Source: Dethiobacter alkaliphilus (GTDB lineage: Bacteria; Bacillota; Dethiobacteria; DTU022; UBA8154). From it: DNA of 64,000 bases. Below the pieces are notes generated by a model. It made no database searches and was not told the origin of the DNA. It saw only the letters and a list, made by a program, of their open reading frames with translations. This document shows positions 1 to 64,000 of this stretch, in pieces. Each line of letters starts with the position of its first letter. Positions within the stretch are counted from its first letter, which is position 1. The translations under genes and the position numbers were made by a program. The stretch covers positions 248,001-312,000 of the forward strand of contig JAENYV010000002.1 in assembly GCA_016841605.1 (NCBI GenBank), read 5' to 3'.

Positions 1-565
1 TTGAACACAAAACCAGTCTATTCACCTCAAATCCGGCCATGTTCACACAGCGGATAAGATTTCGCAGGGAAGTCATCGTTCCCGTCAAGACCATGGCTTC
101 AACTTCCAGTCTAACCCCCAGCATCCCCACGGGATCACGGATACCATCATACCCGTCAACAATAAATTCTTTGGGAATAACATCAATAATTTCCTTTTCC
201 TGAGGAAGAACGATAACTCTTGCGGCCTGCAAAACTCTTTCGACATCCTGCTCCGTAATCTCTTTGTCATCCCTGGCAACGGCTACAACACCGCGATTGT
301 TGACCAGGCCGATATGTGTACCGACAATTCCCACATTAACAATTTCTATTTTGGACCCCACCATCCGTTCTGCCTCTGCTGTCGCCCTGGTGATGGAATC
401 TACAGTTCGTTCCAGATCAATAATAATTCCTTTTTTTATTCCTTCGGAAGGACTTGTCCCAACTCCAATAATATTAATGTTTCCATCTGTCATAACTTCT
501 CCGACTAAAACCCGGACATTTGAAGTCCCTATATCAATCCCCGTAATAACATCTCGCCTGGTCAA
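1..565 (-). CDS. ftsA: Cell division protein FtsA (C-terminal part outside window)
   Basis: Actin-like ATPase that anchors the FtsZ ring to the membrane. The first 188 residues are visible and the gene runs off the left edge. Reading starts LTRRDVITGIDIGTSN, which holds the phosphate-1 loop of the actin/Hsp70 fold (DIGTSN, residues 11-16). Further on come the 1C-subdomain-type stretches EKEIIDVIPKEF and VEAMVLTG that are typical of FtsA. The start is TTG at 565-563, seven bases after AAGGGGG. An in-frame TAA lies just upstream and an ATG at 569 is in a frame that stops at once, so TTG is the only reasonable start. The gene follows ftsQ, as in most Bacillota, and ftsZ would be expected just beyond the edge. 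Confidence 0.93.
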   Translation of the reverse strand, partial: MTRRDVITGIDIGTSNVRVLVGEVMTDGNINIIGVGTSPSEGIKKGIIIDLERTVDSITRATAEAERMVGSKIEIVNVGIVGTHIGLVNNRGVVAVARDDKEITEQDVERVLQAARVIVLPQEKEIIDVIPKEFIVDGYDGIRDPVGMLGVRLEVEAMVLTGTMTSLRNLIRCVNMAGFEVNRLVLCS

Positions 566-652
566 ACATATACCCCCTTGTTACGACCACTCTCCAAAAC
601 TTCCCCTTTTTATATTCCACATTTTAAATATATTTCCTTTTACAGATAAAAA

Positions 653-1453
653 TTATTTTGTAATTGGTATAAAGACGGGTGCTTCCACTGCTCTAATATC
701 CAGATATCCCTGTTGAAATTTATTCTCCTCCTCTGAAAGAATATACTGGTGCAGCTGTTGCAAAACTTCCAGCTTTTCCGGCAGATCTTCCTTGTCTCCC
801 AGCCAAACTTCCATTCCTTCCCATGTATAGGCAATAATTTGCTGCGGGTCGTTTACGTTAATTTCCGCTAAAGGTAATGAGGGAGAATTAGTTAATGACT
901 CCAGAAATATTTCTACAATCTCGCCGCGGGATCGATCCGGAATACTCATTCCTACATCCATTCTACCCCAGGATAATCCGTTAATCAGAGGAAATTCCCC
1001 TTTGTAAGCATCATTCATCCCAATAATCAATCCATCGGAAGAGAGTTCGAGATACGAACCATGATATGGCGCCATGGCTACAGGATATTTTTCCTTAATA
1101 GCTATGATAATGCCTCCTGGCAAAGATCTTTCTACCTGAACTTCAGCAACCCGGGGCATGGAAGCAACCCGCTCCCTGATTTCCGGAGAACTTATTTTCC
1201 AGATATTCATCCCTTCCCGCAAACCTGTAACTGCACGTATCTCATCAGAGGAAACCTTGTCCAATCCTTTAATGGAAATTTCCTGTATGGTAAAATATGG
1301 TGATCGCAGAAATAAAAGCATGGAGAGCGAAGAAAAGAGAAAAAGTAAAATTAAAACAAATTTTTTTTTCATACTCTTCCGCTCTTTGTTCTCCACGTTC
1401 TCCACCGGTGGATCATGCTCTCCATACGAATAACTATGTGTCTTTTCTACCAT
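653..1453 (-). CDS. ftsQ: Cell division protein FtsQ/DivIB
   Basis: Bitopic divisome protein that bridges the septal peptidoglycan synthase and FtsL. The 266 residues have a short basic cytoplasmic tail, one membrane segment at about residues 29-49, and a POTRA domain starting at FTIQEISIKGLDKVSSDE with the usual following stretch on initiation and arrest (EKYPVAMAPYHG). Size and layout fit DivIB of Bacillota. The ATG at 1453 has AAGGTGG nine bases upstream; a later ATG (KKKFVLI) is a weaker choice. It lies between murA and ftsA in one minus-strand run, and the 25-bp spacing to murA suggests cotranscription. Confidence 0.9.
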   Translation of the reverse strand: MVEKTHSYSYGEHDPPVENVENKERKSMKKKFVLILLFLFSSLSMLLFLRSPYFTIQEISIKGLDKVSSDEIRAVTGLREGMNIWKISSPEIRERVASMPRVAEVQVERSLPGGIIIAIKEKYPVAMAPYHGSYLELSSDGLIIGMNDAYKGEFPLINGLSWGRMDVGMSIPDRSRGEIVEIFLESLTNSPSLPLAEINVNDPQQIIAYTWEGMEVWLGDKEDLPEKLEVLQQLHQYILSEEENKFQQGYLDIRAVEAPVFIPITK

Positions 1454-1477
1454 TATGCCACCTTTTATTCTCGTTAT

Positions 1478-2770
1478 TTAGCCGATGGCTGCTTTTTGCT
1501 GCTGTCCATGTATTCCCTTAACTCTGGAGATCTTTCCCCCTAATTTTTGCAGTTCTATCTCCAGGTTTTCATAACCCCGGTCTATATGCCGGACATCATG
1601 AACAATTGTTCTTCCTTCGGCAGCCAACCCAGCAATGACCAGAGCTGCTCCGGCACGAAGATCCGTCGCGGCAACCTCCGCCCCCAAAAGCTTATCGGTT
1701 CCCCGAATAAAAGCTTTTCTCCCCTCCACATGTATTTGGGCTTTCATCCTCTGCAGTTCAAAAGCATGTTTAAAACGGGCCTCAAAAATACTTTCCACAA
1801 TAGTACTGTTTCCCCCGGCCAGAGTGAGCAGAACCATCATGGGAGCTTGTAAATCGGTGGGAAACCCGGGATAAGGCAGGGTATACACTGTCTCCACACC
1901 CTTTATTTTACTTTTGCGAATTAAGAGGCTATCTTCCGAAGTTTCAATATTCGCACCGGCTTCCCGCATTTTTGCCACCACAGCATCCAGATGAGAAGGA
2001 ATAATTCCCTGAAGGAGAATTTCCCCTCCTGTTACAGCTCCTGCAATCAAGAAGGTCCCGGCAACAATTCGATCGGGAATAATGCGGTAAGAACAACTCC
2101 CCAGGCCGTCAACTCCGGTAATACGGATTGTTTCCGTTCCCGCACCCCTGATAATCGCGCCCATTCCGTTTAAAAAGTTCTGTAAATCAATAATTTCAGG
2201 TTCTTTGGCCACATTATGCAGGACTGTTTTACCCTTGGCTAAAACTGCCGCCATCATTAAATTCTCTGTGGCACCGACACTGGGAAAATCCAGATGAATC
2301 TCTGCTCCTTTAAGATAAGGAGCTCGGGCAAAAATAAAACCATTTTCTTCACGAATCTCCGCACCCAATGCTTCCAGACCCTTAAAATGAAGATCTATGG
2401 GGCGGGGGCCGATTGAACATCCTCCGGGATAAGTAACCTTAACCTTTCCCAAGCGGGCTAACAGGGGACCCATAAGAAAAATGGAAGACCTCATTTCCCG
2501 CATTAATTCATCAGAAATTGCATAATTGTCCATTTTTCCGGAATTTATGCTCATTGTATTTTGGGAATATATTACTTTCAGACCCAGAGATTCGAGGATC
2601 CTTTTCATCACATGCATATCGACAATATCGGGAATATTAAAAAGCTTTATATCCCCATCGCTACTGTTCAGGACTGAAGCGGCCATAATAGGTAGCATGG
2701 AATTTTTTGCTCCTTTAATAAAGACAGAGCCCTGTAAATTACTTCTTCCTTCTATAATAAAGCGTTCCAT
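1478..2770 (-). CDS. murA: UDP-N-acetylglucosamine 1-carboxyvinyltransferase MurA
   Basis: First committed step of peptidoglycan synthesis: transfers enolpyruvate from PEP to UDP-GlcNAc in the cytoplasm. The 430 residues match the family length. KN at residues 22-23 (GAKNS) and the catalytic cysteine in GGCSIGPRP (near residue 116) are present, so the enzyme should be of the fosfomycin-sensitive Cys type. The inverse alpha/beta barrel repeats and the R-A-G motif (DLRAGAALVIAG) near the C-terminus are also seen. ATG at 2770 is chosen because AAGGGGAG sits nine bases upstream; a GTG two codons earlier would be too close to it. The gene lies between murB and ftsQ. Confidence 0.95.
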   Translation of the reverse strand: MERFIIEGRSNLQGSVFIKGAKNSMLPIMAASVLNSSDGDIKLFNIPDIVDMHVMKRILESLGLKVIYSQNTMSINSGKMDNYAISDELMREMRSSIFLMGPLLARLGKVKVTYPGGCSIGPRPIDLHFKGLEALGAEIREENGFIFARAPYLKGAEIHLDFPSVGATENLMMAAVLAKGKTVLHNVAKEPEIIDLQNFLNGMGAIIRGAGTETIRITGVDGLGSCSYRIIPDRIVAGTFLIAGAVTGGEILLQGIIPSHLDAVVAKMREAGANIETSEDSLLIRKSKIKGVETVYTLPYPGFPTDLQAPMMVLLTLAGGNSTIVESIFEARFKHAFELQRMKAQIHVEGRKAFIRGTDKLLGAEVAATDLRAGAALVIAGLAAEGRTIVHDVRHIDRGYENLEIELQKLGGKISRVKGIHGQQQKAAIG

Positions 2771-2785
2771 AAACACTTTCTCCCC

Positions 2786-3694
2786 TTATTCCCTGCTGTT
2801 TTCTCCTACAATCTTGATTTCAAGTTCAAGATCTATCTTTCGTTCCGACCGGACCTTTTTTCTAATTAATTCGATCAAATCTAAAACCTCAGAAGCTGTA
2901 GCATCTCCTGCATTAACAATAAAATTAGCATGCTCCGGTGAAACCATTGCCCCTCCGGCCGTCAACCCTTTAGCTCCGACCTCATCGATAAGTTTACCGG
3001 CCGCCAGCCCCGTGGGATTACGAAAAACACTCCCCGCACTGGGAAGCGAGGGCTGCCTGGAACGTCTCTCCCGGTGGTTTTTTTGAACCAGGCTTTTCAG
3101 CTCGGCCCTGTCTCCGGGGGTGAGTTGAAGAACCCCGCCAAGGATGATTACCTTTTCCTCCTGAAAAGTACTTCGGCGATAAGAAAATTCCAGTTCTTTG
3201 CGGGGACGTAAGCTCAGATTTCCCTCGTAATCCATTATCTCCACTTCTTGAACAAGTTTTCCGATGGAGGAACCGTACGCCCCGGCGTTCATATAGAGTG
3301 CGCCACCCAGGCTACCGGGAATGCCCACGGCAAATTCAAGTCCCCGCAAACCCCGTTCAAGAGATTTTCTCGCTAAAACAGGCAATGAAACAGCGGCCCC
3401 GGCGATAACTGTCCGGTCGACAAAGTCATAATTGGAACAAAGTGATGATAAACTTAAAACAACACCTTTTATCCCCCCATCCCGTACAAGTAAATTAGTC
3501 CCTGAACCTAGAACAAAAAAAGGTAGTTTAAACTGTTTGACGAGAATTAAAACATTGCGTAGTTCAGTGCGTGTTTCAGGAAAAACCAGGCATTCAGCAG
3601 GTCCCCCGATACCGATGGAAGTATGCCTGGACATCGGTTCTTCCAATAAGGGGGGGGTGCGTAAAATATGTAACAACTCTTTTCTCCAATTCAC
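2786..3694 (-). CDS. murB: UDP-N-acetylenolpyruvoylglucosamine reductase MurB
   Basis: NADPH- and FAD-dependent reductase that makes UDP-MurNAc. It shows the FAD-binding PCMH-type fold (GSGTNLLVRDGG), the RRS motif (FSYRRSTFQ), the proton-donor serine in SAGSVFRNP and a late SPEHANFIVN with the catalytic glutamate. The shorter C-terminus without the extra loop marks it as a type II MurB, usual in Bacillota. The GTG at 3694 (VNWRKE) has GAGGAG eight bases upstream; the reading frame stays open 13 codons further up but without a ribosome site. 302 residues. murC, which normally lies next to it, is absent. Confidence 0.94.
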   Translation of the reverse strand: MNWRKELLHILRTPPLLEEPMSRHTSIGIGGPAECLVFPETRTELRNVLILVKQFKLPFFVLGSGTNLLVRDGGIKGVVLSLSSLCSNYDFVDRTVIAGAAVSLPVLARKSLERGLRGLEFAVGIPGSLGGALYMNAGAYGSSIGKLVQEVEIMDYEGNLSLRPRKELEFSYRRSTFQEEKVIILGGVLQLTPGDRAELKSLVQKNHRERRSRQPSLPSAGSVFRNPTGLAAGKLIDEVGAKGLTAGGAMVSPEHANFIVNAGDATASEVLDLIELIRKKVRSERKIDLELEIKIVGENSRE

Positions 3695-3827
3695 TAAAAC
3701 ACTCCTCAATTTAAAATTACCCGAAACAAGCAACTCTTTAGCAACTTCCTGATTTATAGTATGCTCATGATAGAAACAAGGTGACTTTCGGCTACTTGTC
3801 CAACATATTCAATTAGTTTATAAAAGT

Positions 3828-4928
3828 TTATGAGAGCATTAAACGGTAAATATTCTCTGCAGCCCTGGGAAAAGCAATCTCTTTACTGTTCTTTCTTATT
3901 TTCTCCATTTTCCCAGGGTTATTCAACAATGTGTAGACCTGCTCCAGCAATATTGTCCCGTTTAAATCTTTTTCTTCAATTACCATGGCAGCCCCTTTGC
4001 CTAAAAGCTCACGGGCATTAATCAACTGATGGTTGTGAACCACATTGGGAGAAGGAATAATGATAGCCGGAAGGCCCAAAGCAGTAACCTCCGCCAGTGT
4101 TGTCGCCCCCGCCCGGGTAATAATAAGATCTGCCGCTGCCATGCTGAGGGGCATCTCGTCTTGAAAAGGTTTCACCTGCAGGCGGCCTTCGTACCTGGCT
4201 AAGATACCTTTTGCCCTTAAGTGTGCCCTAATTTCCTCATAATAAATTGCCCCTGTGATATATAAAACTTGAATTCTTTTATTATCTGCCGAACCAATTA
4301 AAAAATCAACCATACTCTTGTTTAATTTTAAAGCGCCCCTGCTCCCTCCAACGGCCATGACAAGGGGCAAATCAACATCCATTTCCAGCATCTTCCTGGC
4401 TGTGGACTTTTCAAACAGACCTACTTCGGAAGCTCGCGGGTTTCCCGTAATTACTAAATTTGATCGTTTTAAAAAATAACGGATTGATCCTTCAAAGGAA
4501 AGACAAACGCGATAGGCCAGGGGGGCAAGGAACCGGTTGGTCATACCGGGGATCACATTCTGTTCGTGCAAAATAACCTTTTTCCCCTTGATAATGGAGG
4601 CAATCACTATCGGTGCAGCAGCATACCCTCCCGTTCCAACGACAAAATCAGGCTTATAGCTTCCAACAATCTGCAAAGCTTTTGTAACCGAGCTTCCCAA
4701 CAGAGAAAAAGAGCGAAGCAACTCCGGGGTAAGCCTGCGTGGGAAGCCCTTAACAGACAGGGTCTTCATAGCAAAGCCGGCCTGGGGAACAATTTGCTCC
4801 TCCAGCCCTCCTTTTGCTCCGATAAATAAAATTTCTGTGCTTGGATTTATTCTCCGTATATATCTGCCCAAAGCTAAAGCCGGGTAAATATGTCCACCCG
4901 TTCCGCCGCCCGTAAGAATTACCCGCAA
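3828..4928 (-). CDS. murG: UDP-GlcNAc:lipid I transferase MurG
   Basis: Peripheral membrane GT-B glycosyltransferase that makes lipid II from lipid I. The N-terminal loop GGGTGGHIYPA, the HEQN motif (residues about 125-128) and the C-terminal donor site (GGSRGA and TRAGATTLAE) are all present. The TTG at 4928 gives the usual N-terminus (LRVILTGGGTGGH) and has GGGAGG six bases upstream. An ATG at 4988 overlaps the ftsW stop and would add 20 residues containing a KIPEL-KIPEL duplication, but has no ribosome site. About 366 residues, family length. Confidence 0.93.
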   Translation of the reverse strand: MRVILTGGGTGGHIYPALALGRYIRRINPSTEILFIGAKGGLEEQIVPQAGFAMKTLSVKGFPRRLTPELLRSFSLLGSSVTKALQIVGSYKPDFVVGTGGYAAAPIVIASIIKGKKVILHEQNVIPGMTNRFLAPLAYRVCLSFEGSIRYFLKRSNLVITGNPRASEVGLFEKSTARKMLEMDVDLPLVMAVGGSRGALKLNKSMVDFLIGSADNKRIQVLYITGAIYYEEIRAHLRAKGILARYEGRLQVKPFQDEMPLSMAAADLIITRAGATTLAEVTALGLPAIIIPSPNVVHNHQLINARELLGKGAAMVIEEKDLNGTILLEQVYTLLNNPGKMEKIRKNSKEIAFPRAAENIYRLMLS

Positions 4929-4984
4929 ATTTTTTCCTCCCAACTCAGGTATCTTTAACTCAGGTATCTTTATCCCCCGCAAGG

Positions 4985-6109
4985 TCATGAAGTCAGACGA
5001 TTATAGCGAGAAATATTCATTAAAATACCCATCGCGCACATCGTAAAAAAGAGAGAACTTCCACCGGCACTTATAAAGGGAAGATTAATACCGGTAATAG
5101 GGATCGATCCGGTTACAACTCCGATATTAATGATCACCTGCACCGCCACAATAGATGTTAATCCGGCAGCAAGAAGGCTGCCAAAAGTATCCGGTGCCGT
5201 TAAAGCTGTTTTAAAACCTCTCCAAATAAGAATAAAAAAAAGCAGCATAATTGTTACCGCGCCCAGAAAGCCAAGTTCTTCGCCGATAATGGCAAAAATA
5301 AAATCGTTTTGAGGCTCAGGCAGGTAGTACAATTTTTGCCGGCTACGACCGAGACCAACGCCGAATAGTCCTCCCGGTCCCAGCGCATAAAAGGATTGAA
5401 TAATATGGTATCCGGCCCCAAGAGGATCAGCCCAGGGATTCACAAAAGAAAAAAGCCGCTGCATGCGATAAGGTGCGCTGATAGCCAGATAAGCAACAAC
5501 CGGCAAAGCGGCCAAGATGAGGGAAAATAGTTGTTTAAAAGGAATCCCTGCCGTAAAAGTGACAATACCGGTCACTGCCGCCAGAGCCAGGGCCGTTCCA
5601 AGGTCCGGCTGGAGAAAGACCAGGAAAAAAGAAATACCCATAAAGGCCAGAGGAATAAAGCTGCTCTGCCAAAAATTTTCCATATTAAGGTTCTTTTTAC
5701 TTAAAAAAGCCGCGGCAAAGACAACCACAACCAGCTTGCTCAGCTCGGAGGGCTGCAAGGTAAAACCGCCAATGCCTATCCAGCGCGTGGCTTCATTAAT
5801 CTCGATTCCCAGACCGGGGATAAAAACCATCAGAAGTAAAAGAAAGTTTACAACCATCAGCATGGGCAGCAATTTCCGCCATTTCCAGTAGCTGAAATTT
5901 GCAGCGAGGATCATCCCGCCGAGGCCTAGAAGAACCCAGAAAGCCTGCCGCCGCAGGAAAAAGAAGGCATCTCCCCGCGACTCCAGAGAAGTAATATAAC
6001 TGGCACTAAAAACCATGATTAGACCAAATCCGGCTAAAATGAGAACAGTAAAGAAAATAGCGAAATCAGGTTGTTTACGCATTTCCCGTTCTGTTGGCCT
6101 AGCTCTCAC
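4985..6109 (-). CDS. ftsW: SEDS glycosyltransferase FtsW/SpoVE
   Basis: Polytopic SEDS-family peptidoglycan polymerase for the septum (FtsW) or spore cortex (SpoVE). The 374 residues have about ten membrane segments. Family signatures are visible: FSASYITS near the N-terminus, QPDLGTALAL, the ending PITGINLPFISAGGSS and the extracellular loop YHIIQSFYALGPGG. Start GTG at 6109 overlaps the murD stop (GTGA), with AAGGAG ten bases upstream. Position between murD and murG is the standard place for either paralogue in spore formers, so the FtsW/SpoVE choice is not settled by sequence alone. Confidence 0.9.
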   Translation of the reverse strand: MRARPTEREMRKQPDFAIFFTVLILAGFGLIMVFSASYITSLESRGDAFFFLRRQAFWVLLGLGGMILAANFSYWKWRKLLPMLMVVNFLLLLMVFIPGLGIEINEATRWIGIGGFTLQPSELSKLVVVVFAAAFLSKKNLNMENFWQSSFIPLAFMGISFFLVFLQPDLGTALALAAVTGIVTFTAGIPFKQLFSLILAALPVVAYLAISAPYRMQRLFSFVNPWADPLGAGYHIIQSFYALGPGGLFGVGLGRSRQKLYYLPEPQNDFIFAIIGEELGFLGAVTIMLLFFILIWRGFKTALTAPDTFGSLLAAGLTSIVAVQVIINIGVVTGSIPITGINLPFISAGGSSLFFTMCAMGILMNISRYNRLTS

Positions 6110-7491
6110 CGTAAGGATCTCTCCTTTAGAGTAAAAATCGCCTCTTTAAAAACATTTCCCCGTTCCTCAAAATTCTTAAACATATCCCAACTGGCACAGG
6201 CCGGGGAAAGGAGAACCGTGTCCCCGAACTCTGCCGAATACAGTGCTTCCTCCACAGCAGCGAACATCTCCTCAACAATGACAGTATGATCAAAACCGGC
6301 ATCAGAAGCCGCGCTGGCAAGGATTGGAGCCGTTTCTCCCATGAGAATTAATTTCTTAACTCCTTCTTTTTGAAGCGCAGCGGCAAAGTTGCGAAAATCG
6401 CTGCCTTTATTGAAGCCCCCGGCAATCAGGATTTTGGGCCCGGGTAATGCTTTTAGAGCGTTTAAAGCGGCATCAGGATTCGTCCCTTTGGAATCGTTGA
6501 CAAAAAAGATCCCCTTAAACTCAGTCACAGGCTCCAGGCGATGCGCCACTCCGGGGAAGGTCTTCAAAATTGCGGAAATTTTATCCAATTCTATGCCTCC
6601 TGCCCAGGATATGGCTGTCGCGGCAAGAGCGTTTTCCAGATTGTGCAAACCCGGGATACGGATCTCATCTTTTCGGCAAATTGTATATGTTTTTTCACCG
6701 TTTTGAATAACAACCTGATCATTATGCAAACAAACTCCGGGGTTCAACTCCTCCGTGCGGCTGAAAAACAGAACATTCCCCTTTGCCGAAGAGGCAAATT
6801 CTCTGACCCCGGGATCATCCCAGTTAAGGACAGCCCAATCACTTTGTTTCTGATTCATCAATATCTTTTTTTTGGCGGAGTAATAATTAGGCAGTGTTCC
6901 GTGATAATCAAGATGATCGGGTGATAAATTTAAAACCGCGGCAATATGCGGTGAAAAAGCTTTTATATCATCCAATTGAAAACTGCTTAATTCCGCAATG
7001 ACAAAATCGCCTTTTTCTGCGTTTAGAACCGCTTCGCTAAAGGGCAAACCAATATTGCCGGCAACATGAACTCCCCGGTATTGCTCCCGATAAATTTCAC
7101 CCACCAGTGAAGTTGTGGTTGTTTTTCCATTTGTTCCTGTAATGCCGACCACTTTTCCCTGAAAAAAGAGAAAGGCCAGTTCTACTTCGGAATAGACCTC
7201 GATCCCTCTCTTGGCAGCTTCCCAGAGCAAAGTAAGCTGAGGATGAATCCCCGGGCTTTTTATAATCAAATCCATATCTTCCAAAAGGCTCTCTGCATGC
7301 CCGCCGGCAGCAAACTGCACCTGAGGGAAGGGCAAAAATTCGTTAATTTCTTTCTGCAACTCTTTACTGTCCCGGCTGTCATTAGCCACGACTTGCGACA
7401 CACCTGCTTTCAGGAGAAGATGAATGGCAGCCCGACCGCTTCCGCCGATACCCAAGACCAGGACTTTTTTATTCTTTAGATTATTATTCAC
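6106..7491 (-). CDS. murD: UDP-N-acetylmuramoylalanine--D-glutamate ligase MurD
   Basis: ATP-dependent Mur ligase that adds D-Glu to UDP-MurNAc-L-Ala. Order of domains: N-terminal Rossmann-like UDP domain (VLVLGIGGSGRAA), central ATPase with P-loop GITGTNGKTTTTSL (about residues 114-127) and HLDYHGT, then the C-terminal domain with HRLE and DSKGTNPDA. 461 residues, usual length. Start is GTG at 7491, seven bases below the mraY stop. Its stop overlaps the ftsW start, which points to translational coupling. Confidence 0.95.
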   Translation of the reverse strand: MNNNLKNKKVLVLGIGGSGRAAIHLLLKAGVSQVVANDSRDSKELQKEINEFLPFPQVQFAAGGHAESLLEDMDLIIKSPGIHPQLTLLWEAAKRGIEVYSEVELAFLFFQGKVVGITGTNGKTTTTSLVGEIYREQYRGVHVAGNIGLPFSEAVLNAEKGDFVIAELSSFQLDDIKAFSPHIAAVLNLSPDHLDYHGTLPNYYSAKKKILMNQKQSDWAVLNWDDPGVREFASSAKGNVLFFSRTEELNPGVCLHNDQVVIQNGEKTYTICRKDEIRIPGLHNLENALAATAISWAGGIELDKISAILKTFPGVAHRLEPVTEFKGIFFVNDSKGTNPDAALNALKALPGPKILIAGGFNKGSDFRNFAAALQKEGVKKLILMGETAPILASAASDAGFDHTVIVEEMFAAVEEALYSAEFGDTVLLSPACASWDMFKNFEERGNVFKEAIFTLKERSLR

Positions 7492-7498
7492 CGGACTC

Positions 7499-8464
7499 TC
7501 ACCCTAACAGCCGCGAAAAGTCCAGGAGACCCACTACGGCAAAAATAAAGCCGAGAGCCCAGAAACCCGTTACCACTTGCCACTCAGACCATCCTTTCAT
7601 CTCAAAATGATGATGCAGGGGAGCCATTAGTAAAACTCGCTTTCCCGTCAATTTAAAAGAAATTACCTGGAGGATAACGGAAAGTGTCTCCAAGATAAAA
7701 ACACCCCCCACAATAATCAGGTAAAATTCCGCTTTTGTTAAGATCGCCGCAGCAGCAAGCGCGGCTCCCAGTGAAAGTGACCCCACATCACCCATAAAAA
7801 CTTTGGCCGGATGGAGGTTAAAAACTAAGAAACCAAAAATGGCTCCAATCATTGTCCCGCAGAAGTAAACCATATCCTGTAAACCCTGCAAAGAAGCCAG
7901 GAAGAGAAAAGCAAGAAAAGCGATAATTGATGTCCCGCCTGCCAGGCCGTCTATCCCGTCTGTCAGATTAACGGCATTGGAGGTAGCAATGATCATAATA
8001 AAAATTAAAAGAGGGTAAGTCAATCCAAAGTCGATCCGCATTGTGGAAAAAGGAATATCTACCACCGTAGAATGTCCGTAAAAGAGCAAAACAATATAAA
8101 ATACCAGTGAAAAAACAAATTGCCCGAACAGTTTTTCCCTTGCTTTCAGACCCAGGCTGGTCCGGCGGACAACCTTGCGAAAATCGTCAAAAAAACCCAG
8201 GAAAGCACTGGAGAAAGTAACTGCCACGGCCAGGATTAAAAACGGGGTTTTTTCCACTCCAAATAAAAGGGGGAGTAAAAAAGAAAATAAAATAACCACT
8301 CCTCCCATTGTCGGGGTTCCCGCTTTCCGGAAATGTCTCTGCGGACCATCCAGGCGAACCTGCTGTCCAAATTGCTTTAAGCGGGAGAAACGAATATAAA
8401 AAGGAGAAATAATAACACTTAAAATAAAGGCAGTAAAAGCAAGATTATATACTTCCGACGGCAA
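7499..8464 (-). CDS. mraY: Phospho-MurNAc-pentapeptide transferase MraY
   Basis: Integral membrane enzyme that moves phospho-MurNAc-pentapeptide from UDP to undecaprenyl phosphate (lipid I). 321 residues with about ten membrane segments. The catalytic aspartates lie in DDFRKV and NLTDGIDGLAGG, with MGDVGSLSLG and the cytoplasmic HHHFEMKGW loop that contacts the nucleotide. Start TTG at 8464 follows GAGGGGA. It sits between murF and murD, the conserved order. Confidence 0.95.
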   Translation of the reverse strand: MPSEVYNLAFTAFILSVIISPFYIRFSRLKQFGQQVRLDGPQRHFRKAGTPTMGGVVILFSFLLPLLFGVEKTPFLILAVAVTFSSAFLGFFDDFRKVVRRTSLGLKAREKLFGQFVFSLVFYIVLLFYGHSTVVDIPFSTMRIDFGLTYPLLIFIMIIATSNAVNLTDGIDGLAGGTSIIAFLAFLFLASLQGLQDMVYFCGTMIGAIFGFLVFNLHPAKVFMGDVGSLSLGAALAAAAILTKAEFYLIIVGGVFILETLSVILQVISFKLTGKRVLLMAPLHHHFEMKGWSEWQVVTGFWALGFIFAVVGLLDFSRLLG

Positions 8465-8485
8465 AACAGGTCCCCTCCGTTCAGT

Positions 8486-9916
8486 TTAAGAAGGCTCCCC
8501 GCCAGTTAAAAAGTTATCGGCCAGGAGTTCTTCGGCGATTTTTTCCAGGCGCATCATACGGGAACCTTTCAGCAAAAGACAAGCCCCCTTTAGCTTCAGA
8601 GACTTAAGATGTTCAAGGGCTTCCCGAGAACTTCCCGCTTCAAATATTTTCTCTGCGGGAAAGCCGGCTTCTCTGGCCCCGCGGGCTATTAAAAGGGCAA
8701 GCTCGCCGACTGTTATCAGATAGTCCGGAGCAAGAGCCGCCAAATATTTCCCCACATCCAGGTGGCCTTTTTCCGTAAGATTGCCAAGCTCCAGCATACC
8801 TCCCAAAATTGCGATAGCTGTACTATCCCCGGCCTGGTCTTTTAATGTCAGCAGTGCGGCTTTCATGGAAGAGGGACTGGCGTTATAGGCATCATTAATC
8901 ACCCGGAAACCGCCTTTAGCCGCCTTTCGCTCCATTCTCATCCCGGAAATTTTCGCTTCGGCCAGCCCTTTTTTTATTTTTTCAGTCTCAATCCCAAAAT
9001 GTCTTCCTATGGCAATCGCGGCTAAAGCGTTATAGACGTTATGTTTTCCCGGAACAGGTATCCAAAACTCCTGCTCTTTTCTCCCGGGTAGCAGGGTATT
9101 AAATCCTGCACCTTCCCCGGAAGAAAAATATTTAAGGCCGCGTAAATGCACTTTTTCACCAAAACCGTAATAAAAAACCTCTCCTTCAAAATTCTCTCCC
9201 ATACGTTGCAGGTAAGGATCATCTCCGTTTAAAAAAGCCTTACCCCCGGAACCCATGGAAACGAGCAGTTCATTTTTCGCTTTGGATATATTTTCTACAC
9301 TCCCCAGGTATTCCATATGCGCTTCTCCGATATTCGTAATGACCCCCAGGGAAGGAAGAGCGAGTGAGGACAGCAACGCAATTTCGCCGAAACCGCTCAT
9401 TCCCATCTCCATTACTGCCACGTCATGCCTTTCCTCCAGACAGAGAAGCATCAGGGGCAACCCCAGATGGTTGTTAAGATTCCCTTCTGTTTTAAGCACA
9501 TTATAGCGAGTTGCCAGCACAGAAGCAATAAGATCTTTTGTTGTTGTCTTACCGTTACTTCCTGTTACGGCAATAAGAGGCAGAGAATATTTTTGGCGAT
9601 GAAAAAACGCCAGTTTGTGCAAAGCTTTCAGGACATCATCAACAATAATTAAAGTTTTCCCGGGCGGAAACTCCTCCCCCGTTAAAAAATTCAGCCGGCG
9701 CTGCTCGAGAAGAGAGCCCGCCGCGCCTTTTTTCAAGGCATCAAGAATAAAGCTATGCCCGTCTGTTTTTTCTCCCCGCAAAGGGAAAAAAAGCTCCCCT
9801 CCCCGGGCTTCCCTGGAATCGATAATAAACCCGGTAAAAAGATTTTTTCCCCCGATCCGGAGTCTTCCTCCGGTGGCAGTCAGGACTTCATCAACCGCAA
9901 GAGCCATATCTTCCAC
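8486..9916 (-). CDS. murF: UDP-MurNAc-tripeptide--D-alanyl-D-alanine ligase MurF
   Basis: Final cytoplasmic Mur ligase; joins D-Ala-D-Ala to the stem peptide. The P-loop AVTGSNGKTTTKDL lies near residue 115, followed by NLNNHLGLPL, the MEMGMSG motif and the C-terminal NDAYNASPSSM signature specific for MurF. 476 residues. GTG at 9916 lies two bases past the murE stop; an in-frame ATG three codons later (MALAVDEV) is an alternative start. Operon position between murE and mraY is standard. Confidence 0.94.
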   Translation of the reverse strand: MEDMALAVDEVLTATGGRLRIGGKNLFTGFIIDSREARGGELFFPLRGEKTDGHSFILDALKKGAAGSLLEQRRLNFLTGEEFPPGKTLIIVDDVLKALHKLAFFHRQKYSLPLIAVTGSNGKTTTKDLIASVLATRYNVLKTEGNLNNHLGLPLMLLCLEERHDVAVMEMGMSGFGEIALLSSLALPSLGVITNIGEAHMEYLGSVENISKAKNELLVSMGSGGKAFLNGDDPYLQRMGENFEGEVFYYGFGEKVHLRGLKYFSSGEGAGFNTLLPGRKEQEFWIPVPGKHNVYNALAAIAIGRHFGIETEKIKKGLAEAKISGMRMERKAAKGGFRVINDAYNASPSSMKAALLTLKDQAGDSTAIAILGGMLELGNLTEKGHLDVGKYLAALAPDYLITVGELALLIARGAREAGFPAEKIFEAGSSREALEHLKSLKLKGACLLLKGSRMMRLEKIAEELLADNFLTGGEPS

Positions 9917-9918
9917 CC

Positions 9919-11427
9919 TTATGTCATTTTCAGCATTCTTTGTTTAATGATCTCCTCGGCAACTTCACGGTCATTAAAGGGAATGGTAAAATCACTGAAA
10001 ATTTGATAATTCTCATGCCCTTTACCGGCAATAATAACCATATCACCCGGTCTGGCAAGCTCAATACCGAGTTTAATCGCTTCATAGCGCTCCGGCTGGA
10101 CGGTATAACCCCTCCCGGGCCCTTTAATTTCCCGCAAACCTGCTTCAACTTCTTCAATAATCTGCCAGGGGTCTTCCCCTCTGGGGTTATCTGAGGTTAA
10201 AATGGAATAATCACTGTATTTCGCTGCAATACGTCCCATTACCGGACGTTTGCTCCGGTCTCTTTCTCCCCCACAGCCAAAAATAGTAATTATCTTCCCC
10301 TCCACAAAATCCCCGGCTGACTGCAGTATGTTCTCCAGGCCGTCAGGAGTATGAGCATAATCAACAATAACCGAAAAGGTCTGCCCAAGATCCACTCTTT
10401 CAAAACGGCCTCTTACTCCCGGTATTTTCTCCAAAATTTCCTTGATTGCAGAAAGCGGTATTTTTTCCAAAAGAGCCACAGAAGTTGCAGCCAGAGCATT
10501 ATAGATACTGAACTTCCCTGCCAGTTTAAGAGAAAAAGCTTCACTACCCCAAGGCGTCCGGAGCATGTAGTTAACTCCCAAACTGTCCATCTTAATATCC
10601 CGGGCTCTAATATCAGCAGGACCTTTTATCCCGTAAGAGAGGACCTGCACTGTATTTTGCCGTAAAAAATAGTCATAATAGGGATCATCCCGGTTTAATA
10701 CTGCAAAGCGCGGTTTGGGGCCTTTAAAAAAATTTCCTCCCAGCTGAGAAAAAAGTTTTCCCTTGGCAGCAAGGTAACGCTCAAAAGTTTTATGAAAATC
10801 AAGATGATCTCCGGTAATATTGGTTAAAACAGCAATATCAAAGTCGCATCCTGATACCCTTCCCAGTTCAAGGGCATGAGAAGAGACTTCCATAACTCCG
10901 TAGTTTACTCCCCGCTCCACCATGAGACGCAATATTTTTTGTAAATCAGGTGCTTCGGGTGTAGTTGCCAGAGCAGGAAAACTTTCGCCGCAGACCAGGT
11001 ATTTGATTGTACCCAGCATTCCGGTTTTCCAGCCCTGTCCGGCCAGCAGTGCTTCAATAAGGTGTGTGGTCGTTGTCTTCCCGTTTGTTCCCGTAACACC
11101 GATCAGGCGAAGCCGGTCGGCAGGGGAATCAAAAAATTGTTGAGAAATAATCGCTAAAGCAGTCCTCACACAGGGAACAACAACTTTCACTGCTCCTTTT
11201 ACTTCCCGGTCTTTCTCCAGGACAATCGCCGCGGCCCCGGCTTCCAGAGCTTGCGGGATAAAATCGTGTCCGTCGGACTTATGTCCTTCCAGGCAAAAGA
11301 AAAGAAAACCCGGTTTGACATGTGCTGAATTATAAGCCAGACCGCGCACCAAAACTTGCCTCTCCCCTTCAACCCTGACCAGGGGAAGTGCTCTGAGAAG
11401 ATCCTGAAGATCTCGGGAAATTTCCAT
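9919..11427 (-). CDS. murE: UDP-MurNAc-tripeptide synthetase MurE (meso-DAP adding)
   Basis: Adds the third residue of the stem peptide. Seen: N-terminal UDP domain (GLAYNSAHVKPG), ATP loop GVTGTNGKTTTTHL, carbamylated-lysine region and HLDFHKT, and the DNPR motif in TSDNPRGEDP. DNPR binds meso-diaminopimelate in known MurE enzymes, so the peptidoglycan is inferred to be of the meso-DAP type; this fits the dapL, dapF and lysA genes elsewhere in the window. 502 residues, ATG at 11427. Confidence 0.95.
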   Translation of the reverse strand: MEISRDLQDLLRALPLVRVEGERQVLVRGLAYNSAHVKPGFLFFCLEGHKSDGHDFIPQALEAGAAAIVLEKDREVKGAVKVVVPCVRTALAIISQQFFDSPADRLRLIGVTGTNGKTTTTHLIEALLAGQGWKTGMLGTIKYLVCGESFPALATTPEAPDLQKILRLMVERGVNYGVMEVSSHALELGRVSGCDFDIAVLTNITGDHLDFHKTFERYLAAKGKLFSQLGGNFFKGPKPRFAVLNRDDPYYDYFLRQNTVQVLSYGIKGPADIRARDIKMDSLGVNYMLRTPWGSEAFSLKLAGKFSIYNALAATSVALLEKIPLSAIKEILEKIPGVRGRFERVDLGQTFSVIVDYAHTPDGLENILQSAGDFVEGKIITIFGCGGERDRSKRPVMGRIAAKYSDYSILTSDNPRGEDPWQIIEEVEAGLREIKGPGRGYTVQPERYEAIKLGIELARPGDMVIIAGKGHENYQIFSDFTIPFNDREVAEEIIKQRMLKMT

Positions 11428-11492
11428 AGCTATCCACCTTTTTTTCTTTATTATTGACCACTAAAAACCTGATTATGTGGAGATACTCGGTC

Positions 11493-13610
11493 CTAATTTA
11501 GAGGAGAAGAATTAAGAGGAGAGGAAAAATGGACTTTAACGACCGTTCCCTGTTGAGTTTGGGTTCCGGCAGGAACGTCCTGAGAGGTAACGATTCCCGA
11601 ACCTACCGGGTCCATTTTTAAACCGAGTTGACCCAGTATCTCTCCTGCTTCTTTCATCGTCATCCCCTGTAAATCGGGCATAGATAACTGTCCATCCTCT
11701 TCATCATTCCAGATGTCATCCAGGTAAACGATAATACCGGTTTGTATCGGAACACTGACTCCGGCTTTGGGAGTCTGGTCTGTAATAACGCCGTCTTGGC
11801 CGACCAGTTTCATAAGCAACCCCTGGGTATCCAGCAGTGCGGCCGCCTCGTTGACGCTAAGCCCCTTAAGTTCCGGCACCTGAACTTCGCGGATTTCTTC
11901 CTCAGGGATCTCTGACGGTGGAATTTCCAGATAAGATAGGACATCTTGCATAATGTTCCTGAACAGTGGAGCACTAACCTGCGAACCCCACTGGGGACCT
12001 TTTTTGGCTCCGTCAACAGCGATATATAATAAAATCTCCGGATCATCAATCGGTGCAAACCCAATAAAAGAGAGTATATATTCTCCCCCGAGGTAAACAC
12101 CTCCGGAACCGACTTTCTGGGCTGTTCCCGTTTTCCCGGCGATACGGTATCCTTCCATATAGGCATTGACACCGCTGCCCTCTTTAACAACTTTTTCCAT
12201 AATTGAAGCCACTCTGTGGGCAGTTTTTTCGGAGATAACCTGACGAACCACTTTAGGAGAACGCTGCTCCGTAACTTCCCCCTCCGGATCTCTGATTTCT
12301 TTTACCAGGTAAGGCTGCATAAGATTACCTCCGTTGGCAATGGCAGACACTGCCATAACCTGTTGCAACGGGGTTACGGATATTCCCTGTCCGAAAGAGG
12401 TTGTCGCCAGTTCCAGGGGTCCCACATCCTCCGGCCGGAAGATCAGTCCCGTTCCCTCCCCGGGATAATCCAGGCCGGAGCGAACGCCAAAGCCGAAGGC
12501 TCTGATGTAATCAAACAATTTTTCAGCGCCCAGTCTTTCCCCCAGCGCCATAAAGGCAGGGTTACAGGAACCGAGAACAGCCTCTAAAAAATTAATCGCA
12601 CCGTGCCCTCCCCGGTCGGAAGTCCAGCAGCGAACTGTGTGACCGGCTATAGTTACCGCGCCGGAACAGAAAAAACTTTCTTCCTCCCGGTATAAATTTT
12701 CTTCGATAGCTGCTGAAAGTGTAATCAACTTAAAGGTTGAGCCCGGCTCAAAAGTATCTGTTACCGGGAAGAGCCTCCAATAATCTTTATCATAATTATT
12801 ATAACTGTTCGGGTTAAAATCCGGCTTGGAGGAAGCGGCTAAAATTTCGCCTGTTTTCGGATTAACTGCCAAAGCCAGTACTCTTTCCGGAGCATACTCC
12901 ACCATAGCCTTGGAGAGTTCCCTTTCGACGATAAACTGGATCGTTTCGTCGATTGTCAGGATTAAATCCATCCCCTCCTTCGGGGGAATAAAACGACGGA
13001 CACCCGGAATTTCTCTCCCCCGGTTGTCGGTTGGGAAAACGATACTTCCGTCACGCCCTTTGAGCTGTTCCTCATAAAAAATCTCCAGGCCTCCCCAGCC
13101 CTGGTCCATCCCGACAAAACCCAATCCTTGAGATAAAAGCGTCTCATTGGGATAAAACCGTTTCGTTTCCTGCGTAAATGTAATCCCGGGAAGATTCAAA
13201 AGCCGTATTTCCCTGGCTTCCTCTTCTTCAATTTTTCTCTTGACATAAACAGCGGCTCTCTCCTGCGTAATGAGCTCAAGGATACGTTCCTCATCCATTT
13301 CCAAAACCGGAGCCAGTATCCTGGCGGTATAAGAAGGATCATCAATCTGCGGCGGGATCGCGACAACTGTCTCCACTGTTGCACTTCCCGCGAGGAGACA
13401 GCCCTTCCGGTCATAGATATTTCCCCTGGAAGAACGGGCGGGAATACTCCGGTTCCACTGTTCCCAGGCTTTTTGCTGCAAGTCCCCGGCAAGAGCAAAC
13501 TGGATCCACCCCAGCCTGACAATAAGAGCCAGCATGAAGAAGGTCGCTGCGCAAAAAAGCCAGAGGAGCCGCTTGCGAATATGTAAATTAGAAGCAGTAT
13601 CGCGGACCAT
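11493..13610 (-). CDS. spoVD: Class B penicillin-binding protein with two PASTA domains (SpoVD/PBP2B type)
   Basis: Membrane-anchored D,D-transpeptidase that pairs with the SEDS protein. Order: basic tail and one membrane segment (residues about 16-40), PBP dimer domain (SRGNIYDRKG), transpeptidase domain with STFK (EPGSTFKL), SCN (GSCNPAF) and KTG (AGKTGTAQ), then two PASTA repeats (PELKGLSVNEAA and PDLQGMTMKEAG). Two PASTA units are seen in both SpoVD and PBP2B types, so vegetative or spore-cortex use is open. ATG at 13610 has AGGAGG upstream; the longer frame would overlap ftsL without a ribosome site. Only one such gene lies between ftsL and murE, so it may be the sole class B enzyme of the cluster. 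Confidence 0.9.
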   Translation of the reverse strand: MVRDTASNLHIRKRLLWLFCAATFFMLALIVRLGWIQFALAGDLQQKAWEQWNRSIPARSSRGNIYDRKGCLLAGSATVETVVAIPPQIDDPSYTARILAPVLEMDEERILELITQERAAVYVKRKIEEEEAREIRLLNLPGITFTQETKRFYPNETLLSQGLGFVGMDQGWGGLEIFYEEQLKGRDGSIVFPTDNRGREIPGVRRFIPPKEGMDLILTIDETIQFIVERELSKAMVEYAPERVLALAVNPKTGEILAASSKPDFNPNSYNNYDKDYWRLFPVTDTFEPGSTFKLITLSAAIEENLYREEESFFCSGAVTIAGHTVRCWTSDRGGHGAINFLEAVLGSCNPAFMALGERLGAEKLFDYIRAFGFGVRSGLDYPGEGTGLIFRPEDVGPLELATTSFGQGISVTPLQQVMAVSAIANGGNLMQPYLVKEIRDPEGEVTEQRSPKVVRQVISEKTAHRVASIMEKVVKEGSGVNAYMEGYRIAGKTGTAQKVGSGGVYLGGEYILSFIGFAPIDDPEILLYIAVDGAKKGPQWGSQVSAPLFRNIMQDVLSYLEIPPSEIPEEEIREVQVPELKGLSVNEAAALLDTQGLLMKLVGQDGVITDQTPKAGVSVPIQTGIIVYLDDIWNDEEDGQLSMPDLQGMTMKEAGEILGQLGLKMDPVGSGIVTSQDVPAGTQTQQGTVVKVHFSSPLNSSPLN

Positions 13611-13630
13611 TTTACCTCCTGCTCGCAAGG

Positions 13631-14026
13631 TTAGTCGCCCCTCGCGATACGTACCCACTGTCGTTCTTCAGGATACTGCAACCCCAGATCATTTTTCGCG
13701 ATCATTTCAATTCTTTCCAGTGAATTTAGACGCTTAACCTCAATCTGTAAATGTTCTTTTTCACTTTTTAGCGCTTCTATTTCTTTTGTTACCTCATGAA
13801 TTTGCAGTCTCAAAGCTACAACCCGGCTATACTGACTGATAAGGCCGACACTCACCAGGAAAAGGCACAAGAGCAAGGCACAAAGCGTCATGCCGCCCCA
13901 CTGGGCTGCTTCTTTTCCCGGAGCCTCCTGAACTGTTCGCTTTCTCTCGGCCCCATAACGAACTTTTTCAGGAAACTGTTGCTCCGGGAAATATCCTGAT
14001 TGCACTTTCTTTTTCGTTACTAACAA
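13631..14026 (-). CDS. ftsL: Cell division protein FtsL
   Basis: Small bitopic divisome protein of 131 residues. A basic N-terminal tail of about 45 residues is followed by one membrane segment (LCALLLCLFLVSVGLI) and a leucine-zipper-like coiled coil (TKEIEALKSEKEHLQIEVKRL), ending with IEMIAKNDLGLQYPE, typical for FtsL/DivIC proteins. Sequence similarity in this family is weak, so the call leans on topology and position between rsmH and the class B PBP gene. Start TTG at 14026 with GGTGA upstream. Confidence 0.85.
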   Translation of the reverse strand: MLVTKKKVQSGYFPEQQFPEKVRYGAERKRTVQEAPGKEAAQWGGMTLCALLLCLFLVSVGLISQYSRVVALRLQIHEVTKEIEALKSEKEHLQIEVKRLNSLERIEMIAKNDLGLQYPEERQWVRIARGD

Positions 14027-14079
14027 CTTTATTCACCTACCCGATTAATTAGAACTTACACAGATTCTTGCCTCATTCC

Positions 14080-15048
14080 TCAGGGAAGCTTCTCAGCCGC
14101 CCTTAAACGGGCACTCGCTGCCCTTGGGTTGATAACTTTCTCCTTATCGCTTGGAAAAAGAGGTTTGCGCGTTAATATTTTTAAAGAAGGGGTTTTTCCA
14201 CAAGTACATACGGGAATTCCGGGTGGACAGATGCAGCCCTGAGCTTGTTCTTTAAATTTTCTTTTGACAATTCCATCTTCCAGTGAATGATAAGCAAGAA
14301 CCACGATCCTGCCGCCGGGACGCAAGCACCGTATTGCCCCGTCCAGGCCCCCGGAAAGATTCTCCAGTTCCTTATTCACAGTAATGCGCAAAGCTTGAAA
14401 GATACGTTTCGCCGGATGGCCTCCCTTACGCCTCGCTGCAGCGGGAATAGCCGACCTGATTATTTCGACCAGTTGGCTGCTGCGTAAAACCGGCCCATGG
14501 ACCAGTCTATATTTAATAATAAATGAGGCAATGCGCGCCGCCCATTTTTCTTCACCATAACGTCGAAAAAGGTAGGTTAGTTCTTTTTGCGAAAGTCTTT
14601 GCAGCAAATCGGCTGCTGTCCGTGGAGAATCCGGATCCATGCGCATATCTAAAAAAACATTATTTCGATAGGAAAACCCCCTTCTTTCACAATCCAATTG
14701 ATAGGAAGAAACTCCCAGATCAAGAAATAAACCATCCACAACATCCAGTTGAAGACGCGGCAGTATCTCACCAATTTCGGCAAAATTGCCTTTTACCGGA
14801 ATAAAGGCTTCCTGAAAGGAAGCCAGCCTCTTCGTTGCCTGTGCCAAAGCTTCGCGATCCTGGTCTATCCCGACCAGTTTTCCCCCGGGAATTCGCTCCA
14901 GGACGGCCTGAGCATGCCCTCCCAGGCCCAGGGTGCCGTCTATAAAAATTTTCCCGGGTTCCGGCTGTAAAAATTCAAGGGTTTCGTTCAGCATAACAGG
15001 GATATGAACAGGTATCTCTTCAGAATCTCTTCTAATCTCTCTCCCCAT
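14080..15048 (-). CDS. rsmH: 16S rRNA (cytosine-1402-N4)-methyltransferase RsmH (MraW)
   Basis: SAM-dependent methyltransferase acting on C1402 in the ribosomal P site. 322 residues. SAM-binding motif DGTLGLGGHA (about residues 38-47), IDQDREAL acidic loop, LDLGVSSYQLD, and the family-specific long insert followed by GGRIVVLAYHSLEDGIVK. ATG at 15048 lies 8 bp past the mraZ stop. Usual second gene of the dcw cluster. Confidence 0.95.
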   Translation of the reverse strand: MGREIRRDSEEIPVHIPVMLNETLEFLQPEPGKIFIDGTLGLGGHAQAVLERIPGGKLVGIDQDREALAQATKRLASFQEAFIPVKGNFAEIGEILPRLQLDVVDGLFLDLGVSSYQLDCERRGFSYRNNVFLDMRMDPDSPRTAADLLQRLSQKELTYLFRRYGEEKWAARIASFIIKYRLVHGPVLRSSQLVEIIRSAIPAAARRKGGHPAKRIFQALRITVNKELENLSGGLDGAIRCLRPGGRIVVLAYHSLEDGIVKRKFKEQAQGCICPPGIPVCTCGKTPSLKILTRKPLFPSDKEKVINPRAASARLRAAEKLP

Positions 15049-15056
15049 CCTTTGCC

Positions 15057-15485
15057 TTAAAACTCAAAATCAATCATCTTCTCTGCAACCTGCTCATATG
15101 ACAGGTTTGACTTATTGCTGTATTCTCTCCATTTTTCCTTACTCCAAATCTCAGCCCTATTGGAAACCCCGATAAAGATAACTTCCTTGCTAAGATCCGC
15201 ATGTTCGCGCAGCATCGGCGGGATAAGAATACGACCCTGTTTATCGATCTCCACCTCCGAAGCTCCGGAAAAAAACAATCTCATGAAAGCTCTTGCTTCT
15301 GCTTTTGCAAAAGGCAGTGTTTTTAATTTATTTTCAAGGTTACTCCATTCCCCCAGAGGATAAGCAAAAAGACAGTTATCCAAACCACGCGTGATAATAA
15401 AACGATCCTGCAACTCATCCCGGAACCGGGAGGGAACAATCACGCGGCCTTTTTTATCCAGGGTATGGTTGAATTCCCCAATTAA
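15057..15485 (-). CDS. mraZ: Transcriptional regulator MraZ
   Basis: DNA-binding protein with two AbrB-like swapped-hairpin halves; in other bacteria it represses its own dcw promoter. Both halves are seen: GEFNHTLDKKGRVIVPSRFR and DKQGRILIPPMLREHA. With the GTG at 15485 (VLIGEFNH) the protein is 142 residues, which equals the family norm and matches its N-terminus. The frame is open 16 codons further to a GTG at 15533, but that would put the start almost inside the MraZ boxes. Three CCACTT-type boxes lie upstream, so autoregulation is likely. Confidence 0.92.
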   Translation of the reverse strand, partial: LIGEFNHTLDKKGRVIVPSRFRDELQDRFIITRGLDNCLFAYPLGEWSNLENKLKTLPFAKAEARAFMRLFFSGASEVEIDKQGRILIPPMLREHADLSKEVIFIGVSNRAEIWSKEKWREYSNKSNLSYEQVAEKMIDFEF

Positions 15486-15546
15486 CACGATCCGGCTTTC
15501 ACCCGCTTTTAAATGAAAAGCTTCTTTACTCACTCATACTTTTTAC

Positions 15547-15572
15547 CCACTTCACACCACTTTAAACCACTT
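15547..15572 (-). promoter_or_regulatory. MraZ-box operator (three direct repeats, 10-bp period)
   Basis: On the minus strand AAGTGG occurs three times at exactly 10-bp spacing (15,567-15,572; 15,557-15,562; 15,547-15,552). Known MraZ operators are arrays of three or four GTGG/TGGG-type repeats with 9-10 bp period just upstream of mraZ. A TATAGT that could be a -10 hexamer lies just upstream at about 15,579-15,584, though no well-spaced -35 was found. Confidence 0.8.
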
Positions 15573-15644
15573 TGCACTATATTCTTCCCCTCTTATCTGA
15601 ATTCCTGCAAAACACAAAAAAAAATTTTTTAAATTTTAAAAAAA

Positions 15645-15678
15645 AAGAAGGAGATTTTGGTCGAAAAATCTCCTTCTT
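15645..15678 (-). terminator. Intrinsic terminator of mgtE
   Basis: A 14-bp stem (15,645-15,658 paired with 15,665-15,678, six-base loop) is followed on the minus strand by a run of eight or nine T. It lies about 90 bp after the mgtE stop and upstream of the mraZ promoter region, so it should separate mgtE from the dcw cluster. Confidence 0.85.
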
Positions 15679-15766
15679 AGATCTTTTTTCTAACATATAT
15701 TGGTAAAAATTAACTCAAAAAAACCGATTTTTCCGGCCTGCCGGCACTTGAACTTCCCACCTTTTT

Positions 15767-17086
15767 TTAGACCAGATATCCCATAAATAAAGTGGCAATC
15801 CAAAAATAAAGTAAGAGACCGGTTACATCTTTAATAGTTGTGACAAAAGGGCCGGCGGTGATAGCCGGATCAATGCCGTAGTGGTTAAAAAAGATGGGCA
15901 CCATCGTCCCAATGAGGGCCGCCAGGGTTATATCCATAAACATGGCCAGCCCTACGGCCAGCCCTAAATAGGGCAGACCCTGCCAAAGGAAGGCAAGAGC
16001 GGCTATAGCCAAGCCATTTATACCGCCCATCGTCAAACCAATCTTAATTTCACGAAAAAGATAGTTACGAATATCCCTGGCGCCAATCTCTCCGGTAGCC
16101 AGTCCCCGGACAAAAAGAGTCGACGACTGCGTCCCCACATTCCCCCCCATACCCATAATCACGGGGATAAAAATAGCCAGAATAACGATGCTGTGGAGAG
16201 TATCTTCAAAAATTCCGATCACGCTTCCCGACAAAAGGCCCCCCGCCAGACTGATCAGCAACCAAGGCAGCCGCTTTCCCACCAGCCCAAAAACGGAAGC
16301 TTCCAGAAAATCACTCCCGGTTACCTCCCCGGTCCCGGCCAGTCGGTAAATATCCTCCGTAGCTTCCTCCTCAATGACATCAATAATATCATCGACCGTA
16401 ATAATACCCAGCAGTCGTTCTTCTTCATCAACCACCGGCACGGCTAGGAGGTCATACCTGGAGACAACCCGGGCCACTTCCTCCTGATCCATCTCTGCCG
16501 GAACACTGATAACGTTTCGCAGCATTATCTCTTGAAGCAGGGTCCCGTCTTCTGCAGCGATAAGATCCCGCAAAGAAAGAACCCCACTCAATTTTGCTTG
16601 GACATCTACAATATAGACGTAATAGATTATTTCCGCCTCAGGGGCAACTTCCCGCAGGCGGATTATCGCTTCTTCAACAGGAATATTCTGCGGAAGGGAG
16701 ATAAAATCGGTCGTCATAATCCCGCCGGCAGTATCTTCCGGATATTTTAACAGTCCCCGAATTTCTTCCGCTTCTTCCTCAATATGTGCCAGAAGTTCGC
16801 TAGCTTCTTCAGGGGGCAGTTCCCCGACCAGGTCAGTGGCATCATCAATATCCATTTCTTTCAGGATCGCTGATGCCTTATGCTTTGTCAGCAATCTGAG
16901 GAGAGAGACCTGGTCAAAATCCTCCATCTCCTGAATAATCAGGGCTGCCTCTTCATCAGAAAGAAGATCGAAAAGTTCTCTTTTTTGTTCGTCGTTTAGC
17001 TCATCGACCAGTTCCGCCAGATCGCTGGGATGAGCACCATCCTTAATCTCAAGGACTATTTTTTCCAATACCTGCTGAATAGACAA
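15767..17086 (-). CDS. mgtE: Magnesium transporter MgtE
   Basis: Mg2+ channel of the inner membrane. Domain order: N-terminal superhelical domain (HPSDLAELVDEL, LLSDEEAALIIQEM), two CBS domains (about residues 125-245), then five membrane helices with the pore signature region GMGGNVGTQSSTLFVRGLA and the acidic ending region with MDITLAALIGTMVP. About 439 residues. TTG at 17086 is preferred because AGGGGGGTGAGG lies directly upstream; TTG at 17107 has no ribosome site. No M-box riboswitch pattern was found in the leader, which is only about 25 nt from the promoter given below. Confidence 0.92.
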   Translation of the reverse strand: MSIQQVLEKIVLEIKDGAHPSDLAELVDELNDEQKRELFDLLSDEEAALIIQEMEDFDQVSLLRLLTKHKASAILKEMDIDDATDLVGELPPEEASELLAHIEEEAEEIRGLLKYPEDTAGGIMTTDFISLPQNIPVEEAIIRLREVAPEAEIIYYVYIVDVQAKLSGVLSLRDLIAAEDGTLLQEIMLRNVISVPAEMDQEEVARVVSRYDLLAVPVVDEEERLLGIITVDDIIDVIEEEATEDIYRLAGTGEVTGSDFLEASVFGLVGKRLPWLLISLAGGLLSGSVIGIFEDTLHSIVILAIFIPVIMGMGGNVGTQSSTLFVRGLATGEIGARDIRNYLFREIKIGLTMGGINGLAIAALAFLWQGLPYLGLAVGLAMFMDITLAALIGTMVPIFFNHYGIDPAITAGPFVTTIKDVTGLLLYFWIATLFMGYLV

Positions 17087-17117
17087 ACCCCTCACCCCCC
17101 TAAACAAGCATGTTTAT

Positions 17118-17123
17118 ATTATA
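17118..17123 (-). promoter_or_regulatory. Probable extended -10 promoter of mgtE
   Basis: TATAAT on the minus strand preceded by TG one base before (TGaTATAAT), an extended -10 form. A matching -35 is weak. It is located between the 6S RNA terminator and mgtE, giving a short untranslated leader. Confidence 0.5.
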
Positions 17124-17167
17124 TCACTTAATTTTTTTTTAGGTTACAAAAAGAATGATAAAAAACC

Positions 17168-17371
17168 AAAAAAAATTACCCCACCATACCGTTCTGCCTG
17201 CTTGTTTTGAACTGCTCTCCCTAGGTGGGTGCCCTCTTACATGCTTTACAGGTCCCCATTTAAGAGGGCATCTATGCTACACGTAAAGGCGGGCTCCCTT
17301 TTCATAAGTGTTAGCTCAAAACTGTTGAGGCTGCACGCATACAGCAGGGTAATTTCCTGAAGAATCTTCGC
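17168..17371 (-). ncRNA. ssrS: 6S RNA
   Basis: About 200 nt that bind the housekeeping RNA polymerase as a promoter mimic. The 5' AAATTACCC (near 17,354) pairs with 3' GGGTAATTT, closing the molecule, and a T run ends it. A second stem GTTTTGA / TCAAAAC encloses a large central bubble (GCTAACACTTATGAAAAGGG on one side, GGGAGAGCAGT on the other), and a 10-bp apical hairpin TGCCCTCTTA / TAAGAGGGCA closes the top. This stem-bubble-stem layout, size, own promoter and position next to aspS all fit 6S RNA of Bacillota. No covariance search could be run. Confidence 0.8.
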
Positions 17372-17377
17372 AAAATT

Positions 17378-17406
17378 ATGATATCACAATTTTAGTGCTG
17401 TGGCAA
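17378..17406 (-). promoter_or_regulatory. Housekeeping promoter of the 6S RNA
   Basis: TTGCCA (17,401-17,406) and TATCAT (17,378-17,383) are separated by exactly 17 bp on the minus strand. Predicted start is near the G at 17,371. The promoter lies 65 bp past the aspS stop, so the RNA is likely transcribed independently. Confidence 0.75.
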
Positions 17407-17471
17407 GAAAAAAAATGACCTTGTTTATTTCACTATCATGGCTCCGCCGACTGCTGATTTTGTCGCGTATG

Positions 17472-19259
17472 TTACTTCTTATCCTTATTAGTGTCCCGCA
17501 ATGCAGAAGAAATATGCAACTCCTTAAGCTGTCCGGGGGAAACCGGGGCCGGAGCGCCGGTCAACAGGCAATTACCTGCGGCTGTCTTAGGAAAAGCAAT
17601 AACATCCCTGATACTTTTCCGATTTGCCATCAGCATAACCAGACGGTCAAGTCCAAAAGCGAGACCACCGTGCGGTGGTGCACCGTATTGAAAAGCACCT
17701 ATCAAAAAACCAAATTTTTCCTCTATTTCATCCTCAGGCAAACCGAGCAGCTTGAATATTTCCTCCTGGATATCCTTGCGGTGAATACGGATACTTCCCC
17801 CTGCCACCTCGACGCCGTTATAAACCAGGTCATAGGCCTGTGAACGCACCTTTAAAGGTTCACTCGCCAGTAAAGCTCGATCTTCTTCCAGGGGAGCCGT
17901 AAAAGGATGATGAACTGAACTGTATCTTTTTTCCTCCTGATCATAAGCAAGCAGCGGAAAATCCACAACCCAGAGAAATTTTTTTTCAGTGGAAGAAAGC
18001 AGGCCTTCACGCCGGGCCAGATGAATCCTCAGCTGTCCCAAAATATCAAGTGTTTTATCATACTCATCCGCAATAAAAAGGAGAAGATCCCCTTCCCGGG
18101 CAGCAAATTTGTCCCTGATCAGGTCTAGCTGCCCCGGGGTAAAGAACTTGGCGATAGGCGTTCTAAAGCCCTCTTCCGTAACGACCATCCAGCCCAAACC
18201 TCCGGCGCCCCATGACTGGACGAGCAAAGTAAGATCATCGATCTCCTTGCGGCTGTAACGTCCGCAATTTGTCGCGTTAATTCCTTTGACGGCACCCCCG
18301 CCCTGAATCGCCTTTTGAAAAACTTTAAACTGGGACTCTGCCGCTATTTCCGAAATATCGACAAGTTCCATAGCAAAACGCGTATCAGGCCTGTCGGAAC
18401 CGAACCTTTCCATAGCCTCCCGGTAAGAGAGAACTTCAAAGGGAATGTCAATATCTAGACCTTGAACCTCAAGGAAAAGATGCTTAACGAGCCTTTCCAC
18501 AATGGACATAATATCTTCCCTGGATAAAAAAGAAAGTTCCATATCAATTTGTGTAAATTCCGGCTGCCGGTCAGCCCTCAAGTCTTCATCGCGAAAACAG
18601 CGGGCAACCTGAAAATACTTCTCCACTCCGGAAACCATCAAAAGTTGTTTAAAGAGCTGCGGCGATTGGGGAAGGGCAAAAAAACTTCCGGGAGAAATAC
18701 GGCTGGGAACCAGGTAATCCCGCGCTCCCTCCGGAGTGCTGCGGGTCAACATCGGCGTTTCAATTTCCCAAAAACCTTCCCCGTCAAGGTACTTCCTTGT
18801 TTCCAAAAGAACTTTATGACGAAACTTCAACATTTCCAACATTTCCGGCCTGCGTAGATCGAGATAGCGATAGCGCAAACGCAAATTTTCATCGGTATCG
18901 ATATCGTTCTCAATGTAAAAAGGAGGCGTAAAAGACGCATTCAAAATTTCCAGGTTTTCTGCAGAAATCTCAATTTCTCCCGTATCCAGTTTCGGATTAA
19001 CACTTTCCTCGGACCTTGGCACTACCGTTCCCTCTACGGCAACAACATACTCCGGGCGTATTTTTTCCACCTGTTCAAAAAAGGACTTATTTTTATCCTG
19101 GTCAAAAACAACCTGAACAATACCCGAACGATCACGCAAATCAAGGAAAATAAGCCCCCCGTGATCTCTGCGGCCTTGAACCCAACCAGCTACGACAACC
19201 TTCTCACCGTTATTTTTTTTAGTTATTATTCCACAATTTTTGTTTCTCTTTAAACTCAT
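17472..19259 (-). CDS. aspS: Aspartyl-tRNA synthetase
   Basis: Class IIb synthetase that charges tRNA-Asp (and perhaps tRNA-Asn if non-discriminating). 595 residues: N-terminal OB-fold anticodon-binding domain (VAGWVQGRRDHGGLIFLDLR), catalytic core with class II motif 1 region (ETPMLTRSTPEGARDY), motif 2 (CFRDEDLRADRQPEFTQID) and motif 3 (GLAFGLDRLVML), with the bacterial GAD insertion in between. ATG at 19259 follows GGGGAG. No T-box pattern is seen in the leader. hisS, often its partner, is not in the window. Confidence 0.96.
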   Translation of the reverse strand: MSLKRNKNCGIITKKNNGEKVVVAGWVQGRRDHGGLIFLDLRDRSGIVQVVFDQDKNKSFFEQVEKIRPEYVVAVEGTVVPRSEESVNPKLDTGEIEISAENLEILNASFTPPFYIENDIDTDENLRLRYRYLDLRRPEMLEMLKFRHKVLLETRKYLDGEGFWEIETPMLTRSTPEGARDYLVPSRISPGSFFALPQSPQLFKQLLMVSGVEKYFQVARCFRDEDLRADRQPEFTQIDMELSFLSREDIMSIVERLVKHLFLEVQGLDIDIPFEVLSYREAMERFGSDRPDTRFAMELVDISEIAAESQFKVFQKAIQGGGAVKGINATNCGRYSRKEIDDLTLLVQSWGAGGLGWMVVTEEGFRTPIAKFFTPGQLDLIRDKFAAREGDLLLFIADEYDKTLDILGQLRIHLARREGLLSSTEKKFLWVVDFPLLAYDQEEKRYSSVHHPFTAPLEEDRALLASEPLKVRSQAYDLVYNGVEVAGGSIRIHRKDIQEEIFKLLGLPEDEIEEKFGFLIGAFQYGAPPHGGLAFGLDRLVMLMANRKSIRDVIAFPKTAAGNCLLTGAPAPVSPGQLKELHISSALRDTNKDKK

Positions 19260-19529
19260 CCGCGTCTCCCCAGCCTTCCGAACTTTATTTCAGGCAGGTT
19301 TTGCTCAAGTTATGCCAAGAGGGCAACCTTTTTCCTGCTTTAATGATTTTAGCCAATGTGGGACCCCTTGTCAACTTTAACCGGCTGTATCTTTTGATAA
19401 GGGTTTAGCTTCGCGAAAAATAGTAATTAGCGATGTCATGGAGATAGTTTGGCGAGCGCTCGGGCAAAGCGCCGGACCGGTGCTCCGGTTTCCTGCCGGC
19501 AAGTCCTGCAGCTCTTCTTAGCCCTTCGC
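19260..19529. other. Gene-free spacer between DUF89 gene and aspS, with short GC-rich inverted repeats
   Basis: About 270 bp. At 19,450-19,515 there is a dense set of short palindromes (GAGCGCTC, CCGGA/TCCGG, GCCGG/CCGGC), resembling in style the larger elements at 34.7-35.4 kb. No ORF with a ribosome site and no T-box antiterminator were seen. Confidence 0.5.
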
Positions 19530-20393
19530 TTAATTTTTCGCTGCAGTGTTACCGTTAAATTTAAAAACATAATCATTTAATGCGACACCAAGCTTTTGGG
19601 CTATCACAGGACATTTAGCCTTCAGCAAAAAGAATATCCCCCTGTCCTGATCCGAAAGTGTTTCATGATTTCCGAGTCCTTTGCTGATAACAATATCCGC
19701 GTTGTGAAATATTTCTGTAAATTCCGTGCTACACTCTTCAAGAACGGCACCGGGTACATTGCAGCCGGTGGAAACGATTTTTGTGCAATTATCCAGTCCC
19801 GAAGCGTAAGCATCTGAAAGAGTTACATCATTGATGATCGGTTCACTTCTGACTGCGTAAATAATTTCAAATTCCTGCAGGTGTTCCGCCAGTATTCTGT
19901 CAAATACTGTTTCCCCCGCATTGTCACCGATAATCAAAATTCTTTTTGCTGCCTTCAAACACTTTTCAAATATTTCCATATCGCAAATGGAAAATTCCCT
20001 TTCCAGTTCTTCTTTGACACAGTTCTCCATATTGACATTATTGTATAAAGCGGAATCAATAATATTTCCTGTACCTGCTGTTTTCAATGCCCAGTAAAGA
20101 CTGTTTCCTTTTTTCTCAAGAAATCTCTTAAGCTGCGGATATAAATCCAGTGCTGCCTTTATATCCCTCTCCTTAATATGCATATAAGGATCTGCAACTC
20201 CTGTATGCTTCTTCACGGCCTGATGCAATACCCTGCACAAATCCGGAGAGCACCTGTATTTTTTATATTCAGAAATTATTTTCAAAGAATCATCCATGAT
20301 CTTTTCATGCACTTCATGCTCTTCAGCTGCCATCCGTGAAGCTTCAACCACCTGTCTCAACATACAGAGGAGACAATCAGGAAATATTTTCAT
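19530..20393 (-). CDS. DUF89 (ARMT1-like) damage-control phosphatase family protein
   Basis: Family members are metal-dependent phosphatases thought to remove damaged phosphometabolites. 287 residues. The N-terminal CLLC pair (residues 8-11) is the mark of the prokaryotic subfamily, and the metal-site motifs GDNAGETVFD and SKGLGNHETL are intact. ATG at 20393 with GAGGAAG upstream. The substrate cannot be told from sequence. It lies 48 bp after dtd on the same strand, but nothing in its neighbours points to its substrate. Confidence 0.85.
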   Translation of the reverse strand: MKIFPDCLLCMLRQVVEASRMAAEEHEVHEKIMDDSLKIISEYKKYRCSPDLCRVLHQAVKKHTGVADPYMHIKERDIKAALDLYPQLKRFLEKKGNSLYWALKTAGTGNIIDSALYNNVNMENCVKEELEREFSICDMEIFEKCLKAAKRILIIGDNAGETVFDRILAEHLQEFEIIYAVRSEPIINDVTLSDAYASGLDNCTKIVSTGCNVPGAVLEECSTEFTEIFHNADIVISKGLGNHETLSDQDRGIFFLLKAKCPVIAQKLGVALNDYVFKFNGNTAAKN

Positions 20394-20441
20394 CGGCTTC
20401 CTCCAACAGTTTTTTTCGCTTTAAGCAAGGGCAAGTTTAGA

Positions 20442-20891
20442 CTAAAAAAGCTTCCTGCTGTCCAGTAATATTGTTACCGGACCGTCGTTTTCCACATGCA
20501 CCTTCATCATGGCCTGAAATATGCCTGTTTCCACCTTTAAACCTTTTTCCCGCAGCATCTTGCAAAGCTGTTCGTAAAGATACTTAGCTTTATCCGGCTT
20601 TGCTGCCCCGAAGAAATTGGGACGACGCCCTTTGCGGCAATCCCCGTAGAGAGTAAACTGGGAAATACACAAAACCTCTCCACCGGTTTCCATGAGGGAA
20701 AGATTCATTTTTCCTTCTTCATCTTCAAATATACGCAGGGTGGAAATTTTTTCAGCAAGATAACGGCAATCTTCTTCTCCGTCTTCTGTTCCGATCCCGG
20801 CAAAGACAACAACCCCGGAGGAGATTTCTCCGACAACTTTTTCGCTAACTTCTACTCTTGACCTTCCTGCCCTCTGCACGACAGCGCGCAC
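20442..20891 (-). CDS. dtd: D-aminoacyl-tRNA deacylase
   Basis: Hydrolyses D-aminoacyl-tRNA and glycyl-tRNA-Ala in the cytoplasm. 149 residues, family length. The two signature motifs are present: SQFTLYGDC (SQFTL with the catalytic-pocket residues) and the cross-subunit NDGPVTI (GP motif) near the C-terminus. GTG at 20891. The relA-dtd order is common in Bacillota. Confidence 0.95.
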
Positions 20892-20980
20892 CGGACCACC
20901 ACCTTTTTACTGCAAGTATAGTATCTTTTTGGGCCTGAACCCTTAAACTTCAAAGCGATCCAACAGAACCGTCCCCGCGG

Positions 20981-23143
20981 TCAGGAGGTTGGCCTTGAAC
21001 GGCGCCTGACGGAATAAACATCTTTTACCCGTCTGATTTTATTCATAATATGCTCCAGCTGTTCCAGGTCTTTAACAACAAAAGTAAGGTTGATGACAAC
21101 CATTTTATCCCTGGTTGTCCGGCCGTTAACCGCTGTAATATTAATCTTGCTTTCACTGACCGCATAGATTACTTCCGTGAGGAGATTGGGACGTTCCAGA
21201 GCAATAACTTCGATCTCTACGGGAAAAGAAAGGTCTCCCGTTACTTCCCACCGGACATCTAAAAATCTCTCTTTCGGATTCCTGGCCACATTGGGACAAT
21301 CGGCGCGGTGGATAGATACTCCCCTTCCCCGGGTTATAAAACCTATAATCTCGTCTCCCGGCAGAGGATTACAGCATTTCGAAAAGCGAATGAGAAGATT
21401 ATCAATCCCCTGAACCCGGACACCCCGTGAAGCCCGGGAGGCTTCCTTCCAGGGTTTAATCTCCACAGGGGGAAGTTTCTTCTCCTCGCCGAATTTCTTG
21501 CCGTATTCATCCCTTAATTTTGTAATAATCTGTTGGGATGATACTCCGCCATATCCCACCGCGGCATAGACATCCTCTGCGGAAAGAAGATTATATTTCC
21601 TGCCCACCTCTTCCAAGAGGGGATCTTTGAGGAAAAGGTGGGGTTCTAGCTGAAGCTTGCGAATCTCCCTTTCCATAACCTCCTTGCCCTTGGAGATATT
21701 CTCTTCCCGCCGTTCGCGCTTAAACCAGTTCCTGATTTTACTTTTTGCCTGGGAGCTTTTGACGATCTTCAACCAGTCGCGGCTGGGGGTCCCCTGCTTG
21801 CTGGTAATTATTTCTAATATATCCCCTGTCTTCAACTGATATTCCAGAGGAACAATCCGACCGTTTACCTTCGCTCCCACACAGCGGTTTCCGATATCAG
21901 TATGGATCCTGTAGGCAAAATCCAGGGGAACGGATCCCCTCGGCAGATCAATTACATCCCCTCTGGGGGTAAAAACAAAAACCTCATCGGAAAAAAGATC
22001 AATCTTCAGATGTTCCATGAACTCATGAGCATCTTTCAGATCCTGCTGCCATTCGAGCAGTTGTCGCAACCAGGAAAGCTTTTCCTCAAATTCCGTGTTG
22101 TCCTTAACCTTTTCTTTATATCTCCAGTGAGCGGCAATCCCGTATTCTGCTGTGCGGTGCATCTCCCATGTGCGAATTTGCACCTCAAGAAGTTCATTCT
22201 CAGCACATACGACGGTTGTATGCAGCGATTGATACATATTCGGTTTGGGCATGGCGATATAATCATTGAATTGACCGGGGATAGGACGCCATAGGGTATG
22301 AACAACCCCCAAAGCAGCATAGCAGTCTCTCACATTATCGATAATAATTCGCACTGCCGTCAGGTCGTAAATTTCGGTAAAATCCTTTCCCTGTTCTTTC
22401 ATTTTATAGTAAATACTGTAAATATGCTTGGGGCGCCCACTGATATCGGCCTTTAAGCCTGTTTCATTTAATTTTTCCTGGAGGAGAGCAATAACCTGAT
22501 TAATAAATTCCTCCCGTTCCTTTCTTTTTTTCGCCAGTTTGTCCACCAAAAAATAATAGCCCTCAGGATTTAAATAACGGAAAGCTAAATCTTCCAGTTC
22601 CCACTTAATTTTATAAATTCCCAGACGGTGAGCCAGGGGAGCATAGATATCCAGTGTCTCCCTGGCGATTTCCACTTGTTTCAGGTTGTTGAGAAAACGA
22701 AGCGTACGCATATTGTGGGTTCTGTCGGCCAATTTAACAAGAATTACTCTGATATCTCTGGCCATGGCCACAAACATTTTCCGCCATGTTTCAGCCTGGT
22801 GCTCTTCTTTGGAGCGAAATTCCATGCGGCTCAACTTGGTTACACCATCAACCAGGGAGGCGGCTTCTTCCCCGAATTCCTGCTCAATTTCTTCATAAGT
22901 TACAGGAGTATCTTCCAGGACATCGTGCAGAAGCCCGGTGATGATCGTAACAAGATCCAGCTCTAATTCGGAGAGAATAATGGCGACCCCCAGGGGGTGA
23001 GTAATAAAAGAATCACCGGAAACCCTCTTCTGCCCCGCATGAGCTTTCAGAGCAAACTGATAGGCTTTACGGATAAACGCCCAATCTTCTTTTTTATTGT
23101 TATAGCTGGTGAAATGCCTCTTTAATTGCTGAAGGCTCATCAT
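20981..23143 (-). CDS. relA: Bifunctional (p)ppGpp synthetase/hydrolase RelA/SpoT
   Basis: Makes and breaks the stringent-response alarmone. 720 residues: HD hydrolase domain (THPLGVA, LLHDVLEDT, DRTHNMRTL), synthetase domain (YDLTAVRIII and GQFNDYIAMPKPNMYQSLHT), TGS domain (VFTPRGDVIDLPRGSVPLDFAY), a zinc-finger/CC region (FSKCCNPLPGD) and a C-terminal ACT domain. Intact HD and synthetase motifs suggest both activities, the rule for the single long RSH of Bacillota. Its ATG overlaps the recJ stop (ATGA). Confidence 0.95.
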   Translation of the reverse strand: MMSLQQLKRHFTSYNNKKEDWAFIRKAYQFALKAHAGQKRVSGDSFITHPLGVAIILSELELDLVTIITGLLHDVLEDTPVTYEEIEQEFGEEAASLVDGVTKLSRMEFRSKEEHQAETWRKMFVAMARDIRVILVKLADRTHNMRTLRFLNNLKQVEIARETLDIYAPLAHRLGIYKIKWELEDLAFRYLNPEGYYFLVDKLAKKRKEREEFINQVIALLQEKLNETGLKADISGRPKHIYSIYYKMKEQGKDFTEIYDLTAVRIIIDNVRDCYAALGVVHTLWRPIPGQFNDYIAMPKPNMYQSLHTTVVCAENELLEVQIRTWEMHRTAEYGIAAHWRYKEKVKDNTEFEEKLSWLRQLLEWQQDLKDAHEFMEHLKIDLFSDEVFVFTPRGDVIDLPRGSVPLDFAYRIHTDIGNRCVGAKVNGRIVPLEYQLKTGDILEIITSKQGTPSRDWLKIVKSSQAKSKIRNWFKRERREENISKGKEVMEREIRKLQLEPHLFLKDPLLEEVGRKYNLLSAEDVYAAVGYGGVSSQQIITKLRDEYGKKFGEEKKLPPVEIKPWKEASRASRGVRVQGIDNLLIRFSKCCNPLPGDEIIGFITRGRGVSIHRADCPNVARNPKERFLDVRWEVTGDLSFPVEIEVIALERPNLLTEVIYAVSESKINITAVNGRTTRDKMVVINLTFVVKDLEQLEHIMNKIRRVKDVYSVRRRSRPTS

Positions 23144-25629
23144 TCTCTTCCTTTATCTGTTAAATCTTTTAAATAATATAATATTTTTTCTCCTGGTGAA
23201 TCCAGAAAAAATTGCTGCCAGGTCAAAGTTTGTTCCCATTTTTCCTTCTCCCCACGATAAGAACCGGTTAGGGACAGGTTCTTTAAGAGAGAACAGTAAT
23301 CAGCTACTGTTTCCGCGGGGAAATAAATGATCTCTTTTTCCAGACGCAAATAAGCAGCCTCCTGAAAAATTTCCAGACTTTTTTCCAGCAGTGGACCGGT
23401 CACCGCAAAGGGAAGCAACTCCCTCAGTTTGCCGGAAGCGCGTTTTCTCGAGATACTCTCCCCGCAGGCCAGTTCCTGGAGAGATATGTAAACCTGCTCA
23501 AGGGAGGCAAAAGAAGGAACCGTTGCCCGCAGAAGTTTTAAATTCTCCTGAAAATCATTGGGGCCGTAAAGGAGATAAACCGACAATCTACGGTTTTCCT
23601 GAAGATTTTTTATGATATGTCGGCACAACCCTGCCACTCTTTCCCCCGCAAGAGGCAGATCGTAGAGAACCAGGTTATAAAAATGTTCGGACTCATTTTG
23701 CCGGGAGAAACGTCCCTGATGGGAAAAAGCGATCCCCCCGTGGCGGGAAAAACTCTTTTCGAGCTCCTGAAGGCGTCCGATAGTATTTACAAAAACCATT
23801 ACTCTTTCGCCGCTGTTGAGGAGCTGTCTTAAGAACCGTCTCTTTTCCTGCACTCCTCGACGGTCAACAACCGCGATATCCTTTTCCTGGTGCTCATCGC
23901 TGTAGAAAAGGGTATGAACCTCCAATTGAAGATGATCGTCTCCTCTCCACCTGTCAAAAGAAACAGAAAAGAGTATATTTATTTTACGAAATAGCTGACA
24001 CAATGGTAAATTATTTTTACCATTAAAGCTGATAGCCCTGAAGGAAAAGTTATTTACCTGCATCCCCAACTGCAGGTGACGCCCCCCTTGCCCCACTTCC
24101 CTGACCCTGACCAGGGACCAATTTTCCCCGGCAAAAATCGGCCTGGGATTCCCCTGGCCAAACGGCTCCAAAGCCTCAAGACATTCAGCAAGCCGGGGGG
24201 TAATCATCTCCGCTTCCAGAACGAGCTCAACAGGGACCTTCTGTACCGGCTCTTCCTCCTGAAAATAATCCCGGGCCAGACTATTTAATTTCTTCGCCAG
24301 AACAGTCATCTCTTCTTCTTTTAGTTTCAAACCGCATGCTTGCCGGTGCCCTCCGTACTCCAGCAGCAAAGAGCTGCACTTTTTTAAAGCACCGGTTAAA
24401 TCAAAATCACCGAAGCTTCTTCCTGAACCTTTTCCCGTACCCCCTTCCAGAGCAAGCAATATGACAGGAAGATGGTATTTTTCCGTCATGCGGCCGGCTA
24501 CAATACCCAATACTCCGGGGTTCCATCCTTCACGGCCCAGAAGCAATAATCTTTTCTTCTCTTGTAACTCCGCCTCATCAACCAGATTGCATGCTTCGGT
24601 GAATATTTCCATTTCGATCTCCCGGCGCCTGGTATTTGCCTGCTGCAGCTCTTCCGCAATTTTTTGCGCGGCCTCAGGGTCCTTTTCCAGCAAGAGATGT
24701 AAAGAAGGCTGCGCATCACCCAGACGGCCGGGAGCATTCAGCCGCGGGGCAAGGATAAATGCAATTTGCCCTGCACTGATCTGCTCACTGCGCAGACCGG
24801 CAACCCGGCAAAGGGCTTGTAAACCCGGCCGGAGGTTTTCATTCATTTTTTGCAATCCACAGGAGACCAAAATCCGGTTTTCACCCAGAAGGGGGACAAC
24901 ATCAGCCACAGTTCCAAGAGCAACGAGATCCAGGTATTCTTCAATTTTATTTTCCCGGCCCGGAGCTGCTTTGCGGAGAAGCGCCTCCCCCAGCTTATAA
25001 GCAATCCCCACACCGCAAAGGGATTTAAAGGGGTAAGAACAATCAATTCTCAGGGGATTAATAACCGCGCCGGCAGCCGGGATAACATCTTGCGGCTGGT
25101 GGTGATCCGTTACAATAATATCCATTTCCATCTGCCGCGCATATAATACTTCTTCCAGGGAAGTAATGCCGCAATCAACGGTAATAACCAGGGAAACTCC
25201 CTGATGATGAAGACTTTGCAGAGCTGCCCGGTTCAAACCGTATCCTTCGGTAAAACGGCTGGGAAGATAGTAGGTAACATCCCCACCTAAATCCTGAAGT
25301 AAAGAAACCAAGAGGGCTGTTGCGGTTATTCCGTCCGCATCATAATCACCGTAAACAGCAATTTTTTTGGCATCTTCAAGTACCTGGTAAATAAGATTGA
25401 CTGCCAGGTTCATATCCTTCATGCAAAAAGGGGAATAAAGCCGTGAAAGAGCAGGTTTTAAAAACACTTCTCCCTCTTCAACGGTGTTAATTCCCCTGTT
25501 TATCAAGATCTGGGCTATTGGCTCCGGGATATCAAGCCTTTGGGCCAGGAAAGCTCTTTTATCGCTATCCTGAGGATACAAGCTCCATTCCTTTTGACTG
25601 TCTTTCCTTCTTCGCTGCATTCTTTTCAA
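23140..25629 (-). CDS. recJ: Single-stranded-DNA-specific exonuclease RecJ
   Basis: 5'-3' exonuclease of recombination and repair. DHH-family motifs in order: YGDYDADGITA (about residue 95), TVDCGIT, VTDHHQP, CGVGIAYKL, and the DHHA1 motif GGHRQACGLKL. The OB-like domain follows. At 829 residues it is longer than the E. coli enzyme (577); the extra about 230 C-terminal residues, starting near the YSDEHQEKDIAVVDRRG stretch, resemble the additional C-terminal domain found in RecJ of many Bacillota. Start TTG at 25629 overlaps the preceding stop (TTGA); ATG at 25620 is an alternative. Confidence 0.93.
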   Translation of the reverse strand: MKRMQRRRKDSQKEWSLYPQDSDKRAFLAQRLDIPEPIAQILINRGINTVEEGEVFLKPALSRLYSPFCMKDMNLAVNLIYQVLEDAKKIAVYGDYDADGITATALLVSLLQDLGGDVTYYLPSRFTEGYGLNRAALQSLHHQGVSLVITVDCGITSLEEVLYARQMEMDIIVTDHHQPQDVIPAAGAVINPLRIDCSYPFKSLCGVGIAYKLGEALLRKAAPGRENKIEEYLDLVALGTVADVVPLLGENRILVSCGLQKMNENLRPGLQALCRVAGLRSEQISAGQIAFILAPRLNAPGRLGDAQPSLHLLLEKDPEAAQKIAEELQQANTRRREIEMEIFTEACNLVDEAELQEKKRLLLLGREGWNPGVLGIVAGRMTEKYHLPVILLALEGGTGKGSGRSFGDFDLTGALKKCSSLLLEYGGHRQACGLKLKEEEMTVLAKKLNSLARDYFQEEEPVQKVPVELVLEAEMITPRLAECLEALEPFGQGNPRPIFAGENWSLVRVREVGQGGRHLQLGMQVNNFSFRAISFNGKNNLPLCQLFRKINILFSVSFDRWRGDDHLQLEVHTLFYSDEHQEKDIAVVDRRGVQEKRRFLRQLLNSGERVMVFVNTIGRLQELEKSFSRHGGIAFSHQGRFSRQNESEHFYNLVLYDLPLAGERVAGLCRHIIKNLQENRRLSVYLLYGPNDFQENLKLLRATVPSFASLEQVYISLQELACGESISRKRASGKLRELLPFAVTGPLLEKSLEIFQEAAYLRLEKEIIYFPAETVADYCSLLKNLSLTGSYRGEKEKWEQTLTWQQFFLDSPGEKILYYLKDLTDKGRE

Positions 25630-26051
25630 GTTTGATCTTTCCGTTCTCCGGCTTCTATATTATTCTCCAGGATTTCCTCGTCATATAAAGAAGGTTCTTC
25701 CCGTAATTCCCCGGAATCATCCCCATCCCCATCGACATAAAATTGCCGGAATTGCTCTGCCTTAACCTGAAAAAAATCCCGTTCTTTTTCCAGTTCACGT
25801 ACCCTTTCTTCCAGAATTTTAATATCGTTGCGCAAACCGCGAAGCCGGAGCGAGGCTTTAATTTGGCGGACAATACTGAAAAGAAACATGGCAAAAGCTC
25901 CGGAAACAGCCGCACAAAGAATAACAACGATCGCAGAAACTTCCGCTTTTCCATAAAGATAATTAATAAATATCGTCTGGCTGTTGGCCAGGGCAAATAC
26001 GGCAATGATTATACTAAAAATAAGGGCGGCAATTACACTAAACTGGCTCAC
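25626..26051 (-). CDS. LapA-like (DUF1049) membrane protein
   Basis: 141 residues with two membrane segments (SVIAALIFSIIIAVFALAN and VVILCAAVSGAFAMFLFSIV) joined by a short loop with the family's FIN/Y pattern (TIFINYLYGKAEV), then a cytoplasmic coiled coil (ILEERVRELEKERDFF) and an acidic tail. LapA-type proteins in E. coli act in lipopolysaccharide assembly control, but this organism shows no LPS genes here, so the role is unknown. GTG at 26051. Its stop overlaps the recJ start. Confidence 0.7.
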   Translation of the reverse strand: MSQFSVIAALIFSIIIAVFALANSQTIFINYLYGKAEVSAIVVILCAAVSGAFAMFLFSIVRQIKASLRLRGLRNDIKILEERVRELEKERDFFQVKAEQFRQFYVDGDGDDSGELREEPSLYDEEILENNIEAGERKDQT

Positions 26052-26175
26052 CTTATTCCCCCTCTCCCTTTAAAAACAATACACCCACCGTCTAATTGCA
26101 CATTTCTACATGAAAGAAGATATTTCCTTCTTTTTCTGCACCAATGTTTCCCTCCGGGAGGTAATTTTCGAGTTT

Positions 26176-27099
26176 TTAAGCGGGGGCTTTTTCTCCCTTT
26201 AATCCTTTCTTGCGCCAGGAAACCCACAGAGGACTGGCAATAAAAATGGAAGAATAAGTTCCACTGACAATACCGATCAAGAGGGCCAGAGCAAAGACCT
26301 TCAGATCCATCCCGCCCACAAAATAATTGAAGGCAATAAAAAGTGAGGTCAAAACAAGTAAGGTCGTAAAAGAAGTACCTATTGTTCTGGTTAAATTCTC
26401 ATTAATACTATCGTCGACTACCTCTTCAATCGTCCTTTGCCGTCTGAATTTAAGATTCTCCCTGATACGGTCAAAAATGACAATTGTATCGTTAATGGAA
26501 TAACCGATAATGGTTAACACAGCTGCAATGAAGGGGCTGTTAATCTCAATCTTGAAAATAGAAAAAATGGCGACAATGATAAAGGCATCATGTAACAGAG
26601 CCAGAATTGCTGCCAGGGAAAATTTAAATTCAAAGCGCAGGGTAATATATACGATCATCCCCACAGCAGCCAGAAGCAACGCCAGGAAGGCCTCCCTGGT
26701 CAGTTCCTTACCGATAACCGCTCCCACATTATCTATCCGTAAAACATCTTCCGCTGTCATCTCCGGCCATTTTTCCATAAAGGAGCCAAGGATCTCCCGA
26801 CGAGTGGGTTCACTCAGGTGGGGAGCTTTAATAACAACCTCGTTCCCGCTCGAATGGCTATCATGACCGACTCTCTGCAAAGGTACTCCGTCCAGGTCAT
26901 AGGGAGCAAGGACCTCCCTCACATCCTCCATCTGAAACCCTTCTTCCAACCGCAGTTGCAGAATAGTTCCCCCGGTGAAATCGATACCCAGGTTCAGACC
27001 ATTAATAAAAAGGGAAACAATTCCAGCCACAATAATTAGAAGTGAAATGGCAAAAGTATAACGACGGTACTGCAAAAACGAAAAATTAAACCTGGTCAA
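26176..27099 (-). CDS. secF: Protein translocase subunit SecF
   Basis: With SecD it uses the proton motive force to drive late steps of Sec export. 307 residues with six membrane segments: TM1 in RYTFAISLLIIVAG, the GIDFTGGT motif, a periplasmic P1 domain, then TM2-6 with the conserved GYSINDTIVIFDRIRE and the ending TYSSIFIASPL. Start TTG at 27099, four bases past the secD stop; no better start was seen. Confidence 0.95.
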   Translation of the reverse strand: MTRFNFSFLQYRRYTFAISLLIIVAGIVSLFINGLNLGIDFTGGTILQLRLEEGFQMEDVREVLAPYDLDGVPLQRVGHDSHSSGNEVVIKAPHLSEPTRREILGSFMEKWPEMTAEDVLRIDNVGAVIGKELTREAFLALLLAAVGMIVYITLRFEFKFSLAAILALLHDAFIIVAIFSIFKIEINSPFIAAVLTIIGYSINDTIVIFDRIRENLKFRRQRTIEEVVDDSINENLTRTIGTSFTTLLVLTSLFIAFNYFVGGMDLKVFALALLIGIVSGTYSSIFIASPLWVSWRKKGLKGEKAPA

Positions 27100-27103
27100 T
27101 ACA

Positions 27104-28339
27104 TTATACCTCCTTTAATCCCAGGTATCGGGGAGTTTTTATCATTCGTGAGCGGGCTGCCAGACGGAGCAAGAAACGCGTTAAAAAGAAAGCGGAGAAA
27201 AGGCTCGCCAGGATGCCGATTAGGAGAACTACGGCGAAACCCCGGACAGATCCGCTGGCGACAAGAAAGAGGACCAGCCCGGCAATAGCAGTCGTAACAT
27301 TTGCATCAAGAATGGCGCTAAAGGCTCTCTCAAAACCGGCGTTAATCGCTGTCAGGGTTGTCCTTCCCTTTTGCAGTTCTTCCTTAATTCGCTCAAAAAT
27401 AAGGATATTGGCATCAACAGCCATACCGATGGAAAGGATCAGTCCGGCAATCCCCGGTAAAGTTATTGTTGCCCCAAACCAGGACAAAATGAGAAAAATC
27501 AAAGCCAGATAAACTATCAGGCTGACTACGGAAACATAACCCGCAAAACGATAAAAAATAAGCATATAGAGCATAACCAGAAGTAATCCTGTAATCCCGG
27601 CATAGAAGCTTAGCTTAAGCGCATTTTCACCGAGCAAAGGGCCGACGGAGCGGGTTTCCAGTTCTTCCAGCTCTACGGGAAGGGCCCCTGAGCGAAGCAA
27701 AAGGGCAATATTTTCGGCTTCCTCAGCAGTAGGAATACCTGTAATTATCGGCTTTCCATCATTAATGACACTCTGAACTGTGGGAGCGGATACCGGATCT
27801 TCATCAAGAAAAATAAAGATACGCTGATTCAGATATTTCTCCGTCGCCTGGGCAAATTTTTCAGTACCCTCTTCATCAAATTCCAGAGCAACAATAGGTT
27901 CATTATACTGGCCGCGGGTAAAATAAGCTGTTTTAAGATTTGCTCCTGTTAACAAAACTTCCTCTTCAGGACTTACAAAGGTTAACTGTGCTGTGCGGCC
28001 GATAAGTTCCATCGCCTGAGCCTGGTCCTCAATCCCCGGAAGCTCAATGCGGATACGCCTCTCTCCTTCACGCTGCAGAACCGGTTCCGCTACCCCAAGT
28101 TCATCGATTCTGCTGCGAATAATAGTCATCGCCCTTTGAATTGCATCATAGTCTTCTTCAGCATCATCCACGCTTTTTGCTTCCAGGAGAACATAAACAC
28201 CGCCCTCCAGGTCTAATCCTTTTTGCAAATATTTTTCCCAGTTAAACAACAGGAACCCGGAAGCAACAATTAAAACAAGGGATATAATAATAAAAAGCAA
28301 TGGCCCTCCCCCGGAGCCTTTCTTCTTGTTCAAACTCAC
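27104..28339 (-). CDS. secD: Protein translocase subunit SecD
   Basis: 411 residues. N-terminal membrane segment, then GLDLEGGVYVLLEA (family D1 motif), the periplasmic P1 head domain, and five further helices with GMAVDANILIFERIKEEL, the SecD counterpart of the SecF NDTIVIFDRI motif. Start GTG at 28339 with AGGAGGAGGATG just upstream. yajC is not adjacent. Confidence 0.95.
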   Translation of the reverse strand: MSLNKKKGSGGGPLLFIIISLVLIVASGFLLFNWEKYLQKGLDLEGGVYVLLEAKSVDDAEEDYDAIQRAMTIIRSRIDELGVAEPVLQREGERRIRIELPGIEDQAQAMELIGRTAQLTFVSPEEEVLLTGANLKTAYFTRGQYNEPIVALEFDEEGTEKFAQATEKYLNQRIFIFLDEDPVSAPTVQSVINDGKPIITGIPTAEEAENIALLLRSGALPVELEELETRSVGPLLGENALKLSFYAGITGLLLVMLYMLIFYRFAGYVSVVSLIVYLALIFLILSWFGATITLPGIAGLILSIGMAVDANILIFERIKEELQKGRTTLTAINAGFERAFSAILDANVTTAIAGLVLFLVASGSVRGFAVVLLIGILASLFSAFFLTRFLLRLAARSRMIKTPRYLGLKEV

Positions 28340-28503
28340 TTACATCCTCCTCCTATCCTTCCGATCCTTCCAGCTCAAAACCCGGCTTATAACCAGAACC
28401 CAGCTTACAACAATTGGACATCATTAATAACCAGGGAAAATCGGTATGAAAGAAAATTTGCCGTACGACGGCATAAAAACATCCGGGACAAGAAAATTCA
28501 AAA

Positions 28504-29091
28504 TTATATCTCTATCCCCTCAAGCCTCAACAATTCTTTTTTCCAGCTGAGGCCCCCGCCAAATCCCACCAGTGTCCCCCGACTACCGATGACCCGGTGA
28601 CAGGGAATAAGAATCGGTGTCAGATTACGTCCGAGGGCCTGGCCGACAGCTCTCGCCGCGCGAGGTGACCCCGTTTTTTCAGCCAGTTGCCGGTACGTAA
28701 AGGTGCGGCCAAAGGGAATCTTCAAGGTCACCTCCAGAACTTTTCTGGTCCATAGGGAATAACCATCCATGATAATGGGATAGTTCCAGCTAATATCCTT
28801 TCCCTTTCCCGTAAAAAAGCGTTCAAGATCTCTTCGCAGCCCGGGCCAGGGCAGCTCTCGCTGTTCTCCGGTATGGGAAAGCGACCCGTTATTGCCCAGA
28901 GAAAGGCGATAAATTCCTTCGGGTCTAAAATAGATTGTAACAGTTCCAGCGGAAACTTCCAGGGTAAAATAATTCCAGTAAAATAATTCTTTTATTTTCT
29001 CACCAGCTTCCCTAAAAAATCCACAGAAAGAAGGAAGCTTGTAACTAATCTTCGGGAACAAAAAAGGAACGGTAAAAGCAGCTTCGTGCAC
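28504..29091 (-). CDS. ogt: Methylated-DNA--protein-cysteine methyltransferase
   Basis: Suicide repair protein that takes alkyl groups from O6-alkylguanine. The active-site PCHRVIG is present near the C-terminus, preceded by the helix-turn-helix [30 protein letters not shown]; the N-terminal half ([15 protein letters not shown]) fits the family. The start is not clear: the frame overlaps hisI, and no ATG, GTG or TTG with a good ribosome site occurs between the hisI stop and the domain start. GTG at 29091 is used here; TTG at 29061 is equally possible. Confidence 0.82.
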
Positions 29092-29395
29092 CGGTATGAC
29101 AGGCAGGCCCTGTCTGGTCGGCTTTAACAAGAAGAGTATCCGCATCACAATCATAAAAAATTTCTTTAACCTGCTGGATATTTCCGGATGTTTCACCTTT
29201 TTGCCAGAGCTTCTGCCTGCTGCGGCTCCAAAACCAGGTCAGCCCGGTTTCCATTGTTTTTTGTAAAGATTCCCTGTTCATGTAGGCCAGCATAAGGACA
29301 TCACCGTTCCGGTAATCCTGAACGATAGTAGGGATAAGATCCTGCTGGTTATAAGTAAGCATATCAATCATTTCAAGCATTTTTTCGGATGACAT
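29045..29395 (-). CDS. hisI: Phosphoribosyl-AMP cyclohydrolase HisI
   Basis: Third step of histidine synthesis: opens the adenine ring of PR-AMP. 116 residues with metal-binding motifs DCDADTLLV and the closing [11 protein letters not shown]. It is the cyclohydrolase domain only, without the HisE pyrophosphohydrolase half that is fused in many bacteria. The ATG at 29395 overlaps the hisF stop (TGATG), implying coupling; a TTG one codon earlier is possible. Confidence 0.94.
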
Positions 29396-30159
29396 CAAAT
29401 TATACGCACCTCCACGCTCTGTTGATTTAAATATTTTTTGAGTTCACTGATTTCAAAATGTCTATAATGAAACACCGAAGCCGCCAGGGCTGCATCCGCC
29501 TTTCCCTCCGTCAAGACCTGGGCAAAATGCTCCATCGTTCCCGCTCCGCCGGAGGCGATAACGGGAATACTGACCTTTTCCGCCACAGCCCTGTTAAGCG
29601 GGATATCAAAGCCGTCCCTGCCGCCATCTGCGTTCATACTTGTTAGTAAGATTTCTCCGGCACCGAGCTCTTCAACCCGGGCAGCCCATTCTACCGCCGA
29701 TAATCCGGTTACCTTTCTCCCTCCGTGGGTATAAACGTCCCAATCCTGCTTCTCCTCATTCCAGCGGGCATCAATCGCCACAACAATACACTGGCTCCCG
29801 AAAATACGGGCGCCTTCTTTAATCAGAGCGGGGTTTTCCACTGCGGGAGTATTTAAAGAAACCTTGTCCGCTCCGGCCTTTAAAATATTGCGGATCTGAT
29901 CAATAGTACCTATCCCTCCGCCGATAATAAAGGGAATAAAAACCTCTTTAGCGGTTCTCCTGGCCACCTCAACCATTGTCTCTCTTCCCTCGAAAGAGGC
30001 AGTAATATCCAGGAAAACCAATTCGTCGGCACCGGCCTTATCATAAAAAGCAGCCAGTTCGACGGGATCCCCGGCATCTTGTAAATTTACAAACTGGACC
30101 CCTTTTACCACCCTGCCGTCTTTGACATCCAGACAGGGGACAATTCTTTTCGCCACCAT
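29395..30159 (-). CDS. hisF: Imidazole glycerol phosphate synthase, cyclase subunit HisF
   Basis: TIM-barrel cyclase that uses ammonia from HisH to form IGP and AICAR. 254 residues. Catalytic aspartates are in [14 protein letters not shown] (residue 11) and AIDARW (about residue 130); the phosphate loops FIIGGGIG and [11 protein letters not shown] are intact. ATG at 30159, 14 bp after hisA. Confidence 0.96.
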
Positions 30160-30172
30160 AATGTACTCCCAC

Positions 30173-30898
30173 CTACCCCTCTATTTCCTCAATAGCTTCC
30201 TTTAAATTAATATTCCCGGTGTAAAGGGCCTGTCCGACGATAGCACCGCTTACCCCAAGGTGCTCCAGTTCTTTCAGGCGCCTCAGATCATCCAGCGAAG
30301 AAACCCCTCCGGAAGCAATCAGCGGTATAGACAAAGCCTCGGCCATTTCTTGTAAAGCAGAAAAATTCGGACCTTCCAGCGTCCCGTCCCGGGCAATATC
30401 TGTATAGATAATTTCCGCCGCACCCAGTTCTTGCATCTGCAGAGCCAGGTCCACCGCTTTCTTCGCAGAAGACTCCGTCCAACCCTGAACCGCAACCATT
30501 CCATCTCTGGCGTCTATCCCCACAAGAATACGTTTCCCAAACTCTTCCATCAAATCTTTAACCAGTTTGGGTTTCTGAACCGCAACTGTTCCGAGAATTA
30601 TTTTTGAAACACCAAGTTTAAAGGTATCCCGGGCTGTTCCTCTTTCCCGAATGCCTCCACCCAATTGAACAGGGATAGCAAGGGCTGAAACAACATCCTT
30701 AATCGCCGCTGCATTTACCCGTTTTCCCGCAAAAGCACCGTCCAGATCAACCATGTGAAGCCTCTTGGCTCCCATAGTCTGCCACTTTATGGCTATTTCA
30801 GCAGGATTCTCACTGTAAACCGTCTCCCTGGATCTTTCTCCTCTCAAAAGACGAACACAATTTCCCCTGTGCAGATCAATTGCCGGAATGATTTCCAT
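30173..30898 (-). CDS. hisA: ProFAR isomerase HisA
   Basis: TIM-barrel isomerase, fourth step of histidine synthesis. [12 protein letters not shown] holds the first catalytic aspartate (residue 7 region), the second is in [14 protein letters not shown]; phosphate sites QLGGGIR and ASGGVSSL. 241 residues. ATG at 30898 (MEIIPAIDL) is the standard N-terminus with AAGGATGG upstream; the frame runs six codons further without reason. It overlaps hisH by about 20 bp. Confidence 0.96.
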
Positions 30899-31505
30899 GT
30901 AAAACCATCCTTCCAAAATTTTCGAGTATTTTCAGACCTATTTCTCCGCTTTTTTCCGGGTGAAATTGAAGTCCATAGACATTATCCTTTTTTATCGCTG
31001 CAGCAAAATCAACATTATAATTACAGCGGGCGAGAGGGTCAATATCCTTTTTCTCCGACCAGGGAGCATAATACGAATGGGCAAAATAAAAATAACTTCC
31101 GCTGGGAATACTCTCAAAAAGGGGATCCGGCTTTTCAAGCATAATACTGCTCCAACCCATATGGGGAACTTTTAAACCCACAGGAAATCTGGTTACCTGC
31201 CCCGGGAAGAAACCAATACCGTCGCAACCCGAATCTTCTTCACTGTTTTCAAAAAAAAGCTGCAACCCCAGGCAAATACCCAGAATATATACTCCTTTTT
31301 GCTGTTGTTCTTTCAAAAAATCCAGGAGACCTTTTCTTCTAAGCTCGTCCATGGCACTGCCGAAAGCTCCTACACCCGGCAGAACCAACGCATGACACCG
31401 GCTCAGCCGTTCCTGATCATCCGTCAAAATTGTCTGAAATCCCAGGCGGGCAAACCCGTTTCCAACACTGGTAACATTTCCCATACCATAATCAATAATT
31501 GCAAT
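30876..31505 (-). CDS. hisH: Imidazole glycerol phosphate synthase, glutaminase subunit HisH (non-standard start codon)
   Basis: Class I glutamine amidotransferase that feeds ammonia to HisF. Nucleophile GICLGLQLFF (Cys), oxyanion strand PGVGAFG, and the catalytic HFHPE-type pair in QFHPEKSG are present. The first ordinary start, ATG at 31484 (MGNVTSVGNG), would cut off the conserved first strand; the frame continues upstream as IAIIDYGMGN, the true family N-terminus, where only ATT (31505), TTA or GTA codons are available behind AGGGGGG. ATT is used here with doubt. About 209 residues. Confidence 0.9.
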   Translation of the reverse strand: MAIIDYGMGNVTSVGNGFARLGFQTILTDDQERLSRCHALVLPGVGAFGSAMDELRRKGLLDFLKEQQQKGVYILGICLGLQLFFENSEEDSGCDGIGFFPGQVTRFPVGLKVPHMGWSSIMLEKPDPLFESIPSGSYFYFAHSYYAPWSEKKDIDPLARCNYNVDFAAAIKKDNVYGLQFHPEKSGEIGLKILENFGRMVLHGNHSGN

Positions 31506-31636
31506 TAATACGGTAAACGCCCCCCTACATAAAGATGTTGTCGGTTAGTTAAAGTTAATGTAAGATGGATGTATTTTAACATGGGTGGAAAGCACTGTCA
31601 ACGGAATATACGGGTATTATCCGTGCCGGGATCCCG

Positions 31637-32260
31637 TTAGAAGTACTCATAAAATTTCAAAAAAAGGGGTATAGGATCATTATTAAGCAGAGAAATCCAG
31701 TAAATTATCTTCTGCTTATTATAATAATAATTATTATTTAGCTGTAGTCCCTGAACATAATTAATTTTAACGTTTTGTAAATAAAAAAAGCCACATTTCT
31801 GACAAATCCGACTTTTATTAATTCGATTATTCACTTTTTTCATATACTCCAGTGCTTCTTCCGATGTGGGAAACTCAAAAAGCCAGAGAATAACCTGTTC
31901 ATGCTTGCCACTATAATGAGAAATAAAGACGCGCTGGATAGGATTATCCTCTCCATGAATTCTGCGCGCATAATCCAAAGCCTCTTCCCCGGTAATAAGT
32001 TTATCCATCATAAGACCGGCTATGGTGGAGGGAAATTGAATATCATCCACTTCCGGGGGAGGCTCACCGACAAACATTTCCTCAGCTAAAAAAGAAAGCG
32101 CCTTTTTTTCAGCCGGATTAAAAGTATCACACGGGGCACTCCAAAGTAGTCTTTTTCCCTGCAAATTTCCGTTTCCCGGGAAAAAAAAGTACCCCAGTAA
32201 AAATCCTATTCCGGTAAAAATAATAGCAAGAAGAAAAAGTTTAAAAGCTTGCCGGTACAC
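31637..32260 (-). CDS. Hypothetical membrane-anchored protein
   Basis: Not recognised. About 207 residues. One N-terminal membrane segment (FKLFLLAIIFTGIGFLLGYFFF) and an outside domain with an alternating charged/hydrophobic pattern (FFPTSEEALEYMKKV-like helix), a CQKCGFF pair, and an aromatic, asparagine-rich C-terminus (LNNNYYYNK). GTG at 32260 has GGGGGGAGG eight bases upstream. It lies between lysC and hisH in the same direction, with about 130 bp to hisH. Confidence 0.65.
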   Translation of the reverse strand: MYRQAFKLFLLAIIFTGIGFLLGYFFFPGNGNLQGKRLLWSAPCDTFNPAEKKALSFLAEEMFVGEPPPEVDDIQFPSTIAGLMMDKLITGEEALDYARRIHGEDNPIQRVFISHYSGKHEQVILWLFEFPTSEEALEYMKKVNNRINKSRICQKCGFFYLQNVKINYVQGLQLNNNYYYNKQKIIYWISLLNNDPIPLFLKFYEYF

Positions 32261-32360
32261 AAGCAACGCCTCCCCCCGAAAAACGACCAAGACCTCAATA
32301 CATAAATATTATTCTATTTTGGGGGAATAAATCCTTTTTTTGAAAAAGTTTTATCTCTAT

Positions 32361-33596
32361 TTAGTCTACATTCTGGATATTATCTAAATTAAATGTATCA
32401 TGAAGGACCTTTACTGCACGGTTTAGGTCGTTTTTCTTTACCAAAAGAGAAATAGTAATATTCGAATCTCCTGATTGCAGAATCTTAATATTCTGCTGAT
32501 TTAAAGCTCTCACGACTTTGGCCATAACTCCGGGGATACTATGCATCCCCACTCCAACAACCGAAACTTTCGCACAATCTGTTTCTATCCGATAAGTTAA
32601 ACCAAGCGATCTTAAAATTTCTTCAACCTTAGCACAATGTTCTTCCTTCACCGTAAAAGCCTTTACATTGGGAAAAACACCAATTAAATCGATATTTACA
32701 TTAGCTTCTCCGATTTGCTGAAAAATTTCCAGCTCTTTCAGTGAATCAGGATTGTCAAATTCAATCAGAAACTGAACCAGATTTACGGAATGGGCAATAC
32801 CGGTTACAGCCCTCCGCCCCCGGGTACTGTAACTACCGTCCAGCATTGATGATTCACCGGTAATGAGGGTTCCGGGAGCTGAGTCCCCCGGACTGCGGAC
32901 AACCACATTGATATTATTGCGCATGGCAACTTCTACGGCCCGGGGATGAATGACCTTAGCCCCTTCGTAAGCCAACTGGCAGACTTCACCATACGTAATC
33001 TGCTCAATAACTCTTGCTTCCTTTAGTATAACCGGGTCAGCTGTCATGATTCCGGAAACATCCGTATAAATCTCTACCATTTCCGCTTTCAAAGCAGCAC
33101 CCAGGATAACAGCCGTAGTATCACTTCCGCCTCTTCCCAGTGTATTTAGCTCTCCGGAACTGTCCATCCCCTGGAAACCGGTAATCACCGGGACTTCACC
33201 CTTGTCTAAAGAATCAAGAACCTTTTCCGGCCGGCAATCCACAACTTCCGCTTCACTATAACAGCCATCCGTGACAAAACCGGCTTGCAGTCCTGTTAAA
33301 GCGCGGGAAACAATGCCTTTATTTCCCAGGGAAGCCGCCAATACTGTTGCAGAAATAATTTCTCCGCAAGACATGATCAGATCAAGTTCTCGCACCGGGA
33401 CATCCGGATACTCTTGCAGAACAAGAGATTTTAAGGTATCCGTGGCATAAGGATCGCCGTTTCGTCCCATAGCAGAAACAACGACTGCTACCTGAAAACC
33501 CTTCTTTCTGGCCTCGACTACTCTATCGATAATGAGCTCCCTTTTTTCCGGAGTGGAAACGGAAGTACCTCCATATTTTTGAACAATAATTTTCAA
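32361..33596 (-). CDS. lysC: Aspartate kinase
   Basis: First step of the aspartate pathway to lysine, DAP, threonine and methionine. 411 residues. Kinase domain with VQKYGGTSV at the N-terminus, FQGMDSSGELNTLGRGGSDTTA and TDVSGIMTADP; two C-terminal ACT domains (about residues 265-400) suggest feedback control by lysine and/or threonine. TTG at 33596 gives the usual LKIIVQKYGG start and lies after GGGGTGA. It follows asd by 30 bp. Confidence 0.95.
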   Translation of the reverse strand: MKIIVQKYGGTSVSTPEKRELIIDRVVEARKKGFQVAVVVSAMGRNGDPYATDTLKSLVLQEYPDVPVRELDLIMSCGEIISATVLAASLGNKGIVSRALTGLQAGFVTDGCYSEAEVVDCRPEKVLDSLDKGEVPVITGFQGMDSSGELNTLGRGGSDTTAVILGAALKAEMVEIYTDVSGIMTADPVILKEARVIEQITYGEVCQLAYEGAKVIHPRAVEVAMRNNINVVVRSPGDSAPGTLITGESSMLDGSYSTRGRRAVTGIAHSVNLVQFLIEFDNPDSLKELEIFQQIGEANVNIDLIGVFPNVKAFTVKEEHCAKVEEILRSLGLTYRIETDCAKVSVVGVGMHSIPGVMAKVVRALNQQNIKILQSGDSNITISLLVKKNDLNRAVKVLHDTFNLDNIQNVD

Positions 33597-33626
33597 CTTT
33601 ATCACCCCGTCGACCTGGTTAAGATA

Positions 33627-34646
33627 TTATATGAGCAATTCGGCAATTTGAATCGAATTTGTAGCAGCACCTTTGCGGATATTATCGGCAACAACCCACA
33701 TATTCAGTCCATAAGGGACGGAGCGGTCGATACGAATTCTCCCGATAAATACTTCATCTTTTCCTTCAGTTTGGACCGGCATGGGATAAAGCAGTTCTTC
33801 CGGATCATCCATGACAATGATCCCGGGTGCCCCGGAGAGAAGTTTGCGGGCATCCTGAGGAGAAAGGGGAGAATTAAATTCCACATTGACAGCCTCAGAA
33901 TGACCGTTTAATACCGGAACCCGGACTGTTGTTGCCGTAATGGGCAGATCCGGTATCCCCATAATTTTACGAGTCTCCCGGATCATCTTCATCTCTTCCT
34001 TGGTATAATCATCCTCTTCAAAAACATCGATATGGGGAACCATGTTGAAAGCAATCTGATGATTTTTCTTGGCCCCTTTGTAAGGTATCCGTTCCTTGAC
34101 CAATTCTGTGTTCGTTAAGACGGCATTACTTTGAGTGATAACTTCATCAACAGCCTCTTTCCCTGCCCCGGAGACAGACTGATATGTGGCAACGACAACC
34201 CTTTTTAAACCCGCAGCCCGGTGCAGCGGCTCCAGAGCAACAACCATCTGAATTGTGGAACAGTTCGGGTTGGCTATGAGACCCTTATGGCCGGAGACAG
34301 CATTTGGATTGACTTCGGGAACCACCAGCGGAACTTCCGGGTCCATACGAAAAGCACTGCTGTTATCCACTACAATTGCCCCGTGTTTAACCGCTTCCGG
34401 GGCAAGCTGCTCGCTTATCTCGCCTCCCGCACTGAAAAAGGCAAAATCAACCCCCTGGAAAGAAGCAGGTACAGCCTCCTCAACAGGATATTGAACTCCG
34501 CCGATGGTGATCTTTTTATCGGCAGAACGTGAAGAAGCCAAAAGTTTCCAACCCTTGATAGGAAAACCGCGCTCCTGGAGAACTTGAATAAAAGTCTGCC
34601 CAACCATCCCCGTAACTCCGACAACAGCAACATTATACCCTGACAT
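33627..34646 (-). CDS. asd: Aspartate-semialdehyde dehydrogenase
   Basis: NADP-dependent reduction of aspartyl phosphate. 339 residues. Nucleotide loop VVGVTGMVGQTF, catalytic cysteine in NPNCSTIQM, and HIDVFEEDDYTKEE and the GHSEAVNVEF histidine region. ATG at 34646 is six to seven bases after AGGAGG; the ATG at 34652 is inside that ribosome site. First gene of an asd-lysC pair that lies downstream of a repeat-filled gap. Confidence 0.95.
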   Translation of the reverse strand: MSGYNVAVVGVTGMVGQTFIQVLQERGFPIKGWKLLASSRSADKKITIGGVQYPVEEAVPASFQGVDFAFFSAGGEISEQLAPEAVKHGAIVVDNSSAFRMDPEVPLVVPEVNPNAVSGHKGLIANPNCSTIQMVVALEPLHRAAGLKRVVVATYQSVSGAGKEAVDEVITQSNAVLTNTELVKERIPYKGAKKNHQIAFNMVPHIDVFEEDDYTKEEMKMIRETRKIMGIPDLPITATTVRVPVLNGHSEAVNVEFNSPLSPQDARKLLSGAPGIIVMDDPEELLYPMPVQTEGKDEVFIGRIRIDRSVPYGLNMWVVADNIRKGAATNSIQIAELLI

Positions 34647-34739
34647 AGCCATCCTCCTTGTTTATTATCATATGGTTTTAAGCTCGAAAGTTTACTCCGT
34701 TTACTCAAAAATGTCAGCATGCGTATCAGCTTACGGCAG

Positions 34740-35021
34740 AAAGCTCTTCCGGTTCGGTTCCGGCCGTTCGTTTTTCGGGCTTCAGCCTTTGTGACGGAAG
34801 CCCACGGCGCAGCAGAACTCTGAGGCTTCGCTCCATGGCACCAGTGCAAAGCTCTTCCGGCTCAGCTCCGGCTTCCAGCAGCCTTCCTTGCAAAAACTCC
34901 CATCCTGGTCGTTGCAAGCTGCAGGCATCCTGCCTGCAGGGCCGCTTTCCAGCCGTCCCTTCGCTCGGAGCTTTTCGCCACTGTTGCCAAGGCAGCTCTG
35001 CCAACAGTGTCCTGCTGCGCC
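34740..35021. repeat. Nested inverted-repeat element A
   Basis: GGCGCAGCAG (34,806-34,815) is matched by CTGCTGCGCC (35,012-35,021). Inside are further pairs: GGCAcCAGTG (34,838-34,847) with CACTGtTGCC (34,979-34,988), AAAGCTC (34,848-34,854) with GAGCTTT (from about 34,968), and a perfect 9-bp arm palindrome at 34,919-34,939. Just outside, GGGCTTC/GAAGCCC forms a hairpin (34,777-34,803), and the 13-mer AAAGCTCTTCCGG is repeated directly at 34,740 and 34,848. ORFs across it have no ribosome sites and look like artefacts of GC-rich repeats. Confidence 0.75.
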
Positions 35022-35148
35022 TTACTGTAATCTATCATAACGGATTAAAGAAAATTCTTAAAAGCTGGTGGCAGTTGCTCCCTACTATTTTCCTTATACC
35101 GAAAATTATCGTATACCAAAACAATTTTAAACCAGAGTTTACGAAAGG

Positions 35149-35429
35149 CCTGCGGGGGAAGCGGCTGGACAAGGTGCGACTCTTTTAGCGCCGCTCAAGG
35201 TCCCGGCTATGCTGAGCCCGTACTCTTGCCCTGCAGACAGGACGTCTGCAGCCGGCATGCTGCCACGGAGGGCAGCTTTGCCGGGAAGGCAAGGGCAGGG
35301 CGAAGGCAGAGCCGTTGGACCTGCAGGCGCTAAAATCGGAGCCACCGGTGCAGCCCTTTTCACGAAGGCACCATCCAAATAGCTTCCAACCCAACGAAAT
35401 ATACTCAAGGTGGGTGACGCCCCCGCAGG
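35149..35429. repeat. Nested inverted-repeat element B (possible structured RNA or miniature mobile element)
   Basis: Six levels of complementary arms enclose one another: CCTGCGGGGG (35,149) with CCCCCGCAGG (35,420); GGCTG (35,163) with CAGCC (35,351); TTTTAGCGCC (35,183) with GGCGCTAAAA (35,326); GGTCC (35,199) with GGACC (35,317); CGGCTaTGC (35,204) with GCAgAGCCG (35,306); CCCTGC with GCAGGG. The centre holds two hairpins, CTGCAGAC/GTCTGCAG (35,231-35,251) and CCGGCA...TGCCGG with inner GCTGCC/GGCAGC (35,252-35,284). It lies between dapL (stop at 35,446) and asd. Element A is about 130 bp away with the same build. Confidence 0.78.
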
Positions 35430-35445
35430 GGGAAGCGCCCGTCAA

Positions 35446-36621
35446 CTACTGAAAAGACACGGCTTCTTTTATCCTCGTCATCGCTTCCGTCAGCCTTTCC
35501 TCTTTTACCGTAAGCGCAATACGGAAATATCCTTCCCCATACTCCCCGAAACCCCGGCCGGGAGTAATAACAACTCCCGTCTTCTCCAGTATATGAGCAA
35601 CAAATGATTGCGATGTATACCCCTTGGGAACAGGTGCCCAGATATAAAATGTGGCCTGTGGAGACCGTGCAGGCCATCCTGCCTCTTTAAGAGCTTTTAC
35701 GACTACGTCTCTGCGCCCCTGATAAACTTTTCTCAAACCGTTTAAGAAAGGTACCATCTCCGGATTATTAAGAGCTTCCACCCCCGTATATTGGATTGCT
35801 TTAAAAAGCCCGGAATCCGTGTTGGTTTTGAACCGGTACAGCGCTTCCAGCGCCTCGCTGTTCCCCACAGCATATCCGATCCGCCATCCGGTCATATTAA
35901 ACGTTTTGGAAAGGGAGCCGAATTCGATCGCGACATCTTTCCCTCCCGGCGCCTCCAGAAAACTCGGCGGTTGATACCCGTCGAAAGCTATCTCGCTATA
36001 GGCGGCATCATGGCAGACAAGAATGTTATATTTCCCGGCGAAACTTGCGACCTGTTCAAAATATTCGCTTGTTGCCGAAGCACCGGTGGGGTTATTCGGA
36101 TAATTTAAAAACAGTAACTTTGTCTTGCGGGCAACTTCTTCAGGGATAACTGATAAATCCGGCAAATAATTATTTTCTTCTAATAGCGGCATAATATAAG
36201 AAGTCCCGCCGGCAAAAAGGGTACCAATACCATAAACAGGATAGCCCGGATCAGGAACAAGGTTTACATCCCCGGGATTGGTGTAGCAAAAAGAAATATG
36301 TGCGATCCCTTCCTTGGAACCGATTAGAGGGACAACCTCCGTGTCGGGATCCAGCTCAACACCATGCCTTTTCCCGTAATACGCCGCTACAGCTTCCCGA
36401 AATTCCCGTAAGCCGTCATCAGGAGGATAATTATGGTTTTCCGGCCTTGCCGCCTCCTCTTGCATCCGCCTGACGATATAATCAGGAGTCGGCAAGTCGG
36501 GATCTCCAATCCCCAGTTTAATAACATCGACCCCCATTTTTTGTGCTTCCCGTACTTTTTTGTCAATTTCCGCAAAAAGATACCTTGGTAAAGCTTGTAT
36601 ACGATCTGCGCTATTTTTCAT
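35446..36621 (-). CDS. dapL: LL-diaminopimelate aminotransferase
   Basis: PLP enzyme that converts tetrahydrodipicolinate directly to LL-DAP, bypassing the succinylase or acetylase routes. Fold-type I aminotransferase of 391 residues: [33 protein letters not shown] (PLP/Asn), [13 protein letters not shown], the PLP lysine in [14 protein letters not shown], and [17 protein letters not shown] with the substrate arginine. The closest family type is the DapL of Clostridia, but distinguishing it from related aspartate-type aminotransferases rests partly on its place in the lysA-dapF-dapL operon. ATG at 36621 after GGAGAGAGG. Confidence 0.9.
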
Positions 36622-36640
36622 CTTTAAGCACCTCTCTCCG

Positions 36641-37486
36641 TCATAAAAGCTCGATTTTTCCGTAAAAAACTTCTTCCGCGGGTCCCTCCATATATACTGT
36701 CCCGCTTTCCGCCCAGTTCACTCGTAAAAGCCCACCCGGCAGATGCACTTTGACATTCCTTTCCAGTTTACCCGCCAAAACACCGGCAACAACAGAAGCA
36801 CAAGCTCCTGTCCCGCAAGCCAGGGTGGGGCCGACTCCTCTTTCCCAAACGTTAACCCATATTTCCCGAGGACTTTCCACTTTCACAAATTCAACATTTA
36901 CTTTTTGTGGAAAAAGTTTATCTTTCTCTATTTTTGCTCCCCATTCCTGCCAGGGAATATTCTTAATCGTTGGAAGAAAAATAACACAATGAGGATTACC
37001 CATACTTACCGCTGTAAATAAAAATTCTTTTTCTCCCGCAATAAGATGCTCATTTATAACTTCCTGACGTGAAGGACCATGTACAGGTATCAGCCGGCTC
37101 TCCAACACCGGCTTCCCCATATCTACCTGTACTCCCTCTACTTTTCCTTCATTTAACAGCAGTTTTATCTGCTTTAAGCCGGAAAGAGTGTCGATCATAA
37201 GATGCTCTTCCGAAGCTAACTTCCTATCCCAAAGATACTTCGCCAGGCAGCGGATCGCATTTCCGCACATTTCTGCCTCGCTGCCGTCGGAATTAAATAT
37301 TTGCATATAAAACGGGGCGCGGGATGAAGCGTTCAATAAAACTACTCCATCAGCACCTATACCAAAATTTCTGTTACAGAGTTTTGGAGAAAGATTCGCG
37401 ATATCTCCACTCTTCAGTTTACCATCCAGATTGTTGATAATGATAAAATCGTTACCCAGTCCATGCATCTTGGTAAAATATACCAT
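36641..37486 (-). CDS. dapF: Diaminopimelate epimerase
   Basis: Converts LL-DAP to meso-DAP with a cofactor-free two-cysteine mechanism. The two catalytic cysteines are in [10 protein letters not shown] (about residue 77) and [10 protein letters not shown] (about residue 220). 281 residues. ATG at 37486 ([14 protein letters not shown]) has AAGGAGG upstream; the longer frame begins inside that ribosome site. Middle gene of lysA-dapF-dapL. Confidence 0.95.
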
Positions 37487-37519
37487 ATGTGCCTCCTTTC
37501 CAAGCACCTGTAAAACTTG

Positions 37520-38836
37520 TTAAATGCAATTCCGGCACGGTTGGTCCAGGTGAACGAGATCTTCGTACGTCTCCCTCCTGGCTACTATTCTTGCTCTTCC
37601 GTCACGGACAAAAAGAACAGCCGGGCGTGGATTGCGGTTATAATTACAGGCCATGGCGTAGCAATACGCTCCTGTAGCGAAAAGAACCAAAATATCATCC
37701 TTCTTTACCGGAGGTAAAAAAGCCTCTTGGATAAGAATATCACCCGACTCACAGGCCTTACCCGCGATAGTCGCCTTCATAGCGGGTTCTTCTCCTGCCT
37801 TATTGGCCAGAGCGGCATCATAAACAGCCTGATAAAGAGCAGGGCGGATGTTATCCGCCATTCCGCCATCTACAGCAACATAGCGGCGTATTCCCGGAAT
37901 ATCTTTAATCACTCCAACACGGTACAGAGTAATTCCTGCTTCTCCGATAATCGAACGACCGGGTTCCAATAAAAGTTGAGGCAACGGAAAATCTCTTTTC
38001 AAAGCGGCATTTTTTACTGCAAAAGAGATATATTCCACAAAAGTTTCGATGGATGGTGGCGTATCTTCTTTTGTATAGCGAATGCCCAGTCCCCCACCCA
38101 TATCCAACTGTGAAGCTGTAAAACCGGTTTTTTCTCTTACCTCAGCCATAAAAGCAAACATAACGTCCACGGCTAGAGCAAAAGGTTCCGTCTGAAAGAT
38201 CTGGGATCCGATATGACAGTGGAAACCAACCAGATTTACCTTCTCCTTTTCCTGAATTGCTAGATTTATTGCCTTCCAGGTGTCTTCATTTTGCAATCCG
38301 AAACCAAATTTGGAATCTTCCTGCCCCGTTTGGATATAATCATGAGTATGGGCCTCAACCCCGGGCTTGATACGCAATAAAATTGTCGGCCTTTTCTTAA
38401 CTTCTGAAGACAAGGACAATAATTCTTCCAACTCGGAAAGGCTATCCACTACGATCCTTCCTACACCCGATTCTAAAGCAAAGATAATTTCTTCCCTTGA
38501 TTTATTATTGCCGTGGAAACAGAGATGATCCGGCGGGAAACCGGCCTTAATTGCCGTAAAAATCTCACCTCCGGAGACAACATCCAGTCCCAAACCTTCT
38601 TCATTAATCAAGGCAGCCATGGCCGTAATTAAAAAGGCTTTCCCGGCATAAAGGATCTCACCCAGTGGGTATGAACTTTCCAGAGCCTCTTTATAACGTC
38701 GACAATTTTCCCTGATCATCTCTTCATCCATAATATAAAGAGGGGTCCCAAATTCTTCTGCCAGTTCTACAGTATCGCAACCACCGATTTCCAGATGTTG
38801 TTTATCGTTAATGCGCATTGTTCCTGTTAAAATCAT
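37520..38836 (-). CDS. lysA: Diaminopimelate decarboxylase
   Basis: PLP enzyme for the last step of lysine synthesis. Alanine-racemase-like barrel with the PLP lysine in EILYAGKAFL, HIGSQIF, GGGLGIRYT, EPGRSI, and the C-terminal CESGDIL and GAYCYAM with the active-site cysteine and tyrosine. 438 residues. ATG at 38836 has GGAGGCGAAAAA directly upstream; the open frame further up passes through the riboswitch terminator and must be untranslated. First gene after the lysine riboswitch. Confidence 0.95.
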   Translation of the reverse strand: MILTGTMRINDKQHLEIGGCDTVELAEEFGTPLYIMDEEMIRENCRRYKEALESSYPLGEILYAGKAFLITAMAALINEEGLGLDVVSGGEIFTAIKAGFPPDHLCFHGNNKSREEIIFALESGVGRIVVDSLSELEELLSLSSEVKKRPTILLRIKPGVEAHTHDYIQTGQEDSKFGFGLQNEDTWKAINLAIQEKEKVNLVGFHCHIGSQIFQTEPFALAVDVMFAFMAEVREKTGFTASQLDMGGGLGIRYTKEDTPPSIETFVEYISFAVKNAALKRDFPLPQLLLEPGRSIIGEAGITLYRVGVIKDIPGIRRYVAVDGGMADNIRPALYQAVYDAALANKAGEEPAMKATIAGKACESGDILIQEAFLPPVKKDDILVLFATGAYCYAMACNYNRNPRPAVLFVRDGRARIVARRETYEDLVHLDQPCRNCI

Positions 38837-38861
38837 TTTTTCGCCTCCTTCGGGAAGAAAT

Positions 38862-38893
38862 AAAAAACGACTAACAGGTTTAACCATCAGTCG
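38862..38893 (-). terminator. Intrinsic terminator in the lysA leader (riboswitch expression platform)
   Basis: CGACT and AGTCG, with further pairing inside, form a stem followed by TTTTTT on the minus strand, 26 bp before the lysA start codon. Together with the lysine aptamer just upstream it implies premature termination when lysine is bound. Between aptamer and terminator, ACCTGG of the aptamer's last strand can pair with CCAGGT (38,940-38,946), a likely antiterminator. Confidence 0.75.
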
Positions 38894-38960
38894 CATGTAA
38901 AAAGTCAAACCTCTAGAACCCTTGGTGAGATAGCGCTCCACCTGGCTAAAAGGGTTTTTT

Positions 38961-39114
38961 CACCAGGTGACAGTCAACCAGTTATTCACTGGCCAACCAG
39001 CTTTTAGTCCTCCGGGAGAAGCTAAAAACTTCGGCGGTGGCCCCTTTCAACACGGTTCATTCTTCCCGGTTCTTCCCCATGTCTACTAATTTCCAACCGC
39101 ACCTCTACCTCATC
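38961..39114 (-). promoter_or_regulatory. Lysine riboswitch (L box)
   Basis: Minus-strand landmarks of the L-box aptamer appear in order: AGGTAGAGGTGCG (5' end), AGTAGACATGGGG, AAAGGGG, CCACCGCCGAAG, GGACTAAAAGCTGG and finally GACTGTCACCTGG, which pairs back to the 5' strand. Size (about 154 nt) is typical. It controls lysA-dapF-dapL. Confidence 0.93.
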
Positions 39115-39156
39115 AACTCGGTCAAAGAGATGAGGTATTATTTACTTTTGTGTGGT

Positions 39157-39185
39157 ATTTTAACATAAAACTATTTATTGCGCAA
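39157..39185 (-). promoter_or_regulatory. Promoter of the lysA-dapF-dapL operon
   Basis: TTGCGC (39,180-39,185) and TAAAAT (39,157-39,162) with a 17-bp spacer on the minus strand. The transcript would start near 39,150, about 35 nt before the riboswitch, and passes a small hairpin ACCTCATC/GATGAGGT. Confidence 0.65.
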
Positions 39186-39214
39186 GCATCATTTCCGCGT
39201 TCAGATTTCGCGTT

Positions 39215-39697
39215 TTACGGAACAACATCTTCCGGTATCTCATCTTCGTCTACAACAGCTGCAATAACAGCTTTAAAGCGTTTTCCGCGGGCCATACGTT
39301 TTTCTGCAGAACGCAGAAAAACAAAGATGAGAACCATGAAAACCATTCCTAAACCGAGCCCAAAAAGATCCGGACTTATTGCCGACCCTGCGTTTAGCGC
39401 CCAGCTTCTACCGATAAAAATGCCCAGTAACAAGCCCATTAATGGGACAAAGTAGAGCAAAAAAGCAGCCATAAGCATTTCACCGGCCCTGGCCTCCAGT
39501 CGTACCAACTGACCGGCTTTTGCTCCAATAGGATTATTGACCTCTACCAACATATCCCGCCTTTTTTCCGGATCACCGAAAAATCCGCCACAACGGCCGC
39601 AACTCGCACAGGATAAATTCTGACGAACCCTGACCAGGGCTTTATTATTTTCTGCCAGCTCAATAACCTGCCCAAAATGGTCCATTATATGGTCCAC
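39215..39697 (-). CDS. RseC/SoxR-reducing system family membrane protein
   Basis: 160 residues. N-terminal part with four cysteines (LSCASCGRCGGFFG, about residues 29-42), then a small beta region (NPIGAKAGQLVRLEA) and two membrane segments (LLYFVPLMGLLLGIFIG, LFGLGLGMVFMVLIFVFL). This is the build of RseC/RsxC-associated proteins that interact with anti-sigma or SoxR-reducing complexes. No Rnf genes are adjacent, so the job is open. GTG at 39697; an ATG four codons later is possible. Confidence 0.8.
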   Translation of the reverse strand: MDHIMDHFGQVIELAENNKALVRVRQNLSCASCGRCGGFFGDPEKRRDMLVEVNNPIGAKAGQLVRLEARAGEMLMAAFLLYFVPLMGLLLGIFIGRSWALNAGSAISPDLFGLGLGMVFMVLIFVFLRSAEKRMARGKRFKAVIAAVVDEDEIPEDVVP

Positions 39698-39857
39698 TTA
39701 GAACAAACCCCTTCCTTTTTCAAAGATTGTCCGTTTATAGTATAGAACTAAATGTCTTATAAATCAAGGTTAACCACACCACGCTAAATTATACGGGTAA
39801 ACCCTGTAGCAAGTGTCCTAAATTTTGTTATCCGACCTTTCGAAAGCTGATGTAACC

Positions 39858-40493
39858 CTATTTATCCGAAGCACTACGGCTAAATTGCGCTTTTACTTTT
39901 TCTCTCAACTGTAATGTTTTTAAAAGCTTTTCTCCAGCCTGCCTTGCTTCAAGTAAAACTTTTTCATCTTTTAAAGCTTCTCTTGCTGCGAATAGATGAA
40001 GAGCCTTAACGGTACTGACCACTCTGTAACCCAAAGCTTCCAGAAATTTTTCCATTGCTGTAGCAGTATATCCCATATCTTCTTCTTTTTCTTGTTCGCA
40101 CACCGCGACGACACAAGCATACTTTCCTCCGAAAGCTTCGTTTATGCTCATCCAAACAGAACGATCATTTTCATCAAATGCTTCGAAACAATAACATCTA
40201 TCAATGAAGGCTTTCATGTCTGCAGTTACATTATAAAAATAAGTCGGAGATCCTAAAACAACTGCATCGGATTCTAAAATAATCGGATAAATTTCTTGCA
40301 TGCCATCTTGTTTTACACATTTATAGGTATCATGACAGCATTCGCATCCATTACAGTCTTTAATATCATAATCACCTAAAAATATTAGTTTAGTTTCCAT
40401 ACCTTGCATTTCAAAAGGTTTAAGTGCTTCTTGTACTAAAACCGCAGTATTTCCATTTTTTCTCCGACTTCCAACAATGCCGAGTATTTTCAA
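39858..40493 (-). CDS. Flavodoxin-fold NAD(P)H-dependent FMN reductase / iron-sulfur flavoprotein
   Basis: 211 residues. FMN-binding loop GSRRKNGNTAVL near the N-terminus and SPTYFYNVTADMKAFIDR, typical for the NADPH-dependent FMN reductase family. A cysteine group CNGCECCHDTYKC (about residues 49-61) resembles the compact Cys motif of iron-sulfur flavoproteins, so a 4Fe-4S cluster may be bound. TTG at 40493 follows GGGGAGGGAG. Base composition is more AT-rich than the lys genes. Confidence 0.8.
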   Translation of the reverse strand: MKILGIVGSRRKNGNTAVLVQEALKPFEMQGMETKLIFLGDYDIKDCNGCECCHDTYKCVKQDGMQEIYPIILESDAVVLGSPTYFYNVTADMKAFIDRCYCFEAFDENDRSVWMSINEAFGGKYACVVAVCEQEKEEDMGYTATAMEKFLEALGYRVVSTVKALHLFAAREALKDEKVLLEARQAGEKLLKTLQLREKVKAQFSRSASDK

Positions 40494-40526
40494 GTTTCTC
40501 CCTCCCCTATCGTCCCCATGGCATCG

Positions 40527-41282
40527 CTAGTTGCTATTTTTTGCCGAAGTGTTATAATTCTCGAAGTTTACATCTTTAACTTTCTTACAAAAATATTCCA
40601 TAATAAATCCGTCTTGTAAAAGGCTGTTTTTTTCAACCTTAAATCCTGCTCTAATAAGCATACCTTCAATAATCCAACTAAATGTACTGAACTCATCTCT
40701 GATATGTGTTTCTACTTCCGCTTTTAATTGTTCACCTGCTGCTGTTTCATAGGTGGAAATAAATTGATTAATTTTTGAACAATATTCCAAGGGGTCAAAA
40801 TGAAAAATTACATCAAATAAATAGAGCACTCCACCTATTTTCAGCATTTGATTCATCTTTAGAAGGGCAATCTGTTTCCAAAAGTCAGGCAAATGATGAA
40901 GTGCCGACTTCGTTAAAACGATATCTACCTGTTCCTCTTGATGTTCATAACTTAAAAATCCGGAATTAATAAATTCTATATTTGTAATATTTTTTTCCTC
41001 TGCTTTCTCAATTGCCTGCTCAATCATTACCTCTGAGACATCAACAGCATATATTTTTTTGAAATGTTTTGATGCATAAATGGAGGTAGCACCTGTTCCA
41101 CATGCCAGGTCGATTAATGTAAGGTCTTCCGTATTATCCAATGCTAAATTTTGCAAAAAGTCGGCAACTTCCTTTTCATAATTTCTAAACTTTTGGTGCT
41201 GTTGGTCGTAAATTTGTGCTTGTTTTAGATCGGAGTAATCAATTCCACAGTGTTTATATTCATTATAAACCCAGTTTTCCAT
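40527..41282 (-). CDS. Class I SAM-dependent methyltransferase
   Basis: 251 residues. SAM motif I LIDLACGTGATSIYA, acidic loop IYAVDVSEVMIEQA, motif after strand 4 VDIVLTKSALHHLPDF and motif III GGVLYLFDVIF. The substrate is unknown. ATG at 41282 (MENWVYNEY) is preferred; the frame stays open to 41423 but passes through a strong hairpin. The gene is clearly AT-rich with A/T-ending codons and, with the preceding flavoprotein, may have been acquired later than its surroundings. Confidence 0.82.
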   Translation of the reverse strand: MENWVYNEYKHCGIDYSDLKQAQIYDQQHQKFRNYEKEVADFLQNLALDNTEDLTLIDLACGTGATSIYASKHFKKIYAVDVSEVMIEQAIEKAEEKNITNIEFINSGFLSYEHQEEQVDIVLTKSALHHLPDFWKQIALLKMNQMLKIGGVLYLFDVIFHFDPLEYCSKINQFISTYETAAGEQLKAEVETHIRDEFSTFSWIIEGMLIRAGFKVEKNSLLQDGFIMEYFCKKVKDVNFENYNTSAKNSN

Positions 41283-41329
41283 CTTAACACTGCCCTTTGT
41301 ATGCAAAGTTTTTAAGCCGGGGCTGTTAG

Positions 41330-41352
41330 CACTACAGCGAAAAACTGTAGTG
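41330..41352. terminator. Hairpin between flxA and the methyltransferase gene
   Basis: CACTACAG/CTGTAGTG, 8-bp stem with seven-base A-rich loop. It lies upstream of the methyltransferase start and downstream of the GC-rich terminator of the redox operon. No T run follows, so it may be an mRNA-stabilising or regulatory hairpin. Confidence 0.45.
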
Positions 41353-41367
41353 TCATTAATAAAACAT

Positions 41368-41397
41368 CGCCGGGGAGTAACAAATCGCGCCCCGGCG
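41368..41397 (-). terminator. Probable terminator of the Hdr/Flx/Etf operon
   Basis: CGCCGGGG/CCCCGGCG, an 8-bp all-GC stem, is followed on the minus strand by ATGTTTTATT. It lies 40 bp after the flxA stop, at the end of the eight-gene operon. Confidence 0.6.
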
Positions 41398-41436
41398 AGT
41401 TTCCAAAGAAGTAATAATCTCAAAATAGACCTACCC

Positions 41437-42279
41437 CTACGCAGATGCTTCCGGAATGTTCTTCAAAATTGCATAAGAGAAAACCGGACCATCTTTACAA
41501 ACATACATGTTCCCCACATTGCAGCGGCCACATTTGCCGAAACCGCATTTCATTCTGTTTTCCAGGGTCGTAAAAATCTGCTCATCGGCAAAATTCAACT
41601 TTTTCAAGTTCTCCAGCACAAACTTGATCATGATCGGTGGCCCGCAAGTAATGGCGATCGTATTATCGGGAGAGGGACCTACATCCATCAGCATAGAAGG
41701 CACAAAGCCAACGTTATAATCCCAGCCTTCTTCTTCTATATCGATTGTAAGATGTGCTGCAATGTCGTCGCGTTTGGCCATCTCCTCAAACTCGTTCTTA
41801 AAGCAGAGGTCTCCGGAAGTACGGGCACCATAGATCATGGTCAATCCCGCATACTGGTCCAGGTTGGCCTTGACATATTCCACAATGGGGCGCAGAGGTG
41901 CCTGTCCGATACCGCCGCCAATGGTAAGGATGTGTTTCCCTTTCCAGTCCTCCAAGGGGAAGCTGTTACCGTAAGGACCGCGCACGGTAATTTTGTCGCC
42001 GACCTCTTGTTCATGAAGCCCCTGGGTATTTTTACCTGCACGCATGACGGAAAAACGTAAAAAGTCACCCTCAGTGGGGGAACAGGAAATACAGAACATG
42101 CTTTCGCCTATACCTAACCGGCCAACCATGGCACACTGTCCGGGCCTGTGGCTCCAGTTTTTCCGCGCCTCTTCGTCATCCAGGGTTACTTTAAAAGTTT
42201 TAACAGCACGATCGCCTACAGTCTCAAACCAGGTATCTTCAATAGTGGCTATATATGGTTGATAAGGATTCTCTTTCAT
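41437..42279 (-). CDS. FlxA-like FAD/NAD(P)-binding oxidoreductase with 2Fe-2S site
   Basis: 280 residues of the ferredoxin-NADP reductase / dihydroorotate-dehydrogenase electron-transfer type. FAD domain with MFCISCSPTE and RGPYGNSFPL, NAD(P) domain with GGGIGQAPLRP and CGPPIMI, and a C-terminal cysteine cluster CGFGKCGRCNVGNMYVC for 2Fe-2S. Proteins of this kind are FlxA of the Flx-Hdr complexes and the NAD(P)H subunit of sulfhydrogenases. As last gene of the operon it is the probable entry or exit point for NAD(H). Its ATG overlaps the flxB stop. Confidence 0.87.
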   Translation of the reverse strand: MKENPYQPYIATIEDTWFETVGDRAVKTFKVTLDDEEARKNWSHRPGQCAMVGRLGIGESMFCISCSPTEGDFLRFSVMRAGKNTQGLHEQEVGDKITVRGPYGNSFPLEDWKGKHILTIGGGIGQAPLRPIVEYVKANLDQYAGLTMIYGARTSGDLCFKNEFEEMAKRDDIAAHLTIDIEEEGWDYNVGFVPSMLMDVGPSPDNTIAITCGPPIMIKFVLENLKKLNFADEQIFTTLENRMKCGFGKCGRCNVGNMYVCKDGPVFSYAILKNIPEASA

Positions 42280-43289
42280 AGTGCCTCCTTAACCTGCGAT
42301 AAAATATTGAGAATATCAATGTTCACCGGGCACAGGTTAATACAACGTCCACAGCCAACACAGGCGATCACTCCGAATTTGTCAACAAAATAGGAATACT
42401 TGTGATTAATCCTGTTACGGGTCCGTTCCCGGCGAGATGGACGGGGATTATGCCCGGAAGTGTGCAGTGTATATTCTTTGAACATACAGGAATCCCACAC
42501 CCGACATCTGCGTCCTTCAAGACCTTCAACCTCATCTTGAATATCAAAGCAATGACATGTCGGACAGAGAAAAGTACAAGCCCCGCAGCCAAGACAGGGA
42601 TCGGAAACCTTTTTCCAAATTTCACTCTCCCAAAGCTGTGGTAATTTCTCAGGGATATCCTGGCTATCAATTCCCCTGACAATTTTCTGAGCAGCATCGT
42701 TGTGAAGTTTTTCCGCTGCCTGCACATCACTATCGTCGGATTTTACAAGTATATCCCCGGCTTCCTGACAGATCTTCTCTCCTTTTTCCGTCAAAACTTG
42801 GAATAAATAGCTGTCGCCCAGATCCGTCATCAAGATATCCAGACCTTCTGTGGACGCCGGACCGCCTCCCACAGAAGTGCAGAAACAGTTCGTACGTGGT
42901 TCCTGACAGGCCAATCCTACCATGGTCGCCTTATCCCGTCTGCTTTTATAATAGGGGTCGACAGGGTCCCAGGTAAATAGTTTGTCAACAGTAGACAAAG
43001 CCCGGGCGTCACAAGGACGAATTCCCATAATGATCATTTCATCTACTTCACCGGGAGCTTCCATGGCTGTCTCTCCAACATTATAACGGTACAGCGTCTC
43101 CGTCTGCGGATAAAAGATACTTTTCGGCGGTACCGTGGTATTGGAGAGGGTAAAATCCGCATTGCTCTCTCCATTCAGAGGAGCAAACTTGCTGCTTCCT
43201 TCCATTTGCTGGGGAACACGGAACTTTTCCTTCCCCAGCTTGGCAAGAAAGTCTCCTACCTTTTCCTTTGGTAATTTCATATTATCCAT
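42276..43289 (-). CDS. FlxB-like 4Fe-4S dicluster protein
   Basis: 337 residues. The N-terminal part has the globular region seen in AsrA and hydrogenase beta-type subunits (MGIRPCDARALSTVDKLF), and the C-terminal half has two 4Fe-4S motifs, CLGCGACTFLCPTC and CVGCGRCINLCP, interrupted by a CRVWDSC stretch. Likely electron-transfer subunit between FlxA and FlxC/HdrA. ATG at 43289 after GAGGTGG; the GTG at 43298 falls within that site. Stop and flxA start overlap as ATGA. Confidence 0.83.
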   Translation of the reverse strand: MDNMKLPKEKVGDFLAKLGKEKFRVPQQMEGSSKFAPLNGESNADFTLSNTTVPPKSIFYPQTETLYRYNVGETAMEAPGEVDEMIIMGIRPCDARALSTVDKLFTWDPVDPYYKSRRDKATMVGLACQEPRTNCFCTSVGGGPASTEGLDILMTDLGDSYLFQVLTEKGEKICQEAGDILVKSDDSDVQAAEKLHNDAAQKIVRGIDSQDIPEKLPQLWESEIWKKVSDPCLGCGACTFLCPTCHCFDIQDEVEGLEGRRCRVWDSCMFKEYTLHTSGHNPRPSRRERTRNRINHKYSYFVDKFGVIACVGCGRCINLCPVNIDILNILSQVKEAL

Positions 43290-43300
43290 AGCACCCACCT

Positions 43301-44287
43301 CTAGAGAATGAAGTTTTCCTGATCATTGGGACGGTAGCTGGCCTGAAGCGGCTTGGAAGCAGGATCTGTCCCTGGTTCATAGGCAAATTTTTCCCGGACT
43401 TCTTTTGTTAATTTCCTGTTTAGTGTCATAATGGGAATATTGACTGGACAAACCCTTTCACATTCTCCGCATTCAATACAACGTCCCGCCAGGTGAAAAG
43501 CACGTGAAAGGTGGAAAGCTGTATTTTCGGAAATGTTGTTGGAACGGTTGACCCATGTGGGGTTTAATCTGTCAAGAATGCAATCTTCACAATAGCACAT
43601 GGGGCAAACATTTCTGCAGGAATAACAACGTACACAGGAGGAAAATTGTGCTTCCCAGAAAGACCAGCGCTCCTCGGGAGTCTTCGCCTCCAGTTCGCTT
43701 ACATCAGCATATTCATCGCTACTGCTGCCGGCCTCTACTTCCTCCCAGAGGAGGGTATCCGCCAGGACAGGATTCGGATAACGACATCTCAGGCACTTAT
43801 CCGCCAAAACTTCCTCACGTGGAACCGCTTTTTCACCGTCGGAAAACTGAAAAACGATCTTCCCATCATCCCAACGGGCTGCAACCTGTTCCAGCCCGGC
43901 AGGGAACTTCTCTTCGACTTTGGCTAAATCCACAACCCCCTGGCAGGGGCATCCAAGAATAATAACACTTTCCCTTTTAATCCCCTGCTCAACCAGTTGC
44001 TGGACCACCGCACGGCTATCACAACCTTTGACCATCAAAGCAATTTTACGTGTATCGGCTTCCTGTCCCCGGGGTACGGGAAGTTTTTCGACCAGGGTCA
44101 GGTAGGTAGCCAGGTTATTGCTGCAAAGAGGCGAGAAGATGAGCTTGTCTGCTTCCTCCGGTTCTGTGATAAAGTGCGGAGATACCCTGAAGCCGTAAGT
44201 CCCCTGTCTCCAGCCGATCAGATATTTGACATCATCCCGGGAGACAGTTTCTTTGGCTACAGTTATAAGTTTTTCCAGGTCTGCCAA
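43301..44287 (-). CDS. FlxC-like iron-sulfur subunit
   Basis: 328 residues. N-terminal region with VKGCDSRAVVQQLVEQG and ILGCPCQGVVD, similar to the F420-hydrogenase beta / FlxC type; a KCLRCRYPNP motif; then two 4Fe-4S motifs, CVRCYSCRNVCPMCYCEDC and CIECGECERVCP. Probable electron conduit of the complex. TTG at 44287 has GAGGAGGAG upstream; 11 bp before the flxB start. Confidence 0.83.
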   Translation of the reverse strand: MADLEKLITVAKETVSRDDVKYLIGWRQGTYGFRVSPHFITEPEEADKLIFSPLCSNNLATYLTLVEKLPVPRGQEADTRKIALMVKGCDSRAVVQQLVEQGIKRESVIILGCPCQGVVDLAKVEEKFPAGLEQVAARWDDGKIVFQFSDGEKAVPREEVLADKCLRCRYPNPVLADTLLWEEVEAGSSSDEYADVSELEAKTPEERWSFWEAQFSSCVRCYSCRNVCPMCYCEDCILDRLNPTWVNRSNNISENTAFHLSRAFHLAGRCIECGECERVCPVNIPIMTLNRKLTKEVREKFAYEPGTDPASKPLQASYRPNDQENFIL

Positions 44288-44303
44288 CTAATTCTCCTCC
44301 TCC

Positions 44304-44735
44304 TCACCAATTAATCTTGTTCCTCTGGAATTGTGCAAAGGGTCCGACTTCTTTTGCTTCGTCGACTGTCGATTTCACAACATCTTTCCATTTGGCACCT
44401 TCAGATGCCGAAACCCAGCTCATATGGAATCTTTTGTTATCGACCCCCACATAATCCAGAAGTTCTTTCATCATGGTAAACCGGCGGCGGGCAAAATAAT
44501 TACCCTCCATATAATGACAATCCCCCGGGTGGCAACCGGATACCAGCACGCCATCCGCACCCTGCTGGAATGCATTAATAACAAAAAGGGGATTAATTCT
44601 ACCGGTACACATAACCCTGATGACATTCAAGTTGGGCGGGTATTGTATCCTGCTTGTACCGGCAAGGTCAGCGCCGGCATAAGAACACCAGTTACACAAA
44701 AATGCTACAACGTTGGGTTCGAATTGTTCACTCAT
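44304..44735 (-). CDS. MvhD/FlxD-like 2Fe-2S electron-transfer subunit
   Basis: 143 residues. Family motif FLCNWCSYAGADLAG at the N-terminus, then RVMCTGRINP and GCHPGDCHY, the five cysteines of MvhD proteins. MvhD links hydrogenase, formate dehydrogenase or Flx modules to HdrA. In some methanogens one of these cysteines is selenocysteine; here all positions are cysteine. Its ATG overlaps the hdrA stop (ATGA), supporting a direct partnership. Confidence 0.92.
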   Translation of the reverse strand: MSEQFEPNVVAFLCNWCSYAGADLAGTSRIQYPPNLNVIRVMCTGRINPLFVINAFQQGADGVLVSGCHPGDCHYMEGNYFARRRFTMMKELLDYVGVDNKRFHMSWVSASEGAKWKDVVKSTVDEAKEVGPFAQFQRNKINW

Positions 44736-46732
44736 TTCATAGCCCCCAATACTGCAATCTGCGGCAGGATCTGCTGATCCTTAAATGATCTCTGCTGAGC
44801 AGAACCGGAGAAGCAACCCGCCGCGCAGGCGCCGCAACCCTTGCACAGAGCCTCATTCACTCTGGCAACCTGGACCATATTGCCCATACGATTAACTTCT
44901 ACCAGATCTATGGCACCATAAGGACAGATTTCTACACAGTAACCGCAACCACGGCAGGTTGCTTCGTTAATGTTGGAAATCTGGGCCTGTACTTTTACCT
45001 TTCCGCTGGAAAGAAGGATCAGAGCCGAAGAAGCCGCACCTTTAGCCTGGGCAACGGTATCGGGGATATCCTTGGGACCCTGGGCGCAGCCGGCCAGGTA
45101 AACACCGTCGGTAGCAGTATCAACGGGTGCCAGCTTGGGATGCGCTTCCAGGTAAAAACCATCCGCGGACTGGGATAATTTGAGAATATCGATAATCTCA
45201 CGGGCATCTTTGCGCGGTTCCAAACCAGTGGCCAGGACCACCATATCCACTTCATCCTCAAGGGGTTTGCCCATCAAGGTATCTTCAGCTTTGACTACCA
45301 GCTTATCTCCGCGCTTAAATATTTCTGACGGGTTACCCCGGATATAGCGGACACCCTCCCTGCGGACACGGTCATAGAATTCCTCATAACCTTTACCGAA
45401 GGCACGGACATCCATATAATAGATCCTTACATTGGAATCGGGAAGTTTTTCCGTCACCAGGTGAGCGAGTTTGGCGGAATACATACAGCAAACCCGGGAA
45501 CAATATTCGTTCCCCACGCTGGCATCCCGGGAACCGACACAACTGATAAAGGCCACCTCTTTGGGAACGGTAGCGTTCTCCCCTTCACCGATGACAATAT
45601 TTCCGCCGGTTGGGCCGGAAGCGGCAACCAGACGTTCCAGTTCCAGTCCTGTAATGACATTGGGATAGTCGCTGTAGCCATATTCCGGTTTTTTGGAAGC
45701 ATCGAAAAGTTCATAACCTGTTGCGATAATAACAGTCCCGACTTTAAACTCGACTACTTCATCCTGCTGTTCAAAATTAATTGCTCCTGCTGCACAGGCC
45801 TCCATACACTTGGGACCTTTGCCGCATTTTCCCCTTGTGAGCATAAGACAGCGCTCAGGATCAATGGTATATTTTGCCGGCACAGCCTGGGGGAAAGGAA
45901 GATAAATTGCCGCCCTCTTCCCCAAACCTTCATTAAATTCGCTGGGGATCCTTCCGGTCAGACGGCACGCCTCGGCACAGGCTCCGCAACCGGTACATTT
46001 ATTCATGTCCACATAGCGGGCTTTTTTGCGCACCTTGACATCAAAGTTCCCCACATAACCGGAAATATCTTCCACTTGGGAATAAGTCATTAAATCGATA
46101 TTGGGATGACTGGCCACATCAACCATTTTCGGAGTAAGGATACAGGCGGAGCAGTCCAGGGTGGGGAAAGTTTTATCCAGTTGGGACATCTTTCCGCCCA
46201 CAGAAGGGGTTTTTTCAACCATGTAGACTTTAAACCCCGCGGCCGCGATATCCAGTGCCGCCTGTATTCCGGCAATTCCTCCACCGACGATCAGGGCGGA
46301 AGGTTCTACCTCGACTTCCTTTTCCTGCAGAGGTTCGAGGAGCCGTACCTTGGCTACGGCAGCATAGACCAGTTTTTTGGCTTTCGCTGTGGCTTCTTCC
46401 CTGTTTTCATGGACCCAGGAGCACTGTTCCCGGATATTGGCCATCTCCAGGTAATAGGGATTAAGTCCGGCTGCGGCCACTGTCTTGCGAAAAGTGAGCT
46501 CATGCATGCGGGGAGAACAGGAAGCCACCACAACGCGGGTTAATCCTTCATTTTTGATATCTTCTTTAATTAAAAGCTGACCGGGATCGGAACACATATA
46601 TGAATAGTTGCGCGCCACCTTAACATAGGGCAGGTGGGAGGCAAATTCAGCAACAGCTTCCACATCTACCGTTTTGGCGATATTCATCCCGCAGTGACAG
46701 ACGTACACACCAATTTTTGGCTTGTTGTTCAT
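44732..46732 (-). CDS. hdrA: HdrA-like flavin-bifurcating subunit
   Basis: 666 residues. Order: N-terminal domain with VCHCGMNI and [17 protein letters not shown]-fold loop [16 protein letters not shown] (about residue 150); the HdrA-type [12 protein letters not shown]; a 4Fe-4S motif [12 protein letters not shown] and nearby [11 protein letters not shown]; a second flavin lobe with ISCVGSRD and [18 protein letters not shown]; and two C-terminal ferredoxin motifs [12 protein letters not shown] and [11 protein letters not shown]. HdrA carries the FAD that splits electron pairs in known Hdr complexes. Here it is next to Etf genes rather than hdrB/hdrC. Confidence 0.93.
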
Positions 46733-46793
46733 TGCGCTCTTTCATCCTCCAACAAAGATTAACTGCATCCACTATCAATGGACCTTTGACAAT

Positions 46794-47768
46794 TTACCCT
46801 TTCAACTCTTTGAGCTTTTCCGTTAACTTGGGAACTACCTTAAAGAGGTCATCGATAATGGCAAAGTCCGCGACGGAAAAAATGGGAGCATCAGGATCCT
46901 TATTGATGGCAACAATGGTTTTTGAACCCTTCATGCCGGCAAGGTGCTGAAAAGCTCCGGAGATACCGATCGCGATATACAGTTTGGGTTTTACCGTTTT
47001 ACCCGAAGTGCCGACCTGGCGATCATGATCAAGCCAGCCTGCATCCGTAGCTGCCCGGGAACCACAAATATCGGCATTAATTGATTTGGCCAGTTCCTCG
47101 ATCATAGGCATATTTTTATCTTCCCGGACCCCACGGCCTACTGCTACTAAAATTTCCGACTGGGTGATATCCACATCGCCCACTTCGGCCTCAACGTATT
47201 CGATGAATTTGCGATAGGCAATATCCTCTTTTAAGGGAGATTCAACTTTTTCGATGGCACCCTGTTTGGAAGGCTCAGGAACCTCCAGGGTTGCTTCTCT
47301 AAGCGTGATTAAATAAGGAGGCTCTCCTTTAAAAGCGAAATTCGCGTTAACTTTTCCCTGATAATACTGGCGTACCGGCTGTAATTTGCCGTCCGCGAAC
47401 TCCATTTTAATAACATCCGAGATAAAAGGTATCTTCGTCTCCACGGCCAACGCGGGAGCTATGTCTACCCCCTGGGTTGTATGACCGATCATAACCAGCT
47501 CAGGATTGTTCTGTTTAATCAACTCCACCAATACCCGCTGATATTTCTCCGCGTTGAAATCCGCAAAAAGAGGATCTTCTACATAAAGAACTTTGTCACT
47601 GTAACCGGCAAGCTTGTCGGCTAATGAATCTACTCCGCTTCCCAGCAGGACGGCAACCACATCTCCTCCACTTTGCTGCGTTACCTGAGAAGCCACGGTA
47701 AGCATCTCCAGGGAGACATCTCTCAGTAAACCTTGACGGTGTTCAGCTATGACAAATACATTGCCCAT
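46794..47768 (-). CDS. etfA: Electron transfer flavoprotein alpha subunit EtfA
   Basis: 324 residues. N-terminal adenine-nucleotide-alpha-like domain, then the C-terminal FAD domain with [43 protein letters not shown] signatures (spread over about residues 235-285) and [11 protein letters not shown]. It pairs with EtfB three bases upstream. No acyl-CoA dehydrogenase gene is near; the partner in this operon seems to be HdrA and the HdrD-like protein. Confidence 0.94.
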
Positions 47769-47770
47769 AA

Positions 47771-48559
47771 TTACAATAACCCTCCCTTCACCAATTTCTC
47801 AGCTAAAATCTCTGCTTTTTCCTCCGGTGCTCCCTCAATAATTTCCGCATTGGAGACAACCTCAGGAATATAGAGATTTTTCAGCTCGATCAGAGAAGAG
47901 GCTTCATTTACTTCATCCTCGGACAGCCCGAGATCATCCAGACTAAGCACTTTTAACTCTTTTTTCTGGGCCATGCGGATACCTTTGATCGGAGCATAAC
48001 GGGGTTCATTAATCCCTGTCTGGATAGTGAGGACGGCCGGCAAGTCCAGTTCAACAACTTCCGAAAGGCCTCCTTCCAACTCCCGGTAAACCTTTACTTT
48101 TCCTTCTCCGACCTCAACTTTTTTGACCATTGCAGCATGGGAAATTCCCAGTTCCTCGGCCATGGCTACACCGACGGACATATTGCCGTCATCGCCGGCC
48201 ATACATCCCGTCAATAACAGGTCAAATTCCTGCCCTTTCACAACAGCTGCCAAAACCTTGGCAACTTTAAGCGGATCGACAACATTGATACGAGGATCAT
48301 CGACGCGAATGGCACTATCCCCGCCCTTTGCCAGGGCCATGCGAATCATCACATCGCCGTCCTTGGGACCCATACTAACTACCTTAACGGTTCCCCCTGC
48401 GGCTTCTTTAATGACAATGGCTTCCTCCACGGCATAGTTGTCGGCATCATTGATATCAAACGAAAATTTGCTGCTGTCTACATCCTTACCGGCTGCATCC
48501 ACTTTTACTTCCGCTTCGGATGTATCGGGAACTCGTTTGATAAAAACAAAAGTATTCAT
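47771..48559 (-). CDS. etfB: Electron transfer flavoprotein beta subunit EtfB
   Basis: 262 residues. FVFIKRVPDTSEAEVKVD at the N-terminus and SMGPKDGDVMIRMALAKGGD, then LTGCMAGDDGNMSVGVAMAEELG. The VPDT and SMGP stretches resemble those in bifurcating Etfs that bind NADH through EtfB, but the type cannot be proven by eye. ATG at 48559 (MNTFVFI) follows AGGAGGTGG; the frame extends four codons more without need. Confidence 0.93.
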   Translation of the reverse strand: MNTFVFIKRVPDTSEAEVKVDAAGKDVDSSKFSFDINDADNYAVEEAIVIKEAAGGTVKVVSMGPKDGDVMIRMALAKGGDSAIRVDDPRINVVDPLKVAKVLAAVVKGQEFDLLLTGCMAGDDGNMSVGVAMAEELGISHAAMVKKVEVGEGKVKVYRELEGGLSEVVELDLPAVLTIQTGINEPRYAPIKGIRMAQKKELKVLSLDDLGLSEDEVNEASSLIELKNLYIPEVVSNAEIIEGAPEEKAEILAEKLVKGGLL

Positions 48560-48695
48560 TAAAAAATCCACCTCCTACAACTGGATAAAATAATCATTCC
48601 TCTGAAACTTTACTCCAGCAAGAACAACCCGGGTCTCCCATATATTACCTATTCAGAGGATCGAGATCTTTTTTACAATTTTCCAATAAAGAATT

Positions 48696-49844
48696 CTACT
48701 CCACCAACGGACCGATAAGTTCCAGAATCTCTGCTATGCGCATTTCCTCTTCAAAACCTCTGGCTTTCAGTGCATCATCCAAAGTCAAAACACAAAACGG
48801 GCAGGCAACCGCCAACACAGTAGCCCCCAGTTCCCTGGCATCTTTAACGCGGGTCTCGGCCAAACGTTCTGCCTTTGTTTCCGACCCTTCAACCCACATC
48901 TTTCCCCCGCCGCCTTCACAACAGAGGCTGCGTTCCCGTCTCCGTTCAAACTCCACGAGTTCTGATCCGCCTACCTGGTTAAGGATAAAACGGGGCTCAT
49001 CAAAGACGTTATTCTGTTTTCCAAGGAAGCACGGATCATGGAAAACAATCTTTTCCGAACATTCTTTGGAAATAGTCAATTTCTTCTCATCCAGGAGCTC
49101 TTTAAGCAGGTGAGTATAATGAATAACCTCTGCTTTGAGACCGGGATACTGGTTTTTAAACGTGGCATAGCAATGCGGGGAAATAGCAACCAGGCGCTTT
49201 GCTGCATAACTGTTCAGGAGTTCGGTGTTATCTTCGACCATCATCTCGAAAAGACCCTCTTCTCCTAAATGGTGTGCTTCACTGGCGCAGCAAGACTCAC
49301 TCTCCCCGATAAAGCCGTAATCAACACCCGATTTGTTTAAAAGTTTTACAAAATTCTGGGCTATTACTTGCACCTTGGGGTCGTAGGCAATAGTACAGCA
49401 AACAAAAATAAGGTTCTCGACTTTTTCCCCAGGTTCAACAATTCTTACATCCAGTCCCTCCATCCAGTCACAACGGGTCGCCCGCGGTTTATCCCAGGGA
49501 TTACCCTCCCGGAAGATACTTTCCAGGGCATCTCTCACCGTTGGCTGAATAACGCCTTCTTCCACAAGAATGTTCCTAAGAGCAATAAGCACCTCAACGG
49601 GCTTAAGGCCCTTGGGACACCTTACCGCACAAGTATTGCAGGTAGTACAATCCCAAATTTCCGGTAACTTGGACAGGTCTTCCAGCATTTCCTCATTCTT
49701 AGAATCATAAACAATACGACGTACATTTAAATTAGTCCTAACAGTTACCGGACATCCCCCGGTACATCTCCCGCACTGGATACACCCAAGCAGGTCATAT
49801 TTCTGAATAAAGCTCTCTGTTACTGTATTCAAATCTGTATTCAT
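48696..49844 (-). CDS. HdrD-like (HdrC-HdrB fusion) CCG-domain iron-sulfur protein
   Basis: 382 residues. N-terminal HdrC-like part with two 4Fe-4S motifs, CIQCGRCTGGCP and CTTCNTCAVRCP (residues about 20-70). The C-terminal HdrB-like part has two CCG regions: the second is complete (HDPCFLGKQN, CCEGGGGKMW, CPFC), while the first (FVCCTIAY, ESCCASEAHH, SPHCYATF) lacks the last cysteine of the usual CxxC. Proteins of this kind often accompany Etf genes in syntrophic Clostridia, where they are proposed to pass electrons to membrane carriers. First gene of the operon. ATG at 49844 is chosen as GAGGT lies just before; ATG at 49850 is close behind. Confidence 0.87.
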   Translation of the reverse strand: MNTDLNTVTESFIQKYDLLGCIQCGRCTGGCPVTVRTNLNVRRIVYDSKNEEMLEDLSKLPEIWDCTTCNTCAVRCPKGLKPVEVLIALRNILVEEGVIQPTVRDALESIFREGNPWDKPRATRCDWMEGLDVRIVEPGEKVENLIFVCCTIAYDPKVQVIAQNFVKLLNKSGVDYGFIGESESCCASEAHHLGEEGLFEMMVEDNTELLNSYAAKRLVAISPHCYATFKNQYPGLKAEVIHYTHLLKELLDEKKLTISKECSEKIVFHDPCFLGKQNNVFDEPRFILNQVGGSELVEFERRRERSLCCEGGGGKMWVEGSETKAERLAETRVKDARELGATVLAVACPFCVLTLDDALKARGFEEEMRIAEILELIGPLVE

Positions 49845-49850
49845 CTTCAT

Positions 49851-50341
49851 ACCTCACTTCAGGATTAACATCACCCGAAAACCTTGTTCCGGGAGTTCCG
49901 AAGCCCTACCCCGGGTTTCCTGTTCAAACCTGCTCTAAACAAACACAAATAAAGTAAAAACGGTATACCAACCGAACTTCTTCTTTCCCCCTTTCTTTCA
50001 TGAGTTACTCTTTTCCTCTGACAGGTAAAGGAATTCATAAAGGATCTCAAATTTTGTTTTCGACACTGAAAATAAGAAATCCTTCTTGATTTTATGATTA
50101 AAATATTGTTATACTTTTCTCAATTTGTTGAATTAATCGATTCATCAGAGTTCATGCCGGATTAAAATGTCAAAATAACACTGGAAAAAACCCTTTTTTA
50201 GCAGAAAAAAGCAATTTCCGTAAAAGTTGATATAAAATATAACTTATTTTACAATTTATTCATTAAAAAAAAAGGATTTCCAATTTAAATGTCGAACATT
50301 TTACCAAACAGTTACTATTTGTTATGGAGGTGTCCAGTCAC
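49851..50341. promoter_or_regulatory. Divergent intergenic region between the redox operon and the Spo0E-like gene
   Basis: 490 bp without a gene. Two plus-strand promoters can be seen: TTGATT (50,086) - 18 bp - TATACT (50,110), and the better TTGATA (50,227) - 17 bp - TACAAT (50,250). TGTCGAA at 50,290-50,296 matches the core of the Spo0A box and lies downstream of both. The promoter for the minus-strand redox operon was not found with confidence. Confidence 0.55.
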
Positions 50342-50524
50342 ATGAATTATTCGGAAAAGAATCTAATCTCCCGGATTGAACACTTAAGAAACCAGCTTAA
50401 CCAAAACATCAACATACCTAATAACCGTCCGGGAACCTGTGCAAAAACATATGCGCTCAGTCAGGAATTGGACAAGCTTATCTTTCAGTATATGAAGATA
50501 TTTCAGAATACTACTTTAAAATAA
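50342..50524 (+). CDS. Spo0E-like aspartyl-phosphate phosphatase
   Basis: 60 residues. Members of the Spo0E/YisI/YnzD family dephosphorylate Spo0A-P and delay sporulation. The N-terminal helix (ISRIEHLRNQLNQ) and the second helix with the signature LSQELDKLIFQYMK (serine, aspartate and tyrosine of SxxLDxLIxxY) are seen. ATG at 50342 is used; the earlier ATG at 50324 is part of the GGAGG ribosome site itself. It converges with selB. Confidence 0.85.
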   Translation: MNYSEKNLISRIEHLRNQLNQNINIPNNRPGTCAKTYALSQELDKLIFQYMKIFQNTTLK

Positions 50525-50537
50525 CTTGTAAATAAGT

Positions 50538-50582
50538 TGTAAACTGATAGTAAACTAAATTTTTGTTTACAGACTGTTTACA
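50538..50582. terminator. Bidirectional hairpin between the Spo0E-like gene and selB
   Basis: Two GTAAAC copies (50,539 and 50,550) face two GTTTAC copies (50,565 and 50,576) around a T-rich loop, giving a stem with an internal loop in the 60-bp space between converging genes. It could terminate both. Confidence 0.5.
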
Positions 50583-50587
50583 GCTGT

Positions 50588-52480
50588 TTATAACGGCAGT
50601 TTCCAGTTTACCCTTTCATCCCCCACTCTTCTTGTATATTTATACCCATCAAAGTGTTCCAGCAATACCTGGGCAGACTTCCGTGAACCTTTAATTAAGT
50701 CTCTATACTGCCCCAGGGTAATTGTTTGATGACTCCGAAAATAATCCTTCAGTGTCTCCAAACATCTTTGATAAGTTGCACTGTCAAGGTAATAATCTTC
50801 CGCTACTTTAATGATAAGACCAAGATAGACAAGATAATCCAGCAGGTTCTCTTCTTCTTCTGCGGACAGGTCCAGACATTCCCGTATTTCACGAAGATTT
50901 ACATGATTCAGCCCCTCTTGCTGAAAAATTGTCTTAATACTTTCCAGTTTCTGTTCCTGTATTCTGGTCGGGCTGGGAGAAAAACTATGCAGGGAAACCA
51001 GTTCTCCATTAATACGAATCAGTTCTCTTTCTTTTAAATGGTCAAGAAAAGCATCATAAGCGCGGCTGGTAATTGGGCGGGGCAAGAGACCTCCCACATG
51101 GGCTTTGGGAACGCCGGGAGAAAGCGGTTTCTCCTTGTGATAGCGGTCCAACCCTTCCAAAACGGCATTAGTCCACTTTTCCCGGGTATCGATTGTAATG
51201 TACAGATCTCCCATTAGAGCAATTTTCTTTTCATCCGAAGCTTTTTCCACAAGCTTGCGAAGCGGTTCCAGGCCCAATTTGGTCAGGTGGGCCAGTTCCG
51301 GAAGAGTTGCCCCTCCGGCATTTTTCATTTTCTGCAGAATAAACGGCAGGGGGTCTTCTTTATTCAGTTCCTGCAATGTCTCCAAAACCTCTTTTTTAAA
51401 GCGCTTATGACGGACGGGACGCTCGTCTAAAACAGTCCCTCCTCCAATGGTAACCATGGGAGAGTACGATCTAATGATAAACAGGTCACCCCGGTTTGCC
51501 ACCAGAGGTTTATCCAGGCGGCATTGGACCAAACCTTCTTTTCCGGGTTCCAGTTCATCACACCCCAACAACAATAAACGGGCCACAAGCCTTGTTGTGC
51601 CAAGATAAAAATGGACAGGGGTCATGTTTACCAGAGGTCTTGGTGCGGAAGGAAGAAGCTTTAACCTGGCATCCAGGTAACGGGTCAGGTGAAAGTATCC
51701 GGGAGTCGCGACCACACTCCCCCTTTGGACCTCCTTTTTTTCCAGTCCCGCGAGGTTTATGGCGGTCCTCTGCCCGGCAAAAGCTTCCTCAACCTTTTCT
51801 CCATAAACCTGAATTCCCCTTACCCGGCACTCTTTTCCCGGCGGCAGTACTTCCACAATTTGTCCTGTGCTAACTTTTCCGCTCAGCAGGGTTCCCGTAA
51901 CCACAGTCCCAAAACCGGAAATTGTAAAGGATCGATCAAGGGGCATACGCAGAGGAGCATCTTTGTCCCTGGTCAAAAAAGTATCAAGCATATTTTCAAT
52001 TGTAGATTTCAATTCGGCAATACCCTCGCCGGTAAAAGAAGAAACCAGATGAACAGGAGCTTCGGCGAGGAAAGTTCCCTGCAAACTATCGGTAACTTCT
52101 TCGACAACCATTTCCATCCACTCGTCATCAACCAGATCTTTTTTAGTAATGACAACAATACCCTTTTTAATTCGGAGAAGATCAAGAATATCCAGATGCT
52201 CCCGGGTCTGGGGCATAACCCCCTCAGTGGCATCGATTACCATTAAGACAAGGTCAATACCCCCCACCCCTGCAAGCATGTTATGAATAAATTTTTCATG
52301 ACCAGGGACATCAATCAAACCTGCTATACGCCCTCCGGAAAAATGCAGCGGTGCAAAACCGATATCAATGGAAATACCCCGTTCTTTTTCCTCGTTAAAA
52401 CGGTCCGTATCAATCCCCGTAAGTGCTCTGGTTAATTCAGTTTTACCATGGTCAACATGTCCTGCTGTTCCGATAATCAT
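50588..52480 (-). CDS. selB: Selenocysteine-specific elongation factor SelB
   Basis: Delivers Sec-tRNA-Sec to recoded UGA codons next to a SECIS hairpin. 630 residues: GTPase domain with [19 protein letters not shown] and TKKDL; EF-Tu-like domains 2 and 3 ([18 protein letters not shown]); a SelB insert; and C-terminal winged helices (about residues 450-630, [21 protein letters not shown] and [25 protein letters not shown] parts) that bind SECIS. ATG at 52480, 41 bp from selA. Confidence 0.96.
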
Positions 52481-52520
52481 TTCCTTGTCTGTACCTCCTG
52501 TGCTTACATTGACCCGCTTT

Positions 52521-53939
52521 TTATGGAGTCAGCACCTGAAGAAGGGCCTTCAACAAAATTTCATCTTCCTCCTCCCTGAGGGTTCGCATATCAAATAAAA
52601 TACGGTTCTTTCTCACACGCGCCAAAACGGGCGGATCGGCTTGCCTAAGCTTTTCAGCGATACTTCCGGAATTCATATTCTCAGGTTCCAGAAAAACCTG
52701 GCAACTGTTTAACAGGGCAAGCGGCAGTGAACCACCGCCGACTCTGGCTTTTTCCCGCGCAATTCCTACTCGAAAAGCTGTTCCCAATTTCTCTTTTAAT
52801 TCGGCAACAATTGCTTCCGCCCTGGCTGCCGGATCCCCGGATGCTGTCAGCATACGAAGTATGGGGATCTCTCGGCGGGCTTTCTCCTCATCGAGATAAA
52901 GCCGAAGAGTTGCCTCCAGGCCGGCCAGGGTCAGTTTATCTATCCGCAGTGCTCTGAGAAGCTGATTTTTTTTAATCAGATCAATATATGGTTTTTTCCC
53001 GACAATTATTCCCGCCTGAGGACCTCCCAACATCTTATCCCCGCTGAAAGTAATTATATCAGCACCGGATGCAACGGAGTCCTGAACGCGCGGTTCATAA
53101 GGCAGGCCGTACTTGCTTAAATCAATGAGCATTCCGCTTCCCAGGTCTTCCATTACAGCAATATTGTGTTCCTTCGCCAGTTTTACAAGTGAAGAAAGAG
53201 GAACCGCAGCGGTGAATCCGACTATTTTGTAATTGCTGGTATGGACTTTCAACAAAAGGGCTGTGTTATCGGTAATAGCTTTTCGATAATCCTTTAAAAA
53301 GCATTTGTTTGTTGTCCCGACCTCCACCAGGGCTGTCCCGCTGCCGGCCATTACTTCGGGAAGACGAAAGGAACCGCCGATCTCCACCAGTTCACCGCGG
53401 GAAACTATGGCTTCCTTTCCGGAGGAAAGAGAATTAAGAGCTAAAAATACTGCCCCCGCGTTATTATTCACCACCAGAGCACTCTCGGCCCCGGTCAGCC
53501 GGCAGAGCAGCTGTTCAACATGCTCATAGCGTGAAGACCTTTTCCCCGATTCGAGAGACAGCTCCAAATTGCAGTAATTTTTACCGACACAGGTTATTGC
53601 CTCAATCGCAGCGGAAGCAAGGGGAGCACGTCCGAGGTTGGTGTGCAAGAGGACCCCTGTGGCATTTAAGACAGGTTTCAGACAGGGATCGGTTTTTTGC
53701 TTAATCTTTTTAAGTGCCTCTTGGCCCAACTTTTCGGAAGAAACATCCATTCCCTGCAGCTCAGCCTCTGAAACGGCCTTTTGTATTAAGCTCCTTTTTT
53801 CTGCGATCACTTCCTGAACAGCTTCCAACACGATCGTCCGGGGGACAGTCTTTCGAATCTCCAGCAACGGCTTTCCATGCAATACCTTTTCCACTGCCGG
53901 AAGGAGGCGTAAATATTGTTGTCTGTAAGTTGCCGCCAT
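52521..53939 (-). CDS. selA: L-seryl-tRNA(Sec) selenium transferase SelA
   Basis: PLP enzyme that turns Ser-tRNA-Sec into Sec-tRNA-Sec using selenophosphate. 472 residues: N-terminal tRNA-binding helical domain ([16 protein letters not shown]), [30 protein letters not shown], and the PLP lysine in [18 protein letters not shown] at 53939 has AGAGG upstream; the longer frame starts lack a site. selD is not in the window. Confidence 0.95.
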
Positions 53940-54043
53940 ATATTTTCCTCTTCTCAGGATAAAGATCTCTTTTCGAATCATATAAACAAATGATACAATA
54001 TTTATTAATTTTATTATAAATTATTTTTTTAGGAGGTAATACT

Positions 54044-55303
54044 TTGAAAATAGATAAGCGCCTGATTGTCTTTTCTGTTCTTTGCATTATTTTTACCCTG
54101 GCACTTTTTTTCCGCTCAAGTACCGCTATCATCGCTGACAACCTTCTCAAGGACTTTGCCGTCCCTGCCGCATCTTTAGGTCTAATGGCCTCATCATTCT
54201 TCTATGCTTATGCTGCTGTCCAGATTCCCGTCGGCATGCTTTCCGATCGCATCGGAGTTACGCAAACCGTTTTTATCTTCGGTCTGCTGGGTGTGGCAGG
54301 AGCTGTTTTCTTTTCTTTTTCAACAAATATACAGACAGCAACCTGGGCCCGGTTGTTAACAGGAGCAGGAACAGCCGGCGTGTGGATTCCCTCCCTTAAA
54401 TATTTATCAATCCGCTTCAAACCAAACGAATTTGCTATTCTTACAAGTGTTATAAATGCTGTGGGAGGACTCGGGCTTCTCTTTGCCACCCTTCCCATGG
54501 CGCTTTTGGTTGGGTTAATCGGCTGGCGCCTTACTTATTCTCTCGCTGCTGCAGCCTTGTTTGTTCTAATCCTGTCGGCACGTTTTCTCATGAAAGAACG
54601 GCAATGCCCCTCCTGCCACAAAACCAATAATAACACGGAAACACAAAGAAAGCAAAGCCCGGCTATAGATTTTTCTTTCCTGAAACACCGGGCTTTCTGG
54701 CGTTTTGCTCTCTGGGCTTTTCTCATCTATGGAGTTTTTTTTAGTTTTTTTAGTTTGTGGGGAGCAACCTACCTCCAGGAGATCTTCCATTTGAGTAAAG
54801 AAGGCGCCGGGACTATTTTGATGTTCACTTCCCTGGGAATGATCATTGGAGGACTTTTTTGGGGAGTCGTTTCTGAACGTTTTTTCCGGGCAAGAAGGCC
54901 GGTCCTCATACTGGGTACACTGGGAGTGCTGCTGGTCTGGATAATCTTTCTTTTAATCTCCGCTTTTCCCGGTTTTTTCTGCCTAAATCTGCTCTACTTC
55001 ATCCTGGGTTTTTCAGGAATAGTCTTTTTAATTAACATGGGTTGTATCAAAGAATTGTTTCCTGTGGAAATAGCCGGAACTGCAATGGGAACCGTGAATG
55101 GAGCTATGTTTGCCGGTGTCGCTTTTTTCCAATGTGTAACAGGTTTTCTTCTTGATACCTGTAAAAACAGCTACAGTCTTAACCCGGAATACACAGCTTA
55201 CAGATCTATTTTCTTTCTTTATCTGGGAAGTATGGCTCTGGCCTTTCTGCTGACCATAATGATGCCTGAAACATTCCCAAACCGGCACCCTGCCGAAGAT
55301 TAA
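54044..55303 (+). CDS. MFS transporter
   Basis: 419 residues, 12 membrane segments. The loop 2-3 motif MLSDRIGVTQT (GxLxDRxG type) and the second-half counterpart GVVSERFFRARRPVL are visible, together with a central cytoplasmic loop rich in cysteine, asparagine and charged residues (CPSCHKTNNNTETQRKQ). The substrate is unknown; the overall pattern resembles sugar-phosphate/nitrate-type or anion MFS proteins. Start TTG at 54044 with AGGAGG eight bases upstream. It sits against the direction of selA and tRNA-Sec, splitting the sel locus. Confidence 0.88.
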   Translation: MKIDKRLIVFSVLCIIFTLALFFRSSTAIIADNLLKDFAVPAASLGLMASSFFYAYAAVQIPVGMLSDRIGVTQTVFIFGLLGVAGAVFFSFSTNIQTATWARLLTGAGTAGVWIPSLKYLSIRFKPNEFAILTSVINAVGGLGLLFATLPMALLVGLIGWRLTYSLAAAALFVLILSARFLMKERQCPSCHKTNNNTETQRKQSPAIDFSFLKHRAFWRFALWAFLIYGVFFSFFSLWGATYLQEIFHLSKEGAGTILMFTSLGMIIGGLFWGVVSERFFRARRPVLILGTLGVLLVWIIFLLISAFPGFFCLNLLYFILGFSGIVFLINMGCIKELFPVEIAGTAMGTVNGAMFAGVAFFQCVTGFLLDTCKNSYSLNPEYTAYRSIFFLYLGSMALAFLLTIMMPETFPNRHPAED

Positions 55304-55338
55304 AAAAAGATTTGAACTCTATCTACGAACGAATTTAG

Positions 55339-55494
55339 TTATTCCATGCTGAAACGTTCCTTATGCTTACAGCCAATGCAGATTAAATCCACATCCCCAT
55401 CATTCCAGACAAGGACGATTGCCTGTTCCCCATCACAAACGGGGCATTTGGTAACATGACTGCCGATCACCTGAGATTCAAATTCGTCACTCAT
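55339..55494 (-). CDS. Small zinc-ribbon protein (51 residues)
   Basis: Too short for usual gene lists. Starts MSDEFESQVIGSHVTKCPVC and ends with ICIGCKHKERFSME. Two CxxC pairs (CPVC at residues 17-20, CIGC at about 39-42) separated by a beta-strand stretch (EQAIVLVWNDGDVDL) form a zinc ribbon. AGGAAG / GGGAGG lies 6-10 bases before the ATG at 55494. It lies between the MFS gene and tRNA-Sec, reading with tRNA-Sec. Function unknown. Confidence 0.75.
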   Translation of the reverse strand: MSDEFESQVIGSHVTKCPVCDGEQAIVLVWNDGDVDLICIGCKHKERFSME

Positions 55495-55526
55495 TTTACT
55501 TCCTCCCGGTTACTAATAAGATTAGA

Positions 55527-55622
55527 TGGCGGGAGTAGATGGGAATCGAACCCACCGTGGACCTCGTCAGCCCACCATCGGATTTGAAGTCCGAGGACAG
55601 CACCAGGCCGCCAACTACTCCC
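55527..55622 (-). tRNA. selC: tRNA-Sec (anticodon UCA)
   Basis: 96 nt including an encoded 3' GCCA. The acceptor stem is 8 bp (GGGAGTAG at 55,615-55,622 with CTACTCCC at 55,531-55,538), the length typical for tRNA-Sec. The anticodon loop CTTCAAA carries TCA at 55,585-55,587; a long variable arm and the T-loop GGTTCGATTCC follow. Reads UGA as selenocysteine with SelA and SelB encoded about 2-5 kb downstream. Confidence 0.96.
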
Positions 55623-55749
55623 ATATTACGATTTTAGGGACTTTATCCGATTTTTATTGTAGCATTTTCTTTATTTCTTTGCAAGAAATTCGTGTGGGGC
55701 ATCATCAAGTCCTTTTTAAAAGGCAAGCCTTGGTTTAATTCACATTGTG

Positions 55750-56400
55750 CTAATTATTATTTTTCTCTTCCTGGGGAAAAGAAAGGTAATATTTGGCAGC
55801 CTGGGCCTCGGAAGAGTCTTCAGGTGCGTACTCCAACACTTTTTCCCAATGCTCTTTCGCTTCTTCCTCACGTTTAATACTGGAAAGGAAAAGACCATAA
55901 TACAGGTGAGCCGCGGGATTTTCTTCGTCCAGTTCAAGTGTTTTTCGGAAATAATCTTCGGCAACATCGTGATCGTTTTGAAACAGAGCCAATAAAGCAA
56001 TGTTAAGAGTAATTTCGGGTGATATCTCCCCGTTTTCAACAGCACGGATCAGGTATTCACGGCTCTGTCTTCCGTATTTGTCTCCTTGCACCTCAAGGCC
56101 TTGCTGCCAGGAAATTGTCGCCATATTATAGTATAAATTACCTAGTTCAGCTGCCAATGCACCGTCCTCAGGAGCCTGCGCCAAAGCCTCCTTTAGAGTT
56201 ACCGCTCTCTCTTCAAGCTCAACAAGATGGGGATCTTCCACCTGGCCGACATTTTGTCCACCCGTTAAAAAATCGACAAAACCAAGTATGGCACTGAGAA
56301 CCAGACCTAACACTAAAAAAAGAGCAACAGCCATATAAAGAATTTGTTTTCTTCGAGCTTTTTTTTGCCCCCTGCTCCTGCTACTGCTGCTTCGACGCAT
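55750..56400 (-). CDS. TPR-repeat membrane protein
   Basis: 216 residues. Basic, serine-rich tail (RRSSSSRSRGQKKARRKQ), one membrane segment (ILYMAVALFLVLGLVLSAIL), then about three to four TPR-like helices (AAELGNLYYNMATISWQQG, NIALLALFQNDHDVAEDYFRK, AHLYYGLFLSSIKREEEAKE) and a C-terminal low-complexity end. Such proteins are usually scaffolds; partner unknown. ATG at 56400 with AAGGTGG upstream. Confidence 0.8.
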   Translation of the reverse strand: MRRSSSSRSRGQKKARRKQILYMAVALFLVLGLVLSAILGFVDFLTGGQNVGQVEDPHLVELEERAVTLKEALAQAPEDGALAAELGNLYYNMATISWQQGLEVQGDKYGRQSREYLIRAVENGEISPEITLNIALLALFQNDHDVAEDYFRKTLELDEENPAAHLYYGLFLSSIKREEEAKEHWEKVLEYAPEDSSEAQAAKYYLSFPQEEKNNN

Positions 56401-56443
56401 AAAACCGACCACCTTACTTTAAAATATTGCAATCCTCTCTGCT

Positions 56444-57160
56444 CTATTCTTCCAATATAAGCAGTGAAGAACAGTTTTCGCAATAAACAAGCTGCCCCGG
56501 GGTTCGAAGACGCGCTAGAAAAGAGGAAGGAAGTGAAACATTGCATATCCCGCAAAAACCGTTCTGAACCGGGGAAACACATCTTCCTCCCCCCAGACGT
56601 TTACTAAGCTCTCTATATTTTTTTAGTAATCCTTCATCTATCTTAGCGGCAAGTTCCTCTCCATCACGAGAAAGCTTTTCCAGCTCATCTTGAACGCTCT
56701 GTCTGTCCCGCCGGGCATGCATTTTCAACTTCTGCAGCGTCTCTTTTTCTTCTTTCAACTGTTTCTGCAAATGGTTAATTTCACTTTCGAGATTTTCAAT
56801 GGTTTCCATATGAACAATAATTTCATCTTCCCGAAACTCTTTATCCTTTCCCAGAGAGGAGACTTTCTTCTCCATACTCTCCAGTTCTTTCGCATTTCCG
56901 ATCTTTCCATTATATAATTTAGAATTAAACTCTTCCAGCAACGTTGAAATTTTGGCAACATCCATTTCTTTAAGCCGCTGTGCTTTTCTTTCTGCGGAAA
57001 GTTCCTCTCCTTTTTGCTGCAACTTTTTCTCCGCTAAATCCACTTTTTTGTATTTTTCACGATATTGTAAAACGCTGGGAATCTTCTGTAAATCCTGTTC
57101 TTTCTTATTTTTTTCCTGCTCCACTTCCTGTAACTCCCATAGAAGTCTCCGCTGTTCCAT
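56444..57160 (-). CDS. C4-type zinc-ribbon coiled-coil protein (COG1579 type)
   Basis: 238 residues. A long antiparallel coiled coil (about residues 1-190, rich in K, E, L) is followed by a C-terminal zinc ribbon with CGICNVSLP and CENCSSLL, preceded by RCVSPVQNG. Family members are widespread and linked to Nif3 genes; their function is not known. ATG at 57160 (MEQRRLLWEL) has AAGGAG nine bases upstream, whereas the longer frame would overlap nif3 by over 100 bp. Confidence 0.85.
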   Translation of the reverse strand: MEQRRLLWELQEVEQEKNKKEQDLQKIPSVLQYREKYKKVDLAEKKLQQKGEELSAERKAQRLKEMDVAKISTLLEEFNSKLYNGKIGNAKELESMEKKVSSLGKDKEFREDEIIVHMETIENLESEINHLQKQLKEEKETLQKLKMHARRDRQSVQDELEKLSRDGEELAAKIDEGLLKKYRELSKRLGGGRCVSPVQNGFCGICNVSLPSSFLARLRTPGQLVYCENCSSLLILEE

Positions 57161-57204
57161 CCGTTTTATCTCCTTTTCTTTGTAAAAAAGATGGGAAAAA
57201 CTTT

Positions 57205-58326
57205 TTAAGCAAAGAGATGCCACATCTTTTTCCTTTTTTGGGAGATTATTATTTTGGTCAGAAGATTCTTTTGCATCATTTTCTCCCTGAGAAAAGACGC
57301 CATCGAAGAGACAATCGGCCATTCGGTGGCATCATGTCCCGCGTCGATCAAAGCCAGCCCGTTTAATTCGGCCTCCTGAGCTTGATGAAATTTTACATCT
57401 CCAGTTAAAAAAACATCGGCACCACTGAGTAAGGCACGATCAAGATAATCGCCTCCACTCCCTCCCAAAACTGCAACCTTCCGGATCCTGGACTGCAGAT
57501 CTCCCCGGACATGAAGAAAATCCGGGTTGAGAAGCTCCCGGCAGCGTCCGGCAAACTCGTGCAAGGGAACCGCTTCTTCCAGTTCCCCTATCCTTCCCAG
57601 CCCCCGGATTTGTCCGTAAATGTTTAAAGGATAAAGATCATAAGCAACCTCTTCATAAGGGTGGGCGGCAAACAAGGCTTGAATAACTTCATTACGCCGG
57701 TTTTGGGGAAGAACTGTTTCCAGACGGAATTCCCGGACCTTTTCCAGTCTCCCTTCCTTCCCGATAAAGGGAGAAGTCCCCTCCCCGGGCAAAAACGTTC
57801 CCGTCCCCAAAAGCTGGTAAGTGCAGTGGGAATACTTACCGATCCATCCTGCTCCCGCACTTGAGATGGCCTCCCGGACGCGATCTTCAAACCCCTCCGG
57901 GACAAAGGTTACCAGCTTTTCCAGCTCATCCCGTCCGGTCGGGGCAAGAATCTCCACGTTCGTAAGGCCCAAAAGTCCGGCAAGAACATCGTTTACCCCC
58001 CCGGGCACCACATCCAGATTCGTATGGGCAGAGTATAAGGTAATTCCCTCCTGCAAGGCGCGAGCAATCAGCTTTCCCCGGGGGTTTTGCAAATCAATGG
58101 TTTTAAGCGGATGGAATAAAAAAGGATGATGAGTAAAGATAAAAGAGGCTCCCATTTCAAGCGCCTCTTCCAATACCTCGATTGAAAAATCCAATGACAA
58201 AAGAACTGCCGGTACCGTCTTGCGGAGATCTCCCCACTGCAATCCTGTAACATCTCCCGGTAAAGCATGTCCAGGAGGTGCAAAATCTTCAATTATAGAG
58301 ACCAGTTCATTTCCGACGGCTAATAT
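57205..58326 (-). CDS. Nif3-like dinuclear metal centre protein (DUF34), apparent ATA start
   Basis: About 373 residues with the inserted PII-like middle domain of the Bacillota YqfO type. Metal-site motifs: THHPFLFHPLK, AHTNLDVVPGGVND and, near the end, GDVKFHQAQEAELNGLALIDAGHDATE. Family members have been proposed to be GTP cyclohydrolase-like or metal chaperones; the true role is unsettled. The only ordinary start (TTG at 58242) would cut the N-terminus. Homologous N-terminal sequence continues upstream (VSIIEDFAPPGHALPGDVTG) to an ATA at 58326 behind AAGGGGGTG, and then a stop. It overlaps trmK by 20 bp. Confidence 0.85.
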   Translation of the reverse strand: MLAVGNELVSIIEDFAPPGHALPGDVTGLQWGDLRKTVPAVLLSLDFSIEVLEEALEMGASFIFTHHPFLFHPLKTIDLQNPRGKLIARALQEGITLYSAHTNLDVVPGGVNDVLAGLLGLTNVEILAPTGRDELEKLVTFVPEGFEDRVREAISSAGAGWIGKYSHCTYQLLGTGTFLPGEGTSPFIGKEGRLEKVREFRLETVLPQNRRNEVIQALFAAHPYEEVAYDLYPLNIYGQIRGLGRIGELEEAVPLHEFAGRCRELLNPDFLHVRGDLQSRIRKVAVLGGSGGDYLDRALLSGADVFLTGDVKFHQAQEAELNGLALIDAGHDATEWPIVSSMASFLREKMMQKNLLTKIIISQKRKKMWHLFA

Positions 58327-59011
58327 TTTCCAGCACCCCCTTCACCGTCTGATGACGATGATAGTAATACTTCCATCTAATATCCTCTTTCCCGCACCTG
58401 GCCATGCCCAGCCCTTGTAAAATCTCTTCGTAATGTTTTATTTTTTCTTCAAGCCAGGGTATTACAAGGGGATCTTTCCCTCTTAAAAGATCCGGACCAA
58501 GTTCAAGATAAATCGGTTCCGAAATTATTTCGTTTCCTTTCTCTGCGGCGATAATTTCATAAAAATGACCTTTTTCCAGGACCAGCTTTTCACAGGAGAA
58601 GGAAAACCCGTGGGCAAAAAGCCAACGCCTTACCAGGGGAAGGTTTCCCATCGGCTGCAAGACGATGCGTCTGTAACGTCGCAGATCTTCACCTGCAGCC
58701 GTCAGTATCCTGCAGATACTCAGTCCTCCCATCCCTGCTAGAACAACAACTTCCACTCCGTCCTGTTCTTTCAGGGCCAGCAACCCGTCTCCTGTTCGGA
58801 CATCCACTTTATATCCAAGATTAAAAAGCGTAACTGTTTCTTTTGCCTTTTTGGCATTTTTAACGGATTTTTCTACTGCAATGACCCTGGGACAAGCTTT
58901 CTCCGTAACCAGGTGAACGGGGAGATAAGCATGGTCGGTTCCGATATCCGCAACCACTGACCCGGAAGGAATAAAAGAAGCAACCCCTGCCAGGCGAGGT
59001 TTTAATTTCAC
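58307..59011 (-). CDS. trmK: tRNA (adenine(22)-N1)-methyltransferase TrmK
   Basis: SAM-dependent methylation of A22 in tRNA. 234 residues: motif I VVADIGTDHAYLPVHL, IAVEKSVKNAKKA and the family signature VVLAGMGGLSICRIL, with QPMGNLPLVRRWL. GTG at 59011. The trmK-nif3 order is conserved in Bacillota (yqfN-yqfO). Confidence 0.93.
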   Translation of the reverse strand: MKLKPRLAGVASFIPSGSVVADIGTDHAYLPVHLVTEKACPRVIAVEKSVKNAKKAKETVTLFNLGYKVDVRTGDGLLALKEQDGVEVVVLAGMGGLSICRILTAAGEDLRRYRRIVLQPMGNLPLVRRWLFAHGFSFSCEKLVLEKGHFYEIIAAEKGNEIISEPIYLELGPDLLRGKDPLVIPWLEEKIKHYEEILQGLGMARCGKEDIRWKYYYHRHQTVKGVLENISRRK

Positions 59012-59158
59012 TCCAAACCATCCTTTTTCAAGTTAGGTACCTTTATTATTAACCAAGTTCCATAAAAATTATAAAAATCCTGCTAAACGCTTTGTCATAC
59101 ATTATAAATTATTAGGAGTATTTCTGCAAAAACTATTTCCGGCAAATCCGGCAAATAC

Positions 59159-59187
59159 TTGACAAGGCAAAGAGAGCCTGCTATATT
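59159..59187 (+). promoter_or_regulatory. Strong housekeeping promoter of the GntR-ABC operon
   Basis: TTGACA (59,159-59,164), 17-bp spacer, TATATT (59,182-59,187). Start expected near 59,194, just before the palindrome at 59,206. Confidence 0.85.
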
Positions 59188-59205
59188 AAAATTAAAGATG
59201 TATTA

Positions 59206-59225
59206 GTTATATAGTACAATATAAC
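59206..59225 (+). promoter_or_regulatory. Probable operator of the YtrA-type GntR regulator
   Basis: GTTATAT - six bases - ATATAAC is a perfect 7-bp inverted repeat placed between the promoter and the gntR start codon, the right place for roadblock autorepression. Binding is inferred, not shown. Confidence 0.65.
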
Positions 59226-59245
59226 AGCAATACGGAGGAGGAATT

Positions 59246-59662
59246 ATGTGGTACTATGTTGACCCCCACAGCGGCATACCGATTTATGTGCAGCTCAAAG
59301 AACAGATCAAAAAAGCGGTGGCCACCGGTTTGCTGACGGAGGGGGAACAAATGCCTTCGGTGCGTGAACTGGCCCTGCAACTGACTATCAATCCCAATAC
59401 AGTGGCCAAAGTCTATCAGGAATTGGAGCGAGAGGGGGTTATCCAAACAGCACGGGGTTTGGGCAGCTTTGTCGCTGAACGCCGTAAGGATTTTGGTCTG
59501 CAGCAGGAGGGCTCTCTGGACAGCGCTTTAGAAAAGCTAATGGTTGAGGCTTACCAACTCTCAGTTGATGCTGATACGCTCTATGAACGTTTTGTAAAAA
59601 AACTGACCACCTGGAAAGACCGCTTATGGAAAGGAGTAAGAGATAATGAACCTGGCCATTGA
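59246..59662 (+). CDS. GntR-family regulator (YtrA subfamily)
   Basis: 138 residues. N-terminal winged helix: IPIYVQLKEQIKKAVATG, LTEGEQMPSVRELALQLTINPNTVAKVYQELEREG region and GLGSFVAE, with only a short two-helix C-terminal part, the mark of the YtrA type that usually represses its own ABC transporter operon. ATG at 59246 follows GGAGGAGG. The stop overlaps the next gene by 17 bp. Confidence 0.92.
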   Translation: MWYYVDPHSGIPIYVQLKEQIKKAVATGLLTEGEQMPSVRELALQLTINPNTVAKVYQELEREGVIQTARGLGSFVAERRKDFGLQQEGSLDSALEKLMVEAYQLSVDADTLYERFVKKLTTWKDRLWKGVRDNEPGH

Positions 59663-60536
59663 ATTTGAAAACCTCAGCAAAAATTTTGGGGAGAAAAAAG
59701 CCGTGGATAACCTTTCGCTGCAGGTACCGGAGGGCAGTATTTTTGGTTTTTTGGGCCCCAACGGCGCCGGGAAGACCACTACGGTTAAAATGATGCTGGG
59801 GCTGTTGCGTCCTGACGGGGGGAGAGGCAGAGTGCTGAACCGGGATATAGGGCGGGAATCAGAAGCTATTCGCAGTAAAGTCGGTTATGTGGCCGAGGTG
59901 CAGGAAATGTACAGGTATATGACGGTGCAGGAGATTATCAGTTTCTGCAAGCCTTTTTATCCTCACTGGAATGATCTCCTGGTCAAAAAATACCTGGATT
60001 TTTTCCAACTTCCGGCAAGGGAAAAAATAAAAAGCCTCTCCAAGGGGATGAAGACCCAATTGGCTTTAATTTTGGGGATGGCACCTGAACCTGAACTGCT
60101 GGTTTTGGATGAACCCACATCCGGATTGGACACCATTAACCGGCAAGAGTTTTTGCGTATTATTCTGGAGGAAATAGCAGTACAGGGAAAAACAGTTTTT
60201 CTCTCTTCGCACCTGCTCCATGATGTGGAACGGGTTGCGGATCAGGTAGCAATTCTTAATCAGGGCAAGTTAATCGATATTCGCCCGATAGATAATCTAA
60301 AAACTTCCGTAAAAAAAATCAGGGTGGTCTTTCAGAAGGATGTGCCGGAAGAATTGTTTTCCCAGCCGGGCATTCAAAGCTACACCCGGGAAGAAAACGC
60401 TTACCTGCTTTCCGTGGAAGATAACCTGCAGGAAATTTTAAATAGTCTTAAGAAGTATCCTTATTTTGTACTCGATATTATTAATCAAAATCTAGAAGAA
60501 ATTTTTATTGAAAAGGTAAGGAGAGATCAAGAATGA
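59646..60536 (+). CDS. ABC transporter ATP-binding protein
   Basis: 296 residues. Walker A GPNGAGKTTTVK (about residue 38), Q-loop region AEVQEMYRY, signature LSKGMKTQLAL, Walker B LLVLDEPTSGLD, and H-loop SSHLLHDVERVAD. The C-terminal extension is like CcmA/YtrB-type exporter ATPases. ATG at 59646 with AAGGAG nine bases upstream. Coupled at both ends (17-bp and 4-bp overlaps). Confidence 0.93.
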   Translation: MNLAIEFENLSKNFGEKKAVDNLSLQVPEGSIFGFLGPNGAGKTTTVKMMLGLLRPDGGRGRVLNRDIGRESEAIRSKVGYVAEVQEMYRYMTVQEIISFCKPFYPHWNDLLVKKYLDFFQLPAREKIKSLSKGMKTQLALILGMAPEPELLVLDEPTSGLDTINRQEFLRIILEEIAVQGKTVFLSSHLLHDVERVADQVAILNQGKLIDIRPIDNLKTSVKKIRVVFQKDVPEELFSQPGIQSYTREENAYLLSVEDNLQEILNSLKKYPYFVLDIINQNLEEIFIEKVRRDQE

Positions 60537-61300
60537 ACAGCATTCTGCTCCGCAAAGAACTCCGGGAAGCGCGTTGGAAGATTGTTCTGGGGACAGCGAT
60601 CCTGACGGCAACTGCTCTCTTTATACCCCTGGCCTTTAACTATATCAAAGATTTAATCTCCGTTCTTCCTCAGGAGCAACTGGAGAAGTACGGCGGCATA
60701 ATGACTCTCAATATTTTTAATGATTTTTCGCTGTATCTCTGGAGTCAGTGGAATGCCAAAAACCTTACACAGATAGGGACAATTCTTGCAGTTTTGGTAG
60801 GAATGAATCTAATTGCCGGTGAAATAAGCGGCCGGACTGCCGGCTTTTTACTGACGAGACCTGTTTCCAGACGAAGTGTATTCCTAACTAAAGCATTGGC
60901 AGGTATGCTGACAATTATTTTCATGGTCTGGTTTGCCACAATAATAATGGTAGTAGTGGTAAATTATTTTATGCCATATACTATTGATGCAGGGCGCCTT
61001 TTCCTGACTACCGTCCTTACTACCCTTGGACTTCTTGTCCTGTTTTCTTTAACCCTGCTGTTCTCTACACTCATTGACGAGCCGGTCAAAGCCGGAGGAG
61101 CGACCTTACTCATTATTCTTTTGATAGTTTTATTCGGCTGGTTTGGACCGTTGCGCTTCCTGAATCTTTTTAACTATATGTCCGGGGCCAGGTACTTTCT
61201 AGGCGGTATTTTTCCTGTTGTGCCGGCAGCGGTTATGTGCGGTTCGATACTGGTTCTCTCCATTGCCGGTCTGAGCGTGTTTGAAAAAAAGGAGTTTTAA
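60533..61300 (+). CDS. ABC-2 type transporter permease
   Basis: 255 residues, about six membrane segments; N-terminal LLRKELREARWKIVLG, then GEISGRTAGFLLTRPVSRRSVFLTKAL, typical for ABC-2 permeases with the cytoplasmic coupling helix. Partner of the preceding ATPase; substrate unknown. ATG overlaps the ATPase stop (ATGA). Confidence 0.85.
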   Translation: MNSILLRKELREARWKIVLGTAILTATALFIPLAFNYIKDLISVLPQEQLEKYGGIMTLNIFNDFSLYLWSQWNAKNLTQIGTILAVLVGMNLIAGEISGRTAGFLLTRPVSRRSVFLTKALAGMLTIIFMVWFATIIMVVVVNYFMPYTIDAGRLFLTTVLTTLGLLVLFSLTLLFSTLIDEPVKAGGATLLIILLIVLFGWFGPLRFLNLFNYMSGARYFLGGIFPVVPAAVMCGSILVLSIAGLSVFEKKEF

Positions 61301-61329
61301 TTACTTTTATCTGAGGGAGGCAGAAAAAA

Positions 61330-61632
61330 ATGTTACTGACCACTACTGACATAAAGGTTGATTATGAAGTTTTGGGGATTGTTCGGGGCAATAAGGTAAA
61401 AGCGGTCCATCTCGGCAAAGACATTGCAGCTTTTGTAAAAAACATCATTGGCGGCGATGTCTCCGAATATGCCGAATTGATGAGTGAAGTAAGAGACGCC
61501 GCGTTTGAAGAAATGATTAAGGAAGCCGAAAAAATGGGGGCCAACGCTATTGTGGGCATTCGCTTTTCCTCTTCGACAATCTCCTCAGGTATGGCGGAAA
61601 TATACGTCTACGGGACTGCGATCAAAATTTAG
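61330..61632 (+). CDS. YbjQ/DUF74 family protein
   Basis: 100 residues, full family length. VLGIVRGNKVKAVHLGKDI, then EMIKEAEKMGANAIVGIRF and a C-terminal strand VYGTAIKI. Members form pentamers of unknown function, once described as heavy-metal binding. ATG at 61330 with GGGAGG upstream; last gene of the GntR operon. Confidence 0.88.
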   Translation: MLLTTTDIKVDYEVLGIVRGNKVKAVHLGKDIAAFVKNIIGGDVSEYAELMSEVRDAAFEEMIKEAEKMGANAIVGIRFSSSTISSGMAEIYVYGTAIKI

Positions 61633-61699
61633 TTGCCGGATGAGCATTTTTCCATTTGACGTATTATTTCAGCTTTAACCATTAAAACTGTGTTTTACG

Positions 61700-61730
61700 A
61701 AAAAAGAAAGCCCTTTCAGCTTTCTTTTTT
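61700..61730. terminator. Bidirectional terminator
   Basis: AAAGAAAGC and GCTTTCTTT form a perfect stem with a seven-base loop, flanked by A and T runs on both sides. It sits between the converging DUF74 and tetR genes and includes the tetR stop codon. Confidence 0.8.
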
Positions 61731-62285
61731 CATAATGCCGTATTGAAAAAACTCCATGAGTTGGGTAATAGTATCTTCAAAGGTCAACCCATTGGTAATG
61801 ATAAATTCGGGATTGGCAACGGCCTGGACAGAGGCCAATATCGCCGTCATTATAATGCGGGGGTTAAGATCCCTGATATAGTTTTTATTCCTTTCATCCA
61901 GGAAAAATTTAGATTTAATGATGTTCTCCGCCTTTTTCATGCGGAAATCGTCGATCTTCTTCCAGTAATGGGGATAGTGCCGGCGTAAATCATCCAGCAC
62001 CAGGGGATTAATAATGCGGGACCCTACCTGATGCAGGATAAGAAGCATGTGGGCTACTATTTCATCCGGCTTGTGATACGCCTCCACAAATTCTTCGATC
62101 TTGGAGGCCATTTCTGCCATATACTTATCCAGGGTAGCCTCAATTATTTCATCCTTGCTGCGGAAATACCGGTAAAGAGTGCGTTTGCTCATCCCGGACT
62201 CGGCTGCCAGTTCATCCATGGTCACCCGGTAAAAACCCCTGGTTCCGGAAAGTGATAGAAAAGCGGAAAGAATTCGCTCTTTGAT
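61716..62285 (-). CDS. TetR-family regulator, apparent ATC start
   Basis: About 189 residues. Helix-turn-helix RVTMDELAAESGMSKRTLYRYF with following KDEII. The first ordinary start (GTG at 62225) would remove helix 1; the frame continues upstream as KERILSAFLSLSGTRGFY, the usual TetR helix 1, to an ATC at 62285 exactly seven bases after AAGGAGG, and then to a TAA. It likely controls the ABC exporter genes that precede it on the same strand. Confidence 0.85.
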   Translation of the reverse strand: MKERILSAFLSLSGTRGFYRVTMDELAAESGMSKRTLYRYFRSKDEIIEATLDKYMAEMASKIEEFVEAYHKPDEIVAHMLLILHQVGSRIINPLVLDDLRRHYPHYWKKIDDFRMKKAENIIKSKFFLDERNKNYIRDLNPRIIMTAILASVQAVANPEFIITNGLTFEDTITQLMEFFQYGIMKKES

Positions 62286-62332
62286 AGAAAAACCTCCTTA
62301 CTTAGTACTGCAGAGAAAAATTAGCATTAATA

Positions 62333-63451
62333 TCAAGCAATTTTTTTCTTAAATTTCAGGGCACTCACGATTAACAGCACCACAGTAAAAACCAACAGGG
62401 ATGTAACCTGTCCTATCAAGTAAGGAAAGCCAATACCCTTTAATACTATACCCCTGATAATATCCAGGTAATAGGTGAGCGGAATCAAGTTACTGAAATA
62501 ATAGATCAAACGGGGCATGGCATCCCGGGGAAACAGAAAACCCGAAAGCAGGATGCTGGGCAACATGACGAAAAAGCCCATCTGCATGGCCTGCATCTGG
62601 GTCTTGGCCACATTAGAAATCAGGATACCCAGCCCCAGGGAGGCTGTAATAAAAAAGAGAGTCAACAAATAGAGCTCCAGTAGGCTGCCCCTGATGGGCA
62701 CGCCAAAAACGGTAACACCAATGATTAAGGCCACGGTAATTTGCAGATACCCCAAAATGATATAAGGAACTATTTTCCCAATCATTAATTCTATGGATTT
62801 GATCGGTGTGACCATCAACTGCTCCAGGGTCCCCCGTTCCCTTTCCCGCACGATACCCATAGAAGTAAGAAGGACCATGGTCATGGTTACCACAGTACCC
62901 AGAATAGCCGGGACCATATAATAAGCCGTTATTCCGTCAGGGTTATACCAGGGGCGGACTCTGATATCGTATGGCGGCCCGGCCAGCCGCACTTTTTGGG
63001 CGAGAATCTCCTGAGATTTAAGCAGCCCGATAGAATTAGCAATGGCAATAGCCTGGTTGGCGACCATGTTGTCGCTTGCATCAACCAGCACCTGCACCTG
63101 TGCCGGAACCCCCCTGTTGACACTGGCGGCAAAATCAGGGGGGAAAACGATCCCAACCTTGGCCTTACCGCTGTCTATCATTTTATTCACGTCACTATAG
63201 CTAACAGCGATATACTCAATATCAAAATAGCCGGAAGCGCTGAAAGCATCCAGCAACGCCCGGCTTTCACCGGTCAGGGACTGGTCGAAGACCACTGTGG
63301 AAATATGTTTTACTTCTGTCTGGATGGCAAAGCCAAAGAGTAAAAGCTGCACTAAGGGAAGCATGAAAACCATGCCCAGGGTCATTCTGTCCCGGCGCAT
63401 CTGTAATAATTCTTTCTTTAACACCGCGATGATTCTATGCATTACCTTCAC
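62333..63451 (-). CDS. ABC-2 family transporter permease (exporter)
   Basis: 372 residues. N-terminal helix after LKKELLQMRRDRMTLG, a large outside domain (about residues 45-170), then five helices with MVTPIKSIELMIGKIVPYIILG and FPRDAMPRLIYYFSNLIPLTYYLDIIRG, typical of YhhJ/YbhR-type drug or lipid exporters. GTG at 63451 overlaps the ATPase stop; ATG at 63442 is an alternative. Confidence 0.88.
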   Translation of the reverse strand: MKVMHRIIAVLKKELLQMRRDRMTLGMVFMLPLVQLLLFGFAIQTEVKHISTVVFDQSLTGESRALLDAFSASGYFDIEYIAVSYSDVNKMIDSGKAKVGIVFPPDFAASVNRGVPAQVQVLVDASDNMVANQAIAIANSIGLLKSQEILAQKVRLAGPPYDIRVRPWYNPDGITAYYMVPAILGTVVTMTMVLLTSMGIVRERERGTLEQLMVTPIKSIELMIGKIVPYIILGYLQITVALIIGVTVFGVPIRGSLLELYLLTLFFITASLGLGILISNVAKTQMQAMQMGFFVMLPSILLSGFLFPRDAMPRLIYYFSNLIPLTYYLDIIRGIVLKGIGFPYLIGQVTSLLVFTVVLLIVSALKFKKKIA

Positions 63452-64000
63452 CCGCCCTCTGACGTTTGGTCAAAGCTATAAAGACATCATCCAGAGACGG
63501 AACTATGGGTCTGGGTTCTGCTCCGCTGAAATCGTGTAAATCTCCCAGATACTTCTCATCAGCCAATAAAACATGGATTAAGGAACCGTGAATGGAGCAG
63601 TCTTTAACATAGGACAAATTCTCAAGAGCATCGATCCTCTCCATAGCCTGTGGTATAGCCAGCTCTACCAGGAGGCCCTGAAGCGTATTCCTTTTCAGGT
63701 ACCCGGGCGTATCAACGGCCATCAGCTTCCCCGCTGAAATGAAAGCAATTTTATGGCAGCGCTCGGCTTCATCCATAAAATGCGTGGTAACCATAACAGT
63801 TGTCCCCTGGTTAGCTAATTCCTGAATAATATTGAAAAACATCCTCCGGCTGGTGGGGCTCACTCCACTGGTGGGTTCATCCAAAAAGACAATGGAAGGA
63901 CGGGCGATAATAGCGCAGCCCAGGGCCAGGCGCTGCTTCCAGCCCCCGCTGAGATTGGCGACGAGTTCCTTTTCCCGGCAATGCAAACCGGCCATTGCCA
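63435..64000 (-). CDS. ABC transporter ATP-binding protein (N-terminus beyond window)
   Basis: The last 188 codons are visible; the gene runs off the right edge on its 5' side. Signature LSGGWKQRLALGCAI, Walker B IVFLDEPTSGVSP and H-loop TTHFMDEAERC are seen; Walker A must lie outside. The C-terminal domain fits YbhF/CcmA-type exporters. It overlaps the permease gene by 17 bp. Confidence 0.92.
   Translation of the reverse strand, partial: AMAGLHCREKELVANLSGGWKQRLALGCAIIARPSIVFLDEPTSGVSPTSRRMFFNIIQELANQGTTVMVTTHFMDEAERCHKIAFISAGKLMAVDTPGYLKRNTLQGLLVELAIPQAMERIDALENLSYVKDCSIHGSLIHVLLADEKYLGDLHDFSGAEPRPIVPSLDDVFIALTKRQRAGEGNA

Follow-up and report, generated by a model that had tools for sequence, protein, structure and literature searches.

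The window analysed here is a 64,000-nt stretch of the Dethiobacter alkaliphilus genome (GCA_016841605.1, contig JAENYV010000002.1, positions 248,001 to 312,000); coordinates given without a contig or locus name refer to this window. Its − strand carries lysA, dapF and dapL, followed by asd and lysC. Three RNAs on the same strand score above the Rfam gathering score: a 6S RNA (17174-17353), a lysine riboswitch upstream of lysA (38923-39115), and a selenocysteine tRNA (55531-55622). The subject of this work lies between dapL and asd, where six nested inverted repeats ending in two central hairpins had been proposed at 35149-35429. The arms and the two hairpins are present, but the outermost 10-bp pair is not part of the fold: positions 35149-35158 and 35420-35429 match exactly, yet the match is unused in the minimum-energy fold. 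The right half of this pair (35420-35429) belongs to a separate local palindrome, CCCCCGCAGGGGG, and was judged to be outside the element, being beyond the repeat boundary and unpaired with 35149-35158; the match of the element to its other copies stops at ~35365-35372. We refer to the re-bounded element, a long imperfect hairpin at 35140-35374 (+), as “element A”.

The structure at this position exceeds that of shuffled sequence. The 35130-35450 strand folds at −159.4 kcal/mol, compared to a mean of −125.3 kcal/mol for shuffled sequence (z −5.0), with 0 of 100 shuffles as good, and the re-bounded element is more extreme (z −7.7; 0 of 200 shuffles as good). The original prediction had named a lack of both excess folding and other copies as grounds for abandoning it; folding is in excess, and searches of the same genome and its relatives found many copies (see below). 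The palindrome at 35417-35447 is ~87% identical over 31 nt to the repeat of a CRISPR array on contig C30 of the same genome. We rejected this kinship as coincidental, because what the two have in common is a GC palindrome, and the repeat differs elsewhere. The array itself (G000:C30:149422-155265) is long, with ~90 repeats of GTCGCTCCCCATGCGGGGGCGTGGATTGAAAC at a ~67-base period.

To describe the conserved part of the element, we use a covariance model, “R1”, built with a hand-drawn structure from 28 copies in eight genomes, with no member of RF01731 (see below) in the training set. In the R1 consensus, two adjacent hairpins with GGA loops cap a long stem. In element A, the R1 core of 129 positions spans 35197-35325 (+) and scores 115 bits (E 5.6e-33), this copy being one of those used in training. 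Its first apical hairpin (35231-35251, +) reads CTGCAGAC-AGGAC-GTCTGCAG, with GGA at 35240-35242; the second (35252-35284, +) has the loop ACGGAG, with GGA at 35267-35269. A sister element that did not feature in the original prediction, “element B”, lies at 34806-35021 on the − strand, divergent to element A. It has perfect 10-bp outer arms (GGCGCAGCAG/CTGCTGCGCC) and a folding z of −6.9, and its R1 core (34846-34974, −) scores 94.9 bits (E 9.6e-27) although this copy was absent from the training set. The first apical hairpin of element B is CTGCAGGCAGGATGCCTGCAG (34919-34939, −), and the second (34887-34918, −) has a tandem G-A beside the loop AGGAT. A 118-base AT-rich spacer (35022-35139) separates the two elements. 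It contains a weak promoter-like site directed into element B (35061-35034, −), a consensus match only, at 9 of 12 positions; there are three sites of that quality in 901 bases, compared to 0.5 expected.

Elements A and B belong to a dispersed repeat family. A blast search of the same genome with the consensus of the better copies gave 42 matches at E<=1e-3, 14 of them nearly full length with 88-97% identity; the R1 model finds 25 copies, and the total is ~40 full or partial copies. Element A is an old outlier, 79% identical to the family consensus core; as a query it matches ~20 diverged copies over 35140-35365. The better copies share inverted ends (left, (T)TARCACTACAGCGAAAAATT; right, AATTACTATTTTTCGCTGTAGTGYTAA), and they are flanked by an apparent 3-bp NTA duplication: most readable copies have the same triplet (TTA, CTA or ATA) at either end, with one clear mismatch. 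Derivatives that retain the ends but have lost the apex are numerous, and truncated and solo-end forms are common. The window holds several such forms: a shortened copy with its end repeats kept and its apex deleted (19413-19551, −; weak R1 match at 19498-19617, 21.5 bits), a right-end remnant (40511-40554, +; 84% over 44 nt), and a terminal-repeat remnant beside a short inverted copy of itself (41326-41347, +). Several copies, here and in G008, are bordered or interrupted by a second short dispersed palindrome of REP-type appearance, GGGGACACACCTCTTnCAGAGGAATGTCCCC (L061, L070, L078, L085, L263, L265, L266).

The suggestion that the element is a miniature non-autonomous mobile element thus fits the family, with its ~40 copies, inverted ends and apparent target duplication, but not directly the pair in the window, as elements A and B have no recognisable terminal repeats. 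From the inverted ends and the apparent NTA duplication, we infer that the better copies would have spread as miniature inverted-repeat transposable elements (MITEs), moved in trans by a transposase. No recurrent transposase-like ORF was recognised near 30 end-repeat loci, and none of the listed ORFs around a cluster of R1 copies in G017 is a transposase, the neighbours there being, by eye, ordinary housekeeping genes. Searches of phages, plasmids and viral contigs gave no match to the repeat. Like other bacterial MITEs, the repeat is short and non-coding, and it has inverted ends, an apparent target duplication and many copies in its own genome; unlike them, its R1 core is a conserved RNA-type structure common to genomes in which the element ends are unrelated.

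The conservation of this core indicates how the structure is maintained. Among the 28 aligned sequences, 27 of 43 base pairs have changed on both sides, compared to 15.1 in shuffled alignments and 4-10 when the structure is slid along the alignment. Across 103 distinct matches from 12 genomes, paired positions hold 200 G-U pairs and 60 A-C mismatches, a ratio of 3.33, counting sequences rather than independent events in a model-fitted alignment. When these columns were re-paired at random, the ratio averaged 1.21 and did not exceed 2.62 in any of 200 trials. Counting within lineages gives a more conservative 74:35. The excess of G-U over A-C holds in 10 of the 12 genomes, with one tie and one genome that has neither. 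Within D. alkaliphilus by itself it is weak (30:18 by cells, 13:11 by events), as expected of decaying copies. Unpaired positions are also conserved: GGA is invariant in both loops of all 12 genome consensuses, as are most of a GAAGC internal loop and the AG/GA opposing it. The internal loop can be read as three standard pairs flanked by two tandem G-A steps. Further G-A pairs occur at columns 71/84 (G-A in 15 of 28 copies) and 72/83 (A-G in 14 of 28), and also in element B. The strong covariation and the strand-specific excess of G-U over A-C point to selection on a structured single strand, the one that carries GGA, most likely as RNA.

The main competing explanation is that the repeat is purely selfish foldback DNA. 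Its hairpin would then serve only in transposition or as single-stranded DNA, its apparent covariation would be a by-product of hairpin-templated correction as the DNA replicates, and neither an RNA nor a protein ligand would take part. The many truncated and solo-end derivatives would be expected of such an element, as would its random orientation to genes, its loss from the asd locus of a relative, the nesting of elements within related elements in G021, and its persistence in genomes without CsrA, all of which are described below. By contrast, templated correction or a double-stranded cruciform predicts equal numbers of G-U pairs and A-C mismatches, and the observed 200:60 rules out quasi-palindrome correction as the sole cause of the covariation. 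Nor does this explanation account for unpaired GGA and GAAGC sequences that are invariant or nearly so in 12 genomes, or for sheared G-A pairs (15/28 and 14/28) that alternate with Watson-Crick pairs. We consider it unlikely, while noting that one fixed strand may act as single-stranded DNA. That the family is a dispersed mobile repeat under constraint at the level of RNA is, in our judgment, very probable.

R1 copies occur in 22 of 98 genomes of the class, and Desulfofustis glycolicus has 29 R1 matches. Among named genomes, exact core motifs were found in D. glycolicus and in two metagenome bins, one labelled Dethiobacter, whose sequences match G003 and G012. Element ends differ by host lineage. 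In G021 elements are commonly compound, with one R1 element nested in a second of this family; at L092, L099, L110, L111 and L248-L262, elements lie within the apex of another superfamily element, and the compound is the consensus of 16 aligned copies. Divergent pairs a few hundred bases apart, as in the window, recur at L145, L189, L263, L265, L266 and G070:C238, and G010 has tandem direct pairs.

The history of the asd locus can be followed in relatives. The congener G001 has the same divergent pair in the same place and orientation, between lysA and asd. The congener G002 has lost the interior, with short end matches remaining as a scar before asd, and has kept asd-lysC. In 17 further family members with an asd match, no R1 match was found there within the fetched flanks; overall, the pair is absent at asd in 18 of the 20 genomes with an asd match. 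Since the pair is kept in G001, has lost its interior in G002, and is absent beside asd in the 17 others, this comparison indicates that it is ancestral in the genus, dispensable, and older than the species. Near lysA, G001 also carries a strongly palindromic ~90-nt repeat (L166:3435-3528 and 4112-4203), which plant microRNA models match by chance.

Copies have no fixed position relative to genes. Among 59 copies whose neighbours could be trusted, orientations relative to these genes are ++ 19, −− 21, +− 12 and −+ 7; orientation is random, and the sites are intergenic. Together with the retention of the asd-dapL pair in one congener and its loss in another, this argues against a local role, which we regard as very improbable. 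One such role would be a regulatory RNA of the lysine pathway, i.e., a leader, attenuator or processing site for asd-lysC or dapL. The conserved place and orientation of the pair before asd in G001 agree with this idea, as do the co-directionality of element B with asd and the weak promoter-like site before element B. However, other copies have no fixed orientation to their neighbours, the pair is missing in those 18 of 20 genomes, G002 keeps asd-lysC without it, and the known switch of the pathway, the lysine riboswitch, is upstream of lysA. We find such an RNA highly improbable; we rejected cis-regulation of asd/lysC on the absence of the pair at asd in those genomes, its loss in G002 and the lack of orientation bias, and the proposed processing signal between dapL and asd-lysC finds no support, given the 59 resolved copies without such a bias and the intact asd-lysC of G002. 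A transcription terminator or 3′ stabiliser for dapL is scarcely credible: the element is directly 3′ of the dapL stop codon and folds on either strand, but there is no T-run terminator there on the − strand, and copies lie on either side of genes, and in either orientation to them, at similar rates. The proposal of a structured RNA within the lysA-dapF-dapL transcript is supported as regards structure, given the covariation and the 200:60 count, but not as regards the transcript. Element A has GGA on the strand that does not encode lysA-dapF-dapL-asd, and its RNA would thus not be the operon's own transcript.

The R1 structure resembles the TwoAYGGAY RNA (Rfam RF01731, clan CL00106), described by Weinberg in 2010 and judged to be probably an RNA and not cis-regulatory (PMC2864571). 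It was later predicted to be a CsrA ligand from motif matches, with its tandem G-A pairs pointed out (PMC4333381); the Rfam entry RF01731 gives its role as unknown. The RF01731 model matches the better copies of our family weakly (25 bits, below the gathering score of 43), and copies from D. glycolicus at 42.0 bits, just below gathering (E 4e-4 to 0.0017). Conversely, R1 matches 9 of 12 fetched RF01731-bearing loci, 8 of them at E<1e-5 and the best at 9.7e-16. Because each model detects members of the other, the two look like one superfamily, and from these reciprocal matches we consider common membership likely. In both, a stem encloses two neighbouring hairpins with AYGGAY/GGA loops; both have tandem G-A in a stem, and neither is cis-regulatory. 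Both are multi-copy: of 299 genomes from the phylum, 47 have RF01731 matches, many of them at least 7-9 each, with scoring limited to 9 candidates. The R1 family differs in its long conserved lower stem with the GAAGC internal loop, its occurrence in another class, and its location inside a MITE. The window copies have no RF01731 match, the Rfam search of the window copy giving only a chance snoRNA match.

The possible ligand is suggested by the loops. The R1 family has a feature of CsrA-type RNAs, a pair of GGA hairpin-loop sites, and apical hairpin 1 is similar to ACARGGAUGU, the CsrA selection consensus. CsrA is encoded in 44 of 47 RF01731-positive genomes, compared to 169 of 252 others (Fisher p 8e-5). 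Counted by family, CsrA is present in 23 of 23 RF01731-positive families (p ~0.002, for which the overall number of families is an estimate). For R1 within the class, the association is borderline: 13 of 22 R1-positive genomes have CsrA, compared to 27 of 76 R1-negative genomes (p 0.054). CsrA was not found in 9 of the 22 R1-positive genomes, including G003 (at least 35 copies), G015 (19 copies) and G028 (96% complete), and genome incompleteness alone would account for ~2 of these absences. G003 and G015 keep intact GGA loops; either CsrA was lost recently in these genomes, or another factor constrains the loops. D. alkaliphilus itself has three csrA genes. Like the CsrA-sequestering sRNAs of the CsrB/RsmZ type, the repeat presents GGA in hairpin loops; unlike them, it has two sites rather than many, is dispersed and repetitive, and has no sRNA gene signals. 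CsrA-sequestering RNAs known so far are mainly from Gammaproteobacteria (PMC4333381).

The explanation we favour, with moderate confidence, is that elements A and B are an old pair of mobile-repeat copies carrying a structured RNA of the TwoAYGGAY superfamily, probably a CsrA-type ligand. When a copy is transcribed, an RNA-binding protein that reads GGA, most likely a CsrA dimer, would hold its two GGA hairpins, ~27-31 nt apart, and the repeat copies would serve as dispersed CsrA ligands or decoys. Binding of CsrA to the repeat's RNA is a plausible but tentative proposal. If it holds, the Bacillota and Desulfobacterota would gain CsrA-sequestering RNAs, with a transposon as their source; otherwise, RNA-level selection on this mobile repeat still calls for an explanation. 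A broader version, in which a mobile family across the Bacillota and into the Desulfobacterota carries a two-site CsrA ligand, such that transposon copy number sets the capacity to titrate CsrA, is more doubtful. If true, it would represent a transposon-borne counterpart of CsrB in phyla without an established CsrA-sequestering RNA. This analysis identifies TwoAYGGAY and its diverged relative as dispersed repeats with mobile-element features and RNA-level constraint, linked to CsrA-encoding genomes.

Other dispersed repeats invite comparison. The bcr1 repeats of Bacillus cereus are dispersed and have a predicted, conserved long RNA stem-loop, as does the R1 repeat. A two-GGA apex is not known in bcr1; it comes from another branch of bacteria, and we set it beside the R1 repeat by description only. 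The bcr1 repeats are treated in PMC6542083 and PMC2267715. REPINs are short paired REP hairpins moved in trans (PMC3116915). They share with the R1 repeat the character of dispersed palindromic mobile DNA; the R1 repeat differs in forming a long hairpin of 200-340 bp whose loops are conserved, and in that no partner transposase was found near the 30 end-repeat loci.

One copy in the D. alkaliphilus genome (L300:1587-1808; G000:C22, ~146.1-146.3 kb) lies exactly between a fliW-like ORF and csrA, antisense to csrA. With ~40 copies in the genome, this position may be due to chance.
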